Of a stretch of 58,280 bases of DNA, positions 1 to 58,280 are shown one piece after another (positions within the stretch are counted from its first letter, which is position 1; the number at the start of each line of letters is the position of its first letter). Made by a program: the position numbers and the translations under genes. The stretch comes from Planotetraspora kaengkrachanensis (GTDB lineage: Bacteria; Actinomycetota; Actinomycetes; Streptosporangiales; Streptosporangiaceae): contig NZ_BONV01000054.1 in assembly GCF_016862895.1 (NCBI RefSeq), forward strand, positions 1 to 58,280, written 5' to 3'. The notes below the pieces were generated by a model, which saw only the letters and a program-made list of their open reading frames with translations, was not told the origin of the DNA and searched no databases.

Positions 1-160
1 CCGCGACGGCAAAGACCGCTGGGCCTACGCCTACACCGGCCGTCGGTACAGGCGGCCACGCCCGGATCGGGGAGACACCTCAGACGGCTCGACCGGGTCG
101 CCCAAGGGCGCGACATCAAGCCCATCAGGACCATCAAGCCCATCAGGTCCATCGGGCTGA
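1..160 (+). CDS. C-terminal fragment of an unidentified protein
   Basis: Frame 2 is open from the window edge to a TGA at 158-160 and encodes 52 residues. It begins with a charged, aromatic stretch (RDGKDRWAYAYTGRRY) and ends in a Ser/Pro/Gly tail built from repeated SSPSGP units, which the DNA shows as repeated catcaagcccatcagg. The start is outside the window. I recognise no domain; the tail looks like a disordered C-terminus. It could be a spurious open frame. Confidence 0.35.
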   Translation, partial: RDGKDRWAYAYTGRRYRRPRPDRGDTSDGSTGSPKGATSSPSGPSSPSGPSG

Positions 161-225
161 TCGGCCGGCCATGCTTCATGCCGGCGAAGCCTCGTCCCGC
201 TCATCTCCGCTCGCCGGCGGGCCGA

Positions 226-642
226 TCAGTTGCGGACGCGACGCCCGGAGATCTGCTCGGGTGCCATCACGATGAAGTGGAGGAAGTGATCATTGTGGGG
301 AGGCGCCCACGACGTCAGGGGGAGCAGGGACAGCCGGGAGATCTCGTCGGGTTCCACCACGGCGCGCGCGTGTCCGATGGCGGTGACCGTCCATCCGGCG
401 CGCATGGCGGCGTCGAAGTCGTCCACCTCGAAGGCCACGACGGAGTTCTTCGCGGCGGCCGCGACGTTGGAGCCGATGGTGGTGCGGATGACGACGTTGC
501 CGTCGATCAGGCAGAAGGCCACCGGCTGTACGGCGGGGAGAGCGTGATCGGTGAAGACGATCCTGCCGATCGCCGTCGATGCCAGCAGATCCAGACACTC
601 GTCCCGAGAGAGGATCTCCAGTCCGGCCGAGTCGAGCTTCAT
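226..642 (-). CDS. Pyridoxamine 5'-phosphate oxidase (PPOX) family flavin-binding protein
   Basis: A 138-residue single-domain protein of the PPOX split-barrel fold. The opening CLDLLASTAIGRIVFTD and the following PAVQPVAFCLIDGNVVIRT strands are typical of the short actinobacterial PPOX proteins that bind FMN or F420 and are often annotated as nitroreductase- or oxidase-like. The end, with HFIVMAPEQISGRRV, matches the last strand of this group. It lies 52 bases downstream of a DevR/DosR-like response regulator on the same strand. Such pairing is common in actinomycete dormancy or hypoxia regulons, so co-expression is likely. The substrate cannot be told from sequence. Confidence 0.85.
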   Translation of the reverse strand: MKLDSAGLEILSRDECLDLLASTAIGRIVFTDHALPAVQPVAFCLIDGNVVIRTTIGSNVAAAAKNSVVAFEVDDFDAAMRAGWTVTAIGHARAVVEPDEISRLSLLPLTSWAPPHNDHFLHFIVMAPEQISGRRVRN

Positions 643-694
643 GCGAGCCAGCCTGCTCGATCAAGAGCGATACGGATAAGGGGCAAAGGTCCCG

Positions 695-1336
695 TCATTC
701 CTGTCGATCGGCCTTCAACCGGGCGGCCAGCGCCGCCGCCTGCGTACGGCGCTGCATGCTGAGTTTGCTCAACAGGTTGGACACGTAATTCTTGACTGTC
801 TTCTCCGCCAGGAAGAGCCGCTCGCCGATCTGCCGATTGGTCAGGCCTTCGCCGATGAGCTCCAGGATGTGCCGTTCCTGGTCGGAGAGGGCGGCCAGCG
901 GATCCTTCTTCGTGGCCTGGTCACGCAGTCGCCTGAGCATCGTCGCGGTGGTGTGCGGATCGAGCAGCGACTGTCCCGCGGCCACGGTTCGCACCGCTCC
1001 CACGAGGTCCGATCCGTGGATCTGCTTGAGCACGTATCCCGACGCGCCCGCCATCACGGCGTTGAACAACGCGTCGTCGTCGGCGAACGAGGTCAGGATC
1101 AGGCAGGCCAGATCAGGCACCTTCGAGCGAACCTCCCGGCACACGTCCACGCCGCTTCCGTCGGGGAGCCGCACGTCGAGCACGACCACGTCCGGTTTGA
1201 GCGCCGGGATCCGCGCCATCGCCGACTCGGCGGTGGCCGCCTCACCGGCGACCTCGATGTCAGCCTCGGACTCGAGCAGCGCCGCGACGCCTCGCCGGAC
1301 GACCTCGTGGTCGTCTACGAGGAACACGCGAATCAT
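695..1336 (-). CDS. LuxR/NarL-family response regulator, DevR/DosR-like, orphan
   Basis: 213 residues. The receiver domain (about 1-120) has the acidic pair D8/D9, phospho-acceptor D54 in VVVLDVRLPDG, T82 in LILTS and K104 in YVLK. The C-terminal LuxR-type helix-turn-helix (about 145-205) has LSDQERHILELIGEGLTNRQI followed by LAEKTVKNYVSNLL. This layout matches NarL/DevR regulators, which bind DNA as dimers after phosphorylation. No histidine kinase gene is adjacent, so its partner is elsewhere, possibly one of the orphan kinases near 12 and 15 kb, although those are not of the DevS type. It probably co-transcribes with the PPOX gene downstream. Confidence 0.9.
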   Translation of the reverse strand: MIRVFLVDDHEVVRRGVAALLESEADIEVAGEAATAESAMARIPALKPDVVVLDVRLPDGSGVDVCREVRSKVPDLACLILTSFADDDALFNAVMAGASGYVLKQIHGSDLVGAVRTVAAGQSLLDPHTTATMLRRLRDQATKKDPLAALSDQERHILELIGEGLTNRQIGERLFLAEKTVKNYVSNLLSKLSMQRRTQAAALAARLKADRQE

Positions 1337-1472
1337 GTGATCACGCTAACCACGGCTCGGGGGACCGCTGTAGGGGCCAAGGTCCCGACCCCGTACGCAT
1401 GGACGGACGCGGGCAGCGGGTACGGCGGGCGTCCCGTCGCCAGGGAGACCCGCCCCCGGGTGACGAGTGCGA

Positions 1473-2909
1473 TCAGCGACGGAAGGCACGGCGCACCGCG
1501 CTCCGGATCCGCTCCATCATGACCGTACGACGCTTGCCCACCGGGGATTCCCCGAAGCGCTGGTTGCCGATCTGGGCGTTGCGGGCCTGGCGCAGTTCGA
1601 GGCGAGCCGTCGCCGCGTCAGGCCGCTTCGACGGCGTGTGATCGCGCATGCGCCGCACCAGGTCCATCACCTCAGGCGGAACCTCGCCGCCGTCGGCCTC
1701 GCCGTCCGGGTCGGGAAAGGGAAGCTGGCCGGTCAGCAACTGGAAGGCGATCACGCCCGCCGAGTACACGTCGGAGGCGGGACTCATCCGGTCCGGCCTG
1801 GCCCGGCATTCCGGCGCCACGTAGTGGGTGTCGAGGATGTTGGGCAGTTCCTGGGCGACGGTGTGCTTGCGCGGTCCAGGCTTGGCGTAGTCGAAGCCGG
1901 TCAGCATCGCATGATTGTTCTCGGTGACGAGCACGCAGGCCGGTGTGAGCGCCCGATGGATGACCTTGTTCGCGTGTACGTGGGCGAGGCCGAGGAGCAT
2001 GTCCTCCAGCACGTCGAGCTTGGCCTCGGTCGTCAGCGGAAGCCCGGTGAGGTGCAGGTGCAGTGCCTGGCCGTGTACGTCGTCGAGAACGAGTACGAAC
2101 CTGCTCTCATCGTCGATCGCGAAGAAGTCACGGGACCGTACGACGCACGGATGCGGTGGGATCTTGGCGAGCGACTGGTAGGCGTTGGCGATGCGTCGCT
2201 GCTCGGACACCCGCCGCTGCTGCTCGGCCATCGGATCGGCCCGATAGACCCGGAGCAGGACCGTCTCGCTGGTCGGAGCCGTGGCGTTGACCGCGCGGTA
2301 TTCGGTGACTCTGCTGTCGCCGCCGAGTTGCTCCTCGACCTCCCAGTTGCCGAACCGCGGCGGCGCCGTCGGCCGGCGCACGGTCCCGTTGAGCGCCTCG
2401 ATGACCGCCGTCCGGTACGGCGTGGCGTCCCGACTACAGCCGTGCCGTACGCGGGAGACGTCGCTCAAGATGCCGACCAGGCCGTTCAGGTCGGTGACGT
2501 GCCGTGCGTCGCGGCCGCTGGGGTCGATCAGGACTGCGCCGGGGGCGGTCAGCACGACGACGTTGTCCACATACAGCCGCTCGAGTTCGCGATGTTCGTC
2601 GATCAGGACACCCTTGAGCGCCCGGGCCGTCCCCCTGAGCTTGGCCACGGGGGAGCCGAACGCCTCCCTGTGCTGGGGGAACCATCGGGTGCCCGCCACT
2701 TCGAAGCGGCCGCGTGCGCCCTTGACGTCGATGACGCAGAGCGAGTGGCCCGTGAGCACGACGAGGTCGACCTCGAACAGGTCCGCCCCGCGGGGAATCT
2801 CGATGTTGTGAAGCAGAAGCCAATCGTCGGGGGCGTTGTCTCGCAGGTGTGCGATGACCCTTCGTTCGGCGTCATTGACGGGGCTTCCGCCACCGACGAT
2901 CTGAGCCAT
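1473..2909 (-). CDS. NERD-domain protein fused to a protein-kinase-like domain (predicted pseudokinase)
   Basis: 478 residues from the ATG at 2909, chosen over an upstream start because AGGGAAAG lies just before it. The NERD nuclease-related domain (about 1-150) keeps the acidic residues in LFEVDLVVLTGHSLCVIDVKG. A kinase-like fold follows (about 190-440): a kinase-like alpha-helix pattern, LVLDDVHGQALHLHL at the hinge, and VAPE plus SDVYSAGVIAFQLLTGQLPF in the C-lobe. The key catalytic positions are changed. The VAIK lysine is R220, HRD reads HRA (A320), and DFG reads GFD (338-340). The domain is therefore probably a pseudokinase. NERD-kinase proteins resemble PglW of phage-growth-limitation/BREX systems, but none of the other genes of those systems is nearby. 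The last residues are very basic. Confidence 0.85.
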   Translation of the reverse strand: MAQIVGGGSPVNDAERRVIAHLRDNAPDDWLLLHNIEIPRGADLFEVDLVVLTGHSLCVIDVKGARGRFEVAGTRWFPQHREAFGSPVAKLRGTARALKGVLIDEHRELERLYVDNVVVLTAPGAVLIDPSGRDARHVTDLNGLVGILSDVSRVRHGCSRDATPYRTAVIEALNGTVRRPTAPPRFGNWEVEEQLGGDSRVTEYRAVNATAPTSETVLLRVYRADPMAEQQRRVSEQRRIANAYQSLAKIPPHPCVVRSRDFFAIDDESRFVLVLDDVHGQALHLHLTGLPLTTEAKLDVLEDMLLGLAHVHANKVIHRALTPACVLVTENNHAMLTGFDYAKPGPRKHTVAQELPNILDTHYVAPECRARPDRMSPASDVYSAGVIAFQLLTGQLPFPDPDGEADGGEVPPEVMDLVRRMRDHTPSKRPDAATARLELRQARNAQIGNQRFGESPVGKRRTVMMERIRSAVRRAFRR

Positions 2910-3392
2910 CTTTCCCTGCCGCCTCTCTGACACTAAATGAGAACTTGATCCTCCTGAGTATCGGTATTCCCGTACCACAACTGGATTCCCCCTGATTGTC
3001 CAAGTCCAACCTTTCGTCTGGCCCGCAATGGGCGAAATGCCGGTGAGGTGATCTGGGAGTTTGCCCTGGTGTAAGGGTGTGGGCCATGGGGTGTGAGGGT
3101 GCGGCGCGAGGGGCGCGCCCGGGGTGGCGGTGCGCTGACGGGCCGGGTTGACGGTGCGATGACGGGCCGGCGAGACGGCGTGGTGAGCGGCCGGGGTAAG
3201 GCCGGGGTGGGTGGCCGGGGGAAGGGCCGGGGTGAGTGGCCGGCGAGACGGCGAGACGGCGGGGCGAGGGGTCGGGCGGAGGGGTGGTGAAATGCCGCCG
3301 GCCAGGCTCGCGGCCCGCGACCGCGTCCACGACCCAGGACGGCCCGGAACTCTGTCCGTTTGTCGACCTATTAGTCGGGAAACGCATTATTT
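2910..3392. other. Intergenic region with G-rich degenerate repeats
   Basis: No gene recognised. From about 3087 to 3290 the plus strand is a run of imperfect GGCCGGgGTGAGTGGCCGGCGAGACGG-type units (gacgggccgg, ggccgggg, cgagacgg repeated). The open frames through it translate to Gly/Arg/Pro-rich low complexity. It separates two divergent genes, so it should hold their promoters. Confidence 0.5.
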
Positions 3393-4442
3393 ATGCGGAT
3401 TATCGTGGTCGGCGCCACCGGGAACGTCGGGACCAGCGTGGTTTCGGCTCTCGAGTCCGAGCCCTCCGTCACCTCGATCGTCGGGGTCGCGAGACGGCAG
3501 CCCGAGTGGCGGGCCGGGAAGACCTCGTGGCGGACGGCGGACATGAGCAGGGACGACCTCACGGAGATCTTCGCCGGGGCGGACGCGGTGATCCATCTGG
3601 CGTGGCTCTTCCAGCCGACCCATGATCCGGTGACGACCTGGGCGTGCAATGTGCTCGGCAGCATGCGCGTCTTCCGGGCCGCCGCGACTGCGGGCGTGGG
3701 CGCGCTCGTCCACGCGTCGTCGGTCGGCGCCTACTCGCCGGGGCCGAAGGACGGGCCGGTCGACGAGACCTGGCCCACTCACGGGTGGCCCAACGCGGCG
3801 TACGCGAGGGAGAAGGCCTATCTCGAACGGGTCCTCGACGTCTTCGAGAAGGACCATCCCGACATCCGGGTGGTCCGCATGCGTCCCGGGTTCATCTTCA
3901 AGCGCGAGTCCGCGACCGAGCAGCGCCGCCTGTTCGCCGGACCGCTGCTGCCCCAGAGACTCGTACGGCCCGGGCTGATCCCAATGATTCCGGACATCCC
4001 CGGGCTCCGGATCCAGGCGCTGCATTCCGACGACGCCGGTCAGGCCTACCGTCTGGCCGTGACCCGGCCCGTCTCCGGCGCGTTCAACCTCGCCGCCGAC
4101 CCCGTCGTCGACCCGGAGGTCCTGGCCGAGTTGTTCGGCGCGCGCCGGGTGCCCGTGCCGCCGTGGCTGGCCAGGTCGGTGATCGCGGCCGGCTGGCATC
4201 TGCACCTGATCCCGGCGTCGCCGGGCCTGGTCGAGATGGCCCTGCGGATCCCCATCATGGACGTGACCCGCGCCCGGACCGTGCTCGGCTGGCGTCCCCG
4301 CCGTACGGCAACGGACGCCCTGCGCGAGCTGATCGAAGGCGTGCACGGAGGGGCGGGAATGGCCACCCCGCCGCTCGCGTCGGTGTCAGGCCTGCATGAC
4401 CGGGTGAAGGAGCCGGCCGTCGGCGACGGGCAGCGGCGGTAG
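3393..4442 (+). CDS. NAD(P)-dependent epimerase/dehydratase (extended SDR)
   Basis: 349 residues. The N-terminal Rossmann motif GATGNVGTSV (about 7-16) binds NAD(P). HLAWLF (about 70) and HASSVGAYSPG (about 107-117) give the active-site serine region, and YAREK (about 139-143) supplies the catalytic Tyr and Lys. This is the extended SDR layout of sugar-nucleotide epimerases and related reductases; the substrate is not evident. The last 25 or so residues look unstructured. The ATG follows cgcattatt with no clear Shine-Dalgarno sequence, so the mRNA may be nearly leaderless. It stands alone, ahead of a small gene on the same strand. Confidence 0.85.
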   Translation: MRIIVVGATGNVGTSVVSALESEPSVTSIVGVARRQPEWRAGKTSWRTADMSRDDLTEIFAGADAVIHLAWLFQPTHDPVTTWACNVLGSMRVFRAAATAGVGALVHASSVGAYSPGPKDGPVDETWPTHGWPNAAYAREKAYLERVLDVFEKDHPDIRVVRMRPGFIFKRESATEQRRLFAGPLLPQRLVRPGLIPMIPDIPGLRIQALHSDDAGQAYRLAVTRPVSGAFNLAADPVVDPEVLAELFGARRVPVPPWLARSVIAAGWHLHLIPASPGLVEMALRIPIMDVTRARTVLGWRPRRTATDALRELIEGVHGGAGMATPPLASVSGLHDRVKEPAVGDGQRR

Positions 4443-4477
4443 CCGGTCGGTCCGCCGTACTCGAAGGGAGGGCTTCG

Positions 4478-4762
4478 ATGTCACTCGTCGATCAGGAATG
4501 TGTCAGACGGTTGATCGAGTCCGATGATCCGAACGTCGCCTTGGTCTTCGTCCGAGGGGAATGCGTGATCCGTTCGCTCGACGAGATCGAGCGGGAGATC
4601 GAGGAGGCGGCCGCGGCGGGAGACGCGAAGCCCCACCGCACGCTGGTGATCGTACGGCGGGAGGACATCCCGGGGGTGCTCTCCGGCGGGCCGGTGACCG
4701 AGGAGCGGCTCGCGGCGCTGGCCCACTGCCTGGACAACGTCGCCCGTGATCTCGGTGCCTGA
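4478..4762 (+). CDS. Small conserved-looking protein of unknown function
   Basis: 94 residues, starting 5-7 bases after a strong GGGAGGG ribosome-binding site. Third codon positions are strongly GC-rich, as in true genes of this genome. The protein is acidic and mostly helical, with an EIEREIEEAAAAGD helix in the middle, and has no signal or membrane segment. I do not recognise the family. The methyltransferase frame on the other strand covers this whole gene, but the plus-strand codon bias and ribosome-binding site argue that this gene is real. Confidence 0.6.
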   Translation: MSLVDQECVRRLIESDDPNVALVFVRGECVIRSLDEIEREIEEAAAAGDAKPHRTLVIVRREDIPGVLSGGPVTEERLAALAHCLDNVARDLGA

Positions 4763-5818
4763 GCGGGCTACCGCGGCCCTGGGCAGTCCGGCCGCGGCGG
4801 CACGGTCGGAGGCGAACTCCAGCCTCAGCTCGACGATCGACAGCGTCCCCGCCGGGTGGACGGCCACCGTCGTGAGACCGGCGGACTCCCCCAGAGCGGA
4901 CAGTTCGCCCACTCCGCGCTCCCTGCCGCCGAAATAGACGAGCATCCGCAGGTCCATGCCGGTGTTCACGGACTCGCCGTCGACACCGGTCTTCTCGACG
5001 ACGAAGATCGAGCCCGTGGTGCCGGCCGCCTCGGCGCAGGACCGCAGGATCGCCCGGGCCGACTCGTCGTCCCAGTCGTGGATGATCGCGGACAGGAGGT
5101 AGCCGTCGGCGTCCGGCGGCAGAGCCTCGAAGAAGCTGCCGGCCACGACGTCGCCCCGGCCGGTCAGACCGGCGGCCGCGAGGGTGGCCCGCGCGGCCTC
5201 GGCGGTCTCCGGCTGGTCGAAGACCGTGCCGCGAAGTGCGGGGTACGCCCGCAGCAGCGCCGCCATCAACGTGCCGTTGCCGCCTCCGACGTCGACCACG
5301 TGGCCCAGCGATCCCCAGTCGTACGCCGAGATGATCGGCGGCGCCCACTCGGCCACGTCCGAGCCCATCTGCATGTCGTAGGACGCGGTCCGGGCCGGAT
5401 CGGCCGCGAGGTCGTCCCAGAACGAGCGGCCGAACTGCTCGGGGAACGCGGGCCGTCCGGTCCTGACGCTGTGCAGCAGGTGGACGAACGAGAGGTCGGC
5501 GCGGCCGATCGCGCCCTCGACGTCCAGCATCTCGCGCAGCCCGCCCGGGTGATCATCGCGAAGCGAGTCGCCCAGAGGGGTCAGCGCGTACCCGAGCGTC
5601 CCCTCCCGAGCCAGCACTCCCGCGCTCACGAGGTGACGCAGCAGGCGATCGAGCACGCCGGCGTCGGCGTCCACGGCCTCCGCCAGGTCCTTCGCCGTCC
5701 GCCGTCCCTGTGCGATGTGGTCGGCGACGCCCAGGGTCGCCGCCACGCGTACCGCCATAGGGGTCACCAGGTCCGCGACCTCTCCCAGGCTCCTGCCCGC
5801 GCCGCCCTCGCTCGCCAT
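4481..5818 (-). CDS. SAM-dependent O-methyltransferase (acetylserotonin/hydroxyneurosporene type) with a run-on C-terminus
   Basis: The open frame is 445 residues. Residues 1-85 form the winged-helix dimerisation domain (AATLGVADHIAQGRRT, LLRHLVSAGVLAREG). The catalytic domain follows with the SAM-binding motif HVVDVGGGNGTLMAALL, then HDWDDESARAILR and a GGRERG motif near the active site. Such class I O-methyltransferases act on small phenolic or polyketide substrates and usually have about 335-350 residues. Family similarity should end near SIVELRLEF (about 4800). The remaining 90 or so residues, after about 4790, look unrelated and run antisense through the 94-residue gene. The original stop codon has probably been lost. 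GGAG lies 7 bases before the ATG. Confidence 0.8.
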   Translation of the reverse strand: MASEGGAGRSLGEVADLVTPMAVRVAATLGVADHIAQGRRTAKDLAEAVDADAGVLDRLLRHLVSAGVLAREGTLGYALTPLGDSLRDDHPGGLREMLDVEGAIGRADLSFVHLLHSVRTGRPAFPEQFGRSFWDDLAADPARTASYDMQMGSDVAEWAPPIISAYDWGSLGHVVDVGGGNGTLMAALLRAYPALRGTVFDQPETAEAARATLAAAGLTGRGDVVAGSFFEALPPDADGYLLSAIIHDWDDESARAILRSCAEAAGTTGSIFVVEKTGVDGESVNTGMDLRMLVYFGGRERGVGELSALGESAGLTTVAVHPAGTLSIVELRLEFASDRAAAAGLPRAAVARSGTEITGDVVQAVGQRREPLLGHRPAGEHPRDVLPPYDHQRAVGLRVSRRGRLLDLPLDLVERTDHAFPSDEDQGDVRIIGLDQPSDTFLIDE

Positions 5819-5992
5819 CCGGACTCCATTCGCGTAGTGAACCGCTGTCTCCCGTCATGCGGAGCAGCCCGTTCTATCGCGAATCCGCTCGAAGATCACA
5901 CGCATTTCCGCAGTGAGACCCGCCTGGGGTAGCCGGACGCCGGCCCCTGTGACCAGGCGTGTGACCAGCCGTGTGACCAGGCGAGGGGGATC

Positions 5993-6550
5993 TCAGGCGT
6001 GGTCGCCGCAGCAGGGCGTCGGGTTGGGCACCTCCGCGGGCATCAGCATCCCGCCCGAGGCCGGCATCGTGAGAAGGGTCATCACGCCGTCCTCCCACAC
6101 GGGCCGGACGAAGTCGTTGGTCGCCACCGGGAGATCGGCGTCCGCCGGCTCCGACTGCGCGAGCACGCGGACCCGGGCGACGGCCGACCTCTCCAGCAGT
6201 TCGCCGACCGACAGCGTGCCCACGAGTTCGCCCCTGCCGGGGAAGACGACGATCCGGCCGCTCGCCCGCGACTCGTGGGCCGCCGCCGCGAGTGCCGCAC
6301 CGTCCGGGTCCGAGCCCGTACGGCTCTCGCCCAGCGAAGCGGACACGCCCTCCGGGAGGAGGGTCAGGTCGACCTGAGCGGGGACGGTCAGGGAGCAGGC
6401 CACGTGGGGCGTCCCCGTCGACACGAAATGGGTGCATCCGACCACGTCGGACGGCAGGCCGAGCACCTCCACCACGGTGTGGAGAAGGTGCTCGGCCTCG
6501 GTGACCGTCCGTGACCCGGAGTCGATGCCCAGGATCATCGGCGTCGTCAT
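5993..6550 (-). CDS. Unknown protein translationally coupled to a CehA-type hydrolase
   Basis: 185 residues. The ATG at 6550 overlaps the TGA of the upstream metallohydrolase gene (ATGA), so the pair is probably one operon with coupled translation. The protein has a CTHFVSTGTPHVACSL segment (about 42-57), several beta-strand-like stretches and a Cys-rich end (CCGDHA). I see no signal peptide and no recognisable domain. A longer frame starts at 6601, but it would lie inside the upstream gene and lacks support. The Cys and His residues could bind metal, which would fit the metal-dependent neighbour, but this is only inference. Confidence 0.7.
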   Translation of the reverse strand: MTTPMILGIDSGSRTVTEAEHLLHTVVEVLGLPSDVVGCTHFVSTGTPHVACSLTVPAQVDLTLLPEGVSASLGESRTGSDPDGAALAAAAHESRASGRIVVFPGRGELVGTLSVGELLERSAVARVRVLAQSEPADADLPVATNDFVRPVWEDGVMTLLTMPASGGMLMPAEVPNPTPCCGDHA

Positions 6551-8295
6551 CGGCGGGGCAGGATCCAGATCGGGTTGCTGTAGAACCAGAGGTCCTTCCA
6601 CGGGTCGGCGTCACCGAAGACGTCGATCGCGGGGCCGTGCGGGTCGACGGAGGCGCCGAGCAGGCCGGGGGCGCTGCGCTTGCCGTCCGTGCCGCGAAGC
6701 CGGACGTAGATCGGCCGGTCGACGGCGCCGACGTTGTACTTGAACGTGACGGTGCCGGTGTTCTTGTTCACCTCGAAGGACTTGACGACCTTCGTCTTCG
6801 GCGTGGTGAAGGTGTCCTTGTCGGAGACGGGGCCGGTCACCTCGCCCTGGATCACGTCGACGCGGGCGAGCGTCGGGATCTCGTTCGCCCAGTTCGGGCG
6901 GTTCGCCAGCGTGATCTCGATGGAGACCTCGACCTTGGTGCCCTGGCGGACGTGCAGCGCACCGCCGAGGGTCACGCCGCGGGTGTCCGACGTGTGGGCA
7001 CGGACGATGAGGCCGCTGATCAGGCCTCCGTGATCGACCCAGATGCGGCCGGCGCGGATGGCGTCCATGATCGCGCCGTAGCCGAAGTCGGCGGCGCCGA
7101 CGTGGGTCCGGCTGTAGTAGCCCGGCCAGAAGTCACCCTGGGTCAGGACGGGAGCTCCCCCGTAGACCGGGTCGTTGTAACGGCCGTTGGCCTCGAAGTC
7201 GCTGTTCGGCCCGCGGAGGCTGGAGTCCTGGTACACCGTGTGCGCGTCGGAGTTCGCGGTGATCCACCAGGTCTTGCCCTCGGCGAGGAGGCTGTCCCAC
7301 AGGCCGCCCACGGTCGAGGTCATCCAGTCGAAGCCGCCGAAGGTCTTGTAGCTCTCCGCCGGGTAGCCGGGCCACGAGTCCGCGCTGGGGGTGCTGTCGT
7401 AGAAGCCGCGGCCGCCGCCGGGGCCGGCCGGCTTGGGGATGCCGGCGGCCTGGTGGCCGGGAGCGCCCTCCATGCCCACCGCGATCGTCGGCTGGGCGTC
7501 GCGCCAGCCGCGGATCTCGTGGGGCGAGTCGAGGCCCTTGCGGGCGGGGTGGTTGGCGAGGAACAGCGCGTCGTCCACACGGCGCTTCTTGACCGCGTTG
7601 GCCAGGAAGTTGAGGCCGGCGATGGCGAGGGCCTCGTTCTGCGGCGTGCTGGAGGTCGCGTTCTTGACCGAGCCGTCGAAGGAGTTCTCGAACTCCTTCA
7701 GCGTGGAGACCTCGTTGCGGCCGGGGGCCACGAAGACCGTGCCGTGCTCGGCGCCCGGGATGTTCCATTCCAGGCCCTGGAAGACCAGGGTGTCCTTGAC
7801 GACCTTGCGCGCCGCGACGATGTCGGGGTTGACCTTCTCGACACCGATCTTGGCGTGCGCGACGCTGCCGTGGTCGGTGATGACCATCCAGTCCAGGCCG
7901 TACGCGTTGGCGTGCTGGACGTGGTCGATCACCCTGTACATGCCGTCCGAGCTGTGCTGCGTGTGGATGTGGTGGTCGCCCGCCAGCCAGAGGTACCCGT
8001 CCCTGGGCTCGCAGTTGCTGCGGCCCCACGCCTTGTCGGAGTCGGCGGCCGCCTGGCCGGGCGTCCCGAGGACTCCGGCGGCGGTGATCCCCGCGCCGAG
8101 GAGTCCGGCGCGCCGGAACATCTGGCGACGCGACACCTGGCCGGGGGAGAGCTCGGAGTCCGGGATCGACATGTCGACGACCGGCGCCATGTCGCCCTGG
8201 TCGACGGCGTGCTCGTGGGTGTGGTCGTGGTCGTGTGAATGCCCGTGTGAATGCCCGTGCGTATGACCGTGGGGGTGTGAATGCCCGTGGCTCAT
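6547..8295 (-). CDS. Tat-exported PHP-domain/CehA-type metallohydrolase with His-rich N-terminus
   Basis: 582 residues. The first 30 residues are almost all His alternating with Gly, Ser, Thr or Asp. A Tat-like signal follows (SRRQMFRRAG plus a hydrophobic stretch, about 55-80), so the His tract precedes the export signal. The mature part has PHP metal motifs: GDHHIHTQHSSDG (about 107), ITDHG (about 138), HPARKGLD in the middle and NSDAH (about 345). The PHP fold is a multinuclear metal phosphoesterase; CehA/McbA relatives hydrolyse carbamate or phosphate esters. The substrate here is unknown. A beta-rich C-terminal domain follows. The ATG is preceded by a weak purine-rich sequence. The next gene is coupled by ATGA. 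Confidence 0.88.
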   Translation of the reverse strand: MSHGHSHPHGHTHGHSHGHSHDHDHTHEHAVDQGDMAPVVDMSIPDSELSPGQVSRRQMFRRAGLLGAGITAAGVLGTPGQAAADSDKAWGRSNCEPRDGYLWLAGDHHIHTQHSSDGMYRVIDHVQHANAYGLDWMVITDHGSVAHAKIGVEKVNPDIVAARKVVKDTLVFQGLEWNIPGAEHGTVFVAPGRNEVSTLKEFENSFDGSVKNATSSTPQNEALAIAGLNFLANAVKKRRVDDALFLANHPARKGLDSPHEIRGWRDAQPTIAVGMEGAPGHQAAGIPKPAGPGGGRGFYDSTPSADSWPGYPAESYKTFGGFDWMTSTVGGLWDSLLAEGKTWWITANSDAHTVYQDSSLRGPNSDFEANGRYNDPVYGGAPVLTQGDFWPGYYSRTHVGAADFGYGAIMDAIRAGRIWVDHGGLISGLIVRAHTSDTRGVTLGGALHVRQGTKVEVSIEITLANRPNWANEIPTLARVDVIQGEVTGPVSDKDTFTTPKTKVVKSFEVNKNTGTVTFKYNVGAVDRPIYVRLRGTDGKRSAPGLLGASVDPHGPAIDVFGDADPWKDLWFYSNPIWILPRR

Positions 8296-9065
8296 GCTGT
8301 TTGCCCCTTCGTCCCGCCGGAGGAGATCTTGTTCCGGCTACGAAGGCACGATTGCGAGGTTCAATTAACCGGGCGTAAACGTAACGAGCCGCGAATGGGG
8401 CCGGTTACTGTACGGCTGCCATTTCGATGTCCGTGCGTACCGGCTCGGTTACTTTCTGCTACGACCCGAAGATTGGCGTGGCGCGGAAAACCTCACTTCA
8501 CGCGTCCCAGGGAAGGGCGGAAACGATTGGCTGGTTGCCGAAGCGAATGGCCGTGGACCGCGAACGCCGCCGGCTTCCCGGCGGAAACGGGACCCTTTCG
8601 GGCGTCGGGCCGCTCATGAAAGGCCGCACCACACGGCGTTGCCGCGCATGCGGCGGGGGGTCGCAGGGATCCACGCAGGGTGACGGCGGAGGTTCTGCCC
8701 ACTCTCCCCGTCTGGAACGGCGTGTCGTGTCGTTATCCCAATTTCCGGAAAAGCCCGACGGACATATCGGACACGAAATACCCCTTTACCGGGACAAATT
8801 GGGACGTAAGTAGATAGACGTCTGGTGATTTTGTCGTCACTCTGCGTATGGAGCCTAGAATGCCGCTCGAATCCATTGCGTACACGGTGTGTTACCTGTG
8901 ACCATGAAATGGAAGGTCCGGAATCCCCTCCGCCGGGTCGGCACGAGGGCGCGGTATTCCCCGCGGCCCTGGGGCGGGCCCAGACGGAAACGGGGTTCCC
9001 GGTCGGGCCTTTAACCGTATTCGCGGCTAAAGCCGCTAATAGTGCCATATCGGGGGGTGGTCACA
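8296..9065. other. Long intergenic region, no gene recognised
   Basis: About 770 bases between divergent genes. It is less GC-biased than its surroundings and the open frames in it lack codon bias. CGGTTACT occurs twice (8402-8409 and 8446-8453), and there is a TAGAAT box at about 8857 with a weak TTGTCG upstream. These are promoter-like but not strong enough to call. The promoter of the metallohydrolase must lie near the left end. Confidence 0.4.
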
Positions 9066-9254
9066 ATGACGGTTATTCGGCCTCGCGAAAGCGGGGGGCG
9101 TGGTCGTGACGGGCGGGGTCGCGACCCGGAGTTCGGTTCGTGGGTGGGGGAGGTGGCGAGAGTGGTCCGGGACGTGGTCGACAGCACGCCCCGGACCATC
9201 CGCCTCTGCATTCTGATCGCGGTTGCCGCCGCGTCATGGGCATACCTCAAGTAG
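9066..9254 (+). CDS. Small protein with one C-terminal membrane segment
   Basis: 62 residues from the ATG at 9066, which follows GGGGGGTGG by a short spacer. The first third is Arg/Gly/Asp-rich (RPRESGGRGRDGRGRD). An amphipathic stretch follows (SWVGEVARVVRDVVDS), and the end is one hydrophobic helix (IRLCILIAVAAASWAYLK). It looks like a tail-anchored or single-pass membrane protein. I do not recognise the family, and it has no operon partner. It could be spurious, but the ribosome-binding site and the helix at the end favour a real gene. Confidence 0.5.
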   Translation: MTVIRPRESGGRGRDGRGRDPEFGSWVGEVARVVRDVVDSTPRTIRLCILIAVAAASWAYLK

Positions 9255-9919
9255 CGCTGGTGACGTACCTGTGGTCGCGGGCCCCAGGTTAAGCCGAGCA
9301 GGTCCTCCAAACGGCCCGATTTACGGGATCACGACGATAATGAGGACCAACGTCAACGCTTGACCAGGGCCCGCCGCAGGGCCGTTGGGGCTCGTTTCAC
9401 AGAGTCGTGGACGACGTCCCCTTGCTGTTGAACCCCCCTGTGGACCCCCCTGTGAACCCACTGTGAACCCCCAACCCTGTGGACCCCCGGCGAACCGTGC
9501 ATGACTGCGGGTGGCCACGTGTCACGATGTGCGACCGGGTTCCGTCTGCTTTCCCCTGATTCCGGCTCCGCTCGGGCTCGGTCTAAGGCCTCGGACGGCC
9601 TGCAGGACAGTGATTGGCGGCATCTTTGAGCTTTTGGGTGATTTGCAGCTTCTGGTCGGGATAAGGGCGCGGTAGGCGATGTCGTCGATGCCGTCGGGTC
9701 GATGTCGTTGACGGCATCGATGTTCGTGCGCCGACACGGCCGAAGATCATGTCCCGCCGTCGGGAGCCCGCCGTACGTGGACGCGGGGATCATGACGCGG
9801 GCGTGACGCCGACATGACCGGTTCCATCAATCCAGAAGAGAGATCGAGATGCGATCACCAGTCGCGCCCCGACCGATGTCGGCCGGAGCAACGTGTGATC
9901 GGCGGGACGGAGTGCGGCC
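9255..9919. other. Intergenic region with short direct repeats
   Basis: About 665 bases with no convincing gene; open frames have poor codon bias. It contains the TGTGGACCCCC/TGTGAACCCCC repeats at 9426-9488, annotated separately. The right end should hold the promoter of the ligase gene at 9920. Confidence 0.4.
9426..9488. repeat. Five degenerate TGTG(G/A)ACCCCC direct repeats
   Basis: Units start at about 9426 (tgttgaacccccc), 9439 (tgtggacccccc), 9451 (tgtgaaccca), 9462 (tgtgaaccccc) and 9478 (tgtggaccccc). Spacing is 11-16 bases. The role is unknown; they may be slipped-strand duplications or a protein-binding cluster. Confidence 0.6.
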
Positions 9920-11101
9920 GTGACGACGGTCGTCGGCTCCCGTGGTGCGAGGGCGCCTTCCGTCGTCTCCGCGCCGGCGGCCTCGATGCCGAGACTCACC
10001 GTCGGGGTGGAGGAGGAATTCCTGCTGATCGACCCGGAGACGGGACGGGTGGTGCCGGGCGCCGACGCCGTACGCGCGCGTGTCCGGGGTCCCGTCGCGT
10101 CCCGCCTGGTTCCGGAGCTGACCCGCTTCCAGGTCGAGAGCAACACCGAGGTCCACACCGAGCTGAGCCGTCTCGGCGACGACCTGCTCGAGTTGCGCAC
10201 GGCCGCCGCGACGGCGGCCGGCGCCGCGGGGCTGGGTCTGGTCGCCTGCGGGACGGCGCTGAGCGGGAACGGGGGAGTCCCGCCGCTGAGCCGGTCTCCT
10301 CGCTACCACGAGATCGCCAGGGAGTTCCGTGCCGTCATCCGAGGGCAGGGCGTCTGCGGATGCCACGTCCACATCGGGATGGAAGATCACGAAGAGGCCG
10401 TGCAGGTCAGCAATCATGCCCGCCCGTGGCTGCCGGTCCTGCTCGCGCTGACGGTCAACTCGCCGATAGCCGACGCTCTCGACACCGGATACGCCAGTTG
10501 GCGGACGATGTTGATAGGCCGGTGGCCGAGCGCGGAGCCGCCGCCGTTCTTCCACTCGTTCGCGCACTACGAGAGCCTCGTGACGGGCCTGCGGGCGAGC
10601 GGGGCGATCCTGGACCGCGGCATGGTGTACTGGCTCGTCCGGATCTCCGATCACGTGCCCACGCTGGAGTTCCGCGCCGCAGACGTCTGCGCGACGGTGC
10701 AGGAGACGGTCCTGCTCGCCGCGCTCGTACGGGCGCTCGCCGCGACCGCTCTGCTCGACGTACGGGCGGGGTTGGCCGCACCGCCGATCGACCAGACCCT
10801 GCTGCGGGCCGCCTACTGGCGTGCCGCCCGGGACGGCATGGCAGGACACGGGCTCGACCTGATCACCGGAAGCCGGGTGCCCGCCTGGCGGCTGGTCCGC
10901 GCGTTGCTCGACCGCATCCGGCCGAGCCTCGTGGCCAGCGGCGACCTGCGCACGGTGACCGCCGCCCTTGACGCCATCCGGCGCGGGGGCTCGGGGGCGG
11001 CCCGTCAGCGCGCCGTCTACCTGCGCCGGCGCCACCTGCCCGACGTGGCCAGGCTGCTGATCGAGCAGACCGTGGCCGTGCCCGGCCACAGGGCTCTGTG
11101 A
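9920..11101 (+). CDS. Carboxylate-amine ligase, YbdK/glutamate-cysteine ligase 2 family
   Basis: 393 residues with GTG start. The N-terminal LTVGVEEEFLLIDPETG is the hallmark ATP-grasp-like glutamine-synthetase-fold segment of the GCS2 family. Further family motifs are QVESNTEVHTE, CGCHVHIGMEDHEEAV (metal-binding His) and LEFRAADVCATVQETV. E. coli YbdK has weak gamma-glutamylcysteine ligase activity; in mycothiol-making actinomycetes the real substrate is usually unknown, although EgtA is a relative in ergothioneine synthesis. No egt genes are nearby. About 20 residues before MPRLTVG look disordered, so the true start could be internal. It stands alone, convergent with the sensor kinase gene. 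Confidence 0.85.
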   Translation: MTTVVGSRGARAPSVVSAPAASMPRLTVGVEEEFLLIDPETGRVVPGADAVRARVRGPVASRLVPELTRFQVESNTEVHTELSRLGDDLLELRTAAATAAGAAGLGLVACGTALSGNGGVPPLSRSPRYHEIAREFRAVIRGQGVCGCHVHIGMEDHEEAVQVSNHARPWLPVLLALTVNSPIADALDTGYASWRTMLIGRWPSAEPPPFFHSFAHYESLVTGLRASGAILDRGMVYWLVRISDHVPTLEFRAADVCATVQETVLLAALVRALAATALLDVRAGLAAPPIDQTLLRAAYWRAARDGMAGHGLDLITGSRVPAWRLVRALLDRIRPSLVASGDLRTVTAALDAIRRGGSGAARQRAVYLRRRHLPDVARLLIEQTVAVPGHRAL

Positions 11102-11160
11102 GGGCGCCAGGCCGGCCCGAGGTGGGCCTGTGCACGGACGCCGGGCCGCGTCGAGGGGCC

Positions 11161-11196
11161 GCCGGTTCTGTAGCCGGTTCTGTAGCCGGTTCTACG
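11161..11196. repeat. Three 12-bp tandem repeats at the 3' end of the sensor kinase gene
   Basis: gccggttctgta occurs at 11161-11172 and 11173-11184, and as gccggttctacg at 11185-11196. The kinase stop codon (TAG on the minus strand, 11192-11194) lies in the third unit, so the repeats sit in the 3' untranslated region. Confidence 0.75.
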
Positions 11197-12583
11197 GCCG
11201 GCTCTTGGGCCGCGGGTCGGCCATCGCACGCAGGCGCAGGACGAACCGGGCTCCCCGGGGCGAGTCCTCGACGCGCAACGTCCCTCCGTGCGCTTCGACG
11301 ATCTCGCGGGAGATCGCGAGCCCGAGGCCGGTTCCGCCCGGATCGCGGCGCCGGGCTTCGTCGAGGCGGGTGAAGCGGCCGAAAACGCGCTCACGGTCCT
11401 GCGGGGCGATGCCCGCGCCGTCGTCCGTCACGCTCACGACGGCCTGGTCGTTCTCGGCCTCGACGGTCACCTCGACGTTGCTGTCGGCATGGCGCCTGGC
11501 GTTGTTCAGCAGGTTGTCCATGACCCGCATCAACTGGATGCGGGAGCCGCTGACCCGGACGTCCCCGGTCGCGTTCACGTGCACGGGCACGGTGTCGATC
11601 GGCCCGGTCGACGCCTCCTTCGCCAGGGCGGCGAGATCGATCGGCTCGGGCGGCTCCGGATCGCTGGCGCGCAGACGGGCCAGCACCAGCAGATCGCTGA
11701 CGATCGCCTCGAGCCGGTTCGTCGTCGACAACGCCGTGCGGAGCGTCTCCTGCGCGTCGACGTCCTCGGGATGCGCGATCGCGTCCTCGAGGGCCACCCG
11801 CAGGCCGGCGATCGGCGTCCGCAGTTCGTGTGAGGCGTCCGAGGCGAACCTGCGCTGCTGCTTGACCGCGATCTCCAGCCGGTCGAGCGTCTGGTTGGCG
11901 GTCCGCGCGAGCATCGCGATCTCGTCCCGGCCGGGCGGCAGCGGCACCCTGAGGCTGAGGTCGGAGCCGGTGATCTCGGACATGCGTGCGCGGATCGTCT
12001 CCACCGGACGGAGTGTCCGCCCGACCAGCGCCCAGGTCACCCAGGCCACGAAGCCGAGGATCGGCAGCGCGATCAGGGCCAGGCCGAGTTCCAGCCAGTG
12101 GGTCGCGAGCAGGAAGGGCTCGCGAAGGCCGGCGTAGACGACCGGCGAGTCATCGGCGGGCGTCACCCGGATCGCCCACAGCAGCACGCACTCGCGCCCG
12201 GGCTCACACGAGGTGAGGTCCTGGAACCGGTCGTCGGCCGGAGGGCGGACCCGGCTGATCGGAGGCCTGGTCCAGGCCTGCTTGCTGGCTTGGAGGACAT
12301 GGCCGTTCGCGTCGACGATCTGGATCAGGTTCACCCGCGTCATGGTGGGCAGCGTGTGTGGCACGCGGCCGTTCCGCACGGCGGCGCTCCACTGGCTGGC
12401 CACGTCCTTGGTGTCCTCGAAGGCGTTGGCCTCGACCCGGTACCGGGTGGTCAGGTCGACGCTCACGCCGATCGTGGTGAGGAACACCAGGGACAGGGCC
12501 GTCGCCATCATCGTGTAGCGCGTGCGGATGGAACGGGGGCGGAACACCGGCCTCACCCGTCTCCTTCCGGCCGGCGCGGCCAT
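11192..12583 (-). CDS. Sensor histidine kinase, orphan
   Basis: 463 residues. Two membrane helices (about 27-45 and 168-190) flank an extracytoplasmic sensor of about 120 residues with a CEPGREC pair. A HAMP linker (about 190-240) follows. The HisKA motif FASDASHELRTPIAGLR contains phospho-acceptor H252. The HATPase part has the N box DNLLNNARRHA, G1 DDGAGIAP and G2 GGTGLGLAISREIV. It resembles the actinomycete CseC/MtrB-like class. No response regulator gene is adjacent. It is a clear paralogue of the kinase at 14098, sharing the HisKA sequence almost word for word. The last residues (DPRPKSRP) are basic. Confidence 0.9.
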   Translation of the reverse strand: MAAPAGRRRVRPVFRPRSIRTRYTMMATALSLVFLTTIGVSVDLTTRYRVEANAFEDTKDVASQWSAAVRNGRVPHTLPTMTRVNLIQIVDANGHVLQASKQAWTRPPISRVRPPADDRFQDLTSCEPGRECVLLWAIRVTPADDSPVVYAGLREPFLLATHWLELGLALIALPILGFVAWVTWALVGRTLRPVETIRARMSEITGSDLSLRVPLPPGRDEIAMLARTANQTLDRLEIAVKQQRRFASDASHELRTPIAGLRVALEDAIAHPEDVDAQETLRTALSTTNRLEAIVSDLLVLARLRASDPEPPEPIDLAALAKEASTGPIDTVPVHVNATGDVRVSGSRIQLMRVMDNLLNNARRHADSNVEVTVEAENDQAVVSVTDDGAGIAPQDRERVFGRFTRLDEARRRDPGGTGLGLAISREIVEAHGGTLRVEDSPRGARFVLRLRAMADPRPKSRP

Positions 12584-12659
12584 GCCACAGAACGCGACGG
12601 CGCGGGTGCGCGGTGCGTTCTGAGGGGAACGGGCTGAAGCCGATTCGGTCGAGATCGCG

Positions 12660-13475
12660 TCATGGGCGACGAGCGCTCAGCAGCCCGAGCGAGTGTTCGG
12701 CCGGGCTGCCCGGCTCGGCCTGGAGGATGATGAGCTGCTGGCCGGGTGCGCTGTTGACGGCGAATGTCTCGCAGTTGAGCTCCAGGTCGCCGATGCCGTG
12801 GATGTGGAACCGCTTGAACTCGTGCCCCTTGGGCCGTACATCGTGGCGCTCCCACAACCTGCGGAACTCCTCGCTCTGCAGGGAGACCTCCTCGACCAGA
12901 TCCGGCAGGAATGGATCATCGGGGTCGGAGCCCGCGGAGGCGTGCAGGTTGGCCACCTTGAAGTAGGCGGTCTTCTCCCAGTCCGAATAGAAGATCTTCG
13001 CCTCGGGGTTGAGGAAGGTCAGCCGGATGAGGTTGTCCCTCAGGTCGAGCCCGGCGTAAAGGGCGTCGGCCATCGCGTTCGTCGCGAGCACGTCCATCCA
13101 GCGGTCGATGATGAACGCCGGGTTCTTGTCCCACGCCCCCAGCAACTGGAGCAGGCTGGGGCTCACGTGATCCACCCGGTTGACCGGGCGCCGCCGCACC
13201 CGGGGGCGGGCGAGTTCGTGCAGGTGCTCGATGGCGTCCACGTCGAGATCCAGAGCTCGGGCCAGCGCGTCGAGGACCTGTTCGGACGGCCGGCGCTCCC
13301 GGCCCTGCTCCAGCCGGACGAGATAGTCCGTGCTCACCCCCGCCAGGGTCGCAAGCTCTTCGCGGCGCAGCCCCGGCGTCCGGCGCCGGCCCGCGCAGGG
13401 CAGTCCGACGTCCTCGATCGCCGTACATTCTCGACGAGCTCGGAGAAATTGTCCGAGAAGTCTGGATCTGTCCAC
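12660..13475 (-). CDS. XRE-family transcriptional regulator with MmyB-like ligand-binding domain
   Basis: 271 residues. The N-terminal helix-turn-helix (about 1-75) has RTPGLRREELATLAGVSTDYLVRLEQGRE, the standard opening of MmyB-type regulators. The C-terminal PAS-like MmyB domain (about 100-265) carries WDKNPAFIIDRWMDVLATN, a YSDWEKTA motif and GHEFKRFHIHGIGDLEL. In Streptomyces these domains bind fatty acids and regulators often control a divergent SDR or oxidoreductase gene. Here the neighbours are two sensor kinases, which is unusual. The ATG at 13475 is ahead of the aligned region; weak ribosome-binding site. Confidence 0.88.
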   Translation of the reverse strand: MDRSRLLGQFLRARRECTAIEDVGLPCAGRRRTPGLRREELATLAGVSTDYLVRLEQGRERRPSEQVLDALARALDLDVDAIEHLHELARPRVRRRPVNRVDHVSPSLLQLLGAWDKNPAFIIDRWMDVLATNAMADALYAGLDLRDNLIRLTFLNPEAKIFYSDWEKTAYFKVANLHASAGSDPDDPFLPDLVEEVSLQSEEFRRLWERHDVRPKGHEFKRFHIHGIGDLELNCETFAVNSAPGQQLIILQAEPGSPAEHSLGLLSARRP

Positions 13476-13754
13476 ATAAACACTTTATGGCGTTATGTCG
13501 TTTTTAAGGTGGCAGTGGTGCACCCAGGCAGAACGCACCCTGGCAGGTCAGAAGGTATGTGACCACTATTGGTCGTGGCGGCAGCGTCAAGATTCGCTCA
13601 GTTCCACCCCGGTGGAACACACGACGATCACCGAGCGCCGCCGACGGGACAGCGGCCCCACGTGTCGACACATCCGACCACCGCATTCCGTCGCCACAGC
13701 GATTGGTTCCGCGGCTGGGGGGCCGTCGGACCGAGAAGGGAGAGCAGCAAGCTG

Positions 13755-14015
13755 ATGTCTCTGTATGGCATAGCGATCAGCGAGCAGGAAGCATTGTTTC
13801 TCATCGTCAGCGTCCTGTTCTGGGTAGCGATCATCGGTGGCGTGGGCGCCGTTCTCCGCACCAGGGTCCCCGTCTCCGGACGCGGGTCGGCCTCTCGGGA
13901 GGAGGACATGCTGTTCAGGAGGTTCGTCGACGGCGAGATCGACGACGACGAGTACCGGTTCCGCCGCGAAGCCCTCCGCCAGATCCCTCACCCCTGCGGG
14001 CACGACGGCTCCTGA
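13755..14015 (+). CDS. Small membrane protein with SHOCT domain
   Basis: 86 residues from the ATG at 13755, with GGGAG upstream. One membrane helix (ALFLIVSVLFWVAIIGGVGAV, given here as about residues 11-31) is followed by a short linker. The SHOCT motif MLFRRFVDGEIDDDEYRFRREAL is about residues 54-76. SHOCT domains are short C-terminal helices found on membrane proteins and thought to aid oligomerisation. It lies about 80 bases ahead of a sensor kinase gene on the same strand and is probably co-transcribed with it. A longer frame from 13569 lacks coding character. Confidence 0.75.
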   Translation: MSLYGIAISEQEALFLIVSVLFWVAIIGGVGAVLRTRVPVSGRGSASREEDMLFRRFVDGEIDDDEYRFRREALRQIPHPCGHDGS

Positions 14016-14097
14016 CTCCCGGGAGCGCGACCCGAACGTACCGACCCCCGAAACCAGAATCCTGAGCGAGACCCGTGAGGAGGTGTGCCGGCACCTT

Positions 14098-15627
14098 ATG
14101 CCTCCGCCGCTACGACACCTGCGGCTGCGACCGCGGTCGATCAGGGGGCGAGTGACCGCCCTGATCACCTTCTTCGCGGTGCTGTTGCTGGTGCCCGGAG
14201 GAGTGGCGGCGGCCGCGGTGGCGCGGCAACGGCTGACCGACATGGAGTGGGAGCACGCGCACGCGCAGGCGGTCATCACGGCGGCGGACATCCGCGCCGG
14301 ACGCCTGACGAATCCGATCACTCCCCGTGTCACGGGAGCCGACCTCATCCAGGTCGTGGCCTCTGACCGCCATGTCGTGGCTTCGTCCGCCGCCGCCAAG
14401 GCGCTCGCGCCGCTGACCGACGCGTGGCCGACCAGGCAGGAACCCCGGCTGGACGTGCAGACCTGCGGGCTCCCGCACGTCGGCTGCGTCCGGTTGGAGG
14501 CGGTGCTCGTCTCGGGACCTCCGATGAGCAGCCCCACGACCGGCTCGCCCGGAGGTTCCGCGTCCCCGTCCGTGTCCCCATCCGTGACGCCGGTGACCTC
14601 GTCCGCGAGGCCCGCCAAGGCGTCCGCGACCCCGGTGGCGACCACGCCGGGCCCTTATGTCGTCTATGTGGGCGAACGGGTGTCCAGCCCGATGTCCACG
14701 GGGATCTTCGACACGCTGTTCGCGATCCAGGTCGCGGGCCTGATCTTCCTCACCGCCTGGGCGACCTGGAAGATCACCGGCCGGACGTTGCGTCCCGTGG
14801 GAGTGATACGGGCGGAGCTCGCCGCGATCAACGTCAACGACCTGAGCAGCCGCGTTCCCGAACCGGCCGGCGAGGACGAGATCGCGCGGCTGGCCAAAAC
14901 GATCAACAACACCCTCGGCCGGCTCGACCACGCCCAGCGCGGGCTGGAGCAGATGCTCGAACAGCAGCGCCAGTTCGCCTCCGACGCCTCCCATGAGCTG
15001 CGCACCCCGATCGCGGGCCTGCGCACGCAACTGGAGGACGCCGTGCTCCACTTCGACGCCACCGATCTCCACACGACGCTCGACCACGCGCTGGGAGACG
15101 TCGACCGCCTGGAGGCGATCGCCGCCGACCTGCTGCTCCTGGCCCGCCTGGGCTCCGACGTGCCCGAGAGCCGGGTCTCGCTCGACTTGGCCGAACTGGT
15201 CGAGGGAGAGGTGTCCACCCGGGCAGGCCGGCACCCGACCCGCCTCAGCCTGGAGTCCGGCACCATGGTCGGCGTCGTCCCTGGTCAGATGCGCCGGGCG
15301 CTGGCCAACCTGCTGGACAACGCGCAACGGCATGCCAAGGGCGCCGTCTCCGTCGACGTCCGCAGAACCGGCGACGGAGCGGAGCTGATCGTCAGCGACG
15401 ACGGGGAGGGCATCCCCGTGGCCGACAGGGAGCGGGTCTTCCGGCGGTTCACCCGTCTGGACACCGCCCGCAGCCGCGCCCATGGAGGCACGGGCCTCGG
15501 CCTGGCCATCGCCCAGGAGATCGCCCGCGCTCATCACGGCACGTTGTCGGTGGAGGACTCACCCGGCGGCGGCGCCCGCTTCATCCTCCGCGTCCCCCTC
15601 GACGGATCGGCTCCGGCGAGGAACTGA
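14098..15627 (+). CDS. Sensor histidine kinase, orphan (paralogue of the kinase at 11192)
   Basis: 509 residues from the ATG at 14098; a GTG at 14083 in the same frame sits directly on GAGGAGG. The first membrane helix (LITFFAVLLLVPGGVAAAAV) is followed by an extracytoplasmic sensor holding a CGLPHVGC pair and a Ser/Pro/Thr-rich insert (about 145-185) absent from the paralogue. A second helix and HAMP come next. HisKA has FASDASHELRTPIAGLR with phospho-acceptor H299. The HATPase part has DNAQRHA, DDGEGIPV and GGTGLGLAIAQEIA. No response regulator is adjacent. The longer open frame from 13837 overlaps the SHOCT gene and is not used. Confidence 0.88.
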   Translation: MPPPLRHLRLRPRSIRGRVTALITFFAVLLLVPGGVAAAAVARQRLTDMEWEHAHAQAVITAADIRAGRLTNPITPRVTGADLIQVVASDRHVVASSAAAKALAPLTDAWPTRQEPRLDVQTCGLPHVGCVRLEAVLVSGPPMSSPTTGSPGGSASPSVSPSVTPVTSSARPAKASATPVATTPGPYVVYVGERVSSPMSTGIFDTLFAIQVAGLIFLTAWATWKITGRTLRPVGVIRAELAAINVNDLSSRVPEPAGEDEIARLAKTINNTLGRLDHAQRGLEQMLEQQRQFASDASHELRTPIAGLRTQLEDAVLHFDATDLHTTLDHALGDVDRLEAIAADLLLLARLGSDVPESRVSLDLAELVEGEVSTRAGRHPTRLSLESGTMVGVVPGQMRRALANLLDNAQRHAKGAVSVDVRRTGDGAELIVSDDGEGIPVADRERVFRRFTRLDTARSRAHGGTGLGLAIAQEIARAHHGTLSVEDSPGGGARFILRVPLDGSAPARN

Positions 15628-15635
15628 TCCGTCGA

Positions 15636-17942
15636 TCACAGCAGCCGGTCCAATGTGATGGGAAGGTCGCGCACGCGCCTGCCGGTCGCGTGATGAACGG
15701 CGTTGGCGATCGCCGCGGCGGCTCCGGTGATGCTCACCTCGCCCACACCGATCAGCCCGAGAGGCATGGTCGGGTCGGGTTCGTCCAGCCAGGAGACGTC
15801 GATCGCGGGGATGTCCGCGTGCACGGGCACGTGATACTCGGCGAGGCTCGGGTTCATGATCCGGCCGTTCCTCGGGTCGACGAGCGTCTCCTCGGACAAC
15901 GCCATGCCGATGCCCATCACGATCCCGCCCCGCAGCTGGCTCGCCGTCGTCTTCGCGTTGATCACCGTGCCCACGTCGAACACGCCGACCCAGCGGGACA
16001 CCCGTACCTCGCCGGTGTCCGGGTCGACGCGCACCTCGCAGAACTGGGCACCGGACGCCGCCTTCACCCAGCGGCGCCGGTCGAGCATCAGCTTCGACAT
16101 GAACCGGACCTGGCCGGCGATCGCGCCGACGCGGGTGTCGGAGCCGACCCTGGCCTCCATCGAGTCGCGGCCGGCCCTGGTCAGGATCTTCGCGTACGAC
16201 TCCCCGAGCCCCGCACCGCCCGTGCGGTAGAGCCCGCCGTCCCTGGCCTCGACGCCGGTCATCCGCTGTCCCCGCAGGGGCGAGTCCCCCGACCGTCTGG
16301 CGAGGGCGAGGACCGAGCGCTTCAGCTTCTCGCACGCGCTCAGCAGGCTCGCCGCGATGCTCGCGGTCTGGCCGGACCCGCCGGCTCCCGGGCCGGTGGG
16401 CAGCGCGGTGTCGCCGTACTCCATCCTGACGGCCTCGAACGGCACGCCGAGCGCGTCCGCGGCGATCTGCGCCTGCGCGGTCGCGCCGCCCATGCCCATC
16501 TCGTGGAAGCCGCAGCGCACCACGACCGTCCCGTCGGGCGACAGCCGTACCGTGACGTTGGCGGCGAACTGCCACGACGGGTGGTAGGCCGAGGCGACGC
16601 CCATGCCGACGAGCCACCTGCCGTCGCGCATCGAGCGGGGCTCAGGCGTCCGCTCCGACCAGCCGAACCGCTCCGCTCCCCGCGCGTAGGCCTCGCGCAA
16701 CATGCGGTGGGCGAAGCGCTTGCCGTCGATCGGGTTGCGCTCCGGCTCGTTGCGCATCCGCAGCGCGATCGGGTCCATGCCGAGTTCGCTTGCGAGTTCG
16801 TCGATCGCCGACTCCAGCGCGAACGTGCCGATCGACTCGCCGGGGGCGCGCATCACCGTGTTCGGAAGCAGGTCGAGCTTGACGAGGTTCTGCTGGACCA
16901 GGATGTTCTCGGCGTCGTAGAGGTGCCGCGACTGGGAGGTCACCTGCTCGGGTCCGCCGCCGACCCGGCCGAGCCGCGTCACGCTGGTGTGGACGAGCGC
17001 GGTGAGCCTGCCGTCGGCCTCGGCTCCCAAGGCCACCCGCTGCGTCGAGGGCGTGCGCCCGCCGACCGTGCGGTAGACCCCCTCGCGCGTGAGCATCAGG
17101 CGCACCGGCCGGCCCGTGACCCGTGCCGCCAGCACCGTGAGGATCGTCCCGGCCCAGACCATGGTCTTGCCGCCGAAGGCGCCGCCGACGTAGGGCGAGA
17201 TCACCCGCACGTTCGCGGCCGGGATGCCGAACTTCATGGCCAGGTTGTCGCGCACCCAGTACATGTTCTGCGCGCCGTCGTGGACCGTGACCCGGTCGCC
17301 GTCCCACGCGGCCGTCGTCGCGTGGGGTTCGATGGCGTTGTGGTTGTGCGGAGGCGTGGTGAACCGGAGGTCCACGGCGACGGGCGCCGCCGCGAGCGCG
17401 GCCTCCGCGTCGCCCTTCGTGGCCCCGCCGGACTGCACGAGATCGCTCTTCTGGGGCTTGGCGTTCTTCTCCTCGGCGGCGAAGTCGAAGGTCGCCGGCA
17501 GCGTCTCGTACGTGACCCGCACCAGCGACGCGCCCTGCCGGGCCGCCTCCAGGGTCTCCGCGACGACGACCGCCACCGGCTGGCCGTCCCAGTGCACCTC
17601 GTCGGTGTTGAGGTAGTTGACCGTCGTCCCGGACGCGAGCGTGCTCAGGTTCATCATGCTGACCGGGGGCGGAGGCTTCATCGCCGGCGCGTTCAGATGC
17701 GTGATGACGGCGAGCACGCCGGGCACGGCCGAGGCGGCCGCGGCGTCGATCCCGGCGATGCGCCCGCGGCTGACGGTGGCGTGCACCAGCGCGGCATGGG
17801 CGATGTCGGGATAGGGATATTCGGCCGAGTAGCGCGCGGCCCCGGTCGTCTTGACCCTGCCGTCGACGCGGTCGATCGGCTTGCCTACGCTGCGTTCCGC
17901 CGTCGCCGGCGCCGGACGGCTGTGCACGGGTGCCTGGGTCAT
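15636..17942 (-). CDS. Xanthine dehydrogenase family, molybdopterin-binding (large) subunit
   Basis: 768 residues. The N-terminal part has the aldehyde oxidase/xanthine dehydrogenase a/b hammerhead fold (GAARYSAEYPYPDIAHAALV). Mo-cofactor motifs follow: YVGGAFGGK, RAPGESIGTFALESAIDELA, the GMGGATAQAQI segment and the C-terminal GLIGVGEVSITGAAAAIANAV with the catalytic Glu region. The layout is that of PaoC/YagR-type periplasmic aldehyde oxidoreductases, but there is no evident export signal here; in PaoABC only the 2Fe-2S subunit carries a Tat signal. It is the third gene of an operon, overlapping the FAD subunit gene by ATGA at 17939-17942. Confidence 0.92.
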   Translation of the reverse strand: MTQAPVHSRPAPATAERSVGKPIDRVDGRVKTTGAARYSAEYPYPDIAHAALVHATVSRGRIAGIDAAAASAVPGVLAVITHLNAPAMKPPPPVSMMNLSTLASGTTVNYLNTDEVHWDGQPVAVVVAETLEAARQGASLVRVTYETLPATFDFAAEEKNAKPQKSDLVQSGGATKGDAEAALAAAPVAVDLRFTTPPHNHNAIEPHATTAAWDGDRVTVHDGAQNMYWVRDNLAMKFGIPAANVRVISPYVGGAFGGKTMVWAGTILTVLAARVTGRPVRLMLTREGVYRTVGGRTPSTQRVALGAEADGRLTALVHTSVTRLGRVGGGPEQVTSQSRHLYDAENILVQQNLVKLDLLPNTVMRAPGESIGTFALESAIDELASELGMDPIALRMRNEPERNPIDGKRFAHRMLREAYARGAERFGWSERTPEPRSMRDGRWLVGMGVASAYHPSWQFAANVTVRLSPDGTVVVRCGFHEMGMGGATAQAQIAADALGVPFEAVRMEYGDTALPTGPGAGGSGQTASIAASLLSACEKLKRSVLALARRSGDSPLRGQRMTGVEARDGGLYRTGGAGLGESYAKILTRAGRDSMEARVGSDTRVGAIAGQVRFMSKLMLDRRRWVKAASGAQFCEVRVDPDTGEVRVSRWVGVFDVGTVINAKTTASQLRGGIVMGIGMALSEETLVDPRNGRIMNPSLAEYHVPVHADIPAIDVSWLDEPDPTMPLGLIGVGEVSITGAAAAIANAVHHATGRRVRDLPITLDRLL

Positions 17943-18934
17943 GCCGCGCTCCCCTCGGTGTGCAGCCGGCGCAGGGTCGCCACGATCACGCGACGGGCCA
18001 GCTCGATCTTGAACGCGTTCTGTGACTGCGCGACCGCGGGCGCGAGCTCGGCGTCCGCCGCCCGCTCGAACGTCTCATCGGTGGCCGGCGCGCCGAGCAG
18101 GACCCGTTCGGCCTGGTGGGCCCGCCACGGCTTCGCGGCGACGCCGCCCAGGGCCAGCCGTACGGCGGAGATCGCGCCGTCCGTCGTCTCGAGCGCCGCG
18201 GCGACGGACACCAGCGCGAACGCGTACGACGCGCGGTCGCGGACCTTGCGGTAGGCCGAGGTCGCGGCGACGGGGATCTCCGGAAGCTCGACCGCGGTGA
18301 CGAGCTCGTCGGCGGCCAGCGTGGTCTCGACGTCCGGCGTGTCACCGGGCAGCACGTGGAACTCGGTCATGGGGATGCGGCGGACGCCTCGGACGCTCTC
18401 GGCCACGACGGTCGCGTCGAGCGCGGCCAGCGCCACGCACATGTCCGAGGGGTGGGTCGCCACGCAGGCCTCGCTCGCGCCCAGGATGGCGTGGCCCCTG
18501 GTGAACCCGCCGATCGCGTCGCACCCCCGGCCGGGCTCTCTCTTGCTGCACGCGGCGGCGCCGTCGTAGAAGTAGAGGCAGCGGGTGCGCTGGAGCAGGT
18601 TCCCGCCCACCGTCGCCATGTTGCGCAACTGGGCCGAGGCCCCCGTGAGGACGGCCTGGGACAACATCGGGTACCGCGTCCTGATCAGACGGTGCGCGGC
18701 CAGGTGACTGTTGCGGACCATGGCGCCGATCCTGACGCCGCCGCCGGGCAGTTCCTCGACGCCGGACAGCGGGAGCCGGGTGATGTCGATGATCGTGTCG
18801 GGTCGCTCGATCTCCTCGCGCATCAGGTCGACGAGGTTCGTGCCGCCGCCGATGAACTTCGCGTTGGGCTCGGTGGAGATCGCCCGCAACGCCGCCGGGA
18901 CGTCGGCGGCGCTCACGTAGGAGAACGCCTTCAT
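17939..18934 (-). CDS. Xanthine dehydrogenase family, FAD-binding (medium) subunit
   Basis: 331 residues. The ATG at 18934 overlaps the stop of the 2Fe-2S gene (ATGA). FAD motifs are FIGGGTNLVDLM (about 27-38) and TVGGNLLQRTRC. The insertion RTRCLYFYDGAAACSKREPGRGC contains the Cys residues that in E. coli PaoB (YagS) bind an extra 4Fe-4S cluster, so this is a PaoB-type rather than mammalian-type subunit. The C-terminal CO-dehydrogenase flavoprotein domain has YRKVRDRASYAFALVSVAAAL. FAD passes electrons from the Fe-S clusters to an acceptor. The longer frame to 19177 is an artefact. Confidence 0.93.
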   Translation of the reverse strand: MKAFSYVSAADVPAALRAISTEPNAKFIGGGTNLVDLMREEIERPDTIIDITRLPLSGVEELPGGGVRIGAMVRNSHLAAHRLIRTRYPMLSQAVLTGASAQLRNMATVGGNLLQRTRCLYFYDGAAACSKREPGRGCDAIGGFTRGHAILGASEACVATHPSDMCVALAALDATVVAESVRGVRRIPMTEFHVLPGDTPDVETTLAADELVTAVELPEIPVAATSAYRKVRDRASYAFALVSVAAALETTDGAISAVRLALGGVAAKPWRAHQAERVLLGAPATDETFERAADAELAPAVAQSQNAFKIELARRVIVATLRRLHTEGSAA

Positions 18935-19509
18935 CGCGCCGCCTCCATCACGTCGCGTCCGGACTCGCCGGAGGCGACCTCCCTGATCGCGCCGACGATT
19001 CCGTTGTAGGCGCCGCAGCGGCACAGGTTGCCGCTCATCCGCTCCCGGATCTCGGCGTCGGACAACTCGATCGTGTCGGCCGACAGGTGCTCGGTGACGG
19101 CGCTCGGCGCCCCCGCTCCGTGTTCGGCCAGCATCCCGATGGCGGAGCAGATCTGGCCTGAGGTGCAGTAACCGCACTGGAAGCCGTCGTGGCGCACGAA
19201 CGCCGACTGCAGGGGATGCGTGTGCTCCCCGTCTGCCACCCCCTCGATGGTGGTGATCGCACGGCCGTCGTACTGGACGGCCAGGGCCAGGCAGGAGTTG
19301 ATCCGCTCACCGTCGACGAGGACCGTGCACGCGCCGCAGGCGCCCTGGTCGCATCCCTTCTTCGTGCCGGTCAGCCCGAGGTGCTCGCGCAGCGCGTCGA
19401 GCAGGCTGACCCGCGGCTCCAGGTCGAGCGACTCCATGACTCCGTTCACCCGCATCCGTATCTCGACCACGGGTCGTCCCCCCATCCTGACGTCCATCCC
19501 GACGTCCAC
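18931..19509 (-). CDS. Xanthine dehydrogenase family, 2Fe-2S (small) subunit
   Basis: Up to 192 residues. The plant-ferredoxin-type cluster motif is GCDQGACGACTVLV with a later SCLAL cysteine. The second 2Fe-2S cluster uses CGYCTSGQ and CRCG. The start is uncertain: after the first ATG there are further ATGs, and a GTG at 19470 follows GGGGGGA by about 7 bases, giving a protein beginning VEIRMRVNG. No Tat signal is visible, unlike E. coli PaoA, so the enzyme is probably cytoplasmic. It is the first gene of the operon and diverges from a TetR gene. Confidence 0.92.
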   Translation of the reverse strand: MDVGMDVRMGGRPVVEIRMRVNGVMESLDLEPRVSLLDALREHLGLTGTKKGCDQGACGACTVLVDGERINSCLALAVQYDGRAITTIEGVADGEHTHPLQSAFVRHDGFQCGYCTSGQICSAIGMLAEHGAGAPSAVTEHLSADTIELSDAEIRERMSGNLCRCGAYNGIVGAIREVASGESGRDVMEAAR

Positions 19510-19526
19510 CGTCGGATGGCGCCGAC

Positions 19527-19573
19527 GTTAACAGAACGATGTTGCCTTAACAAGAGGACAGCGTTCTTTTAAC
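19527..19573. promoter_or_regulatory. Candidate TetR operator between divergent genes
   Basis: gttaacagaacg (19527-19538) and cgttcttttaac (19562-19573) are 12-base inverted repeats with one mismatch and a 23-base spacer. A TGTT/AACA pair (19540-19543, 19549-19552) lies inside. The site is in the 85-base gap between the oxidoreductase operon and the TetR gene, where an operator controlling both would be expected. Confidence 0.6.
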
Positions 19574-19594
19574 GAAGCGTATGCTTGCCGGGTC

Positions 19595-20293
19595 ATGACA
19601 CAGCAGGAATTCGTCCGGGCCAGGCGGCCGGAGCACAAGCAACAGCGGCGTGAGGCGATCCTGGAGGCCGCGCGCGACCTCGCCGAGAGGTCCGGCGTCC
19701 GCAATGTCAGCCTGGGCGGCGTCGCGGCCGCCGTGGGCCTGGCGAAGTCGAACGTGGTCCGCTACTTCGGCACCCGTGAGGAGATCTACCTCGAACTCGC
19801 CGCCGAGGCCTGGCGCGAGTGGGGCCAGACGGTCTCCGAGCGCCTGCGGACCGCGGCCGGTCCGGACGACGTCCTCGCCGCGCTGACGGACCCGCTGGCC
19901 GAGCGTCCGCTGTTCTGCGACCTGCTCAGCCACATGTCGACCAACCTGGAGCACAACGTCTCGGTCCCGGCGGCCCGGGCGTTCAAGCTGGTCGTGCTCG
20001 GCGTGATCGCCGACCTCGGGGCACAGGTCGCGCGGGTGCACCCCGATCTGACGGAGCCGGAGGGGATCGAGTTGGTCGGGGTGGCCACCGCCTTCGCCGG
20101 CACGCTCTACCCGGTCTCGAACCCGTCGGCCACACTCGTCGAGCTCTACGCGCAGTACCCGGAGATCGGGGCGGCCTGCCCGCCCTTTCTGCCCACGCTG
20201 CGGCGGTGCGTCGCCGCGGTCGCGGCCGGGGTGCCGACGCTGCGCGCCGCCGGTTCCGCCGTCACCTGGACAACAGGACCAGCAACAGACTGA
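19595..20293 (+). CDS. TetR-family transcriptional regulator
   Basis: 232 residues. The N-terminal helix-turn-helix (about 15-65) has RREAILEAARDLAERSG and GLAKSNVVRYFGTREEIYLEL, the standard TetR recognition helix. The C-terminal ligand-binding part resembles the TetR class with a YP[IV]SNPSA motif (about 170). It is divergent from the xanthine-dehydrogenase-type operon across a near-perfect inverted repeat, so it probably represses that operon and itself, with an aldehyde or heterocycle as inducer; this is inference. The ATG has no clear ribosome-binding site. The 3' end overlaps the convergent DUF1304 gene by 32 bases. Confidence 0.9.
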   Translation: MTQQEFVRARRPEHKQQRREAILEAARDLAERSGVRNVSLGGVAAAVGLAKSNVVRYFGTREEIYLELAAEAWREWGQTVSERLRTAAGPDDVLAALTDPLAERPLFCDLLSHMSTNLEHNVSVPAARAFKLVVLGVIADLGAQVARVHPDLTEPEGIELVGVATAFAGTLYPVSNPSATLVELYAQYPEIGAACPPFLPTLRRCVAAVAAGVPTLRAAGSAVTWTTGPATD

Positions 20294-20624
20294 CCAGGGC
20301 GGGGACGGTCTGGACGAACAGGATCCTGCGACTGGCGGTCGCGGCGCCGTAGAGTCCCGCCACCGCGATGCAGACGAGGAAGAACACCTTCGCCTGGAAG
20401 CCCACAGGATCGGCGGCGATCAGGCCCCAGACCAGGCCGGCCGCGAGGAAGCCGTTGTAGAGCCCCTGGTTGCCCGCCAGGACCCGGGTCTTCTCCGCGA
20501 ACTCGGGGTCGGTGCCGAAGGCCTTCATGGCGCGCGGGGAGGTCCAGCCGAACATCTCCAGGACCAGGATGTAGAGGTGGAGCAGCGCCATCACGGCCAC
20601 TGCGACATTCGCCAACACCGTCAC
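20262..20624 (-). CDS. DUF1304 family membrane protein
   Basis: 120 residues with four membrane helices. The opening ALLHLYILVLEMFGWTSPRAMKAFG and the NQGLYNGFLAAGLVWGL motif are those of the DUF1304 family (YwdK-like), small integral membrane proteins of unknown function. The length is normal for the family. It is convergent with the TetR gene and overlaps its last 32 bases; upstream, a 15-bp perfect hairpin separates it from the chitinase gene, so it should have its own promoter. Confidence 0.9.
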   Translation of the reverse strand: MTVLANVAVAVMALLHLYILVLEMFGWTSPRAMKAFGTDPEFAEKTRVLAGNQGLYNGFLAAGLVWGLIAADPVGFQAKVFFLVCIAVAGLYGAATASRRILFVQTVPALVSLLLVLLSR

Positions 20625-20647
20625 GGTGCCACTCCTCGTGAAACAGG

Positions 20648-20681
20648 CAATCCTGGTACGGCGGGTGCCGTACCAGGATTG
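20648..20681 (-). terminator. Perfect 15-bp hairpin, probable terminator of the chitinase gene
   Basis: caatcctggtacggc (20648-20662) and gccgtaccaggattg (20667-20681) pair perfectly around a 4-base loop. The hairpin lies about 50 bases past the chitinase stop on the minus strand. No clear T-run follows, which is common in actinomycete terminators. It is also 24 bases ahead of the DUF1304 start, so an operator role is possible. Confidence 0.65.
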
Positions 20682-20733
20682 TGGCGGGGCCTGAACTACT
20701 CACACAAATCGCCTTGAAGCGATTCGCATCCGG

Positions 20734-22116
20734 TCAGAAGCCGGCCGTGATGCGAGAGAAGTCCCAGTTGCTCCCGCCGAGGCCGCTGCAGGTCTCCTGC
20801 AGACCGCCGCCCGCGCAGGGCCGGTCCCGGTTGACCGACCAGAAGGCCAGGCGGACGAGGCCCTTGGAGTTCGCGTAGTCCCGGATCTGGGTCCAGGTCG
20901 CCTGCGTGGTCACCTCCTGCTGGTCGGAGAGGCCGTTCATGCCCGAGATGCCCATGTGCCCGTACGCCTGGGCGTCGGACCAGCCGAAGGTGCTCTTGAG
21001 CTGGTTCTTCAGGCCCTCGGCCGCGTTGACCGTGCTCTGGTACATGTTCGAGCCGCCGCCGAAGTCGAACGGCATGATCGTGTAGGCGTCGACCGGCACG
21101 CCGAGCGCCTTCGACTGGTTGATCAGCCGGATGCCGTCGCCGGTCGGCCCGGTGGTGCTGGTGCCGAAGGTCAGCGCGAGCTTGACGTTGGGGTTGTTCT
21201 GCTTGACGATCTTCAGGCCGTTGAGGATGCGGTCCTGGACCGTGTAGTTCGAGAATTCGTCGGTGTTCTCGATGTCGAAGTCGACCACGGCGGGGCCGAC
21301 CGCGTTGATGACCTGCTGGACCGCGTTGGCGTACGCCGACGGGGACGAGCAGTTGGGGCCGAGCTTGTTGCCGGACCAGCCGCCGAACGACACCTGGACG
21401 CTGCCGCCGGCGCTCTTGATGGCGGAGATCGTCTGCGCGTCGACCCCGCCGGTCAGCGGCCTGGCGCCGTCCCACATCGGGTTGCACCCGCCGCCGGACA
21501 GGATGAACGCCATCGTGAAGGACTTGACGCCGGTGGCGCTCATCACCGAGGTCGCGCTGGGCGGGCTGCCCCAGCCCATGTAGAGGTACGGCGCGCCCGG
21601 CATCTTGGCGCCGGTGGGCGGCGGGTTGGTGCCGCCGCCGCTCGGGAGCGTCCACCGCTGGTTCGAGCCGGCGAAGCAGTCCCAGATCTGGAGCGGGGTG
21701 CCGTCTGCCGAGCTGGGGCCGGTGGCGTCGAGGCACTTGCCGAGGGCGCGCAGGGTGCCGTCGGAGTTCGCGGTCCACCTCTGGGCGGCGGAGCCGTTGC
21801 AGTCGTAGATCTGCACCTTTGTGCCGTTGGCGCTGCTGGCGGCGGCGACGTCGAGGCACTTGCCGAGGGCGCGGATCGTGCCGTCCGTGCCGACGTTCCA
21901 TGACTGGGCCGCGGTGCCGTTGCACGTGTAGAGCTGGACCTGGGTGCCGTTGGCGGAACTGGCGGCGGCGACGTCGACGCACTTGCCGCCGAGGCCGGTG
22001 ATCTGGCCGGTCGCCGCCATCGCGGGGGTCAGGCTCGTGGCGACCAGGGGGAGGGAGGCGACGAGGGAACCGAGGAGCAGCCGGAGCCGGATCCGGCGGG
22101 AGCGTTCGGGGTTCAC
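20734..22116 (-). CDS. Secreted GH18 chitinase-like protein with N-terminal ricin-type lectin domain
   Basis: 460 residues from a GTG at 22116, preferred over the TTG at 22146 because it gives a clean signal peptide (RSRRIRLRLLLGSLVASLP to PAMAA). Residues about 35-165 form a ricin B-type beta-trefoil with three repeats (GKCLDVAAASSANG, YDCNGSAAQRW, and similar). After a GGGTNPPPT linker comes the GH18 barrel: YLYMGWGS, SFGGWSG, and the catalytic DxDxE motif as DFDIE (about 280). It hydrolyses chitin or a related beta-1,4-GlcNAc polymer outside the cell, with the lectin holding the substrate. A short imperfect palindrome about 120 bases upstream may be an operator. Confidence 0.9.
   Translation of the reverse strand: MNPERSRRIRLRLLLGSLVASLPLVATSLTPAMAATGQITGLGGKCVDVAAASSANGTQVQLYTCNGTAAQSWNVGTDGTIRALGKCLDVAAASSANGTKVQIYDCNGSAAQRWTANSDGTLRALGKCLDATGPSSADGTPLQIWDCFAGSNQRWTLPSGGGTNPPPTGAKMPGAPYLYMGWGSPPSATSVMSATGVKSFTMAFILSGGGCNPMWDGARPLTGGVDAQTISAIKSAGGSVQVSFGGWSGNKLGPNCSSPSAYANAVQQVINAVGPAVVDFDIENTDEFSNYTVQDRILNGLKIVKQNNPNVKLALTFGTSTTGPTGDGIRLINQSKALGVPVDAYTIMPFDFGGGSNMYQSTVNAAEGLKNQLKSTFGWSDAQAYGHMGISGMNGLSDQQEVTTQATWTQIRDYANSKGLVRLAFWSVNRDRPCAGGGLQETCSGLGGSNWDFSRITAGF
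21676..21835. repeat. 160-bp segment identical to 22359-22518 (lectin module)
   Basis: By my reading every base from gcagtcccag to ggcgctg is identical in the two glycosidase genes. Similarity continues at a lower level to about 22010 here and 22690 in the other copy. The segment encodes most of two ricin repeats. Identity in both synonymous and nonsynonymous positions indicates recent duplication or gene conversion. Confidence 0.85.
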
Positions 22117-22232
22117 GGGGGGTGTCTCTTTTCTGAGAGGAGTCAACGCTTCGACGGCGAAAGGGAGAAGAGGCTGGGGACCTCCCGGGGTCCGTCCTTC
22201 CGGCAGGCGCCGGGTGGGCAGCCCCCGGCAAC

Positions 22233-22256
22233 TGTTAGGAAGGTTTCTTTATAATT
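22233..22256 (-). promoter_or_regulatory. Imperfect palindrome upstream of the chitinase gene
   Basis: The sequence tgttaggaaggtttctttataa has approximate symmetry around AGGAA/TTTCTT. It is about 120 bases upstream of the chitinase start, in an AT-rich patch. I recall AGGAAAGTTTCCT-like sites ahead of secreted glycosidase genes in related actinomycetes, which this could be a degenerate form of. The GH30 gene shows no such site. Confidence 0.3.
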
Positions 22257-22319
22257 ACTGAGCCGTAGTTAACTCCGACGGGCCCTCGCGAGTCAAGGGC
22301 CCAGTCGAGTTTCGTGGGG

Positions 22320-24161
22320 TCAGGTCTGGACGGCCCACTTCTGGTTGGAGCCGCCTGTGCAGTCCCAGATCTGGAGCGGGGTGCCGTCTGCCGAGCTGGG
22401 GCCGGTGGCGTCGAGGCACTTGCCGAGGGCGCGCAGGGTGCCGTCGGAGTTCGCGGTCCACCTCTGGGCGGCGGAGCCGTTGCAGTCGTAGATCTGCACC
22501 TTTGTGCCGTTGGCGCTGTTCGCGGCGGCGACGTCGAGGCACTTGCCGAGGGCGCGTATCGTGCCGTCGGTCCCCACGGTCCACTGCTGTGCGGTTGAGC
22601 CGTTGCAGGTGTAGAGCTGGACCTGGGTGCCGTTGGCGGAGTTGGCCGCCGCCACGTCGACGCACTTGCCGCCGTAGCCGGTGATGGCCTTGCCGCCGCC
22701 GCCCCCGCCCGACTGCGTGCCCCACGTGAAGGTCGCCGAGGTCTTGGTGGGCAGGCTGTAGGTGAACGACTGCCCGCCCCAGTTGACCTTGACCGTCTGG
22801 GTGCTCCCCGTCGTGTTGTAGGCGATGAGCGCCTTGGACCCGTCGGGGTTCCTCCACGCCACGTTCTTCACCGCGGAGTTGGCGGTCGAGTCGATCCGGT
22901 ACGCGCCGGGCTTCACGAACTTGGTGAGGTGGCCCATGGTGTAGTACTCGATCGTGTAGTCGACCTGGCCGCTGCGGCTGCCGCCGTTCTGCACGGTGAT
23001 CAGGCCGGTGCACGAGTCGCACCCGCCGTTGTGCGGCCCGTGGAACTGGTCGACGGCGAGGCTCCACTTGACCCAGCTGCGGTCCCAGTTGCGGGTGTAG
23101 TCGATCAGGTTGTTCATGTCCTCGGTCTGCTGGTTCCCGATCCACCCGCCACCTGAATGTTCGGTCATGTACGCGTTGACCTGCGGATACTGGTTGTGCA
23201 CCGTCGTCTGGGTGGTCACGTCGCCGCCGTATCCGTGCCAGGCAACGCCGCCGAACAGCGGGTCGTTGCGGATGGCGGTGTCGGCGAGCAGCGGGGCGGC
23301 CCAGGTGTTGTAGGCGTCCCAGTTCCAGTCGTTGACGAGCGTCTTGGTGGTGATGCCCGCGCTGCGGAAGGCCGGCCAGAGCGCGCTCTTGATGAAGTAC
23401 TGGATGCCGGAGGCGTTCCACTGCATCGACGGGTACCCGGCGCAGCAGGTCGGCTCGTTCTGCACCGACACGTAGTCGATGGGCACGCCCTGCGCCTGGT
23501 AGGCCTGGATGTACTTCGCGAAGTACTGGCCGTACAGGCCGTAGTACTGCGACTCGAGCCAGCCCTGGCTCCAGGCGTCGTTGTCCTTCATCCAGGACGG
23601 CGCGCTCCACGGCGAAGCCATGATCTTGAGCGCGGGGTTGAGCGCCTTGGCCTGCTTGGTCAGCGGCAGCACGTCGGCGAGGTCGTGGTTGATCGAGAAC
23701 CCGTTCAGGTCGCAGCAGGTGTCGTCGTAGGAGTAGCTGAAGCGGGCGAGGTCGGACGACCCCATCGGGTTGCGGATGAAGCTCAGGCCGATGCCGTTGA
23801 CCGGGTCGAACAGCTTCTGCATGACCGAGGCGCGGGTGCTCGCGCTGAGCGCGCCGCTGCTGTTCATCAGCCATGCGGCGGTGTCGGTGAACGACGCGCC
23901 GCCGCCTTCGAACTGCTGGTAGGTCGTGTTCTCGTTGACGGTGATCGTCTGCGCCGCCGCGGGGCTGGTGGCGGCGAACGACACGGGCGCCTGCTGCTGG
24001 AGTCCTCGGGTGACGGTACGGCCGCCGGCGTCGGAGGTGGTGGTGAGCCAGATGTTCACGTTTTCGCCCGCGGCCTGGGCCGCGGGGGCGCCGACGACGG
24101 TCAGCGCCGAGGCGGCGAGCAGGAGCGCGGGCAGCGCACGACGGAATCGTGGGAAGGGCAT
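22320..24161 (-). CDS. Secreted GH30 glycoside hydrolase with C-terminal ricin-type lectin domain
   Basis: 613 residues. A signal peptide ends near APAAQAA (about 31). The GH30 barrel opens with TYQQFEGGGASFTD and contains FIRNPMGSSDLA and SPWSAPSWMKDN. The acid/base Glu is in VQNEPT (about 235) and the nucleophile in TEHSGG (about 333). A beta-sandwich follows. A GGGGGG linker (about 480) leads to a ricin beta-trefoil nearly identical in DNA to that of the neighbouring chitinase. GH30 enzymes of this shape act on beta-1,6-galactans or beta-1,6-glucans, or as glucosylceramidases; the bond cleaved is not certain. The enzyme is extracellular. Cys pairs (DTCCDLN, PTCCAG, GGCDSC) suggest disulfides. 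Confidence 0.9.
   Translation of the reverse strand: MPFPRFRRALPALLLAASALTVVGAPAAQAAGENVNIWLTTTSDAGGRTVTRGLQQQAPVSFAATSPAAAQTITVNENTTYQQFEGGGASFTDTAAWLMNSSGALSASTRASVMQKLFDPVNGIGLSFIRNPMGSSDLARFSYSYDDTCCDLNGFSINHDLADVLPLTKQAKALNPALKIMASPWSAPSWMKDNDAWSQGWLESQYYGLYGQYFAKYIQAYQAQGVPIDYVSVQNEPTCCAGYPSMQWNASGIQYFIKSALWPAFRSAGITTKTLVNDWNWDAYNTWAAPLLADTAIRNDPLFGGVAWHGYGGDVTTQTTVHNQYPQVNAYMTEHSGGGWIGNQQTEDMNNLIDYTRNWDRSWVKWSLAVDQFHGPHNGGCDSCTGLITVQNGGSRSGQVDYTIEYYTMGHLTKFVKPGAYRIDSTANSAVKNVAWRNPDGSKALIAYNTTGSTQTVKVNWGGQSFTYSLPTKTSATFTWGTQSGGGGGGKAITGYGGKCVDVAAANSANGTQVQLYTCNGSTAQQWTVGTDGTIRALGKCLDVAAANSANGTKVQIYDCNGSAAQRWTANSDGTLRALGKCLDATGPSSADGTPLQIWDCTGGSNQKWAVQT
22359..22518. repeat. 160-bp segment identical to 21676-21835 (lectin module)
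   Basis: Second copy of the segment described at 21676-21835. Here the lectin is at the C-terminus of the GH30 protein, whereas in the chitinase it is at the N-terminus, so the module has been moved between positions. Confidence 0.85.
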
Positions 24162-24248
24162 GAGCGGGGTCTCCCTCTGGGGGGTCGAGTGAAGACCGCC
24201 CGTACGGCCCTGCCCGGCAGCGCACTCGGCGTGACGTAAGTGATAACA

Positions 24249-24340
24249 CGCCTGACACCGGTGTGCAACGGGATGACAACGGATGGATGACGAAATATCA
24301 CGCCGTCGTCATCCCGTGCCATGCCCGCCGGTGTCAGGCG
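24249..24340. repeat. Nested perfect inverted repeats between the GH30 and dehydratase genes
   Basis: Outer arms cgcctgacaccgg (24249-24261) and ccggtgtcaggcg (24328-24340) match over 13 bases. Inner arms acgggatgac (24268-24277) and gtcatcccgt (24308-24317) match over 10 bases. A palindrome acaccggtgt (24255-24264) lies on the left outer arm. The block is downstream of the dehydratase gene and upstream of the GH30 start, so it could be a terminator, an operator, or both. Confidence 0.7.
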
Positions 24341-24400
24341 CCGCGTCGGTATGGCTGCGTCGGTATGCGGTGTCAGTGTGACGGTGTCGGGGGTGCCCGG

Positions 24401-25696
24401 TCAGGGGGCCTCGATGCCGCCGTCGGGCCGCCGCACCCGGGTCGACCAGCGCTCGTGCAGATGGGTGAGCGGTGGATGCCCGGCCGCCAGTTTCTCGTCG
24501 AGATCGATTCCCCAGCCCGGCGCCTGGTTCGGATACAGGTATCCGTTCACCGGGGCCAACGTTCCCGGGAAGACCTCGTGGACGACGTCGGGGTAGACGT
24601 GCCCCTCCTGGATCTGGAAGGCGGGCGTCGTCACGTCCAGTGCCACGTTCGCGGCGGCGCCGACAGGGGAGACGTCGGCCGGCGAGTGCCAGGCCGTTCC
24701 GACGCCCATCAGCTCGCACAGCGCGACGAGCTTACGCGTCGGGGTGGCGCCGCCCACCGCGGAGACGTGCAGGCGCAGCAGGTCGACGCCGCCGTCGCGG
24801 ACCAGCCGCGCCGCGTCGGTGACCGAGCTGATCTGCTCGCCCGCCGCGATGGGCATCGGCGCCGCCGCGCGCACCTCGGGCAGGCGGTCGTAGAACTCCG
24901 GCGCGATCGGATCCTCCAGGAAGAACAGCCGGTACGGCTCCAGTGACCTGGCCAGGGCGACGGCCTGCTTGGGGGTCAGCCGGGAGTGCACGTCGTGCAT
25001 GAGGCCGGGCTCCTCGCCGAGCTCACGCCGGGCACGCTCGAACAGCCGCGGGGTTTCCCGCAGGTACCGCTGCACGTCCCAGCCGTCGGGGTACGGCGAG
25101 CCCGGATAGCCGCCGGGAGTGCCGGGAGCGCCGTAGTGACCCAGCCCCGGGGCGCCCGTCTGGAGCCGCACGTTCCGGTATCCCGACGCCAGGATCGCCG
25201 CGGCCTCCTCGATCGTCTCCTCGAGGGTCGCCCCGCCCGCATGCAGGTAGGTGTCGGCCGCCGCGCGAACCCGTCCGCCCCAGAGCTCGTGGACGGGCAT
25301 GCCCGCGCGCTTTCCCGCGATGTCCCACAGCGCCTGGTCGACTCCGGACAGGGCGCTGTTGAGTACCGGGCCGCCACGCCAGTAGGACGAGAAGTGCACC
25401 GTGCGCGTGATGTCCTCGATGTCGGCCGGATGACGGCCGACCAGGAGCGGCCCGACGTGCAGGTCGACCGCCGCCGCCACGGCGTGGAAGCGCTGGGTGA
25501 AGGTCGCGCAGCCCAGCCCGTAGAGGCCGGGCTCGCTCGTGTCCACCCGCACGACGACCAGCGGCGGCCCCTCGGGGGCGGTGACGATCGCGCGGACCCC
25601 GGTGATCCGCAGGTTGTCCCTGTCCGGCCAGGGTGCGGGGAACTCGGGCGCGGACGCCGTCGTTCCGGCGGTGACATCCGCAGCGTGCTCGGTCAT
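24401..25696 (-). CDS. Mandelate racemase/muconate lactonizing enzyme family, ManD/RspA-like sugar acid dehydratase
   Basis: 431 residues from the ATG at 25696, with GGGGGAG 6-7 bases upstream. It belongs to the enolase superfamily: a capping domain, then a barrel with LMHDVHSRLTPKQAVALA, FFLEDPIAPE, AAGEQISS and HSPADVSPVGAAANVALD. The HDVHSRLTP signature is that of mannonate dehydratases and the starvation-sensing RspA group, which dehydrate acid sugars using Mg2+. D-mannonate or D-gluconate is the likely class of substrate. The two glycosidase genes downstream on the same strand suggest polysaccharide use, but each seems to be transcribed separately. The frame upstream to 26059 is non-coding. 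Confidence 0.87.
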   Translation of the reverse strand: MTEHAADVTAGTTASAPEFPAPWPDRDNLRITGVRAIVTAPEGPPLVVVRVDTSEPGLYGLGCATFTQRFHAVAAAVDLHVGPLLVGRHPADIEDITRTVHFSSYWRGGPVLNSALSGVDQALWDIAGKRAGMPVHELWGGRVRAAADTYLHAGGATLEETIEEAAAILASGYRNVRLQTGAPGLGHYGAPGTPGGYPGSPYPDGWDVQRYLRETPRLFERARRELGEEPGLMHDVHSRLTPKQAVALARSLEPYRLFFLEDPIAPEFYDRLPEVRAAAPMPIAAGEQISSVTDAARLVRDGGVDLLRLHVSAVGGATPTRKLVALCELMGVGTAWHSPADVSPVGAAANVALDVTTPAFQIQEGHVYPDVVHEVFPGTLAPVNGYLYPNQAPGWGIDLDEKLAAGHPPLTHLHERWSTRVRRPDGGIEAP

Positions 25697-26236
25697 CGTG
25701 GCTCCCCCTGTGGTTCGACCTGTGGCTCGAACGGTTGCCCGACCTGTGGCTCGACGAAGAGGTCCATCCGGCGGTGCCGCCTGAAGGGCATCGGCTCTCC
25801 TTGTCGCGCTTCGTGTCGCTCCCGTCGCGCAAATCGTTTTGCCCGCCGAGATCGCGAGAAGTTTTTCCTGGGTGTCGTCCCTTGTCAACGGCTCGGCGCG
25901 ACCCTTGCCGAGGAGACCGCGGCAAGCGGATCGCCGGCCACGACGCCAAGCTCGGCGCCCGCCTCCCCCATTTCGCCGATCCGGTCTGATCGCCCTCACC
26001 CGGCGGCCATGCCGGTTCCGTCTTTTTCCGGTGCTGCGCGAGAAACAGGGATCTAGCATCGAATGAGCGGCGTTGTGCCCAAAATACTAATTAGAGGTTT
26101 ATGGTGAGTTCGCTGGCTAAAGCATTCTGAGTCGTAACCCCAGGGGGCAGCCGTCATGGGGTGACTTCCTGCTAGCGTAAGCCGTCTACCGTCCTCGGCG
26201 GCATTCTCGAATGCCCGTTCGCATTGGTGTGGGATT
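25697..26236. other. Intergenic region upstream of the Fxs cassette
   Basis: About 540 bases between the divergent dehydratase and fxsA genes. The left end holds direct repeats (25707-25754). From about 26060 to 26130 the DNA is distinctly AT-rich (aaaatactaattagaggttt) and probably contains the cassette promoter; I could not assign boxes. No gene recognised. Confidence 0.4.
25707..25754. repeat. Three CCTGTGG(T/C)TCGA direct repeats
   Basis: cctgtggttcga at 25707-25718 and cctgtggctcga at 25719-25730 and 25743-25754. They begin 11 bases upstream of the dehydratase start, in its 5' leader, where a regulator or leader structure could act. Confidence 0.6.
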
Positions 26237-26410
26237 ATGAGCGCTACTGCAATGACGCAGTCCACTGTGGCTTCGAATGTCACGGATCTACGGGACATTC
26301 CGCTGTCCCTCGTCCCCACGTCCGATGTCGACCGTATTCTGGGACGTGTCCTTCCGGAGGTCGTGTCCGTCGAGTCCGTCTCCGTGGCGGCTTTCAACTC
26401 GTCGATCTGA
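26237..26410 (+). CDS. fxsA: FxsA, FxSxx-COOH cyclophane peptide precursor
   Basis: 57 residues. The C-terminus is AAFNSSI, so the last five residues fit the F-x-S-x-x-COOH rule that defines these RiPP precursors. The middle has DLRDIPLSLVP followed by an amphipathic stretch ending GRVLPE, as in other FxsA leaders. In this family the core Phe and Ser are joined by FxsB into a three-residue cyclophane (triceptide). The gene lies 15 bases before the radical SAM maturase gene and should be co-transcribed. The ATG at 26237 lacks a good ribosome-binding site; an internal ATG at codon 6 is possible. The gene is short enough to be missed by gene callers. No cleavage site is evident. Confidence 0.9.
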   Translation: MSATAMTQSTVASNVTDLRDIPLSLVPTSDVDRILGRVLPEVVSVESVSVAAFNSSI

Positions 26411-26425
26411 CCTCTAGGGGGGCCG

Positions 26426-28717
26426 GTGAACGGGCCCTTCCTGCCATTCCGGCAATTCGTACTAAAAGTACACAGCCGATGTGATCTCGCCTGTGATCAC
26501 TGTTATGTCTACGAACATGCCGATCAATCATGGCAGGTACGTCCGAAAGTCATTTCGGATGAAACGGTAACCTGGTCGGCCAGCCGTATGGCGGAACACG
26601 TCAAACGGCACGGCCTCGATCAGGTGCACGTCGTGCTCCACGGCGGCGAGCCGCTTCTCGCCGGCCGGGCCAGGCTGGGACGCGTCATCGCCGAGCTGCG
26701 CGGTCACCTCGACGGGCTGTGTGATCTCGACCTCCGGGTGCACACCAACGGCGTGCTCCTCGACGACGCCTTCCTCGACCTCTTCGCCGAGCACAAGGTG
26801 CTGGTCGGGGTCTCGCTCGACGGCGACCGGGTGGCCAACGACAGGCATCGCCGCTACGCCGACGGCCGCAGCAGCTACGACCGGGTGATCCGGGCCGTCG
26901 AGCTGCTGCGCCGTCGTCGCGACCTGTACGCGGGTCTGCTGTGCACGATCGACGTCGCCAACGACCCGCTCGCCGTCTACCGTGCGCTGGCCGAGCTCGA
27001 CCCGCCGCGCATCGACTTCCTTCTCCCGCACGCCACCTGGGACGTGCCGCCTCCGCGGCCGACCCCGACCGCGTACGCCGACTGGCTCATCCAGATCTTC
27101 GACGTCTGGCTCGACGAGGGCGCCAGGGTGCCGGTGCGCATGTTCGAGTCGATCCTGCGCACCAGCCGGGGAGAGTCCAGCCTCACCGAGTCGCTCGGCC
27201 TCGAACCTTCGGACCTCGTCGTCATCGAGACCGACGGGGCCTACGAACAGGCGGACTCCCTGAAGGTCGCCTTCGACGGCGCGCCCTCGACCGGACTGAA
27301 CGTCGTCACCGACGATCTCGACGCCGTGGCCGCCCACACCGGCGTCCTGGCCCGGCAGCAGGGACTCGGCGGACTGTGCGACACCTGCCGGGCGTGCCCG
27401 GTCGTCGACAGTTGCGGCGGCGGACTGTACGCGCACCGCTACCGGACGGGTTCCGCCTTCGCGAATCCGAGCGTCTTCTCCGCCGACCTCCTCAAGCTCA
27501 TCACTCATGTCAGGCACAGGACCGCCATGCCCACGCACGCCCTGCCGTACGACACGATCGAGGCCCTCGCCGCCGGGTTCGGCGACGAGGCCGACATGAA
27601 GCACCTTCTGGCGGGACAGCGGACGTTGCGCCGCGGGCTTCTGGCCGGAGTGCACGGCCAGGATGGCGCGGCGGACGGATGGGACCTGCTGACCCGGCTC
27701 GACGCGGAGCACCGCGGAGCCGTCGACGTGGTGCTCGACCACCCGTACGTCAGGGAGTGGGCCGCCCGGTGCCTGACCGGCGGGGGGCACCCCGGCTACC
27801 TCGCGAACATCGCCGCGGCGGCCGCGGTCAGGGCGGGCGCCGACGCGGAGATCACGCTGCAGGACGTGGACGGGGTGTTCCACCTCCCGACGCTGGGCGC
27901 GTTCGAAGCGGCGCCTGGCTCCGACGGCCGGCTGCTCGTCAAGGACGAGCGGTTCACGCTGGCGGGGCAACCGGACGCCGTCTGGCATCCCGTGCGGACG
28001 CTGGAGGCGGACGGGTTCACCGTCGTCTTGGAGGACACCGATCCGCACCGCCACTGCCACGGTCACCAGGCGGCGGGACGGCTGTCCGAAGCGGAAGCCG
28101 GCGCATGGCAGCGCGCGTTCACCGTCGCGTGGTCGCTGATCGAGACGGACCACCCGCAGCACGCGGCGGGTTTGCGCGCCGCCCTGTCCACTGTGGTCCC
28201 CCTTGCTCCTCCCGTCGGCGGTGGGGATGTCAGCTCGGCGGCCAGGCACGCGTTCGGCGCCGTCGCCATCGCCCTGCCGGAGGACCCGGCCACGCTCGCG
28301 CTCCTGCTGATGCACGAGTTCCAGCACGTCAAGCTCGGAGCGGTCCTCGACATGGTCGACCTGTACGACCGGCGGCACGCGGGCCTCTATTACGCGCCCT
28401 GGCGTCCGGACCTCCGTCCGCTCGAGGGTCTCCTGCAAGGCACGTATGCCCATTTGGCCGTTTCCGACTTCTGGAGAATGCGGCGTCGCGCCGAGGGTGG
28501 CAGGCCTGAGGTTCAGTTCGCGCTGTGGCGCAAGCACACCGCCGACGCGATCGAATCCCTCGGCGAAACGCAGGCGCTCACTCCTGTTGGCATGCGGTTC
28601 GTGGCGGGGATGCGGCGGTCCGTGGAGCCCTGGCTCGCGGAACCGGTTCCTTCTGCGGCCATCGCCATGGCCGCGGACCTGGCGGAACGGCATCGAACGG
28701 AGTCGGCCGCGCAATAG
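26426..28717 (+). CDS. fxsB: FxsB, radical SAM/SPASM cyclophane-forming maturase with C-terminal HExxH domain
   Basis: 763 residues, GTG start after AGGGGGG. The radical SAM domain (about 8-230) has CxxxCxxC as C19, C23, C26 in RCDLACDHCYVYE, then HGGEPLL (SAM contact) and GVSLDGD. The SPASM-type cluster region has C318, C321, C324 and C330 followed by GGGLYAHRYR. Family enzymes join the aromatic ring of Phe to the beta carbon of a residue two places on, here Phe to Ser in FxsA. From about 400 a second domain ends with H630-E-F-Q-H634, the HExxH motif of a family described as peptide beta-hydroxylases. One polypeptide may thus carry two modification activities. It lies between fxsA and fxsC. 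Confidence 0.93.
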   Translation: MNGPFLPFRQFVLKVHSRCDLACDHCYVYEHADQSWQVRPKVISDETVTWSASRMAEHVKRHGLDQVHVVLHGGEPLLAGRARLGRVIAELRGHLDGLCDLDLRVHTNGVLLDDAFLDLFAEHKVLVGVSLDGDRVANDRHRRYADGRSSYDRVIRAVELLRRRRDLYAGLLCTIDVANDPLAVYRALAELDPPRIDFLLPHATWDVPPPRPTPTAYADWLIQIFDVWLDEGARVPVRMFESILRTSRGESSLTESLGLEPSDLVVIETDGAYEQADSLKVAFDGAPSTGLNVVTDDLDAVAAHTGVLARQQGLGGLCDTCRACPVVDSCGGGLYAHRYRTGSAFANPSVFSADLLKLITHVRHRTAMPTHALPYDTIEALAAGFGDEADMKHLLAGQRTLRRGLLAGVHGQDGAADGWDLLTRLDAEHRGAVDVVLDHPYVREWAARCLTGGGHPGYLANIAAAAAVRAGADAEITLQDVDGVFHLPTLGAFEAAPGSDGRLLVKDERFTLAGQPDAVWHPVRTLEADGFTVVLEDTDPHRHCHGHQAAGRLSEAEAGAWQRAFTVAWSLIETDHPQHAAGLRAALSTVVPLAPPVGGGDVSSAARHAFGAVAIALPEDPATLALLLMHEFQHVKLGAVLDMVDLYDRRHAGLYYAPWRPDLRPLEGLLQGTYAHLAVSDFWRMRRRAEGGRPEVQFALWRKHTADAIESLGETQALTPVGMRFVAGMRRSVEPWLAEPVPSAAIAMAADLAERHRTESAAQ

Positions 28718-28730
28718 GGCCCACCACTTT

Positions 28731-28796
28731 TTCCGGGGTTTCGCGATCGCGCCCTTTCCTCGCAAAGGCCGTGTTTCTATAGTGAAATCCCCGGAA
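28731..28796 (+). promoter_or_regulatory. Inverted repeat that could sequester the fxsC ribosome-binding site
   Basis: ttccggggttt (28731-28741) can pair with aaatccccggaa (28785-28796) over 11 pairs with one bulged base. The right arm includes the first four bases of the fxsC ribosome-binding site GGAAGGAGG (28793-28801). In the fxsB-fxsC mRNA this would form a long-loop hairpin that could limit fxsC translation. Confidence 0.45.
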
Positions 28797-28804
28797 GGAG
28801 GCGG

Positions 28805-30019
28805 ATGGCGACTCCCCAGCCCTCGGCTCAGCCCGCGGGGCCGTACTTCTTCCTCAGCTACGCGCACGTGCCGCCCTACGACATCACGGACGGGGGCGAC
28901 CCCAACCAGTGGGTGGAAAAGCTGTTCAAGGTGCTCTGTGAGCACATCATGCATCTGACCCGGGTGCCGGCCGGATCGGCCGGCTATATGGACCGGGAAT
29001 TACGCGTCGGCGACAACTGGCCGCAGATGCTTTCCGAACGCCTCTCGAGCTGCCGGGTCTTCGTTCCCCTGTACTCGCCGCGCTACTTCGAGAGTGTGCA
29101 TTGCGGCAAGGAATGGGCGGCCTTTCTCGAACGCGCGCCCGGGCACACCGGGCCGACGGCGATCGTGCCCGCCATCTGGGCTCCCATGCGGACGGCGACG
29201 CTTCCGAGAGCGGCGCAGGCGATCCAGTTCAACCACGCCGACCTCGGCGCACGCTACGCGGACGAGGGCTTCTACGGGATCATGAAGCTCAGCAAGTACC
29301 GCAACCAGTACCAGCAGGCGACCATGGGCCTGGCCCAGCGGATCATCGAGGTGGCCGAGTCTTCGCCCATGCCGTACGGCAAGATCCGCGACTACACGTC
29401 CGTGCCGACCGCGTTCACCGGCCACACGCCGGAACGCCCGGTCACCGTCACCGTCGTCGCCCCCGACCTGCGCCACCTGCCCGAGGGGCGGGACGCCTAC
29501 CACTACGGGCGCACACCGTACGAGTGGGACCCGTTCCGCACCCGCAACGGGATGCGCCCCCTCGCCGACTGCGCGGTGGACGTGGCACGTTCCCGCGGCT
29601 ACCTGCCCGAGGTCGGCACGCTCGACGATCACGGCGGCGAACTCGCCGCGGAGAGCCCGCACGCTCCGGGAGTGATGCTCGTCGACCCCTGGGCCACCAC
29701 ACAGGAGCAGTGCCAGGAGTCGCTGGTGTCGGTGAACCGGCCGGGACGGCAGTGGATCTCCGTCATGGTCCCGTGGAACCGCGACGACCAGGAGACCGTC
29801 GAGCACGAGCCGCGGCTGAAGGGGCACCTCAGGGAGGCGCTCGGGCACAAGCTGGCCGAGCCGGCCGCCGAGCCCGACGTGCGGAGCCTGGAGGCGTTCC
29901 GGAGTCTTCTGCCCGACGCCCTGCACAAGGCCACCCAGCAGTACTTCAAGCACGCCCCCGCGTACCCACCCGAGGGCGCGAGAGTCGACAGACCCCGGCT
30001 GATCGGGCCAGAGGAGTAG
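28805..30019 (+). CDS. fxsC: FxsC, TIR-like protein of the FxSxx-COOH system
   Basis: 404 residues, starting 3 bases after a strong GGAAGGAGG. The N-terminal TIR-like domain (about 10-150) opens with YFFLSYAHVPPYD and continues with CRVFVPLYSPRYFES and C100-G-K-E103-W, where E103 is placed like the catalytic Glu of TIR NAD-hydrolases. The rest (about 190-400) has RPVTVTVVAPDLRHLPEGRD and YGRTPYEWDPFR, a domain specific to FxsC proteins. No signal or membrane segment. Known FxsC proteins accompany FxsB, but their role is not established; TIR domains act in NAD signalling or as protein scaffolds. Its stop is 2 bases before fxsT. Confidence 0.9.
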   Translation: MATPQPSAQPAGPYFFLSYAHVPPYDITDGGDPNQWVEKLFKVLCEHIMHLTRVPAGSAGYMDRELRVGDNWPQMLSERLSSCRVFVPLYSPRYFESVHCGKEWAAFLERAPGHTGPTAIVPAIWAPMRTATLPRAAQAIQFNHADLGARYADEGFYGIMKLSKYRNQYQQATMGLAQRIIEVAESSPMPYGKIRDYTSVPTAFTGHTPERPVTVTVVAPDLRHLPEGRDAYHYGRTPYEWDPFRTRNGMRPLADCAVDVARSRGYLPEVGTLDDHGGELAAESPHAPGVMLVDPWATTQEQCQESLVSVNRPGRQWISVMVPWNRDDQETVEHEPRLKGHLREALGHKLAEPAAEPDVRSLEAFRSLLPDALHKATQQYFKHAPAYPPEGARVDRPRLIGPEE

Positions 30020-30021
30020 CG

Positions 30022-33000
30022 ATGAGCGAGGGCCGGATCGTCACCTTCTACTCGTACAAAGGCGGCACCGGACGCACGATGGCGCTGGCGAACACGGCAT
30101 GGATCCTCGCCAGCAGCGGCAAGCGGGTCCTGGTCGTCGACTGGGACCTGGAGTCACCCGGCCTGCACAAGTTCTTCCGGCCGTTCCTGGACAGCGGGCT
30201 GGTGGCGACGACCTCGGGGGTCATCGACCTCATCACGACCTACCAGTGGGCGGCCATGAAGCGGGAGGCCCGCTCACGCGAGTGGCACAAGCAGTACGCG
30301 CGCGTCGAGCCGCACGCCGTTTCGCTGGAATTCGAGTTCCCCGGTGAGGGCACGCTCGACTTCATCTCGGCCGGCCGGCAGAACCGTGACTACTCCTCCC
30401 TGGTCTCGGGTTTCGACTGGGACACCTTCTACGAGCGCCAGGGCGGCGGCCAGTTCTTCGACGCGCTGCGCGAGGACATGAAGGCCTGCTACGACTACGT
30501 GCTGATCGACAGCCGCACCGGACTGAGCGACATCGCGGAGATCTGCACCGTCCAGATGCCCGACGTCCTCGTGGCCTGCTTCACCCTGTCCGACCAGGGC
30601 ATCGAGGGAACCTCCTCGGTGGCGCGCCACATCGATGACCGCTACGGCGACCGCAACATCCGCATCCTGCCCGTCCCCATGCGCATCGAGACGGGGGAGA
30701 AGGAGAAATGCGACGCCGGACGTGGTCTGGCCAGGCGCAGGTTCGACAAGTTCCCGCGCGGGATGTCCCCGGAGCAGCTCCATCAGTACTGGGGCGCGGT
30801 GGAGATCCCGTACATGCCCTTCTACGCCTTCGAGGAGATCCTGGCCACCTTCGGCGACGAACCGAACCGGCCCAGCTCGATACTCGCCGCCTTCGAACGG
30901 CTGACCGGCATGATCACCGAAGGGGAGGTCACCTCCTTCCCTCCGATCGAGGAGCCCACCCGGACCCGTTACCTGGACTCCTTCACCCGCCGCCATCCCG
31001 CACACCAGACCGACGTCTACCTCAGTTACACGGCGAAGGACCGGATGTGGACGGACTGGATCGCCGCCCTGCTGGACCGGCACGGTTACCGGGTGACCCT
31101 GCGTGAGGTCGACTCCGAGGACGCGATGGACTTCGCGGGCGACGCGCCCCGCACGGTCGTGGTGCTCTCCGACGCCTACATCCGCTCCTCGCGCAGCCAC
31201 GAGGTCTGGCAGTGGCTCACCAACGCCGAAGGCTCCGTCCGCGGTGAGCTGATCCCGATCCGGGTGTCGGAATCGCACTTCCCCTCGCCCTTCGGCGACC
31301 GCGCGCTCTCCGACCTCACCAGGATCTCCGAGCAGGCGGCCGCGGAGCGGGTGCTCAAGGCGTTCGGACGGCCGGACGAGGGACAGCCGCCGGACACGGC
31401 GGGGCTCGGCGCCCGCTACCCCGGAAGCGTCCCCGCGGTCTGGAACGTCTCCGACCGCAACGCCGTCTTCACCGGCCGGGGGGCCGTCCTGGACGAACTG
31501 CGCGACCAGTTGGTCGGCGGCAGCTCGGCGGTGGTCCTCCCGCAGGCGCTCTACGGCCTGGGCGGCGTGGGCAAGACCCAGGTGGCGCTGGAGTACGCCC
31601 ACCGCTTCCGCGCCGACTACGACCTGGTCTGGTGGATCTCGTCGGAGGACCGCGAACGCATCAACGCGGCGTTCGAGGAGCTGGCCCGCCAGCTGCACAT
31701 TCCGGTCGCCGACAACATCGCGGAAGTCGTCGCCGCCGTGCGCGAGTCCCTGCGTCTGGGCGAGCCGTTCGGCCGCTGGCTCCTGATATTCGACAACGCC
31801 GGGGATCCCGACGACCTGAGAGGCTTCTTCCCCGGCGGCTCCTCGGGCCACATCCTGATCACCTCGCGCAACCAGGCGTGGTCGGCCGTCGCGGCCCCCC
31901 TCGAGGTGGACGTCTTCAGCCAGGAGGAGAGCCTGGAACACCTCAGCCGCCGGGTGCCTGGGCTGGCTCCGGCCGAGGCGATCCGGGTGGCCGAAGCGCT
32001 GGGGAACCTGCCGCTCGCCGTCGAGCAGGCCGCCGCGTGGCTGGCGGAGACCGGCATTCCCGCCGTGACCTTCCTCGAACAGCTCGAGACGGAGGCCGCC
32101 CGGGTGTTGTCGCTGAGCCAGCCGGCCGACTATCCCCACCCGGTCGCCGTGACCTGGAACCTGTCGCTCGGGCAGCTCCAGGAGAGCTCGCCCGCGTCGG
32201 TGCGGCTGCTTCAGCTGTGCGCGTTCTTCGCGCCGGAACCGATCTCGATGCAGCTCCTGTACAGCGACGAGATGACCGATTCGCTGCTCCCTTACGACGA
32301 CACCCTGCGCGAGAAGCTGGTCCTCGGCCGCGTGATCCAGGAGATCGGCAGGTTCGCCCTGGCCAAGGCCGACCAGGCCAACAACACGATCCAGGTGCAC
32401 CGGCTGGTGCAGGCGGTCATCCGCAGCCAGATGACACAGGAGGAACAGGACCAGGCCTGTCATGAGGTCCACCGCATCCTCGTGGGCGCGAGGCCGCGTC
32501 AGGGCGACGTCGACGACCCGGAGAACTGGATCCGCTACGACCTGATCTGGCAGCACCTGCAGCCTTCCCGCGCGACCGAGTGCACGGAGGAGGAGACCCG
32601 GCAGTTGCTCACCGACCGGGTGCGGTACCTCTGGAAGCGCGGCGACTTCGACAGCGCCCTCGCGCTGGGCGACCGTCTCGCCAACTTCTGGGAGGACGTG
32701 TTCGGCATCCACGACAGGCAGCGGCTCCACCTGCTGTTCAACGTGGCGAACGTGAAGCGGTCGCAGGGCAAGTACGAGGAGGCGCGCGAACTCGACGAAT
32801 GGGTCAGGCAGCAGCAGCTGCAGGTCGTCGGGGAGCGCCATCCGCACACGCTGATGACCGCCGGCGGACTGGGGGCCGACCTGCGCGGTCTCGGCGACTA
32901 CCAGAGCGCGCTTGAACTGGACCAGGTGACCTACCAGCAGTGGAAGACACTGTTCGGTCAGGACCATCCGCGGACCCTCGCCTCGGCCAACAACCTCGCG

Positions 33001-33912
33001 CTCGGGTACCGCCTGGTCGGCGACGCGGCCAGCGCCCGCGACCTCGACCACGACACCCGCCAGCGCCGCATGAGGGTGCTCGGCCCCAACCATCCCTACA
33101 CCCTGTTCTCCGCTGCCCAGCTGGCCCGTGACCTGCGGGAGATGGGCAGGTACCGCGAGTCGGTCGACCTGCTGCGGACCACGCTCCAGCACTACCGGGA
33201 GTCGCTCGGCGAGTCCTTCGTCGACACGTTGCGCGCGGCCAAGAGCCTCGCCGTCTCGCTCCGCAGGGCGGGCGAGCAGCAGGAGGCGTGGAACCTGGCG
33301 AAGGACACCGACGAGAGGTACTCGCAGCGGTACGCGGGCACCCCCGACGCGCTCGCGGCGCGGCTCGAGCTCGCCTGCTGCATGTCGGCTCTGGGCGACA
33401 AGAGCGGGGCGCGGGACCTGGCCGGCGAGATCGCCCGGATCTACCAGGACACGCTGGGCGTCGACCACCCGGGAACGCTGATCGCCCAGAACAACCTGGC
33501 CATCTACCTCCGCGGGACCGGCGAGGCCGGCAAAGCGAGCGACGTCGCGAGGGTGTCGTACGAGGGGCTGTACTCCCAGCTGGGGTCGGATCACCCGTTC
33601 ACGTTGTCGGCGGCGATCAATCTCGCCAACTGCTTGGGTGACGAGGAGCGACTGGACGAGGCGGAGGCGCTGGAACGGCGGACGCTGGCCGATCTGCGCA
33701 CGAAACTGGGCGAGAGTCATCCCGACACGCTCGCCTGCGAGGCCAATCTGGCGGTGACGCTGTGGTCCGCCGGCCGGACCGCCCAGGCCGAGCGCGTCCG
33801 CGCCCGCCTGCTCCCCATCAACAGCCGGATCCTGGGTGACAACCACCCGACTCTGGCGTACCTCAGGGAGTGGCGGCGGACCAACAGGGACCTCGAGCCG
33901 CAGCCGTTCTGA
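30022..33912 (+). CDS. fxsT: FxsT, ParA-like/TIR/NB-ARC/TPR protein of the FxSxx-COOH system
   Basis: 1296 residues from the ATG at 30022; the frame is open upstream to 29101 but that part lies inside fxsC. Domains: a MinD/ParA-like deviant P-loop, K13-GGTGRT-19, with DWDLESPGLHKFF, typical of SIMIBI ATPases (1 to about 310). A TIR-like domain begins near 331 (DVYLSYTAKDRMWTDWI). NB-ARC follows: GLGGVGKT at 512-519, Walker B-like LLIFDNAGD with D591, and GNLPLAVEQAAAWL. From about 900 to 1290 there are tetratricopeptide repeats of the type ANVKRSQGKYEEARELDE. The layout resembles STAND/NLR-like sensors with two nucleotide-binding domains. The role in this system is not known; it probably senses or is gated by the peptide. 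It ends 2 bases from the convergent hydrolase. Confidence 0.92.
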   Translation: MSEGRIVTFYSYKGGTGRTMALANTAWILASSGKRVLVVDWDLESPGLHKFFRPFLDSGLVATTSGVIDLITTYQWAAMKREARSREWHKQYARVEPHAVSLEFEFPGEGTLDFISAGRQNRDYSSLVSGFDWDTFYERQGGGQFFDALREDMKACYDYVLIDSRTGLSDIAEICTVQMPDVLVACFTLSDQGIEGTSSVARHIDDRYGDRNIRILPVPMRIETGEKEKCDAGRGLARRRFDKFPRGMSPEQLHQYWGAVEIPYMPFYAFEEILATFGDEPNRPSSILAAFERLTGMITEGEVTSFPPIEEPTRTRYLDSFTRRHPAHQTDVYLSYTAKDRMWTDWIAALLDRHGYRVTLREVDSEDAMDFAGDAPRTVVVLSDAYIRSSRSHEVWQWLTNAEGSVRGELIPIRVSESHFPSPFGDRALSDLTRISEQAAAERVLKAFGRPDEGQPPDTAGLGARYPGSVPAVWNVSDRNAVFTGRGAVLDELRDQLVGGSSAVVLPQALYGLGGVGKTQVALEYAHRFRADYDLVWWISSEDRERINAAFEELARQLHIPVADNIAEVVAAVRESLRLGEPFGRWLLIFDNAGDPDDLRGFFPGGSSGHILITSRNQAWSAVAAPLEVDVFSQEESLEHLSRRVPGLAPAEAIRVAEALGNLPLAVEQAAAWLAETGIPAVTFLEQLETEAARVLSLSQPADYPHPVAVTWNLSLGQLQESSPASVRLLQLCAFFAPEPISMQLLYSDEMTDSLLPYDDTLREKLVLGRVIQEIGRFALAKADQANNTIQVHRLVQAVIRSQMTQEEQDQACHEVHRILVGARPRQGDVDDPENWIRYDLIWQHLQPSRATECTEEETRQLLTDRVRYLWKRGDFDSALALGDRLANFWEDVFGIHDRQRLHLLFNVANVKRSQGKYEEARELDEWVRQQQLQVVGERHPHTLMTAGGLGADLRGLGDYQSALELDQVTYQQWKTLFGQDHPRTLASANNLALGYRLVGDAASARDLDHDTRQRRMRVLGPNHPYTLFSAAQLARDLREMGRYRESVDLLRTTLQHYRESLGESFVDTLRAAKSLAVSLRRAGEQQEAWNLAKDTDERYSQRYAGTPDALAARLELACCMSALGDKSGARDLAGEIARIYQDTLGVDHPGTLIAQNNLAIYLRGTGEAGKASDVARVSYEGLYSQLGSDHPFTLSAAINLANCLGDEERLDEAEALERRTLADLRTKLGESHPDTLACEANLAVTLWSAGRTAQAERVRARLLPINSRILGDNHPTLAYLREWRRTNRDLEPQPF

Positions 33913-33914
33913 CG

Positions 33915-34781
33915 TCAGGCGGCCGACAGCCAGGACAGCACGTCGGGCATGACGCGGAGGGCGCCGAAATGCGCGGCGCCCTCCTGGATCACGACTCGGG
34001 CGCCCGGAATCTGCTCGCCGAGCCAGCGGCAGTGGTCGACGGGTGAGAACACGTCCTCGTCGCCGTGCCACAAGAATGTCGGCACCGAGATGTCCGCCGG
34101 TTCGAATCCCCACGGGGTGCTGAACGCCAGGGCGTCGTCGATCCAACCGGCCGCGGAATTTCGCAGGGCCTCGGCGAAATTGTCGGCGAGCATCGACCGG
34201 ATTCCGAAATCCGCCATGACGTGCCTGTCGTTTTCCGGTAGGTCCTCGTCGAAGGCCGGGACCAGCCGGGTCGGATCCGCCCGGATCCGCTCCACCGCCG
34301 GGGAGAGCAGTTCCGTCATCGCGGCGTGGCCGCTCTCCGCGGCCTTGTATTCGCTGACGTTGGACGGCGTCATGCCGTTGAACCAGTCCAGCCCTTCCGC
34401 CTCCCGGGGCGCCAGCGGGACGAGGGCGGCCGCCCTCGTCGTCCGCTCCGGCAGCAGCCCGGCGCAGGCCAGCGCGTGCGGAGCCCCGCCGGAGCGGCCG
34501 ATCACCGCGAAACTGTCGATGCGCAGGGCGTCGGCGATGGCCTCCACGTCCGCGGCGGCGTCCGCGACGGTACGACCCCTCCTCCGGTCGGACAGGCCGT
34601 ATCCGGGACGGTCGTAACTGATCAGTTTGATGCCGAGCCGATAGAGCACCGACGCGCGCGGAAACGGCCCCAACCTGCTCCCTGGTGTGCCGTGTAACAG
34701 GAAGACCGGGCTTCCGTCTGGCTCACCCCTCTCGTCGACCGCCAGTGTCCGTCCGTCATGAGCCTTCACGAAGCTCGTCAA
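33915..34781 (-). CDS. Alpha/beta hydrolase
   Basis: 288 residues. Standard alpha/beta hydrolase fold: oxyanion motif LLHGTPGSRLG (about 28), nucleophile elbow GRSGGAPHALA (about 95) with Ser between the glycines, the acid in WHGDEDVFSP (about 238) and the catalytic His in GAAHFGALR (about 268). SYDRPGYGLSD is typical of the haloalkane dehalogenase/esterase branch, but the usual dehalogenase nucleophile Asp is Ser here, so an esterase or lipase-like activity is more likely. It converges on fxsT with a 2-base gap and shares no strand with the cassette, so there is no reason to place it in that system. Confidence 0.88.
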   Translation of the reverse strand: MTSFVKAHDGRTLAVDERGEPDGSPVFLLHGTPGSRLGPFPRASVLYRLGIKLISYDRPGYGLSDRRRGRTVADAAADVEAIADALRIDSFAVIGRSGGAPHALACAGLLPERTTRAAALVPLAPREAEGLDWFNGMTPSNVSEYKAAESGHAAMTELLSPAVERIRADPTRLVPAFDEDLPENDRHVMADFGIRSMLADNFAEALRNSAAGWIDDALAFSTPWGFEPADISVPTFLWHGDEDVFSPVDHCRWLGEQIPGARVVIQEGAAHFGALRVMPDVLSWLSAA

Positions 34782-34984
34782 GGCACCTCCCCGTCTCCCG
34801 ATCGCAATGCTCTCTTATCAGCGGCTTTCGTCATATAGCTGTTTCTGACGAATATTCCGCACCGCATTGAAAGCACTGGGAAAACTGAGGTGAGATGACA
34901 TGGAAAACGAGCGGCTGATTACGAGAATGGCGCGATCGCCATTCCGGCCATTCCTTCGATGCCGATGCGGAATGACCGGCCGGG

Positions 34985-36301
34985 TCATGCGGCGAACAGG
35001 AGCAGCAACCCCATCACGGTGTAGAGCACCATCAACACCAGCAGCGGGATCTGGCCGGTGACAGCGGCGCGCCGCGGGAGCAGCGCCAGCGCACGATCGT
35101 GGGCCAGCACAGTCCCGAGCACGTGGCCGATGATGATGACCGTCACCTGGAGCATGGCGATGCCGGCGGGGGTGTTGCCCAGGCCGCCGACGGTCCAGCC
35201 GGCCGTGCCCAGCCAGTCGGCGCCGGAGACCAGGGGATCGGAGAGCAGCGCGATCGTCCGCTGCCCTTCGAGCAGGAAGAGCGTGTAGTAGTGCGCGATC
35301 AGATAGCCGACGGCGATCGGCACGATCGAGTGGGCGAGTTCGCCCGCCATCACGCGGGGCTCGGTCGCGCCGCGTCCGGCGGCCAGGGTGGTCGCGCCCA
35401 GGAACGCCGCGAGCACGAGGCCGATGACGACGAGCAGGCCCGCGGTGCCCACGACGGGCGCGGGCAGCGGGTTGTTCTGCACGAACCGCACCCAGACCGG
35501 GGCGCCGGAGAGGCTGTCGTACATCGTCGAGCCGAGAAGCACCACGACGAGCACCGGCAGACCGGGGGCCGGCCGCAGCCCGGACATCCCGTCGAGGGAG
35601 TTCCGCCACGCCACCCGGCCGTCCTCCCGCCTGACCACGGGGGAGAGCCTGCCGATGAGGTCGCTGTAGGCCTCGAACGCGTCCGCCCTGTCGAACCACC
35701 GGGCCCCGAAGACCACCGCTCCCACCAGCATGATCACGGCGTACGCGGCCAGCCAGATCCCGATGACCGGCAGGGTGGCCCGGTCCGGGGCGACCAGTTC
35801 CAGCCAGACGAACGCGAACAGCCCCGCGGCCGCCGGCCAGTATCCGAGCCCGTCGGGCAGCGGCCGCAGCCCGGCGTCTGGGTCACGCCGCAGCGCTCTG
35901 GCCGCCAGCAGGTGCAGCGTCCGCAGCGGGTTGAGAGCGCGCCACACCGGCCCGAGCAGCAGCGACAGCGGGACGAGGCCGACCCAGAACAGCACGTAGA
36001 AGACGCCGGCCGTCGGATTGTCCACGTCGTCCGGACCGAACACGAGCCCGACGCAGAAGTACGCGGCGACGACGAGCCCCACGATCCGCCAGGTCCAGGC
36101 CCAGGCGTCGGAGGAGACCGCCCGCTGGAACAGGCCGGACCACGGCCGGACCCGTGCGAGCGCCCCGCCCAGGCGGGGGTCGGTCCACAGGACGCCGAGG
36201 GCCGCGAACGACACCAGCAGCGCGATGATCGCACCCGCGAGGGCGGCGGAGAATGGGATCGGCAGGTCCTGACGGCCGCCTACGCCGTGAGCCAGCAGCA
36301 C
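34985..36301 (-). CDS. Polytopic membrane protein of a copper/cupredoxin cluster
   Basis: 438 residues with about ten to twelve hydrophobic helices and no recognisable catalytic motif. Patches such as GPDDVDNPTAGVFYVLFWVGLVPLSLLLGPVWRALNPLR recur in actinobacterial membrane proteins that follow cupredoxin-lipoprotein genes. It begins with a GTG 8 bases after the lipoprotein stop, so the two are probably in one operon, with the CopC-like gene upstream. This neighbourhood suggests copper handling or respiratory-chain assembly; no copper-binding motif is evident, apart from scattered His and Met. I do not name a function. Confidence 0.72.
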   Translation of the reverse strand: MLLAHGVGGRQDLPIPFSAALAGAIIALLVSFAALGVLWTDPRLGGALARVRPWSGLFQRAVSSDAWAWTWRIVGLVVAAYFCVGLVFGPDDVDNPTAGVFYVLFWVGLVPLSLLLGPVWRALNPLRTLHLLAARALRRDPDAGLRPLPDGLGYWPAAAGLFAFVWLELVAPDRATLPVIGIWLAAYAVIMLVGAVVFGARWFDRADAFEAYSDLIGRLSPVVRREDGRVAWRNSLDGMSGLRPAPGLPVLVVVLLGSTMYDSLSGAPVWVRFVQNNPLPAPVVGTAGLLVVIGLVLAAFLGATTLAAGRGATEPRVMAGELAHSIVPIAVGYLIAHYYTLFLLEGQRTIALLSDPLVSGADWLGTAGWTVGGLGNTPAGIAMLQVTVIIIGHVLGTVLAHDRALALLPRRAAVTGQIPLLVLMVLYTVMGLLLLFAA

Positions 36302-36309
36302 CGCGCGCC

Positions 36310-36702
36310 CTAGCGGACCGCGAGCTGGAACAACTGCAGGTCCGACTCGTGCGTCTCGACCTCGAACAGACCGTCCTGGTCGGCGACGAACTCGATCGTC
36401 GCCGGGGTCCCGGGCTGCAGGCTCACGCCCTTGTCGTAGCCGTGCACGTGCGCCTCGTCGGCCACGTCGCTGGTCACCGTTATCCGCACGGTCTGGCCCT
36501 TGGTCACGTCGATCCGGCCCGGGGGCGGTGTCACGCTCTTCGCGGCGATCGTCACGTTGATCTCCTTGACCCCCGCCGCGGTGGCGGAGGCGGGTGTGGT
36601 GTCGGCGCTCGATTCCGAGCAGGCGGACACGCCCCCCAGGAGGGCCGCGCCGAGCGCGAGGCCGGAGAGCAGCGAACGGAAACGGGCAGGGGCGTGCGTC
36701 AT
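36310..36702 (-). CDS. Lipoprotein with cupredoxin-like fold
   Basis: 130 residues. Signal peptide with lipobox LLGGVSAC; C28 is the lipid-modified residue. The mature domain (about 45-130) has VTKGQTVRITVTSDVADEAHVHGYD, GTPATIEFVADQDGLFEVETHE: the cupredoxin_1-type arrangement, in which His and Met ligands near the C-terminus bind Cu. Here there are His in AHVHGYD and ETHE, but no clear C-terminal Cys-His-Met set, so the copper site is uncertain. It would sit on the outer face of the membrane. GGGAG precedes the ATG. It is in line with the CopC-like and membrane-protein genes. Confidence 0.85.
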   Translation of the reverse strand: MTHAPARFRSLLSGLALGAALLGGVSACSESSADTTPASATAAGVKEINVTIAAKSVTPPPGRIDVTKGQTVRITVTSDVADEAHVHGYDKGVSLQPGTPATIEFVADQDGLFEVETHESDLQLFQLAVR

Positions 36703-36760
36703 GACTGCTCTCCCGAGGGGAAGGAGGGTGGGGATCCCTGTGCCGGCGGTGAAAGGTCGT

Positions 36761-37705
36761 TCAACGTCGCTTGGCGGCCTTGGCCGCCTTGGTGCCTGAG
36801 GCGCTTCGCGGCGCGTCCGTGCGCTGGGCCAAGGGTGATCTTCCGGGCGGGCCGGGGACTCGACGGGCAGGAGACGCGCCGTCGGGTGAGGGCCGCCGTG
36901 CCGCTCTGACCACCATGAATCCGGCCGCCACGACGAGGACGGCGGGGATCAGCCAGACCAGCACGCCGGTGCCGGAGTCGTCCTCGGCCGCGGCCTGCGC
37001 GGCCACGGCCGGCGACGGAGCGCCCGTGTCACACCCGGTCTCCGGCACGCCGCGCGGAGTGCAGCCCGCGGCCGGAGTGGGAGACGTCGTCCCCCCGGCC
37101 TGAGGCCCGGCCGCCACCCCGGAGCCTGTCGCGGCGAGCAGGGCGGCGTCCGGCTGGTTGGCGGGGGCCTGCCAGTTCTTGGGAGCCGCCGTCATCCTGC
37201 CCTTGTAGGTGAACCTGACCTCTCCCTGGACGTGCTCGCCGTCCGAGGCGATCGTCATGTACTTCGCGGTGTAGACGCCCTGCTCGGGCCAGTACGCCAC
37301 GGGGATCTTCGCGGGATATCCGGTGTGGTAGAGCTTCGGCTCCCAGACGCCGTCGATGAGGTGGTCCTCGCGAACCGGTTCGTCGAGCCGCTTGGGCTCG
37401 TCGGTCAGCCACTGCCGGTCCACCCTGACGCCGCTCGGCGTGGTGACCGTGAAGTACGAGTTGGGCGCGGGCGGCTCGGTGAAATAGAGGAAGACCGCCT
37501 CAAGCGGGTCCCTGACCGTGCTGTCCTTCGCCGGATTGGCCATGCCGAGCTGGCCGTGGGCCGACGCGGGTGACGACAGTGTGGTCAGGGCGGCGGCGCT
37601 GAGGAGAGCCGTGAGAAGCACGAGGGACAGCCGGCGGAGCCGTCGGCTCGCGGTTCCGGTCGTGGTCGCGGACGGCGCGGGAGAAGAACGCGTGAGTCGG
37701 GACAA
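36761..37705 (-). CDS. CopC/YobA-domain copper-binding secreted protein with C-terminal membrane anchor
   Basis: About 314 residues if the start is the TTG at 37705, chosen because a signal peptide (SRRLRRLSLVLLTALLSAAALTTL to SSPASA) begins there; an upstream start at 37750 or 37852 is possible but would add a disordered leader. Cleavage after ASA leaves His at the mature N-terminus (HGQLGMANP), which is the Cu(II) ligand of CopC proteins. A CopC immunoglobulin-like domain follows (VFLYFTEPPAPNSYFTV, PVAYWPEQGVYTAKYMTI). After a Pro/Thr/Gly linker with a CTPRGVPETGC pair comes one membrane helix (GVLVWLIPAVLVVAAGFMVV) and a basic tail. It probably binds copper outside the cell, with the lipoprotein and membrane protein downstream. 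Confidence 0.82.
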   Translation of the reverse strand: MSRLTRSSPAPSATTTGTASRRLRRLSLVLLTALLSAAALTTLSSPASAHGQLGMANPAKDSTVRDPLEAVFLYFTEPPAPNSYFTVTTPSGVRVDRQWLTDEPKRLDEPVREDHLIDGVWEPKLYHTGYPAKIPVAYWPEQGVYTAKYMTIASDGEHVQGEVRFTYKGRMTAAPKNWQAPANQPDAALLAATGSGVAAGPQAGGTTSPTPAAGCTPRGVPETGCDTGAPSPAVAAQAAAEDDSGTGVLVWLIPAVLVVAAGFMVVRAARRPSPDGASPARRVPGPPGRSPLAQRTDAPRSASGTKAAKAAKRR

Positions 37706-37868
37706 GCGCGGGGCCGATCCTTTCCGGTACCGAACACGTGCGCCGACCACGTCGTACGTCGAGTTGTCCTCCCACCTTCGCCGGGGTGCCGACCGGCTTA
37801 CGTGAGAGGCGCCTGGGGCCACATTGTCACCAGCAAGTTGATCGAGCGTCAACCCTCAGAAAACGGTG

Positions 37869-37902
37869 CGAGCCGGGCACGTCGAGTGACGTGCCCGGCT
37901 CG
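37869..37902 (-). terminator. Perfect 15-bp hairpin, terminator of the FG-GAP gene
   Basis: cgagccgggcacgtc (37869-37883) pairs fully with gacgtgcccggctcg (37888-37902) around a 4-base loop. It lies just past the FG-GAP stop (37916) on the minus strand. A T-run is not evident. Confidence 0.8.
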
Positions 37903-37915
37903 GGAGCCGTGGGTC

Positions 37916-40096
37916 TCAGACGAGTTTCTTGTAGGTGTTCCAGCCAGAGCCGATCTTGACCCTGGGACTGATCGCGCCCTTTCCGTTGCCGGAGTAGCGG
38001 TAGAGGTTGCCCGCGGCGTCGCGGGTCAGCAGGTCGTTCTTGCCGTCCTGGTTGATGTCGCCGATGCCGATGATGGCGTTGTAGGTGTTCCATCCGGCGC
38101 CGATCTTGGCCCGCGGGCCGAAGCGGCCGTTGGCGCCGAGCATCCGGTAGAGGTTGCCCGCGGCGTCCCGGGCGACCAGGTCGCCCCTTCCGTCGCCGTT
38201 GAGGTCGCCGACGCCGACCATGGCGGTGTAGCCGCCCTGTCCGTAGCCGATCTTGATTCGGGTGCCGTATCCGCTCCTGCCGTTGGCGGGGTAGAGCCAC
38301 AGCACGCCCGCGGTGTCGCGTGCGACCAGGTCGTCACGCCCGTCACCGGTCAGGTCGCCGGGGGAGGTCAGCACGTTGTACCTGTTCCACCCGGTGGTGA
38401 TCGCGGTGGACTTGAGCGTCGGGGAGAATTCGCTGTAGCCCCGGCCCCAGTACGCCCGTACGGCGCCCTTGGAGTTGCGCACGAGCAGGTCCGCGTTTCC
38501 GTCGCCGTTGAGGTCGCCGATCGGCACCAGCAGGGACGAGGTCGGCCACGTCGCTATCCACCCGTCGTTGCGCAGCGTTCCCTTCGACAGGCCCGCCCAC
38601 GAGTACGTCCGCCCGTCCGTGCGGATGCCCAGCAGGTCGGGGATGCCGTCACAGTCATAGACATGGGTCAGCAGACGGCCGCACCACACTGGGACGGTGC
38701 CGCTGCCCACCTGGGTGGCGGAGGTCCTCCCGTCGTACTTCACGGTCAGATTCCAGACGTAGGGTCCGCTGGGCGCGAAGGCGCCGTTCGGCTCCTTGCC
38801 GTTCCAGAAGGCGCTTATCGGTTCGTCGCCACGTGCGGCGCCGCCCCGAAACGTCGCCACCCGGCGGCCGGTGACCTTGGAGGAGATGCCCAGTTCCCAG
38901 GAGTCGACCGGACGGCTCAGCCAACGGTGCGAGTACCAGGTCAGCACTCTCGGCTCGATGATGGTCGGGAGCACCGCGTCGCCGATCACGGGCGCGGAGT
39001 TCGGGACTCCGTCCGCGCGGACGTGCACGTAGTGTTCCCCGTCGACCCAGGCGATGTGGCCGCTGTACTTGTCCACCGCCCAGGTGATCCTGGACTCGTC
39101 GGGAAGGCCGCTCGGCGGCAGGTCGCCGATGCGGCGCTCCGCGGCCGGGGCGCCGGTGTGGAAGTCGGTCAGCTTCAGCTCGTGCGCCGTCCGGTCGTTA
39201 CGTACGACGTAGCCGTCCCCGAGCATGGACGGACCGGACGGCACAGCGAACCCGCGGTTCCGGGCCAGGTCGTACACGCCGGCCCGCTTGCCGTCGCCGC
39301 AGGACCAGTAGAGCCAGTGGTTGGTCGCCTGCAGTTCGGTGGGCACACAGGCCACGCCGGTCTTCACGGTGCGGACGGGCTTGCCCGGGGTGGTGACGCT
39401 CGGGGTCAGCCTCTCGGCGGTCAACGTGCCGGGGCTGCTCGCGCTGGCGCTCCACAGGGTGCTGTACCAGAGCGCCGCGGCCTGGACGGGGCGGCTGCGC
39501 AGCACGTTCGGGCTCCCGGAGGAGCTGACGATGTATTGGGTCCTCGGCGAGCCGCCGTCGACCACCGCGTAGTCACCTGACGCGTCCCTGACCTGCCCGC
39601 CGCGTCCGGGTATCGGGAGCATGAGGGACGAGCCCACACCGAGCATGAGGTACGTACGGCCGTTCTCCTCGATCAGGTGGGCGAGACCGGACTCGTTTCC
39701 CTCCACCAGTCGCACGCACTCCACGGCGGCCGAACACGACGGCGTTTTCCACGTGGGAGGAATGAACCCCAGCCCCGTGGTCGTACCGGCGACCGGTGCG
39801 GCCCCGATGCCCACGTTCGTCTTGTACACGTCGAGCTGGTCGGAGGAACGGACCACTCGGTTGAGGAAGCCCCGGTAGAGGGTCAACCCGACGAGTTTGA
39901 CGTTGCCGGTGATGGGCGGGAGTACGACTTCCTGGGCCGCGGCGGCCTGGGCCTGCGGCGCGTTCACGGCGAGCGGCAGCGCGGCGGACGCGAGTGCGAG
40001 CGCGGCGGCCGCCACGCGGGTGGTGATTCGGGCCTGCCGTACGGAGCGTCGTGGTCCGTGCGGTGGCTCGGCTGGAACGTGGGTCGATGGCCCCAC
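37916..40096 (-). CDS. Secreted FG-GAP/VCBS-repeat protein
   Basis: 726 residues from a GTG at 40096, which follows AAGGAGAAACT, a good ribosome-binding site. A signal peptide (RITTRVAAAALALASAALPL to APQAQA) is followed by a beta-propeller-like domain of about 430 residues. The last third has four FG-GAP calcium-binding repeats: GDLNGDGNADLL, GDLTGDGRDDLV, GDLNGDGRGDLV and GDINQDGKNDLL, spaced about 48 residues apart. The module resembles integrin-type propellers that bind calcium. It has no catalytic motif and no anchor, so it is probably released or bound to the wall. The perfect hairpin after the stop should end the transcript. Confidence 0.85.
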   Translation of the reverse strand: MGPSTHVPAEPPHGPRRSVRQARITTRVAAAALALASAALPLAVNAPQAQAAAAQEVVLPPITGNVKLVGLTLYRGFLNRVVRSSDQLDVYKTNVGIGAAPVAGTTTGLGFIPPTWKTPSCSAAVECVRLVEGNESGLAHLIEENGRTYLMLGVGSSLMLPIPGRGGQVRDASGDYAVVDGGSPRTQYIVSSSGSPNVLRSRPVQAAALWYSTLWSASASSPGTLTAERLTPSVTTPGKPVRTVKTGVACVPTELQATNHWLYWSCGDGKRAGVYDLARNRGFAVPSGPSMLGDGYVVRNDRTAHELKLTDFHTGAPAAERRIGDLPPSGLPDESRITWAVDKYSGHIAWVDGEHYVHVRADGVPNSAPVIGDAVLPTIIEPRVLTWYSHRWLSRPVDSWELGISSKVTGRRVATFRGGAARGDEPISAFWNGKEPNGAFAPSGPYVWNLTVKYDGRTSATQVGSGTVPVWCGRLLTHVYDCDGIPDLLGIRTDGRTYSWAGLSKGTLRNDGWIATWPTSSLLVPIGDLNGDGNADLLVRNSKGAVRAYWGRGYSEFSPTLKSTAITTGWNRYNVLTSPGDLTGDGRDDLVARDTAGVLWLYPANGRSGYGTRIKIGYGQGGYTAMVGVGDLNGDGRGDLVARDAAGNLYRMLGANGRFGPRAKIGAGWNTYNAIIGIGDINQDGKNDLLTRDAAGNLYRYSGNGKGAISPRVKIGSGWNTYKKLV

Positions 40097-40119
40097 AGTT
40101 TCTCCTTGGGGGTGCACGG

Positions 40120-40451
40120 TTAGCGGAGCGCGACGTGGATGTACTTGCTCGCCGCGGAGGAGTGGTAGCCGGCCTTCACGGGCACGGTGAACCGGCCCGT
40201 GGGATCGGTCGTCACTGTTCCGCCGGTTTCGAAGGCCAGGCACCGGTGAGGTCGGACGCGGCCGTCAGCGTGATCTTCGTCGTGCTTTTGGTCGTGCTTT
40301 TGGTCGTGTCCGCGTGGGCGGGAGGGGTTGCCAGGCTGATCGTCGTCAGGATGCCGGGCAGCCCCAGGAGAGTACGGCGCAAGGCTGCCTCTTCGATGGG
40401 GGCGGAGAGAGGTAGGAAGAATATCGTTCCAAAGCGACAAATCAAGACCAT
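40120..40451 (-). pseudogene. Frameshifted secreted protein gene
   Basis: One frame from 40451 gives a signal-peptide-like N-terminus with an AHA cleavage site, a repeated TTKS stretch and ITLTAASDLTG, then stops at 40212. A second frame, one base over, carries on with FETGGTVTTDPTGRFTVPVKAG and SSAASKYIHVALR to a stop at 40120. Joined, they would form a short secreted Ig-like protein of about 105 residues. The break falls near 40240, in cctggccttcgaaa. Either a one-base indel has inactivated it or there is a sequencing error. It lies directly upstream of the FG-GAP gene on the same strand. Confidence 0.6.
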
Positions 40452-40698
40452 TAATGCGTATGCGACTCGAACCCATCTATTGCGGCATGAGCCGCATATC
40501 AGTCACGTGTGCCTCAATCACCGCGTACCCAGTCGAACAGAGGCGACCCGACTCGATTCCCGCCTCCGCTCAGATGTTCATGTGACGGGTGATGAGCGGG
40601 TGCCGAGGGCGAGGCCCGGTCGTGGGTGCGCGTCGCCGAGGGGATCGCGATCACTCCGGGGCGCCGCCGGCGCCCGGGGCGGCCTGCTCCGGAAAATG

Positions 40699-40736
40699 AA
40701 AAAGTCCCGAGCCTGTGACCTGCACAGATTCGGGAC
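40699..40736 (-). terminator. Rho-independent terminator of tRNA-Leu
   Basis: On the minus strand gtcccga (40730-40736 complement) pairs with tcgggac, with a second ctgtg/cacag stem inside, and is followed by TTTTT (40699-40703). It lies directly past the tRNA 3' end. Confidence 0.85.
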
Positions 40737-40742
40737 CGAGGT

Positions 40743-40831
40743 TGGTGTCCGAGGGGGGACTTGAACCCCCATGCCCATCACTGGGCACTAGCACCTCAAG
40801 CTAGCGCGTCTGCCTATTCCGCCACCCGGAC
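40743..40831 (-). tRNA. tRNA-Leu (anticodon GAG)
   Basis: Class II tRNA with 7-bp acceptor stem (gtccggg pairing with ctcggac, one G-T pair), encoded CCA, a long variable arm (tgcccagtgatgggca) and a T arm ggggttcaagtcccc. The anticodon stem ctagc/gctag encloses loop ttgaggt, giving GAG, which reads CUC. It is followed by a strong terminator. Confidence 0.95.
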
Positions 40832-41048
40832 GTGGTGCCTGCACGCGAGACCGTCATCCCGCGTCGGCTGATACAGGTTAGCACTGTCCCGCGGCTGCTT
40901 CATACCGAGAATCAGGGCGGCGTACGGCTTGCGCCCGGCCCGTGGTGATGATCCAGGTCGGCCGACGGCAGGATGGAGGCGCGAGCCGTTCCGGCCGCAT
41001 GCCGTACAAGATCGCGAGCCGGGCCGGCAACGAGCGCGAGGAGGCGCA

Positions 41049-42359
41049 ATGACCCCATTGAACGGCGAGGACGAAGTCGTCGAGTTGTGTGGCGACCTCA
41101 TCCGGATCGACTCGACGAACGCCGGGGACAATTCCGGCCCCGGAGAGCGCAAGGCCGCGGAATACGTGGCCGCCAAGCTCGCCGACGTGGGCCTGGAGCC
41201 GGAGATCCTCGAGTCAGACGGCGGGCGGGCGAATGTGATCGCCCGCATCGAGGGGACCGACCCCGGCAGGGACGGCCTGCTGCTCCACGGGCACCTGGAC
41301 GTGGTGCCGTTCGACGCGGCCGACTGGCGTCACCACCCGCTGAGCGGCGAGGTCGCCGACGGCTGCGTCTGGGGGCGCGGCGCGGTCGACATGAAGAACA
41401 TGGACGCCATGATCCTGGCCGTCGTGCGGCAGCGCCTCAGCGCGGGACGCAGGCCCTCGCGTGACGTCGTCCTCGCCTTCACGGCCGACGAGGAAGCGGG
41501 CGGCAACTACGGCGCGCAGTGGCTTGTGGAGAACCACCGCGATCTCTTCGCAGGTTGCACGGAGGCGATCGGGGAGGTCGGCGGCTTCAGCGTGACCATG
41601 GACGCGCAGGACGGGGGCTCGCGCAGGCTCTACCTGATCGAGGCGGCGGAGAAGGGCATCGCCTGGATGCGGCTGACGGCCAAGGGCCGGGCCGGCCACG
41701 GTTCGATGCTCAACGACGAGAACGCGGTCACCGAGCTCGCCGAGGCGGTCGGGCGTCTCGGCCGCTACGAGTGGCCGGTACGGCTCACCTCCACCGTCCA
41801 GTCCTTCTTCGACGAGGTCTTCGAGGTCGAGGTGAAGGCCGAGGACGCGGAGGCCGCGGTGGCCGAGCTCGGCCTCCTGGCCCGGATGATCGGCGCCACG
41901 CTGCGCAACACGGCCAACCCGACCATGCTCGCGGCGGGGTACAAGGCCAACGTCATCCCGCAGTCGGCGACCGCCCATGTCGACGGGCGGTTCCTCCCCG
42001 GTTACGAGGACGAGTTCTTCCGGACGGTCGACGAACTGCTCGGGCCGAACGTCACCCGGGAGTTCGTCTACCACGACGTGGCGGTCGAGACCCCGTTCAC
42101 CGGGGACCTCGTCAAGGCGATGGCCGACGCCCTGCACGAGGAGGACCCCGGCGCGAAGGTCGTGCCGTACACGCTCAGCGGTGGGACGGACCTCAAGGCC
42201 TTCAGCCGCCTCGGGATCCGCGGGTTCGGTTTCGCGCCGCTCCAGCTTCCCCCGGACTTGGACTTCTCTGGGATGTTCCATGGCATCGACGAGCGGGTTC
42301 CGGTGGATTCGCTCCGGTTTGGGGTCCGCGTTCTTGACCGATTCCTCGATTACTGCTGA
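41049..42359 (+). CDS. M20-family metallopeptidase (dipeptidase/ArgE-DapE type)
   Basis: 436 residues from the ATG at 41049, after GAGGAGG. Zinc-ligand motifs: LLHGHLDVVPFDAADWRHHP (first His, about 81-95), WGRGAVDMKNMDAM with the bridging Asp, and FTADEEAGGNYGAQWL with the catalytic Glu-Glu pair. The dimerisation domain contains GRAGHGSMLNDENAV, and HGIDERVPVD near the end gives the last zinc ligand. The family removes N-terminal residues from peptides or deacylates amino acids. It is alone, downstream of tRNA-Leu (opposite strand), and followed by an unrelated membrane protein. Confidence 0.9.
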   Translation: MTPLNGEDEVVELCGDLIRIDSTNAGDNSGPGERKAAEYVAAKLADVGLEPEILESDGGRANVIARIEGTDPGRDGLLLHGHLDVVPFDAADWRHHPLSGEVADGCVWGRGAVDMKNMDAMILAVVRQRLSAGRRPSRDVVLAFTADEEAGGNYGAQWLVENHRDLFAGCTEAIGEVGGFSVTMDAQDGGSRRLYLIEAAEKGIAWMRLTAKGRAGHGSMLNDENAVTELAEAVGRLGRYEWPVRLTSTVQSFFDEVFEVEVKAEDAEAAVAELGLLARMIGATLRNTANPTMLAAGYKANVIPQSATAHVDGRFLPGYEDEFFRTVDELLGPNVTREFVYHDVAVETPFTGDLVKAMADALHEEDPGAKVVPYTLSGGTDLKAFSRLGIRGFGFAPLQLPPDLDFSGMFHGIDERVPVDSLRFGVRVLDRFLDYC

Positions 42360-42453
42360 GAAATCTCTTGTGATCACGTGGTGTGCGGCTACAGTGACTC
42401 TGCGTTGAGGGCGGGATCCGCACCGGGCGGACTCCACGGACTCGGGAGGTCGT

Positions 42454-43074
42454 GTGACGCGCACGCCGGAGCTGCAGTGGGGGGCGCCCATGCCCGCCGC
42501 TGTCCGGTGCGCGGCCGACGCTCCCGAGCCCGGCAGGGGCGACCGGATGGCGCGGTTCGCGGCCGGTTCCCGACTGGGTCCCCTTCTGGTCATCGGCGGG
42601 CTGATCGCCGTCGGATGGCTGCTCGGTGTGATCTTCGGTGTCTTCGGCACGGCGACGTCCGTGGCGCAGACGGCCCTCTCGCATGTCGCCGCCGGATCGG
42701 CGCTCTCCGATGTTCTCCCCGTGGCGGGCTTCAGCGGGTCGCCCGCGGCCGCCGACGGGGGCTTCACGGAGGGCTCCGGTGATTTCCCCACGGTGAGTGA
42801 CGACGCCCCGGCGAACGCCGCGGCCATGGCGGGGCGCACGGTCGACGGGATGACCAGTCAATCGAAGCCCGTGCTCCCCTCACCGTCCACTGTGGACCAC
42901 GCCCCGGACAACCATGGGCTGGTTCCGCAGGCGGGCAGTGGATCCTCCATGTTCGGGGATCTCGCGCGGCCGGTTCTTGAGCCGCGTCTCACTTCGCTGC
43001 GCGCCCCTCTGGCGGCAGTGGTTCCTCCGGTCGTCCGCACAGCGGCGGATGACCCTTCTTTCTCTCCAGACTGA
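42454..43074 (+). CDS. Single-pass membrane protein of unknown function
   Basis: 206 residues, GTG start preceded by GGGAGG. After a 40-residue cytoplasmic part there is one hydrophobic helix (LGPLLVIGGLIAVGWLLGVIFGVFG). The remaining 140 residues are low-complexity: Ala, Pro, Ser, Gly and Asp-rich, probably outside the cell. I recognise no domain. It is immediately upstream of the chaplin-like gene, so it may share in surface assembly, but the two are 211 bases apart and could be transcribed separately. Confidence 0.65.
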   Translation: MTRTPELQWGAPMPAAVRCAADAPEPGRGDRMARFAAGSRLGPLLVIGGLIAVGWLLGVIFGVFGTATSVAQTALSHVAAGSALSDVLPVAGFSGSPAAADGGFTEGSGDFPTVSDDAPANAAAMAGRTVDGMTSQSKPVLPSPSTVDHAPDNHGLVPQAGSGSSMFGDLARPVLEPRLTSLRAPLAAVVPPVVRTAADDPSFSPD

Positions 43075-43285
43075 TCCCGCCTCAGCGCCGGCTCTCCCCT
43101 TAGACGAGTGGCCGGTGCCGACGCCTGCCCTGAGCCGTTCACCCACGGCCCGGCGGGCTCCGCGCGGGTGACGCGGAATCTCTCCATCTCGTGACTGACG
43201 ATCCACGGTCCAGTGGTGCCTTGGCCTGGACGCATGTCTCGAGCTGTCAGGAAACCCCCTAAAGAACGACATAGGAGCATTCATT

Positions 43286-45241
43286 ATGCGAACGTGGGCG
43301 AAGGGCTCAGCCCCCGCAGCGTTTCTGGCCGCCGGCGTCATGGCTCTCGGCAGCGGCACGGCTCACGCCGACACCGGCGGCGACGGCTCGATCGGTGGCG
43401 GCAACCAGCTGAACCTGCCGATAACCGTGCCGATCGACATCAGCGGGAACGCCGTGGCCATCGCCGGCGACGCCGACGCGTCCTCCAAGGGGGGAGCGTC
43501 GGTCCAGGGCGGGAACGGCGGCGGCATCTCGGGCCGGACCTCGGGTGCGCACAGCATCCTGGGCGGCAACCAGGTCAACGCTCCGATCACGGCGCCGATC
43601 AACGCCTGCGGCAACGCCGTGGCGATCTTCGGCAACGCCGACGCGGGCTGCAAGGGCGGCGCGACGGTCAAGAACTCCGGCAGCGGCGGAGCGGGCCACA
43701 ACGTCACCTCGGGTCGCTCGTCCATCCTGGGCGGCAACCAGATCGTCGCGCCCATCACGGCGCCGATCAACGCCTGCGGCAACTCCGTGGCGATCTTCGG
43801 CAACGCGACCGCGGGCTGTAAGGGCGGCGCGTCCGTCCAGGGCTCCCGCCGGGGCGGAGCGGGCCACAACGTCACCTCGGGTCGCTCGTCCATCCTGGGC
43901 GGCAACCAGATCATCGCGCCCGTCACCGCGCCGATCAACGTCTGCGGCAACTCCGTCGCCGTCCTCGGCCGGTCGTTCTCCGGCTGCAAGGGCGGCGCGT
44001 CCGTCTCCGGCGGCGGCCACGGTCACGGCGGCTACGGCGGCTGGAAGGGCGGCGGTCACGGAGGCTGGAAGGGCGGCTGGAAGGGCGGCTCGAAGGGCAG
44101 CGGCGGCCGCAACGTCACCGACGGTCGTTCCTCCATCGGGGGCGGCAACCAGGTGGTCGCGCCGATCACCGCTCCGGTGAACGTCTGCGGCAACGCGATC
44201 GGCAACGGCAGCGCGAGCTGCGGCGGCGGTGCCAGCGTCAAGCACCCCACCCCCGGCGGCTGGAGCGGCCGTAACGTCACCGACGGTCGTTCCTCCATCG
44301 GGGGCGGCAACCAGGTGGTCGCGCCGATCACCCTCCCGATCAACATCTGCGGCAACGCCGTGGCCCTGCTCGGCGACGCCTTCGGCGGCTGCAAGGGCGG
44401 CGCGTCCGTGAAGGGCGCCTGGTGGGCCAGGAGCGGGTCGGGCCACAACGTCACCTCGGGCCGCTCGTCCATCCTGGGCGGCAACCAGGTCGTGGCGCCC
44501 ATCACCGCCCCCGTCAACCTGTGCGGCAACGCGGTCGCGGTGCTCGGCCGGTCGAACGCGAACTGCGCCGGCGGCGCCTCGGTGCTCGGCGGGGTCGGCG
44601 GGGGCCACAACACCACCTCGGGCCGGTACGGCATCCTCGCGGGCAACCAGATCGTCGCCCCGATCACGGCTCCCGTGAACGTGTGCGGCAACGCCGTCGC
44701 CGTTCTGGGCGACGCCGCCGCCGGGTGCCTGGGCGGAGCCCAGGTCGGCTCGCAGCACGGCCGGTACGACCGCCACGCCTGGGGCCGTCCTCAGCACCAG
44801 GCGGCGGCCCGTGACGGGATGTCCGCTCTCCCCGCCGTTCCCGCCCTGTCGGGGCTGAAGGAGGCCAACGGCGTGCAGCAGATGAGCGCGGCGGCGACTC
44901 CGTCGGCGCCGGCCGTCGGCGACCTGCCGAGCATGACGGGCCTCCCGGCGCTGCCGGGCGCCCCGGAGGCGCTGCCCAGCGGCAGCCTGGACAAGACGGC
45001 GCGCACCCTGACGGGCAAGAACACCGTCAGCGGCGTGACCGACGCGCTGCCGACGAGCGACCTCGACGAGACGACCGACGCGCTGCCCCTCAAGAACCTC
45101 GGCCTGATGAGCGCGGAGCAGCCGGTCGGCGTGACCGGCATGAACTCCGGCTCGCTCGCCGCCCTGCTCCTTGGTGCCATGTTCGCCGCTTCGGCGAGCC
45201 TGTTCGCCGTGACCCGGCGCGTCCGCGTCGGCCGGAAGTGA
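43286..45241 (+). CDS. Surface protein with eight chaplin-like repeats
   Basis: 651 residues. A signal peptide ends at AHA (about 30). Between about 31 and 489 there are eight chaplin-like repeats, each following a pattern of GGNQ(V/I) - API(T)API - N(A/V)CGN(S/A)VA - (G)C(K)GGASV. Repeats 2-8 keep two Cys; repeat 1 lacks both (SGN and SSKGG). They are separated by Gly/Ser/His-rich linkers of 10-35 residues. A Ser/Pro/Ala region follows, then a C-terminal hydrophobic helix and a basic tail (RRVRVGRK) without a clear LPxTG or LAxTG, so it may be membrane-anchored. Chaplins coat aerial hyphae as amyloid; this size and number of repeats are unusual. GGAG precedes the ATG. Confidence 0.82.
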   Translation: MRTWAKGSAPAAFLAAGVMALGSGTAHADTGGDGSIGGGNQLNLPITVPIDISGNAVAIAGDADASSKGGASVQGGNGGGISGRTSGAHSILGGNQVNAPITAPINACGNAVAIFGNADAGCKGGATVKNSGSGGAGHNVTSGRSSILGGNQIVAPITAPINACGNSVAIFGNATAGCKGGASVQGSRRGGAGHNVTSGRSSILGGNQIIAPVTAPINVCGNSVAVLGRSFSGCKGGASVSGGGHGHGGYGGWKGGGHGGWKGGWKGGSKGSGGRNVTDGRSSIGGGNQVVAPITAPVNVCGNAIGNGSASCGGGASVKHPTPGGWSGRNVTDGRSSIGGGNQVVAPITLPINICGNAVALLGDAFGGCKGGASVKGAWWARSGSGHNVTSGRSSILGGNQVVAPITAPVNLCGNAVAVLGRSNANCAGGASVLGGVGGGHNTTSGRYGILAGNQIVAPITAPVNVCGNAVAVLGDAAAGCLGGAQVGSQHGRYDRHAWGRPQHQAAARDGMSALPAVPALSGLKEANGVQQMSAAATPSAPAVGDLPSMTGLPALPGAPEALPSGSLDKTARTLTGKNTVSGVTDALPTSDLDETTDALPLKNLGLMSAEQPVGVTGMNSGSLAALLLGAMFAASASLFAVTRRVRVGRK

Positions 45242-45571
45242 CATCGGTCCGAAGCGACTCCGGCCGGGGAGGACCCGGCCGGAACTGATCCCAGCGGGAA
45301 CCCGTTCCGGCTGGATGTGGCACCAAGCCCTTCACAGCTTTTCGCCGGAAGACGCCTCGGTGGAGGAAGCACTGGCGGAAAGTAACAAATATCACTCGTC
45401 CGCGTCAGGGTGAGGGACGGCGCATCAGTCGCCCGTCCCACGCCGGGCGTGGACGACCAGAGACGCTCCCCCGTCGTCCAGACGGAGGTGAGCACAGATG
45501 CTTTGCCCGTTCCGGGGGCGCGGCCCGGGGCGGGCAAAGCGCATTTGGCCGGTCGATCACGTGACTATTAC
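45242..45571. other. Intergenic region
   Basis: 330 bases with no gene recognised. It begins with a terminator-like hairpin (45259-45283) and runs into the DUF5703 gene on the opposite strand. Open frames here overlap it antisense and lack support. Confidence 0.4.
45259..45283 (+). terminator. 10-bp perfect hairpin past the chaplin-like gene
   Basis: tccggccggg (45259-45268) pairs with cccggccgga (45274-45283) around gagga. It is 17 bases after the stop codon. Confidence 0.75.
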
Positions 45572-45757
45572 TCACATGGTGCGAACTGCACGGATGACCT
45601 TGCGCCGCAGGCGGATACGCCTGCTCCCGTCGGGATACAGGCGCAGACGGTCGATCTCCCAGCTACCGTGCTGGGCGTGCTCCGTCAGCATCTGCCTCGC
45701 TATCTCCCGCGAGGTGCCACGTGGCAGATAGATGTCCATGTAGGAGTAATCCAGCAC
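45572..45757 (-). CDS. DUF5703 family small protein
   Basis: 61 residues, GTG start, with GGAG 10 bases upstream. The pattern YSYMDIYLPRGTSREIARQML, then EHGSWE-like and RLRLYPDGSRRIRLRRK, is that of the DUF5703 family of actinobacteria, highly basic at the C-terminus. The function is unknown. The gene is divergent from topA and its length is normal for the family. It has no signal peptide. The strong conservation in actinomycetes suggests a housekeeping role. Confidence 0.8.
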   Translation of the reverse strand: MLDYSYMDIYLPRGTSREIARQMLTEHAQHGSWEIDRLRLYPDGSRRIRLRRKVIRAVRTM

Positions 45758-46040
45758 AGCGATTAGTCTCCGAGGGGCGTGCTAGGGAACCCGAACGGCT
45801 CTATTCTGCGTCCTCGTGGATAACGGGTCCAGGCGGGTTAGATCCCGGGAGAGAACCGGGTAGCCCGAGGGGGAGGGACTTGCGGATCCAGGTACCTTCA
45901 AATCGGCTCCCTGGCCGGGGACGAACAAGGCGGCAGGCGCCGTGCCGCCCGGGGTCAGAGGGACGAAGGACGCCAGTGGTCGGGAACGCAAGGCCCGCAA
46001 GCACGGGGAACGAACAGCGAACAGCGAGGTAGGAAGCAGC

Positions 46041-48716
46041 GTGCCAGCCAATAACGGCAACGCCGGCGGAACCCGCCTGGTGATCGTCGAGTCGCCTGCC
46101 AAGGCGAAGACGATCGCCGGGTACCTCGGGCGCGGCTACATCGTGGAGTCCAGCATCGGGCACATCCGTGACCTGCCGGAGAAGGCCGATGACATCCCGG
46201 AGAAGTTCAAGGGAGAGGCGTGGGCGCGTCTCGGCGTCAACGTCGACCATGAGTTCGAGCCGCTGTACGTCGTCAACCCCGACAAGAAGTCTCAGGTCTC
46301 CAAGCTGAAGCAGCTGCTCAAGGAGGCCGACGAGCTCTATCTCGCCACTGACGAGGACCGCGAGGGCGAGGCCATCGCGTGGCACCTGCGTGAGGTGCTC
46401 AAGCCGAAGATCCCGGTGCACCGGATGGTCTTCCACGAGATCACCCCGCACGCCATCCAGGACGCGGTGTCCAACCCGCGCGACCTCAACCTCCGGCTGG
46501 TCGACGCCCAGGAGACCCGCCGGATCCTCGACCGCCTCTACGGCTACGAGGTCAGCCCCGTCCTGTGGAAGAAGGTCAAGCCGAAGTTGTCGGCCGGCCG
46601 GGTGCAGTCGGTGGCGACCCGTCTGGTGGTCGAGCGCGAGCGTGAGCGCATGGCGTTCACCGCGGCCAACTACTGGGATTTGCAGGCGCTGTTCGACACG
46701 GGCCGTTCGACCGACGACCCGAGCACCTTCACGGCCGCGTTGACCGGGGTCGACGGAAAGCGCGTCGCCCAGGGCCGCGACTTCACGTCCCAGGGGACGC
46801 TGAAGGGCACGGGCGTCCTCCACCTCGACGAGGCGTCCGCCCGCGCTCTGGCGGGCAGGCTCGCCGACTCCTCCTACGCCGTCCGGTCCGTCGAGCGCAA
46901 GCCGTACACGCGCAAGCCGTACGCGCCGTTCCGGACCACGACGCTGCAGCAGGAGGCGAGCCGCAAGCTGGGCTTCTCCGCGAAGTACACGATGCAGATC
47001 GCCCAGCGGCTCTACGAGAACGGTTTCATCACCTACATGCGTACCGACAGCATCACGCTGTCGGAGACGGCCGTCGCCGCCGCGCGGAGCCAGGCCATCA
47101 AGCTGTACGGCTCGGCCTACGTGCCCGACAAGCCGCGGGTCTACACGAGCAAGGTCAAGAACGCCCAGGAGGCCCACGAGGCGATCCGCCCGTCCGGCGA
47201 GGAGTTCCGGACGCCGGGTGAGACCGGGCTGTCCGGCGACATGTTCCGGCTGTACGAGCTGATCTGGCAGCGGACCGTCGCCTCCCAGATGAAGGACGCC
47301 GTCGGCGAGTCGGTGTCGGTCAAGGTCGCCGGCACGTCCAGCACCGGGGAGAGCGTCGAGTTCAGCGCCACCGGCCGGACGATCACGTTCTACGGGTTCC
47401 TCAAGGCGTACGTCGAGGGGGCCGACGACCCGTCCACCGACAGGGACGACTCGGAGAAGCGCCTGCCCACCCTGACCGAGGGTGACCGCCTGACGGCGAG
47501 GGACCTCACGGCGCTGGGCCACTCGACCAAGCCGCCCGCCCGCTACACCGAGGCCTCGCTGGTCAAGGAGCTGGAAGACCGCGAGATCGGCCGCCCGTCG
47601 ACGTACGCGTCGATCATCGGGACGATCCTCGACCGCGGGTACGTCTTCAAGAAGGGCACCGCGCTGGTGCCGTCCTTCCTGGCGTTCGCCGTGGTCAACC
47701 TGCTGGAGCAGCACTTCGGCAACCTGGTCGACTACGACTTCACCGCCGACATGGAGAAGGTCCTCGACGACATCGCCAACGACCGGGCGGAGCGGGTGCC
47801 TGAGCTGCGCCGGTTCTACTACGGCGAAGAGGGCGACGAGGGCCTCAAGGAGATGGTCACCGACCTCGGCGAGATCGACGCCAAGGAGATCAGCTCCTTC
47901 CCGATCAGGGGCAGCGACATCGTGATCAGGGTCGGCCGGTACGGGCCGTACCTCGACCGCGAGGGCGCCCGGGTGAACATCCCGGAGGACATGACCCCCG
48001 ACGAGCTGACCGCCGACAAGGCCGAGGAGCTCTTCTCGCGCCCGAACGGGGATCGTGAGCTCGGCGTCGACCCGGCCACCGGCCGCACGATCGTGGCCAA
48101 GGACGGCCGGTTCGGACCGTACGTCACCGAGATCCTGCCGGAGGAGCAGCCGCCCGCCGACACGAAGAAGCGGACCAGGAAGGCCGACGTCGTCAAGCCG
48201 CGCACCGGCTCGCTGTTCAAGACGATGTCCCTGGACACGATCACTCTTCAGCAGGCGCTGATGTTGCTGACGCTTCCCCGCGTGGTCGGTGAGATCGATG
48301 GCGAGGAGGTGACCGCGCAGAACGGCAGGTTCGGCCCGTACATCAAGAAGGGCACGGACTCCAGGTCCCTCGCGTCGGAGGACGACCTGCTGACGGTCAC
48401 GATCGAGCAGGCCAAGGAGTTGTTCGCGCAGCCGAAGCCGCGTGGCCGCGGGCGCGCGGCGGCCGCCCCGCCGCTGCGGGAGTTGGGCGTGGACCCGAAC
48501 TCCAAGAAGCCGGTGGTGGTGAAGGAGGGCCGCTTCGGGCCCTACGTCACCGACGGCGAGACCAACGCGTCCCTCCGCAAGGGCGACGGTGTCGAAGAGA
48601 TCACGATTGAGCGCGCCGCCGAATTGCTCGCCGAGCGCAGAGAGCGTGCGCCGGCGCCGAAGCGGACCTCTACCAGGGCGAAGACGACCACGAAGAAGCC
48701 CGCCGCCAAGTCCTAG
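46041..48716 (+). CDS. topA: DNA topoisomerase I
   Basis: 891 residues from the GTG at 46041, after AGGAAG; the frame is open upstream to 45942 without coding character. Type IA topoisomerase: TOPRIM domain (LVIVESPAKAKTI, then ATDEDREGEAIAWHL with the acidic metal residues), and the active-site Tyr Y332 in FITYMRTDSITL. It relaxes negatively supercoiled DNA by cutting one strand. Like other actinobacterial TopA it lacks C-terminal zinc fingers and has repeated GRFGPYV modules (four or five) ending in a Lys/Ala/Thr-rich basic tail (KTTTKKPAAKS) that promotes processivity. It leads a group with the metallophosphoesterase, tmk fusion and holB genes. Confidence 0.97.
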   Translation: MPANNGNAGGTRLVIVESPAKAKTIAGYLGRGYIVESSIGHIRDLPEKADDIPEKFKGEAWARLGVNVDHEFEPLYVVNPDKKSQVSKLKQLLKEADELYLATDEDREGEAIAWHLREVLKPKIPVHRMVFHEITPHAIQDAVSNPRDLNLRLVDAQETRRILDRLYGYEVSPVLWKKVKPKLSAGRVQSVATRLVVERERERMAFTAANYWDLQALFDTGRSTDDPSTFTAALTGVDGKRVAQGRDFTSQGTLKGTGVLHLDEASARALAGRLADSSYAVRSVERKPYTRKPYAPFRTTTLQQEASRKLGFSAKYTMQIAQRLYENGFITYMRTDSITLSETAVAAARSQAIKLYGSAYVPDKPRVYTSKVKNAQEAHEAIRPSGEEFRTPGETGLSGDMFRLYELIWQRTVASQMKDAVGESVSVKVAGTSSTGESVEFSATGRTITFYGFLKAYVEGADDPSTDRDDSEKRLPTLTEGDRLTARDLTALGHSTKPPARYTEASLVKELEDREIGRPSTYASIIGTILDRGYVFKKGTALVPSFLAFAVVNLLEQHFGNLVDYDFTADMEKVLDDIANDRAERVPELRRFYYGEEGDEGLKEMVTDLGEIDAKEISSFPIRGSDIVIRVGRYGPYLDREGARVNIPEDMTPDELTADKAEELFSRPNGDRELGVDPATGRTIVAKDGRFGPYVTEILPEEQPPADTKKRTRKADVVKPRTGSLFKTMSLDTITLQQALMLLTLPRVVGEIDGEEVTAQNGRFGPYIKKGTDSRSLASEDDLLTVTIEQAKELFAQPKPRGRGRAAAAPPLRELGVDPNSKKPVVVKEGRFGPYVTDGETNASLRKGDGVEEITIERAAELLAERRERAPAPKRTSTRAKTTTKKPAAKS

Positions 48717-48799
48717 GGGGGCGGCGGGCCCCGCGTGCGCGGCGCACCTGTCGGCGGTAGCTCATAGCATCGTCGTCAGCCGGTCGAGGGGAGTCCGTC

Positions 48800-50164
48800 G
48801 TGGGGTTTGGGATCGCCATCGTGGTGGCCGTGGCGGTCGTGCACTACTACCTGTGGCGACGTGTGATCCGGCCGGCGACGACGCCGGGATCCCGCACGCG
48901 GCGGGTGGCGGTGTGGGCCCTGTTCCTGCTGGCCGCCCCACTGGTGCTGACCCGTGCGGGCGGCCGGATCTTCGGCACCGGGTTCGAGCACTTCCTCGCC
49001 TGGCCGGGCTACCTGTGGCTGGCGATCATGTTCTACCTGCTGGTGTTCGCGCTGGTCATGGAGATTCCGCGCGCCCTCGCCCTGCTGGTGGTGCGGCGGA
49101 TCGAGCGTCGCGAGGCCGCTGCGGCCTCTGCAGCCGGTGCGGCCGGTGCGGGGGCTCCGGCCGCCGGGGGCGAGTTGCCGGTGGCGGCCCTGGCGGCTTC
49201 GGGAACGTCCTCTTCCGAGGTCGTCCCGGGATCCTCGTCTCCCGCTTCCGCTGACGTCGCCGTACAGGACGGCCACCCGGTGGCCACGGATCCCGCCGGT
49301 CCGGCGCCCGGCCGGATCGACCGGCGGATGTTCATCTCCCGCACGGCGTCCGCGGTCGTGGGCGTGGGCGCGCTCGCCACCGTCGGGTACGGCATGACCA
49401 CCGCTCTGGGAGACCCGGTCGTCGAACGGGTCCCGATCCGCCTGGCCCGGCTGGACCCGCGGATGAACGGGCTGCGCATCGCCGTGGTCAGCGACATCCA
49501 CCTCGGCCCGCTGACGGGAATCGGGCACACCCGGCGCATCACCAGGATGATCAACGGTCTCCATGCGGACGTGGTCACGATCGTGGGAGACCTGGTAGAC
49601 GGCAGCGTCGCCGAGCTCGGCGCGCTGGCCGCGCCGCTCAAGGACCTGGAATCCCGCTACGGGGCCTATTTCGTCACCGGCAACCACGAGTACTACTCCT
49701 CCGGCGGGCCCCAGGAGTGGATCGAGGAGCTGGACTCCCTGGGCGTACGGTCGCTGCGCAACGAACGGGTCGAGATCAGCCACGGCGGGGCCGTGCTCGA
49801 CCTCGCCGGGGTCAACGACCTGAACGGCGCGTCGTACGGAGACGGCCCCGACTTCGACAAGGCGCTGACCGGCCGGGACCCCGCCAGGCCGGTCGTGTTG
49901 CTCGCGCACCAGCCGGTCCAGGTCGAGACGGCCGCGGGCCACGGCGTCGACCTGCAGCTTTCCGGGCACACCCACGGTGGCCAGATCGCGCCGTTCAACC
50001 TGGTCGTCAAGCTGCAGCAGCCCGTGGTGGCCGGTCTCGCGGCCTTCCCGCGCACCGGTGGCGGGGAGACGCAGATGTACGTCACCAGGGGCGCCGGATA
50101 CTGGGGGCCGCCGGTCCGTGTCGGCGCTCCGCCCGAGATCACCTTGGTCGAACTGCACGCCTGA
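48800..50164 (+). CDS. Membrane-anchored metallophosphoesterase (YkuE-like)
   Basis: 454 residues, GTG start. The first 100 residues contain three or four membrane helices, followed by an Ala/Gly/Ser-rich linker and a Tat-like RRMFISRTAS with hydrophobic stretch (about 175-200). The phosphoesterase domain (about 215-450) has the metal motifs VVSDIHLGP, VGDLVDG, GNHEYY, LAHQP and SGHTHGGQ. These calcineurin-like enzymes of the YkuE group act on UDP-sugar or phospholipid phosphates; the substrate here is not certain. It is placed 83 bases after topA. Confidence 0.87.
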   Translation: MGFGIAIVVAVAVVHYYLWRRVIRPATTPGSRTRRVAVWALFLLAAPLVLTRAGGRIFGTGFEHFLAWPGYLWLAIMFYLLVFALVMEIPRALALLVVRRIERREAAAASAAGAAGAGAPAAGGELPVAALAASGTSSSEVVPGSSSPASADVAVQDGHPVATDPAGPAPGRIDRRMFISRTASAVVGVGALATVGYGMTTALGDPVVERVPIRLARLDPRMNGLRIAVVSDIHLGPLTGIGHTRRITRMINGLHADVVTIVGDLVDGSVAELGALAAPLKDLESRYGAYFVTGNHEYYSSGGPQEWIEELDSLGVRSLRNERVEISHGGAVLDLAGVNDLNGASYGDGPDFDKALTGRDPARPVVLLAHQPVQVETAAGHGVDLQLSGHTHGGQIAPFNLVVKLQQPVVAGLAAFPRTGGGETQMYVTRGAGYWGPPVRVGAPPEITLVELHA

Positions 50165-50346
50165 ATCCCCGGCGGGTTAGGCCCAGGGCATATCCGTAGG
50201 AAAGGGGCATAAGAAGGTGACCGTTCCTCGCGTCCACAGTGCGGGACACGGCGGGACGTAATACCCTCAGGCGACGAGCAGGCGGGGTCCTGTCCGGCCC
50301 GCTCGTCCCCCATACAGCCCAGCGAGCACCTGGATACGCTGACATC

Positions 50347-52404
50347 ATGAGCACCCCTGGTCGGGCAGCCCAGCGACGTAAGACGTCGCATGTTCTGGCG
50401 ATAGCGCCGTTCCGCAGGATCTGGACGGCGATGGGGGTGTGCAGCCTCGGCGACTGGCTCAACATCATCGCGCTGACGGCTCTCGCGGGTAACCTCACCC
50501 AAGGCTCGGGCTTCCAGGCGCAGAGCCTGGCCGTCGGAGGCGTCTTCGTCGCCAAGATGCTGCCCGCGATCCTGCTCGGGCCGATCGCCGGGACGGTGGC
50601 CGACCGCTTCGACCGTCGCCTGACGATGGTCGTGGCCGACGTCGTCAGATTCGCCGTGGTGTTGTCGATTCCGCTGGTCGGCAGCTACCAGTGGGTGCTC
50701 ATCGCCGCGTTCCTGGTGGAATGCGTCAACCTCTTCTGGGTGCCGGCGAAGGACGCGACCGTCCCCAACCTGGTGCCCAAGGAGAAGCTGGAGGAGGCCA
50801 ACCAGTTCAACCTCCTGGTCACCTACGGCACCGCCCCCGTCGCCGCCGCCCTGTTCGCCGTCGTGTCCGCGCTGACGAGCATGGTGACGACCGCCTTCCC
50901 CGCATCCGGAGTGCAGCCGACCGACCTGACGCTCGGCATCAACGCCGTCGCCTACCTGGCCTCGGCCGTCCTGATCTTCACGTTGCGGAGCATCCCCAAG
51001 GACCACACCCGCCAGGCCTCCACCGCCTCCGTCCTCGGGCAGATCGTGGACGGCTGGCGCTTCGTCGGCGGCAACCGGGTCGTCAAGGGCCTGATCATCG
51101 GAATGCTCGGCGCGTTCGCCGCCGGTGGCGCGGTCGTCGGCGTCGGAAAGGCGTATGTCAGCGCCCTGCACGGGGGCGACGCGGGATACGGCGCGGTCTT
51201 CTGCGCGGTGTTCCTCGGCATGGGCCTCGGGATGTTCTTCGGTCTGCGCCTGCTCGGCGGGCTCTCCCGGCGCCGCATGTTCGGGCTGTCCATCATCGTG
51301 GCCGGGCTGACTCTCGCGGCCATCGCGTTGATCCACGACCTCGTGATCGTCGTCATGCTGACCGTGCTCCTCGGAGCCTGCGCCGGCATCGCCTGGATCA
51401 TCGGCTACACGATGATCGGGCTGGAGGTCGAGGACGCGCTGCGTGGCCGTACCTTCTCCTTCCTGCAGTCGATGGCGCGCGTCGTGCTGCTGGTGGTCGT
51501 GGCCGTGGCCTCGGGTCTGGCCGCCGTCTTCGGCCTGCACGTCCTCACCATCGGCGGGATCAGCTACCAGTTCGACGGCTCCAACGTGGTGCTCCTGATC
51601 GCCGCCCTGCTGGCCGTGATCGTGGGACTGCTCGCGTTCAGGCACATGGACGACCGCCGGGGGATCCCGATCGGCGTCGACCTCATGGCGGCGCTGAAGG
51701 GCGAGAAGTTCGTTCCGGAAACCGAGGAGCAGCCCCGCGGGTTCTTCGTAGCGTTCGAAGGCGGCGAGGGCTCGGGCAAGACCACCCAGTCGCGCCTGCT
51801 CGCCATCTGGCTGCGTGACCAGGGCTTCGACGTCGTCCAGACCCGGGAGCCCGGCTCGACCAAGGTCGGCATGCGGCTTCGGGCCATCCTGCTCGACGCG
51901 ACCCACCAGGGCCTGTCCGCCCGCTCGGAGACCCTGCTGTACGCCGCCGACCGGGCCGAGCACGTCGAGAAGGTCATCCGCCCCGCTCTTCAGCGGGGAT
52001 CCACCGTCGTGACGGACCGCTATGTCGACTCGTCCCTGGCCTACCAGGGGGCCGGGCGGGCTCTCGACCCCGAGGAGGTCGCCCAGATCAACTCGTGGGC
52101 GACTGGCGGGTTGGTGCCCGACCTGACCGTCCTGATCGATGTGCCTCCGTCGGTCGGGCTGCGCCGGATGGCCTCTCCCGCCGACCGGATCGAGGCCGAG
52201 CCCCTGGAGTTCCACGAGCGGGTCCGGCGGGAGTTCCGGGCGCTGGCCGCCGCGGCCCCCGACCGGTATCTCGTGGTCGACGGAACGCTCGCGCAGGCCG
52301 AGGTGTCCCGCGTCATCCAGGATCGGGTCAGGGAGATCCTCCCCGACCCCGTCCCCCACGAGGCCGAAGCCGCCACCGGCACCATCCCCGCCATCCGCGA
52401 CTGA
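50347..52404 (+). CDS. tmk: MFS transporter fused to thymidylate kinase
   Basis: 685 residues from the ATG at 50347. Residues about 20-445 form a 12-helix major facilitator domain with the DR-R motif GTVADRFDRRLTM. Residues about 465-670 are thymidylate kinase: P-loop GGEGSGKT at 472-479, TREPGSTKVGMRLR, the DRY motif VTDRYVDSSLAYQGAG and the lid region SPADRIEAEPLEF. dTMP kinase makes dTDP for DNA synthesis. The fusion places the enzyme on the inner face of the membrane. As I recall Streptomyces has the same fusion near topA and holB. The transported substrate is unknown. The end is followed by a 0.5-kb repeat array. Confidence 0.93.
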   Translation: MSTPGRAAQRRKTSHVLAIAPFRRIWTAMGVCSLGDWLNIIALTALAGNLTQGSGFQAQSLAVGGVFVAKMLPAILLGPIAGTVADRFDRRLTMVVADVVRFAVVLSIPLVGSYQWVLIAAFLVECVNLFWVPAKDATVPNLVPKEKLEEANQFNLLVTYGTAPVAAALFAVVSALTSMVTTAFPASGVQPTDLTLGINAVAYLASAVLIFTLRSIPKDHTRQASTASVLGQIVDGWRFVGGNRVVKGLIIGMLGAFAAGGAVVGVGKAYVSALHGGDAGYGAVFCAVFLGMGLGMFFGLRLLGGLSRRRMFGLSIIVAGLTLAAIALIHDLVIVVMLTVLLGACAGIAWIIGYTMIGLEVEDALRGRTFSFLQSMARVVLLVVVAVASGLAAVFGLHVLTIGGISYQFDGSNVVLLIAALLAVIVGLLAFRHMDDRRGIPIGVDLMAALKGEKFVPETEEQPRGFFVAFEGGEGSGKTTQSRLLAIWLRDQGFDVVQTREPGSTKVGMRLRAILLDATHQGLSARSETLLYAADRAEHVEKVIRPALQRGSTVVTDRYVDSSLAYQGAGRALDPEEVAQINSWATGGLVPDLTVLIDVPPSVGLRRMASPADRIEAEPLEFHERVRREFRALAAAAPDRYLVVDGTLAQAEVSRVIQDRVREILPDPVPHEAEAATGTIPAIRD

Positions 52405-52425
52405 CCCCCCGCCCGCCCCCTCGCC

Positions 52426-52942
52426 GTGATCATGCACAGGTTCGTGGCTGTGCCGTCGGACCAGCCCCGACGCTTGGCGTGATCATGCACAGGTTCGTGG
52501 GCATGCCGTCGGACCAGCACCGACGCTTGGCGTGATCATGCACAGGTTCGTGGGCATGCCGTCGGACCAGCACCGACGTTTCGCGTGATCATGCACGGGT
52601 TCGGCGATGTGGGCGCTGGTCTGGCCGAACGCGAAGCGTGATCATGCACGAATTCTCGGTTGCACCGCTTGACGTGCGATTTCTTAGCCCGTGATCTGGC
52701 AACAGGCCTGACGCGGGCGATGCATGGTCACGAACGGTATTCGTGCAGCTGGGCCACTTCTCGCCGAAGCTATGCATGATCACGAGATGTGTTCGCCCAG
52801 CTCGGCGGTGGTTGCCTCGAATCCGTGCATGATCACGGCCTGGGTTTTGGCAGGTCGGCCGGCCTTTTTCCGAGTCTGTGCATGATCACACCTGAGGGGT
52901 GAGCAGGTCATGACGCGTATCCACGAACCTGTGCATGATCAC
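52426..52942. repeat. Ten-copy array of GTGATCATGCAC in two opposed arms with 53-bp period
   Basis: Forward copies of gtgatcatgcac start at 52426, 52479, 52532, 52585 and 52638, each exactly 53 bases apart. After a gap, reverse copies (gtgcatgatcac or near matches) start at 52720, 52772, 52825, 52878 and 52931, at 52-53 base spacing. The first three forward units also share about 40 more bases, including a cgtcgg/ccgacg hairpin; the others diverge. The outer ends, ccgtgatcatgcacaggttc and its complement, are inverted repeats of about 22 bases. It lies in the 587-base gap between tmk and holB, with no gene in it. Confidence 0.9.
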
Positions 52943-52991
52943 GCGGGGAAGGGTGGGGGCTTGGGCAAGATCATGAGGGTAGGTTGATGGG

Positions 52992-54176
52992 GTGAGTGTC
53001 TTCGGCGATCTGGTGGGGCAGGAGCGGGCTGTCTCCGTGCTCCAGAAGGCGGCAGCGGCCGCTGCCGACGCCCTCGCCGGAGGACGCGGTGCAGGCATGA
53101 CGCACGCCTGGTTGTTCACCGGGCCACCCGGATCGGGGCGTTCCAACGCCGCCCGAGCCTTCGCCGCCGCGCTTCTGTGCCCGGATCAGGGCTGTGGACA
53201 CTGCGACGCCTGCCACCAGGTCGACATCGGCTCCCATCCCGACGTGACCTGGGTCCGGCCCGAGGGGCTCTCCTACAGTGCGAAGCAGACGCGCGACCTC
53301 GTGCTCAAGGGCGCCGGGGCGCCGACGCTCGGCCGCTGGCGAATCGTGCTCTTCGAGGACGCCGACCGGGCGACGGAGGCCGCGGCCAACGCGTTGCTGA
53401 AGGCCATCGAGGAGCCGCCGCCGAGGACGGTCTGGCTGCTGTGCGCCCCCTCGCCCGATGACATGATCATCACGATCCGGTCCCGGTGCCGCGTGGTGAC
53501 TCTGCGCACTCCCTCGACAGAGGCCGTCGCCCACGTGCTGATGACCAGGGACGAGGTCCCTCCCGACACCGCGCTGTTCGCCGCCCGGGCGGCGCAGGGG
53601 CACATCGGTCGGGCGCGGCGGCTGGCGCTCGACGACGAGGTACGGCGGCGCAGGGCCGATGTGCTCTCGATCCCCCAGTCGTTGTCCGGCGTGGGGGACT
53701 GCATCACCGCGGCGGAGCGGCTGGTGAAGACTTCGACCGCGGACGCGGATGCGGCCACGACGGCTCTGAACGAGGCCGAGACGACCGAACTGCGCAAGGT
53801 GTACGGCGAGGGCTCGTCCGGCAAGGGGCTCAACAAGGGGCTGGTCCGCGGAGGCGCCGGGGCGCTGAAAGAGCTCGAGACCATGCAGAAGTCGCGGGCC
53901 ACCCGGATCAAGCGTGACTCGCTGGATCTCGCCCTGCTCGACCTCGTGGCCTTCTATCGCGATGTGCTGGCCGTTCAGTTCGGGGCGCAGGTCGAGTTGG
54001 CCAACGAGGACCGGCGGCACGAGGTGGAGACGCTGGCGCGCAAGTCCTCGCCCGTCGACACGCTTCGCCGTACGGATGCGATCATGTTGTGCCGCGAGCG
54101 ACTGGCCGCCAACGTGAACCCTCAGATCGCCGTGGAGGCCATGGCCCTGGCGCTTCGCGACCCCTATCTGGTCTGA
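52992..54176 (+). CDS. holB: DNA polymerase III subunit delta'
   Basis: 394 residues, GTG start. AAA+ clamp-loader fold: FGDLVGQERAVSVLQ, Walker A GPPGSGRS, a zinc module CGHCDAC, DVTWVRPEGLS, and LFEDADRATEAAANALLKAIEEPPPRT (Walker B and SRC region, with RSRCRVV). The C-terminal collar domain is longer than in E. coli delta' and contains a GEGSSGKGLNKGLVRGG linker. Delta' is the rigid part of the clamp loader that opens the sliding clamp. It is downstream of tmk, as in other actinomycetes, with the 53-bp repeat array ahead of it. Confidence 0.94.
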   Translation: MSVFGDLVGQERAVSVLQKAAAAAADALAGGRGAGMTHAWLFTGPPGSGRSNAARAFAAALLCPDQGCGHCDACHQVDIGSHPDVTWVRPEGLSYSAKQTRDLVLKGAGAPTLGRWRIVLFEDADRATEAAANALLKAIEEPPPRTVWLLCAPSPDDMIITIRSRCRVVTLRTPSTEAVAHVLMTRDEVPPDTALFAARAAQGHIGRARRLALDDEVRRRRADVLSIPQSLSGVGDCITAAERLVKTSTADADAATTALNEAETTELRKVYGEGSSGKGLNKGLVRGGAGALKELETMQKSRATRIKRDSLDLALLDLVAFYRDVLAVQFGAQVELANEDRRHEVETLARKSSPVDTLRRTDAIMLCRERLAANVNPQIAVEAMALALRDPYLV

Positions 54177-54356
54177 CTCGCTTCTCGTCTGCCGCGGGCG
54201 AAATCGCAGCCTCTGGCCATCTGGACTGCCCGAAATAGGAGCTTTCGGCATGATGATTCCGGCAGGAGTCGACCGGAGGCCCTGACCGATTGTGGTGGGC
54301 GCCACGTATGGTGGGGGGCACGGCGAAAGCCGTACGAGATCGAGGAGGGCCGGCTC

Positions 54357-55190
54357 TTGGGCATGATCATGGCCGTGAGCTTCACCCGTTACGGTCGGCT
54401 CTACTATCTCGACCCCGGTGGCCACAGTCCCAAGGTGGGCGACAAGGTGCTGGTGCCGACCGACACCGGTCCCGAGGTGGCCGAGTGCGTGTGGGCGCCG
54501 CAATACGTGAGCGAGGACGTCGACGGCCTTCCGGTCTGCCAGGGAATCGCCGCCACCGAGCATCTGAGCCGCGACGAGGGGAACCGCCGCCGTCGCGCCG
54601 AGGCACGAAGCGTCTCCAAGCGACTGATCAAGCGGCACGAGCTCCCGATGAAGGTGGTCGGCGTCGACTATCTGGACGCCGACAACGTCTACACCGTCTA
54701 CTTCTCCGCGCCGCACCGGGTCGACTTCCGGGCGCTCGTCCGTGATCTCGCCAGGAACCTGCGCGCCCGGGTGGAGTTACGCCAGATCGGCCCGCGCGAT
54801 GAGGCGAGGCTCCAGGGCGGCATCGGCCCGTGCGGCCGCGATCTGTGTTGTGCGACCTTCCTGAAGGACTTCGAGCCCGTATCGGTCCGCATGGCCAAAG
54901 ATCAGGATCTTCCCGTCAATCCGCTCAGAATCGCGGGAGCATGCGGTCGTCTGATGTGCTGTCTGAAGTACGAGCACCCGCTCTACCAGGAATTCAGGGC
55001 ATCTGCACCACGTACCGGGCTCGCTGTGGACACGCCGGAAGGCCCGGGAACCGTCGTCGGGCACAACGTTCCGTCAGACTCGGTGATCGTACGGCTGAAC
55101 GACGGGGGTCGGCGCTGTGCCTGTTCCAAGGCGAGTGTCTGCGCTCCGCGTAAGGCGTATGACTCGGCCTACGGGACGGATGAGGCGTGA
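54357..55190 (+). CDS. PSP1-domain protein (RicT-like)
   Basis: 277 residues. GGAGGG lies 7 bases before a TTG at 54357, but ATGs at 54363 and 54369 are also possible. The PSP1 domain has PVCQGIAATEH, RHELPMKVVGVDYLDADNVYTVYFSAPHRVDFRALV, RQIGPRDEARLQGGIGPCGRDLCCATFL and ACGRLMCCLKYEHPLY. In B. subtilis, RicT (YaaT) uses its Cys residues to bind Fe-S clusters in the RicAFT complex, which affects RNA processing and development. Here the same Cys patterns (GPCGRDLCC, CGRLMCC) are present. The rest of the complex is not nearby. Its stop overlaps the next GTG by 4 bases (GTGA). Confidence 0.88.
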   Translation: MGMIMAVSFTRYGRLYYLDPGGHSPKVGDKVLVPTDTGPEVAECVWAPQYVSEDVDGLPVCQGIAATEHLSRDEGNRRRRAEARSVSKRLIKRHELPMKVVGVDYLDADNVYTVYFSAPHRVDFRALVRDLARNLRARVELRQIGPRDEARLQGGIGPCGRDLCCATFLKDFEPVSVRMAKDQDLPVNPLRIAGACGRLMCCLKYEHPLYQEFRASAPRTGLAVDTPEGPGTVVGHNVPSDSVIVRLNDGGRRCACSKASVCAPRKAYDSAYGTDEA

Positions 55191-56731
55191 CCAACCGACT
55201 TTTGGCCGCTGGCACAGCGGCCCTGCTGATCGCTGCGCTCGTGGGCGCGTGCTCGACGAGCCAGGAATCTCCGGCGAAGACCGGGACCGACGCCAGGAAG
55301 GCGCCGACCGCGGCGCTGCAGTCCTTCTACAGCCAGACGCCCGACTGGGCAGGCTGCGGTGAGGGCTTCGAGTGCGCGAAGGTCAAGGTCCCCCTCGACT
55401 ACGCGAAGCCGTCGGGGGAGCAGATCGAGATCAGCGCGATCCGGCTGCCCGCCACGGGTGAGCGCATGGGATCGCTGTTCATCAACCCCGGCGGGCCGGG
55501 TGCGTCGGGAATCCAGTACGCCCGGGCGGCTCCGTTCCTGTTCAGCGACGACCTGCGCGCCCGGTTCGACATCGTCGGCTTCGACCCGCGCGGCGTGGGG
55601 GAGTCGGCCCCCGTCACGTGCATGACGAGCCACCAACTGGACGCCTACGTGGGTCTGGACGGAAGTCCGGACACGCCGGCCGAGATCGCGGCTCAGGAGA
55701 ACGGCTCGAAGTCCTTCGCCGCCGCCTGCCAGGCGAAATCGGGCAGCCTGCTCCCGTTCGTCGGTACGGCCAACGCGGCCAGGGACATGGACGTGCTGCG
55801 CGGGGTCGTCGGCGACTCCGGACTGACGTATCTCGGCAAGTCCTACGGCACCTACCTCGGCGCGCTGTACGCGGATCTGTTCCCGAAGAGGGTGCGCGCC
55901 CTCGTCCTGGACGGCGCCGTCGACCCGGCGGTCTCCTCGTTCTCGGCCAACAAGGTCCAGGCCCAGGGGTTCGAGGTGGCGCTGAAGGCCTTCACCGAGG
56001 ACTGCCTGCGGGCCAGCGGGTGCCCCTTCACCAGCCGTACGGTCGACGGTGCGATGGCGGAGGTCTCAGGCCTGCTTCAGAAGGCGGACGAGCACCCGTT
56101 GCGCAACGACCTCGGGGACGGCCGCGTGATCGGCGAGGCCTGGACGGTGCTCGGCATCGTCACCCCGCTGTACGACCACCAGCAGTGGCCGAGGCTGCGG
56201 GCGGCCCTCGGTCAGGCCTTCAAGGGGGACGGTTCCGATCTCCTCCGCATGGCGGACATCCTGGTGGACAGGCGGCCGGATGGCGTCTACTCCAACCAGA
56301 CCGAGTCGAACATGGCGATCAACTGCGTGGATCATCCGTACCCGAAGGGCACGGCCACCTATGAGAAGGCCGCCGTCGACGCGGCCAAGGCGGCCCCGCA
56401 CTTCGGGTCCTTCGTGATGTGGGGGTCGTTCCCCTGCTCGTTCTGGCCGGTGAAGGCGGCGGGTGGCGACGCCGCGGACAGCGTCAAGCCACTCAAGGCC
56501 GAGGGGGCTCCGCCCATCCTCGTCGTGGGCACTGTCCGTGATCCCGCCACGCCGTACGAATGGGCGAAGGGGCTGGCCTCGGAGCTGTCCTCGGGTGTCC
56601 TGCTGGGCTACGACGGTGACGGGCACACCGCCTATCGGACGGGCTCTGCCTGCGTGGACACCGCTGTCGACGACTATCTGATCGCGCTGCGCGTGCCCAA
56701 GAATGACATGGTCTGCCCGGAGGCCGGATAG
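55187..56731 (+). CDS. Secreted lipoprotein peptidase, TAP-like alpha/beta hydrolase
   Basis: 514 residues, GTG overlapping the previous stop. A signal peptide with lipobox LVGAC (C22) makes it a lipoprotein. The hydrolase domain has INPGGPGASG (oxyanion), FDPRGVGESAPVTC, the nucleophile elbow GKSYGTYLG with S219, and near the end VVGTVRDPATPYEWAKGL plus GDGHTAY with the catalytic Asp and His. The C-terminal segment matches the TAP-like (tripeptidyl aminopeptidase) family of S33 peptidases, which remove N-terminal tripeptides outside the cell. A Cys-rich insertion probably forms disulfides. tRNA-Thr follows 86 bases later. Confidence 0.9.
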   Translation: MTNRLLAAGTAALLIAALVGACSTSQESPAKTGTDARKAPTAALQSFYSQTPDWAGCGEGFECAKVKVPLDYAKPSGEQIEISAIRLPATGERMGSLFINPGGPGASGIQYARAAPFLFSDDLRARFDIVGFDPRGVGESAPVTCMTSHQLDAYVGLDGSPDTPAEIAAQENGSKSFAAACQAKSGSLLPFVGTANAARDMDVLRGVVGDSGLTYLGKSYGTYLGALYADLFPKRVRALVLDGAVDPAVSSFSANKVQAQGFEVALKAFTEDCLRASGCPFTSRTVDGAMAEVSGLLQKADEHPLRNDLGDGRVIGEAWTVLGIVTPLYDHQQWPRLRAALGQAFKGDGSDLLRMADILVDRRPDGVYSNQTESNMAINCVDHPYPKGTATYEKAAVDAAKAAPHFGSFVMWGSFPCSFWPVKAAGGDAADSVKPLKAEGAPPILVVGTVRDPATPYEWAKGLASELSSGVLLGYDGDGHTAYRTGSACVDTAVDDYLIALRVPKNDMVCPEAG

Positions 56732-56817
56732 CTCGAAAACCATCGGACGGCGGGGGCGATCAGGGTGCGCGAGAACCCCCGCCGAACCTGTAGACTTGCC
56801 GTGCCGTTCTGCGGCGC

Positions 56818-56894
56818 GCCGCCTTAGCTCAGTCGGCCAGAGCACTTCACTCGTAATGAAGGGGTCAAGGGTTCGATTCCCTTAGGCGGCTCCA
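56818..56894 (+). tRNA. tRNA-Thr (anticodon CGT)
   Basis: Acceptor stem gccgcct/aggcggc, encoded CCA, D arm tagctcagtcggccagagca, anticodon stem cttca/tgaag around loop ctcgtaa (anticodon CGT, reads ACG) and T arm agggttcgattccct. Its 3' end borders the remnant of an integrative element and was probably its attachment site. Confidence 0.95.
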
Positions 56895-56899
56895 GTTCA

Positions 56900-56928
56900 G
56901 AGGCCCTCATGATGATCATGGGGGCCTC
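56900..56928 (+). terminator. 14-bp near-perfect hairpin after tRNA-Thr
   Basis: gaggccctcatgat (56900-56913) and atcatgggggcctc (56915-56928) pair with one G-T wobble; in RNA the loop would open to about 5 bases. It follows CCA by 5 bases and is trailed by ttgggtgtct. Confidence 0.7.
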
Positions 56929-56961
56929 TTGGGTGTCTATCTGAGTGACTACCCTTTTCGA

Positions 56962-57179
56962 TCATGATTTGAAGATGCGGTCCATGACGACGGCGCCACC
57001 CTGGAGCACGGGCCGGATCTGCTTGCGGTAGACCAACTCGGTGACGGCGGTGCTGCTGTGGCCGGCCAGCCGGGAGATCTCTTCCAGAGGGATGCCGTTG
57101 TCGGAGAGCAGGGACACGAAGCTGTGTCGCAACTCGCGAGGCGACCAGTCGGCAGGGTTGAGCCCGGCGCTCTTGAGTA
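56962..57179 (-). pseudogene. C-terminal fragment of a tyrosine recombinase (integrase)
   Basis: The minus strand ends with a 72-residue stretch including PRELRHSFVSLLSDNGIPLEE, SRLAGHSSTAVTE and VYRKQIRPVLQGGAVVMDRIF, then TGA at 56962. These are the C-terminal Arg/His (RELRHS), LAGH and the nucleophile Tyr (VYRKQ) of phage-type integrases encoded by actinomycete AICEs. The N-terminal core-binding domain and first catalytic Arg are missing. The frame breaks at about 57180, where RepSA-like sequence begins, so no whole integrase is made. Confidence 0.85.
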
Positions 57180-57787
57180 GGCGCGGCTCTTGGTGGAGAA
57201 GTGGCCCGGAAGCCGAGCATGTGCGCCCAGGGTCGTAGTCGCAGGGTGCTGAACTCCGGTCGTGCGCCGAGGTCCCAGCAGGTGCGGATCATGCGTCGGG
57301 CATGATCGGTGACGGGGAGTGCGTCCAGGAGCAGTCCGGGTTTGAGGCCGGTGCCGTGGCAGCGTTCGCAGGGGGCCAGGACGTTCACTCGGCCCAGTCC
57401 GCCGCAGGACGAGCAGGACAGCCGGTGATCTACGGTGCCGGAGGCTTCCGCGCCCTTGGTGGCGTACTTGGCGATGTAGCCCGCGACCGCGCGTTCGCTC
57501 AGCCCTTCAGCCTTGGGGTCGAGCAGGACGGGACGGATGTCGAGCTGGTCACCCCATCGCAGTACCCGGCGACCGAGATCGCTGACCGGCGACTTCACCG
57601 ACACCCGTTTGGCGGCGGGAGGGATCGCACGGACCAGCAGGTCATGATCGGCCCAGTCGGGAGGCGGCTCGTGCGCCCCCTCGGGACCGTCCAGGCGGAT
57701 GATCGCGTGAAAGTGGGCCAGGCCGCGCCGCTGATACTCGGCGACCTTGGCAAACCCCTCACGCGCGTAGGTTCGACGCGTGACCAA
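57180..57787 (-). pseudogene. RepSA-type replication initiator fragment
   Basis: The minus-strand frame from a TTG at 57787 gives VAEYQRRGLAHFHAIIRLDGPEG, GYIAKYATKGAEASGTVDHRL, a CSSCGG - APCERCHGTG zinc-like pair, RRMIRTCWDLG and LRPWAHMLGFR. These match the C-terminal half of RepSA initiators of pSAM2-like elements. After about 57210 the reading frame shifts by one base: the next frame continues with GHFSTKSRAYS, the normal sequel. It then runs into int sequence at about 57180. The first half is missing beyond 57830. So the gene is truncated at both ends and frameshifted, hence non-functional. Confidence 0.8.
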
Positions 57788-57830
57788 CTGAGTGAATTGC
57801 GGCAGCGCTGCTTTGTGTATCGTGCACGCT

Positions 57831-58151
57831 GTGACTGCCGGACAGCACCCGCACCTGGTGGATGTGTTTCCCGACCTCGCGCTGCTGCGAGTCCAGAACG
57901 AGAACGACCCCCTGGCGGACGCGGTGGAAGACCTGCTGTTCTACGGCGTGTGCACCTGTAGCGCCACATGCACCAACCTCTTGACCGCTCCACCGGGTTC
58001 GTCGAGTTCCTGGATGGTGGAGTCGGAACGCGACGGCGAGTCCGTCATCTGGCTGAGCTTGAACCCGACCGCGACGGCCATCACCCACATCGAGGTACTC
58101 GACGGACGTGACCTTGGCCCAGCGAGTCGCAGAGGGGATGTCTCTGCGTGA
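57831..58151 (+). CDS. Small protein with a CxCxxxC motif, unknown function
   Basis: 106 residues from the GTG at 57831; another GTG at 57792 is in frame. The opening HPHLVDVFPDLALLRVQNEN and then VCTCSATCTNLLTAPPGSS resemble a widespread actinobacterial family of small proteins with HP-L-DVFPDLA and C-C--x-C-x-x-(F/L)-Y-T-A-P patterns; the closing VIWLSLNPTATAITHIEVLD fits too. The function is unknown. The three Cys could bind metal. It begins directly at the edge of the RepSA fragment, so its promoter may be the junction made by the deletion. Confidence 0.55.
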   Translation: MTAGQHPHLVDVFPDLALLRVQNENDPLADAVEDLLFYGVCTCSATCTNLLTAPPGSSSSWMVESERDGESVIWLSLNPTATAITHIEVLDGRDLGPASRRGDVSA

Positions 58152-58280
58152 CGAACTGCGTGACAACGCCAACGGACGACGCTGGACAGTGGCGGAAGAC
58201 GATGGACGCTCAACGCAGGTTGGCAACGTAGCCGGGCAGTTCCGGCGTCCCTGTTCCCCGATAAGGAAGAGGTTCCTAGG
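58108..58280 (+). CDS. Start of an unidentified protein, cut by the window edge
   Basis: A frame from a GTG at 58108 (or ATG at 58138) is open to the end of the window. It begins TLAQRVAEGMSLRDELRDNANG and contains GRRWTVAEDDGRST. It overlaps the previous gene's end by 14-44 bases. I recognise no domain. The AGAGGGG just before the ATG is too close to be a good ribosome-binding site, so the GTG is the better start if the gene is real. Confidence 0.35.
   Translation, partial: MTLAQRVAEGMSLRDELRDNANGRRWTVAEDDGRSTQVGNVAGQFRRPCSPIRKRFL

What the first reader, a model, noticed from the sequence alone, without database searches (positions are those of the whole stretch)
26237..33912. Complete FxsA-FxsB-FxsC-FxsT cassette linking a cyclophane RiPP to a TIR/NB-ARC/TPR protein
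Four genes in tight order (gaps of 15, 87 and 2 bases) encode an FxSxx-COOH precursor, a radical SAM maturase, a TIR-like protein and a ParA-like/TIR/NB-ARC/TPR protein. The first two make a modified peptide; the last two have the domain set of NLR-like immune or developmental sensors. No transporter or protease lies in the cassette, so the peptide may act inside the cell as a ligand for FxsT or FxsC. Family identity is known; the ligand idea is inference.
Basis: partly seen in the sequence, partly recalled or inferred. Interest (0 to 1): 0.92.

Follow-up and report, generated by a model that had tools for sequence, protein, structure and literature searches.

The report
Cyclophane peptide cassette with TIR proteins
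A soil actinomycete carries a known kind of gene cassette that makes a small cross-linked peptide beside two immune-type proteins; comparison with relatives adds a fifth, overlooked enzyme gene and suggests which protein senses and which one acts.

Summary
In detail: 26237-33912 encodes FxsA, FxsB, FxsC and FxsT with gaps of 15, 87 and 2 bases. All four are named NCBIfam families, though FxsA scores under its cut-off. Kaur et al. 2020 described stand-alone systems of this type and proposed a toxin or signal role for the peptide. So this is a new member of a known kind.

New here: (1) An alpha/beta hydrolase gene at 33915-34781(-), tail-to-tail with fxsT, was missed. It is in 93 of 105 dereplicated FxsC loci, and in 29 of 30 FxsC-positive against 4 of 90 FxsC-negative family genomes. 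(2) FxsC keeps the TIR catalytic-position glutamate in 104 of 104; FxsT has it in 1 of 99. (3) In three VMAP-type loci the FxsC domain ends a large fusion protein, where effectors may sit. (4) 57 of 105 loci have a SLATT gene, 46 of them with a SLOG-type gene; SLATT_3 was not found in five of five Planotetraspora genomes.

Best reading: cytosolic cyclophane peptide -> FxsT switch -> FxsC NADase. The ligand step is unproven.

The parts
26170..26236 (+). Upstream region of fxsA with two conserved blocks: TAGCGT...TACCG or similar, and GTTCGCATTGG just before the start codon
   Evidence: Alignment of 7 upstream regions from Planotetraspora, Microbispora and Streptosporangium: TAGCGT columns invariant in 7; GTTCGCATTGG in the 6 that reach it. 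Function not tested.
26237..26410 (+). fxsA: 57-aa RiPP precursor with C-terminal FNSSI; leader part contains DLRDIPLSLV
   Evidence: TIGR04268 22.3 bits, under cut-off 28; matching precursors in 94 of 98 loci with FxsB
26426..28717 (+). fxsB: radical SAM/SPASM cyclophane synthase (about residues 8-365) fused to an aKG-HExxH beta-hydroxylase-type domain (HEFQH present)
   Evidence: PDB relatives ChlB 9gm3 (6e-85) and 22nu (2e-77, region 365-742); CxxxCxxC kept 94/94, HExxH kept 43/94 (4 of 98 FxsB under 600 aa left out)
28805..30019 (+). fxsC: N-terminal TIR domain with conserved catalytic-position Glu103, plus a C-terminal alpha/beta domain (about 211-383)
   Evidence: E103 104/104 (1 of 105 left out as short); AlphaFold2 pLDDT 86.6; Foldseek top hit a plant TIR domain (RUN1), others RPV1 and RPS4, flavodoxins further down; best E 1.3e-3, none at or below 0.001
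30022..33912 (+). fxsT: ParA-like domain with K-to-R P-loop (about 1-300), degenerate TIR (328-450), NB-ARC switch (477-810), kinesin-light-chain-like TPR array (about 860-1290)
   Evidence: motif conservation over 99 sequences (3 of 102 left out as short); GAGGAG before the start overlaps the fxsC stop region (by eye)
33915..34781 (-). Fifth, overlooked member: alpha/beta hydrolase (288 aa), convergent with fxsT, two bases between the genes; catalytic triad S97/D243/H271 kept
   Evidence: 93 of 105 dereplicated FxsC loci, 84 of them tail-to-tail within 300 bp, overlaps included; 29/30 vs 4/90 genomes, Fisher p 2e-22; S97 in 92 of 93 (one gap), D243 and H271 in 93 of 93; PDB 9wlv 1.5e-51

Best explanation
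The locus is a five-gene Fxs system. (1) FxsB joins the ring of the C-terminal Phe of FxsA to the side chain of Ser two residues on, giving a small cyclophane at the free C-terminus, and may hydroxylate a residue through its HExxH domain [family chemistry reported elsewhere; here inferred]. (2) The peptide stays in the cytosol and is read by FxsT: the TPR array or its surroundings hold it, and the NB-ARC ATPase switches state when the peptide's amount, form or integrity changes [inferred]. (3) Activated FxsT, through its degenerate TIR and ParA-like domain, gathers FxsC; FxsC's intact TIR cleaves NAD+ or makes an ADP-ribose signal, stopping the cell [active-site conservation and effector-like fusions shown; activity inferred]. 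(4) The hydrolase next door processes the peptide or clears the peptide or signal [linkage shown by comparison; role inferred]. In many relatives a SLOG-SLATT pair may read the signal and act at the membrane [association shown; SLATT_3 not found in this genus].
For: Gene identity. Effector versus sensor: FxsC catalytic-position Glu in 104/104; FxsT the same column V/L/I in 74 of 99, Glu in 1. In 3 of 3 fusion loci examined (L184, L185, L071) an FxsC domain with the Glu kept ends a 931-1524-aa protein right behind VMAP-domain and AAA genes, with no FxsB or FxsT match on the stretch. NB-ARC P-loop Lys518, Asp591, Arg616, Pro664 and His793 99/99 (for numbering). The C-terminal pentapeptide keeps one pattern from Planotetraspora to Streptomyces: where residues 2, 4 and 5 were free, the hits that are not false by eye end in I, L, V or F. 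TPRs are closest to kinesin light chain, a known peptide binder (binding recalled). Hydrolase linkage. Linked divergence over 86 loci: FxsC-FxsT r 0.98, hydrolase with FxsC or FxsT 0.94, FxsB with the others 0.88-0.89 (includes shared ancestry). Related FxsB/FxsT loci in the same genome carry SIR2 genes instead of FxsC; the one tested is ThsA-like.
Against: No binding, modification or NAD cleavage was tested. A fixed C-terminus is also expected if only FxsB constrains it. Sister FxsB loci mostly show no FxSxx peptide just upstream (4 of 39 FxsB-matching ORFs had one, one of them L078), so FxsT-type proteins may not need this peptide. One cassette (L078) keeps FxsA, FxsB, FxsT and the hydrolase but no detectable FxsC, so FxsC is not always required. 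The hydrolase also occurs without a Fxs match in 2 of 90 FxsC-negative genomes' counts (G450 has only distant FxsB genes, G465 none listed). FxsC's Foldseek E-values do not reach 0.001. PADLOC has no hit for FxsC or the hydrolase; FxsT's ParA-like part hits a candidate defence family PDC-M28B (3e-23) and FxsB hits viperins weakly.
Confidence: 0.42

Rival explanations
1. Integrity-token rival: the unmodified rather than the modified peptide is the trigger. FxsB depends on SAM, Fe-S clusters, reducing power and, in part, aKG and O2; when a phage or stress disturbs these, FxsA stays linear and releases FxsT, which fires FxsC.
For: The rSAM cysteines are 94/94 conserved while HExxH is lost in 51/94, so the cyclophane step is the constant one; fxsA lies first in a same-strand gene run.
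Against: Nothing here tells modified from unmodified peptide as the bound form.
Confidence: 0.25
2. Exported signal or bacteriocin rival: the peptide leaves the cell by a general exporter and acts on other cells or on mycelial development; FxsC and FxsT are immunity or response proteins.
For: Many RiPPs are exported (established knowledge). A gene cluster whose scanned member has trypsin and alpha-lytic-prodomain hits lies near 45 of 105 loci, 44 of them on the Streptomycetaceae side. Transport-related neighbours exist in a minority: MFS type 11 of 105, solute-binding type 8 of 105.
Against: No transport gene was seen at high frequency in both families' loci (one cluster in 29 loci unidentified). 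The core varies little. FxsC also occurs without the peptide genes as a fused domain.
Confidence: 0.15
3. Developmental or programmed-death rival on the biological role (not exclusive of the mechanism): same biochemistry, used for hyphal differentiation or cell death in the colony, not against phages.
For: In the genus the cassette sits among the same neighbours in 4 of 5 genomes; topoisomerase and thymidylate kinase genes lie in the same window; GC is not foreign; no phage record of 50,697 holds FxsC at E 1e-10.
Against: Patchy in the family (FxsC in 30 of 120 genomes, 29 over the cut-off) and linked to conflict-type modules: SLOG-SLATT, VMAP fusions, SIR2 in some sister systems.
Confidence: 0.35
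4. The hydrolase is a neighbour kept by chance or by local synteny, not a system member.
For: It is on the opposite strand, and its nearest solved relative is named an ester hydrolase (9wlv).
Against: Kept beside FxsT in two families whose other neighbours mostly differ; still within about 7 kb in six Streptomyces where the A-B-C-T block looks inverted between its flanks; genome co-occurrence 29/30 vs 4/90; not seen in 22 of 22 sister loci (stretches of up to 20 kb).
Confidence: 0.1

Closest known systems
Stand-alone FxSxx peptide-processing system with AP-ATPase and inactive MinD/ParA-like domain (Kaur et al. 2020, eLife 9:e52696; section 24 read in full; other passages)
   Same: FxSxx precursor, radical SAM-SPASM enzyme, HExxH-type ('zincin-like') part, AP-ATPase-TPR with an additional ParA-like domain, actinobacteria
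   Different: What I read treats the HExxH part as a peptidase and names neither an active TIR in FxsC beside a degenerate one in FxsT, nor the tail-to-tail hydrolase, nor a SLOG-SLATT link here. SLATT and alpha/beta hydrolases are mentioned for other systems. The paper's figures and source data were not seen.
Triceptides / three-residue cyclophane enzymes (MscB, XncB, OscB; review PMC11002830, passages) and ChlB/ChlBH (preprint PMC12636437, passages)
   Same: Radical SAM/SPASM enzymes; MscB makes Phe C4 to Ser C-beta; ChlBH joins rSAM and aKG-HExxH hydroxylase
   Different: Only chemistry is reported in the passages seen; no receptor or effector. That MscB's family IPR026335 is FxsB-type is recalled.
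Thoeris (TIR maker, SLOG-sensing ThsA)
   Same: TIR protein with SLOG-type or SIR2 genes around relatives; the SLOG model matches the ThsA SLOG structure (7uxs, 4.6e-4, rank 23), and one sister-system SIR2 matches ThsA (7e-22)
   Different: No ThsA or ThsB architecture; an NB-ARC protein and a RiPP are added; SLATT_3 not found in the window's genus
VMAP (MoxR-vWA) ternary conflict systems
   Same: FxsC domain ends the third protein of VMAP-type loci in 3 of 3 fusion loci scanned
   Different: No MoxR, vWA or VMAP hit among the window neighbours scanned; not every window gene was scanned
TIR-NLR resistosomes of plants
   Same: TIR plus NB-ARC plus repeat logic; FxsC TIR is closest by fold to RUN1, RPV1 and RPS4
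   Different: Enzyme TIR and switch are on separate proteins, and the switch carries a ParA-like domain and TPRs

Membership tests
FxsA / FxSxx-COOH (TIGR04268) | C-terminal F-x-S-x-x | tested here: met
   FNSSI at the C-terminus
FxsA / FxSxx-COOH (TIGR04268) | Profile score over curated cut-off | tested here: not met
   22.3 bits vs 28; described as FxsA on motif and position only, with 94 of 98 matching relatives
FxsB (TIGR04269) | Profile over cut-off, CxxxCxxC and SPASM-region cysteines | tested here: met
   583 bits vs 370; CxxxCxxC and three SPASM-region cysteines 94/94
aKG-HExxH peptide hydroxylase (TIGR04267) | Domain score and HExxH | tested here: met
   165.5 bits vs 40; HEFQH in the window protein
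Triceptide | Three-residue cyclophane on the peptide | not testable with these tools
   Needs mass spectrometry or NMR
FxsC (NF040588, TIGR04276) | Both domain profiles over cut-off | tested here: met
   195.8 vs 130 and 138.5 vs 55
FxsT (NF040586) | Profile over cut-off | tested here: met
   1058.7 vs 300
Active TIR NADase (FxsC) | Catalytic Glu after S..Y..S | tested here: met
   E103, 104 of 104; that this is the catalytic position is recalled knowledge of TIR domains; activity not tested
Active TIR NADase (FxsT) | Catalytic Glu after S..Y..S | tested here: not met
   V395 in the window protein; Glu in 1 of 99
NB-ARC / STAND switch (FxsT) | Walker A Lys, Walker B Asp, sensor Arg, GxP | tested here: met
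   each 99 of 99
ParA-type ATPase (FxsT N-terminus) | Deviant Walker A with Lys at the GK position | tested here: not met
   Arg18, 99 of 99; matches the KGGVGR variant family NF047398
Kaur stand-alone FxSxx peptide-processing system | Precursor + rSAM-SPASM and HExxH part + AP-ATPase-TPR with ParA-like domain | tested here: met
   against the text
VMAP ternary system | MoxR, vWA and VMAP genes beside the cassette | tested here: inconclusive
   none among the window proteins scanned with Pfam or NCBIfam; not every window gene was scanned
Thoeris | ThsA (SIR2-SLOG) beside a TIR gene | tested here: not met
   no such profile in FxsB, FxsC, FxsT or the hydrolase
Anti-phage defence system | Protection from phage | not testable with these tools
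   needs plaque assays

The most novel reading that the evidence does not exclude
A bacterial NLR-like switch guarded by a self-made modified peptide: the cyclophane on FxsA is a cytosolic password that FxsT reads continuously; loss or change of the cyclophane, or its cleavage, lets FxsT assemble FxsC into an NAD-consuming complex, the hydrolase sets the peptide or signal level, and in many relatives the TIR product opens a SLATT membrane effector through a SLOG sensor. It would be a RiPP with an immune receptor as its only target.
Probability: 0.28. Interest if true: 0.92.

Novelty: new member of a known kind. Interest (0 to 1): 0.55.

Why it matters
Many radical-SAM peptides are mined as antibiotics. 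If this one is an internal ligand for an NLR-type switch, a class of orphan RiPPs has a function that screening of culture media cannot find. The comparison makes the question testable: it names the likely enzyme residue (FxsC E103), the likely switch residue (FxsT K518), a fifth gene to include in any reconstitution, and natural variants to compare (HExxH lost, FxsC lost, SLOG-SLATT present).

Tried and rejected
A guessed family accession was wrong and told nothing. HExxH as leader peptidase: rejected as a general rule, since HExxH is missing in 51 of 94 FxsB proteins of FxsC-bearing loci. FxsT TIR as the enzyme: rejected by residue. Recent mobile-island origin: GC is even; place and neighbours are kept in 4 of 5 genus genomes; 0 of 50,697 phage records and 5 of 72,556 plasmid records hold FxsC, and the two of these five that I opened are VMAP-type fusions, not cassettes. 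Link between HExxH loss and Ala at position -2 of the peptide: seen (Ala in 40 of 50 HExxH-minus, 7 of 42 HExxH-plus) but confounded with family: on the Streptosporangiaceae side HExxH-minus has 4 Ser and 1 Ala. Peptide of sister (type-B) loci: none recognised upstream by eye or pattern. SLATT_3 in this genus: 0 of 5 genomes, while the same search rings in 5 of 5 relatives chosen because their cassettes have it. The structural second-look library was not available. A broken or partial FxsB (L051) was not pursued. Papers: FxSxx occurs in 3 held papers; only Kaur et al. concerns this, the other two judged by title. Listings for Fxs gene names (20 of 107 papers listed), cyclophane/RiPP/NB-ARC (20 of 72), SLATT with radical SAM, TIR, tetratricopeptide (10 of 17), SLATT/SLOG/TIR (7 of 9) and radical SAM/NB-ARC/antiphage/RiPP/NLR (12 of 24) showed, in the rows listed, nothing that ties the hydrolase or an FxSxx ligand test to this system; subscription papers are mostly not held.

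Full report
Observation. The four ORFs and their gaps are as reported. FxsC has GGAAGGAGG before its start, and FxsT is preceded by GAGGAG overlapping the end of fxsC; both read by eye. NCBIfam names all four: FxsB, FxsC and FxsT are over their cut-offs, FxsA is under it. Pfam adds TIR_2 in FxsC, and TIR_2, NB-ARC and TPR in FxsT. Named relatives at 90-91% FxsC identity are Planotetraspora mira and P. silvatica, so I take the genus to be Planotetraspora; the species was not determined.

Spread. FxsC is found in 3 of 346 genomes drawn from the phylum (E up to 1e-8), FxsB (up to 1e-100) in 10 of 346, FxsT (up to 1e-150) in 11 of 346. In the family, FxsB is in 71 of 120 and FxsC in 30 of 120, 29 over the cut-off. 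A pattern-based scan of 84,980 species genomes gave 384 stretches encoding FxsC relatives, of which the best 80 were kept; counts on named loci are on these 80. In the genus, 5 of 5 genomes hold a long FxsT; in 4 of 5 the cassette has the same neighbours, and G004 has a divergent one (52% FxsB, 57% FxsT) with an added AAC(3)-like gene and a 62% identical hydrolase.

Fifth gene. I clustered the proteins around 118 FxsC loci, 105 after removing copies with the same FxsC stretch. Besides FxsB, FxsC and FxsT, the only gene near almost all loci of both families is an alpha/beta hydrolase: 93 of 105, 84 of them tail-to-tail with fxsT within 300 bp, overlaps included. Of the 12 misses, one is an ORF-caller miss (L065: the genome's hydrolase is found), one is a FxsC fusion locus (L071), and several are short or cut by contig ends; some (such as L118, L128, L144) I did not look into. 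In six Streptomyces loci (L127, L129, L136, L145, L158, L161) the hydrolase lies upstream; in five of these SLATT lies downstream (none called in L136), as if the A-B-C-T block were inverted between its flanks. At 300 bits or more the hydrolase is in 29 of 30 FxsC-positive and 4 of 90 FxsC-negative family genomes (Fisher p 2e-22, not corrected for shared ancestry; the two searches are taken to have drawn the same 120 genomes). Two of those four, G351 and G414, have Fxs loci; G450 and G465 do not have a near FxsB. By coordinates, in 28 of the 30 it lies within about 5 kb of FxsC (compared by hand). Ser97 is kept in 92 of 93 (one gap), Asp243 and His271 in 93 of 93. Its nearest solved relative is called a pimeloyl-ACP methyl ester carboxylesterase (9wlv, 1.5e-51); proline iminopeptidases are among weaker hits. 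Its substrate is unknown.

Two unlike TIR domains. In FxsC the Glu 12 residues after the conserved Ser of S..Y..S (E103) is present in 104 of 104. In FxsT the same column (V395 in the window) is Val, Leu or Ile in 74 of 99 and Glu in 1 of 99; the column before has Glu in 40 of 99, so even with an alignment shift of one the site would be degenerate. FxsT's TIR is its fastest part: mean identity to the window protein over 48 Streptomycetaceae-side sequences is 39% TIR, 46% TPR, 63% NB-ARC, 70% ParA-like. The ParA-like domain, which Kaur et al. call inactive (their reason not seen), is the most conserved part, with Arg18 in place of the P-loop Lys and Asp40, Asp42 and Asp163 in 99 of 99. FxsC modelled with 53 sequences has pLDDT 86.6 and pTM 0.64. 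Its best Foldseek hits are plant TIR domains, including NAD-bound RUN1, with E just above 0.001; flavodoxins also appear, and I take them as the C-terminal domain, which the output does not show directly.

FxsC as an effector. On two plasmids opened, of five with FxsC hits, the FxsC domain ends a protein of 1524 or 1337 aa behind genes with VMAP-M2 or VMAP-C and AAA domains; chromosomal locus L071 shows a 931-aa fusion behind VMAP-C and AAA genes. The active-site Glu is kept in all three, and no FxsB or FxsT match lies on these stretches. No vWA domain reached E 0.001 in these fusions; that they are the vWA component is inferred from position. Kaur et al. state that effector domains are fused to the vWA protein or coded separately.

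Accessory genes. An AAC(3)-type acetyltransferase is near 29 of 105 loci; in 22 it lies between fxsB and fxsC, in five more my ORF call starts up to about 180 bases inside the FxsB match, one lies elsewhere and one has no FxsB on the stretch. A SLATT gene is near 57 and a SLOG-type gene near 49, both in 46; SLATT_3/SLATT_1 were confirmed on members from two loci. The SLOG identity rests on a model (pLDDT 93.7) whose Foldseek hits are YpsA (9e-10), DprA, ShosA, LOG and the ThsA SLOG domain. In five relatives picked for having it, SLATT_3 is found once per genome, at the cassette; in 5 of 5 Planotetraspora none reached 1e-8. So SLATT_3 is unlikely to be part of the mechanism in the window's strain.

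Sister systems. The same genome has two more FxsB-type genes with short FxsT proteins (no TIR or ParA hit) beside SIR2 and nSTAND1-TPR genes. Among 22 loci with such a short FxsT, 19 have the nSTAND1 gene and 7 the SIR2 gene (my ORF caller may miss some); FxsC and the hydrolase were not seen on these stretches. The SIR2 protein of L035 matches ThsA (7e-22).

Chemistry. Radical SAM cysteines are kept in 94 of 94 FxsB, HExxH in 43 of 94; the window keeps it. A review states that MscB joins Phe C4 to Ser C-beta, and a preprint states that an rSAM-fused HExxH enzyme hydroxylates Asp and His on a cyclophane scaffold. One original paper was looked for and is not held.

Mechanism and limits. Shown: gene content, fifth-gene linkage, active-site pattern, VMAP fusions. 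Inferred: cyclophane in this peptide, cytosolic action, FxsT as reader, TIR-TIR recruitment, NAD cleavage, hydrolase role. Against: no binding data; one cassette (L078) without FxsC; sister systems without a recognised FxSxx peptide.

Noticed in passing
L035 and L036 (own genome G000:C37, about 109-128 kb): Two more FxsB-type loci, each with a short NB-ARC-TPR protein, a SIR2 gene (the L035 one is ThsA-like; the other not tested with PADLOC) and an nSTAND1-TPR gene; no FxSxx peptide recognised upstream.
   Followed up: partly
L184, L185 (plasmids), L071: FxsC domain fused at the C-terminal end of large proteins behind VMAP and AAA genes, with no FxsB or FxsT match on the stretch.
   Followed up: yes
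46 of 105 FxsC loci, e.g. L056:13783-15196(-): SLOG-type gene near a SLATT two-TM gene beside the Fxs cassette; SLATT_3 not found in five Planotetraspora genomes.
   Followed up: partly
L040:14405-15352(-), L112:7651-8439(+): AAC(3)-type N-acetyltransferase gene between fxsB and fxsC in many relatives; possible peptide-modifying or unrelated function.
   Followed up: partly
L078 (G351:C41): Cassette with FxsA, FxsB, FxsT and hydrolase but no detectable FxsC; its FxsT TIR region is strongly degenerate.
   Followed up: partly
window:43286-45238(+): 651-aa protein with seven ChpA-C (chaplin) matches, an unusually high number as far as I recall.
   Followed up: no
window:26170-26236: Two short blocks conserved upstream of fxsA in three genera; Streptomyces relatives show, by eye, a different upstream pattern with a recurrent TAAAGT box (output partly cut).
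   Followed up: partly
9 loci including L059, L061, L062, L107: Cluster about 7.7 kb downstream of FxsC whose one scanned member (L107) is an nSTAND1-TPR protein, suggesting that the two kinds of Fxs system can lie together.
   Followed up: no
window:45942-48713(+), 50239-52401(+): Topoisomerase gene and a thymidylate kinase fused to an MFS-like domain in the same window, pointing to a stable chromosomal place.
   Followed up: no
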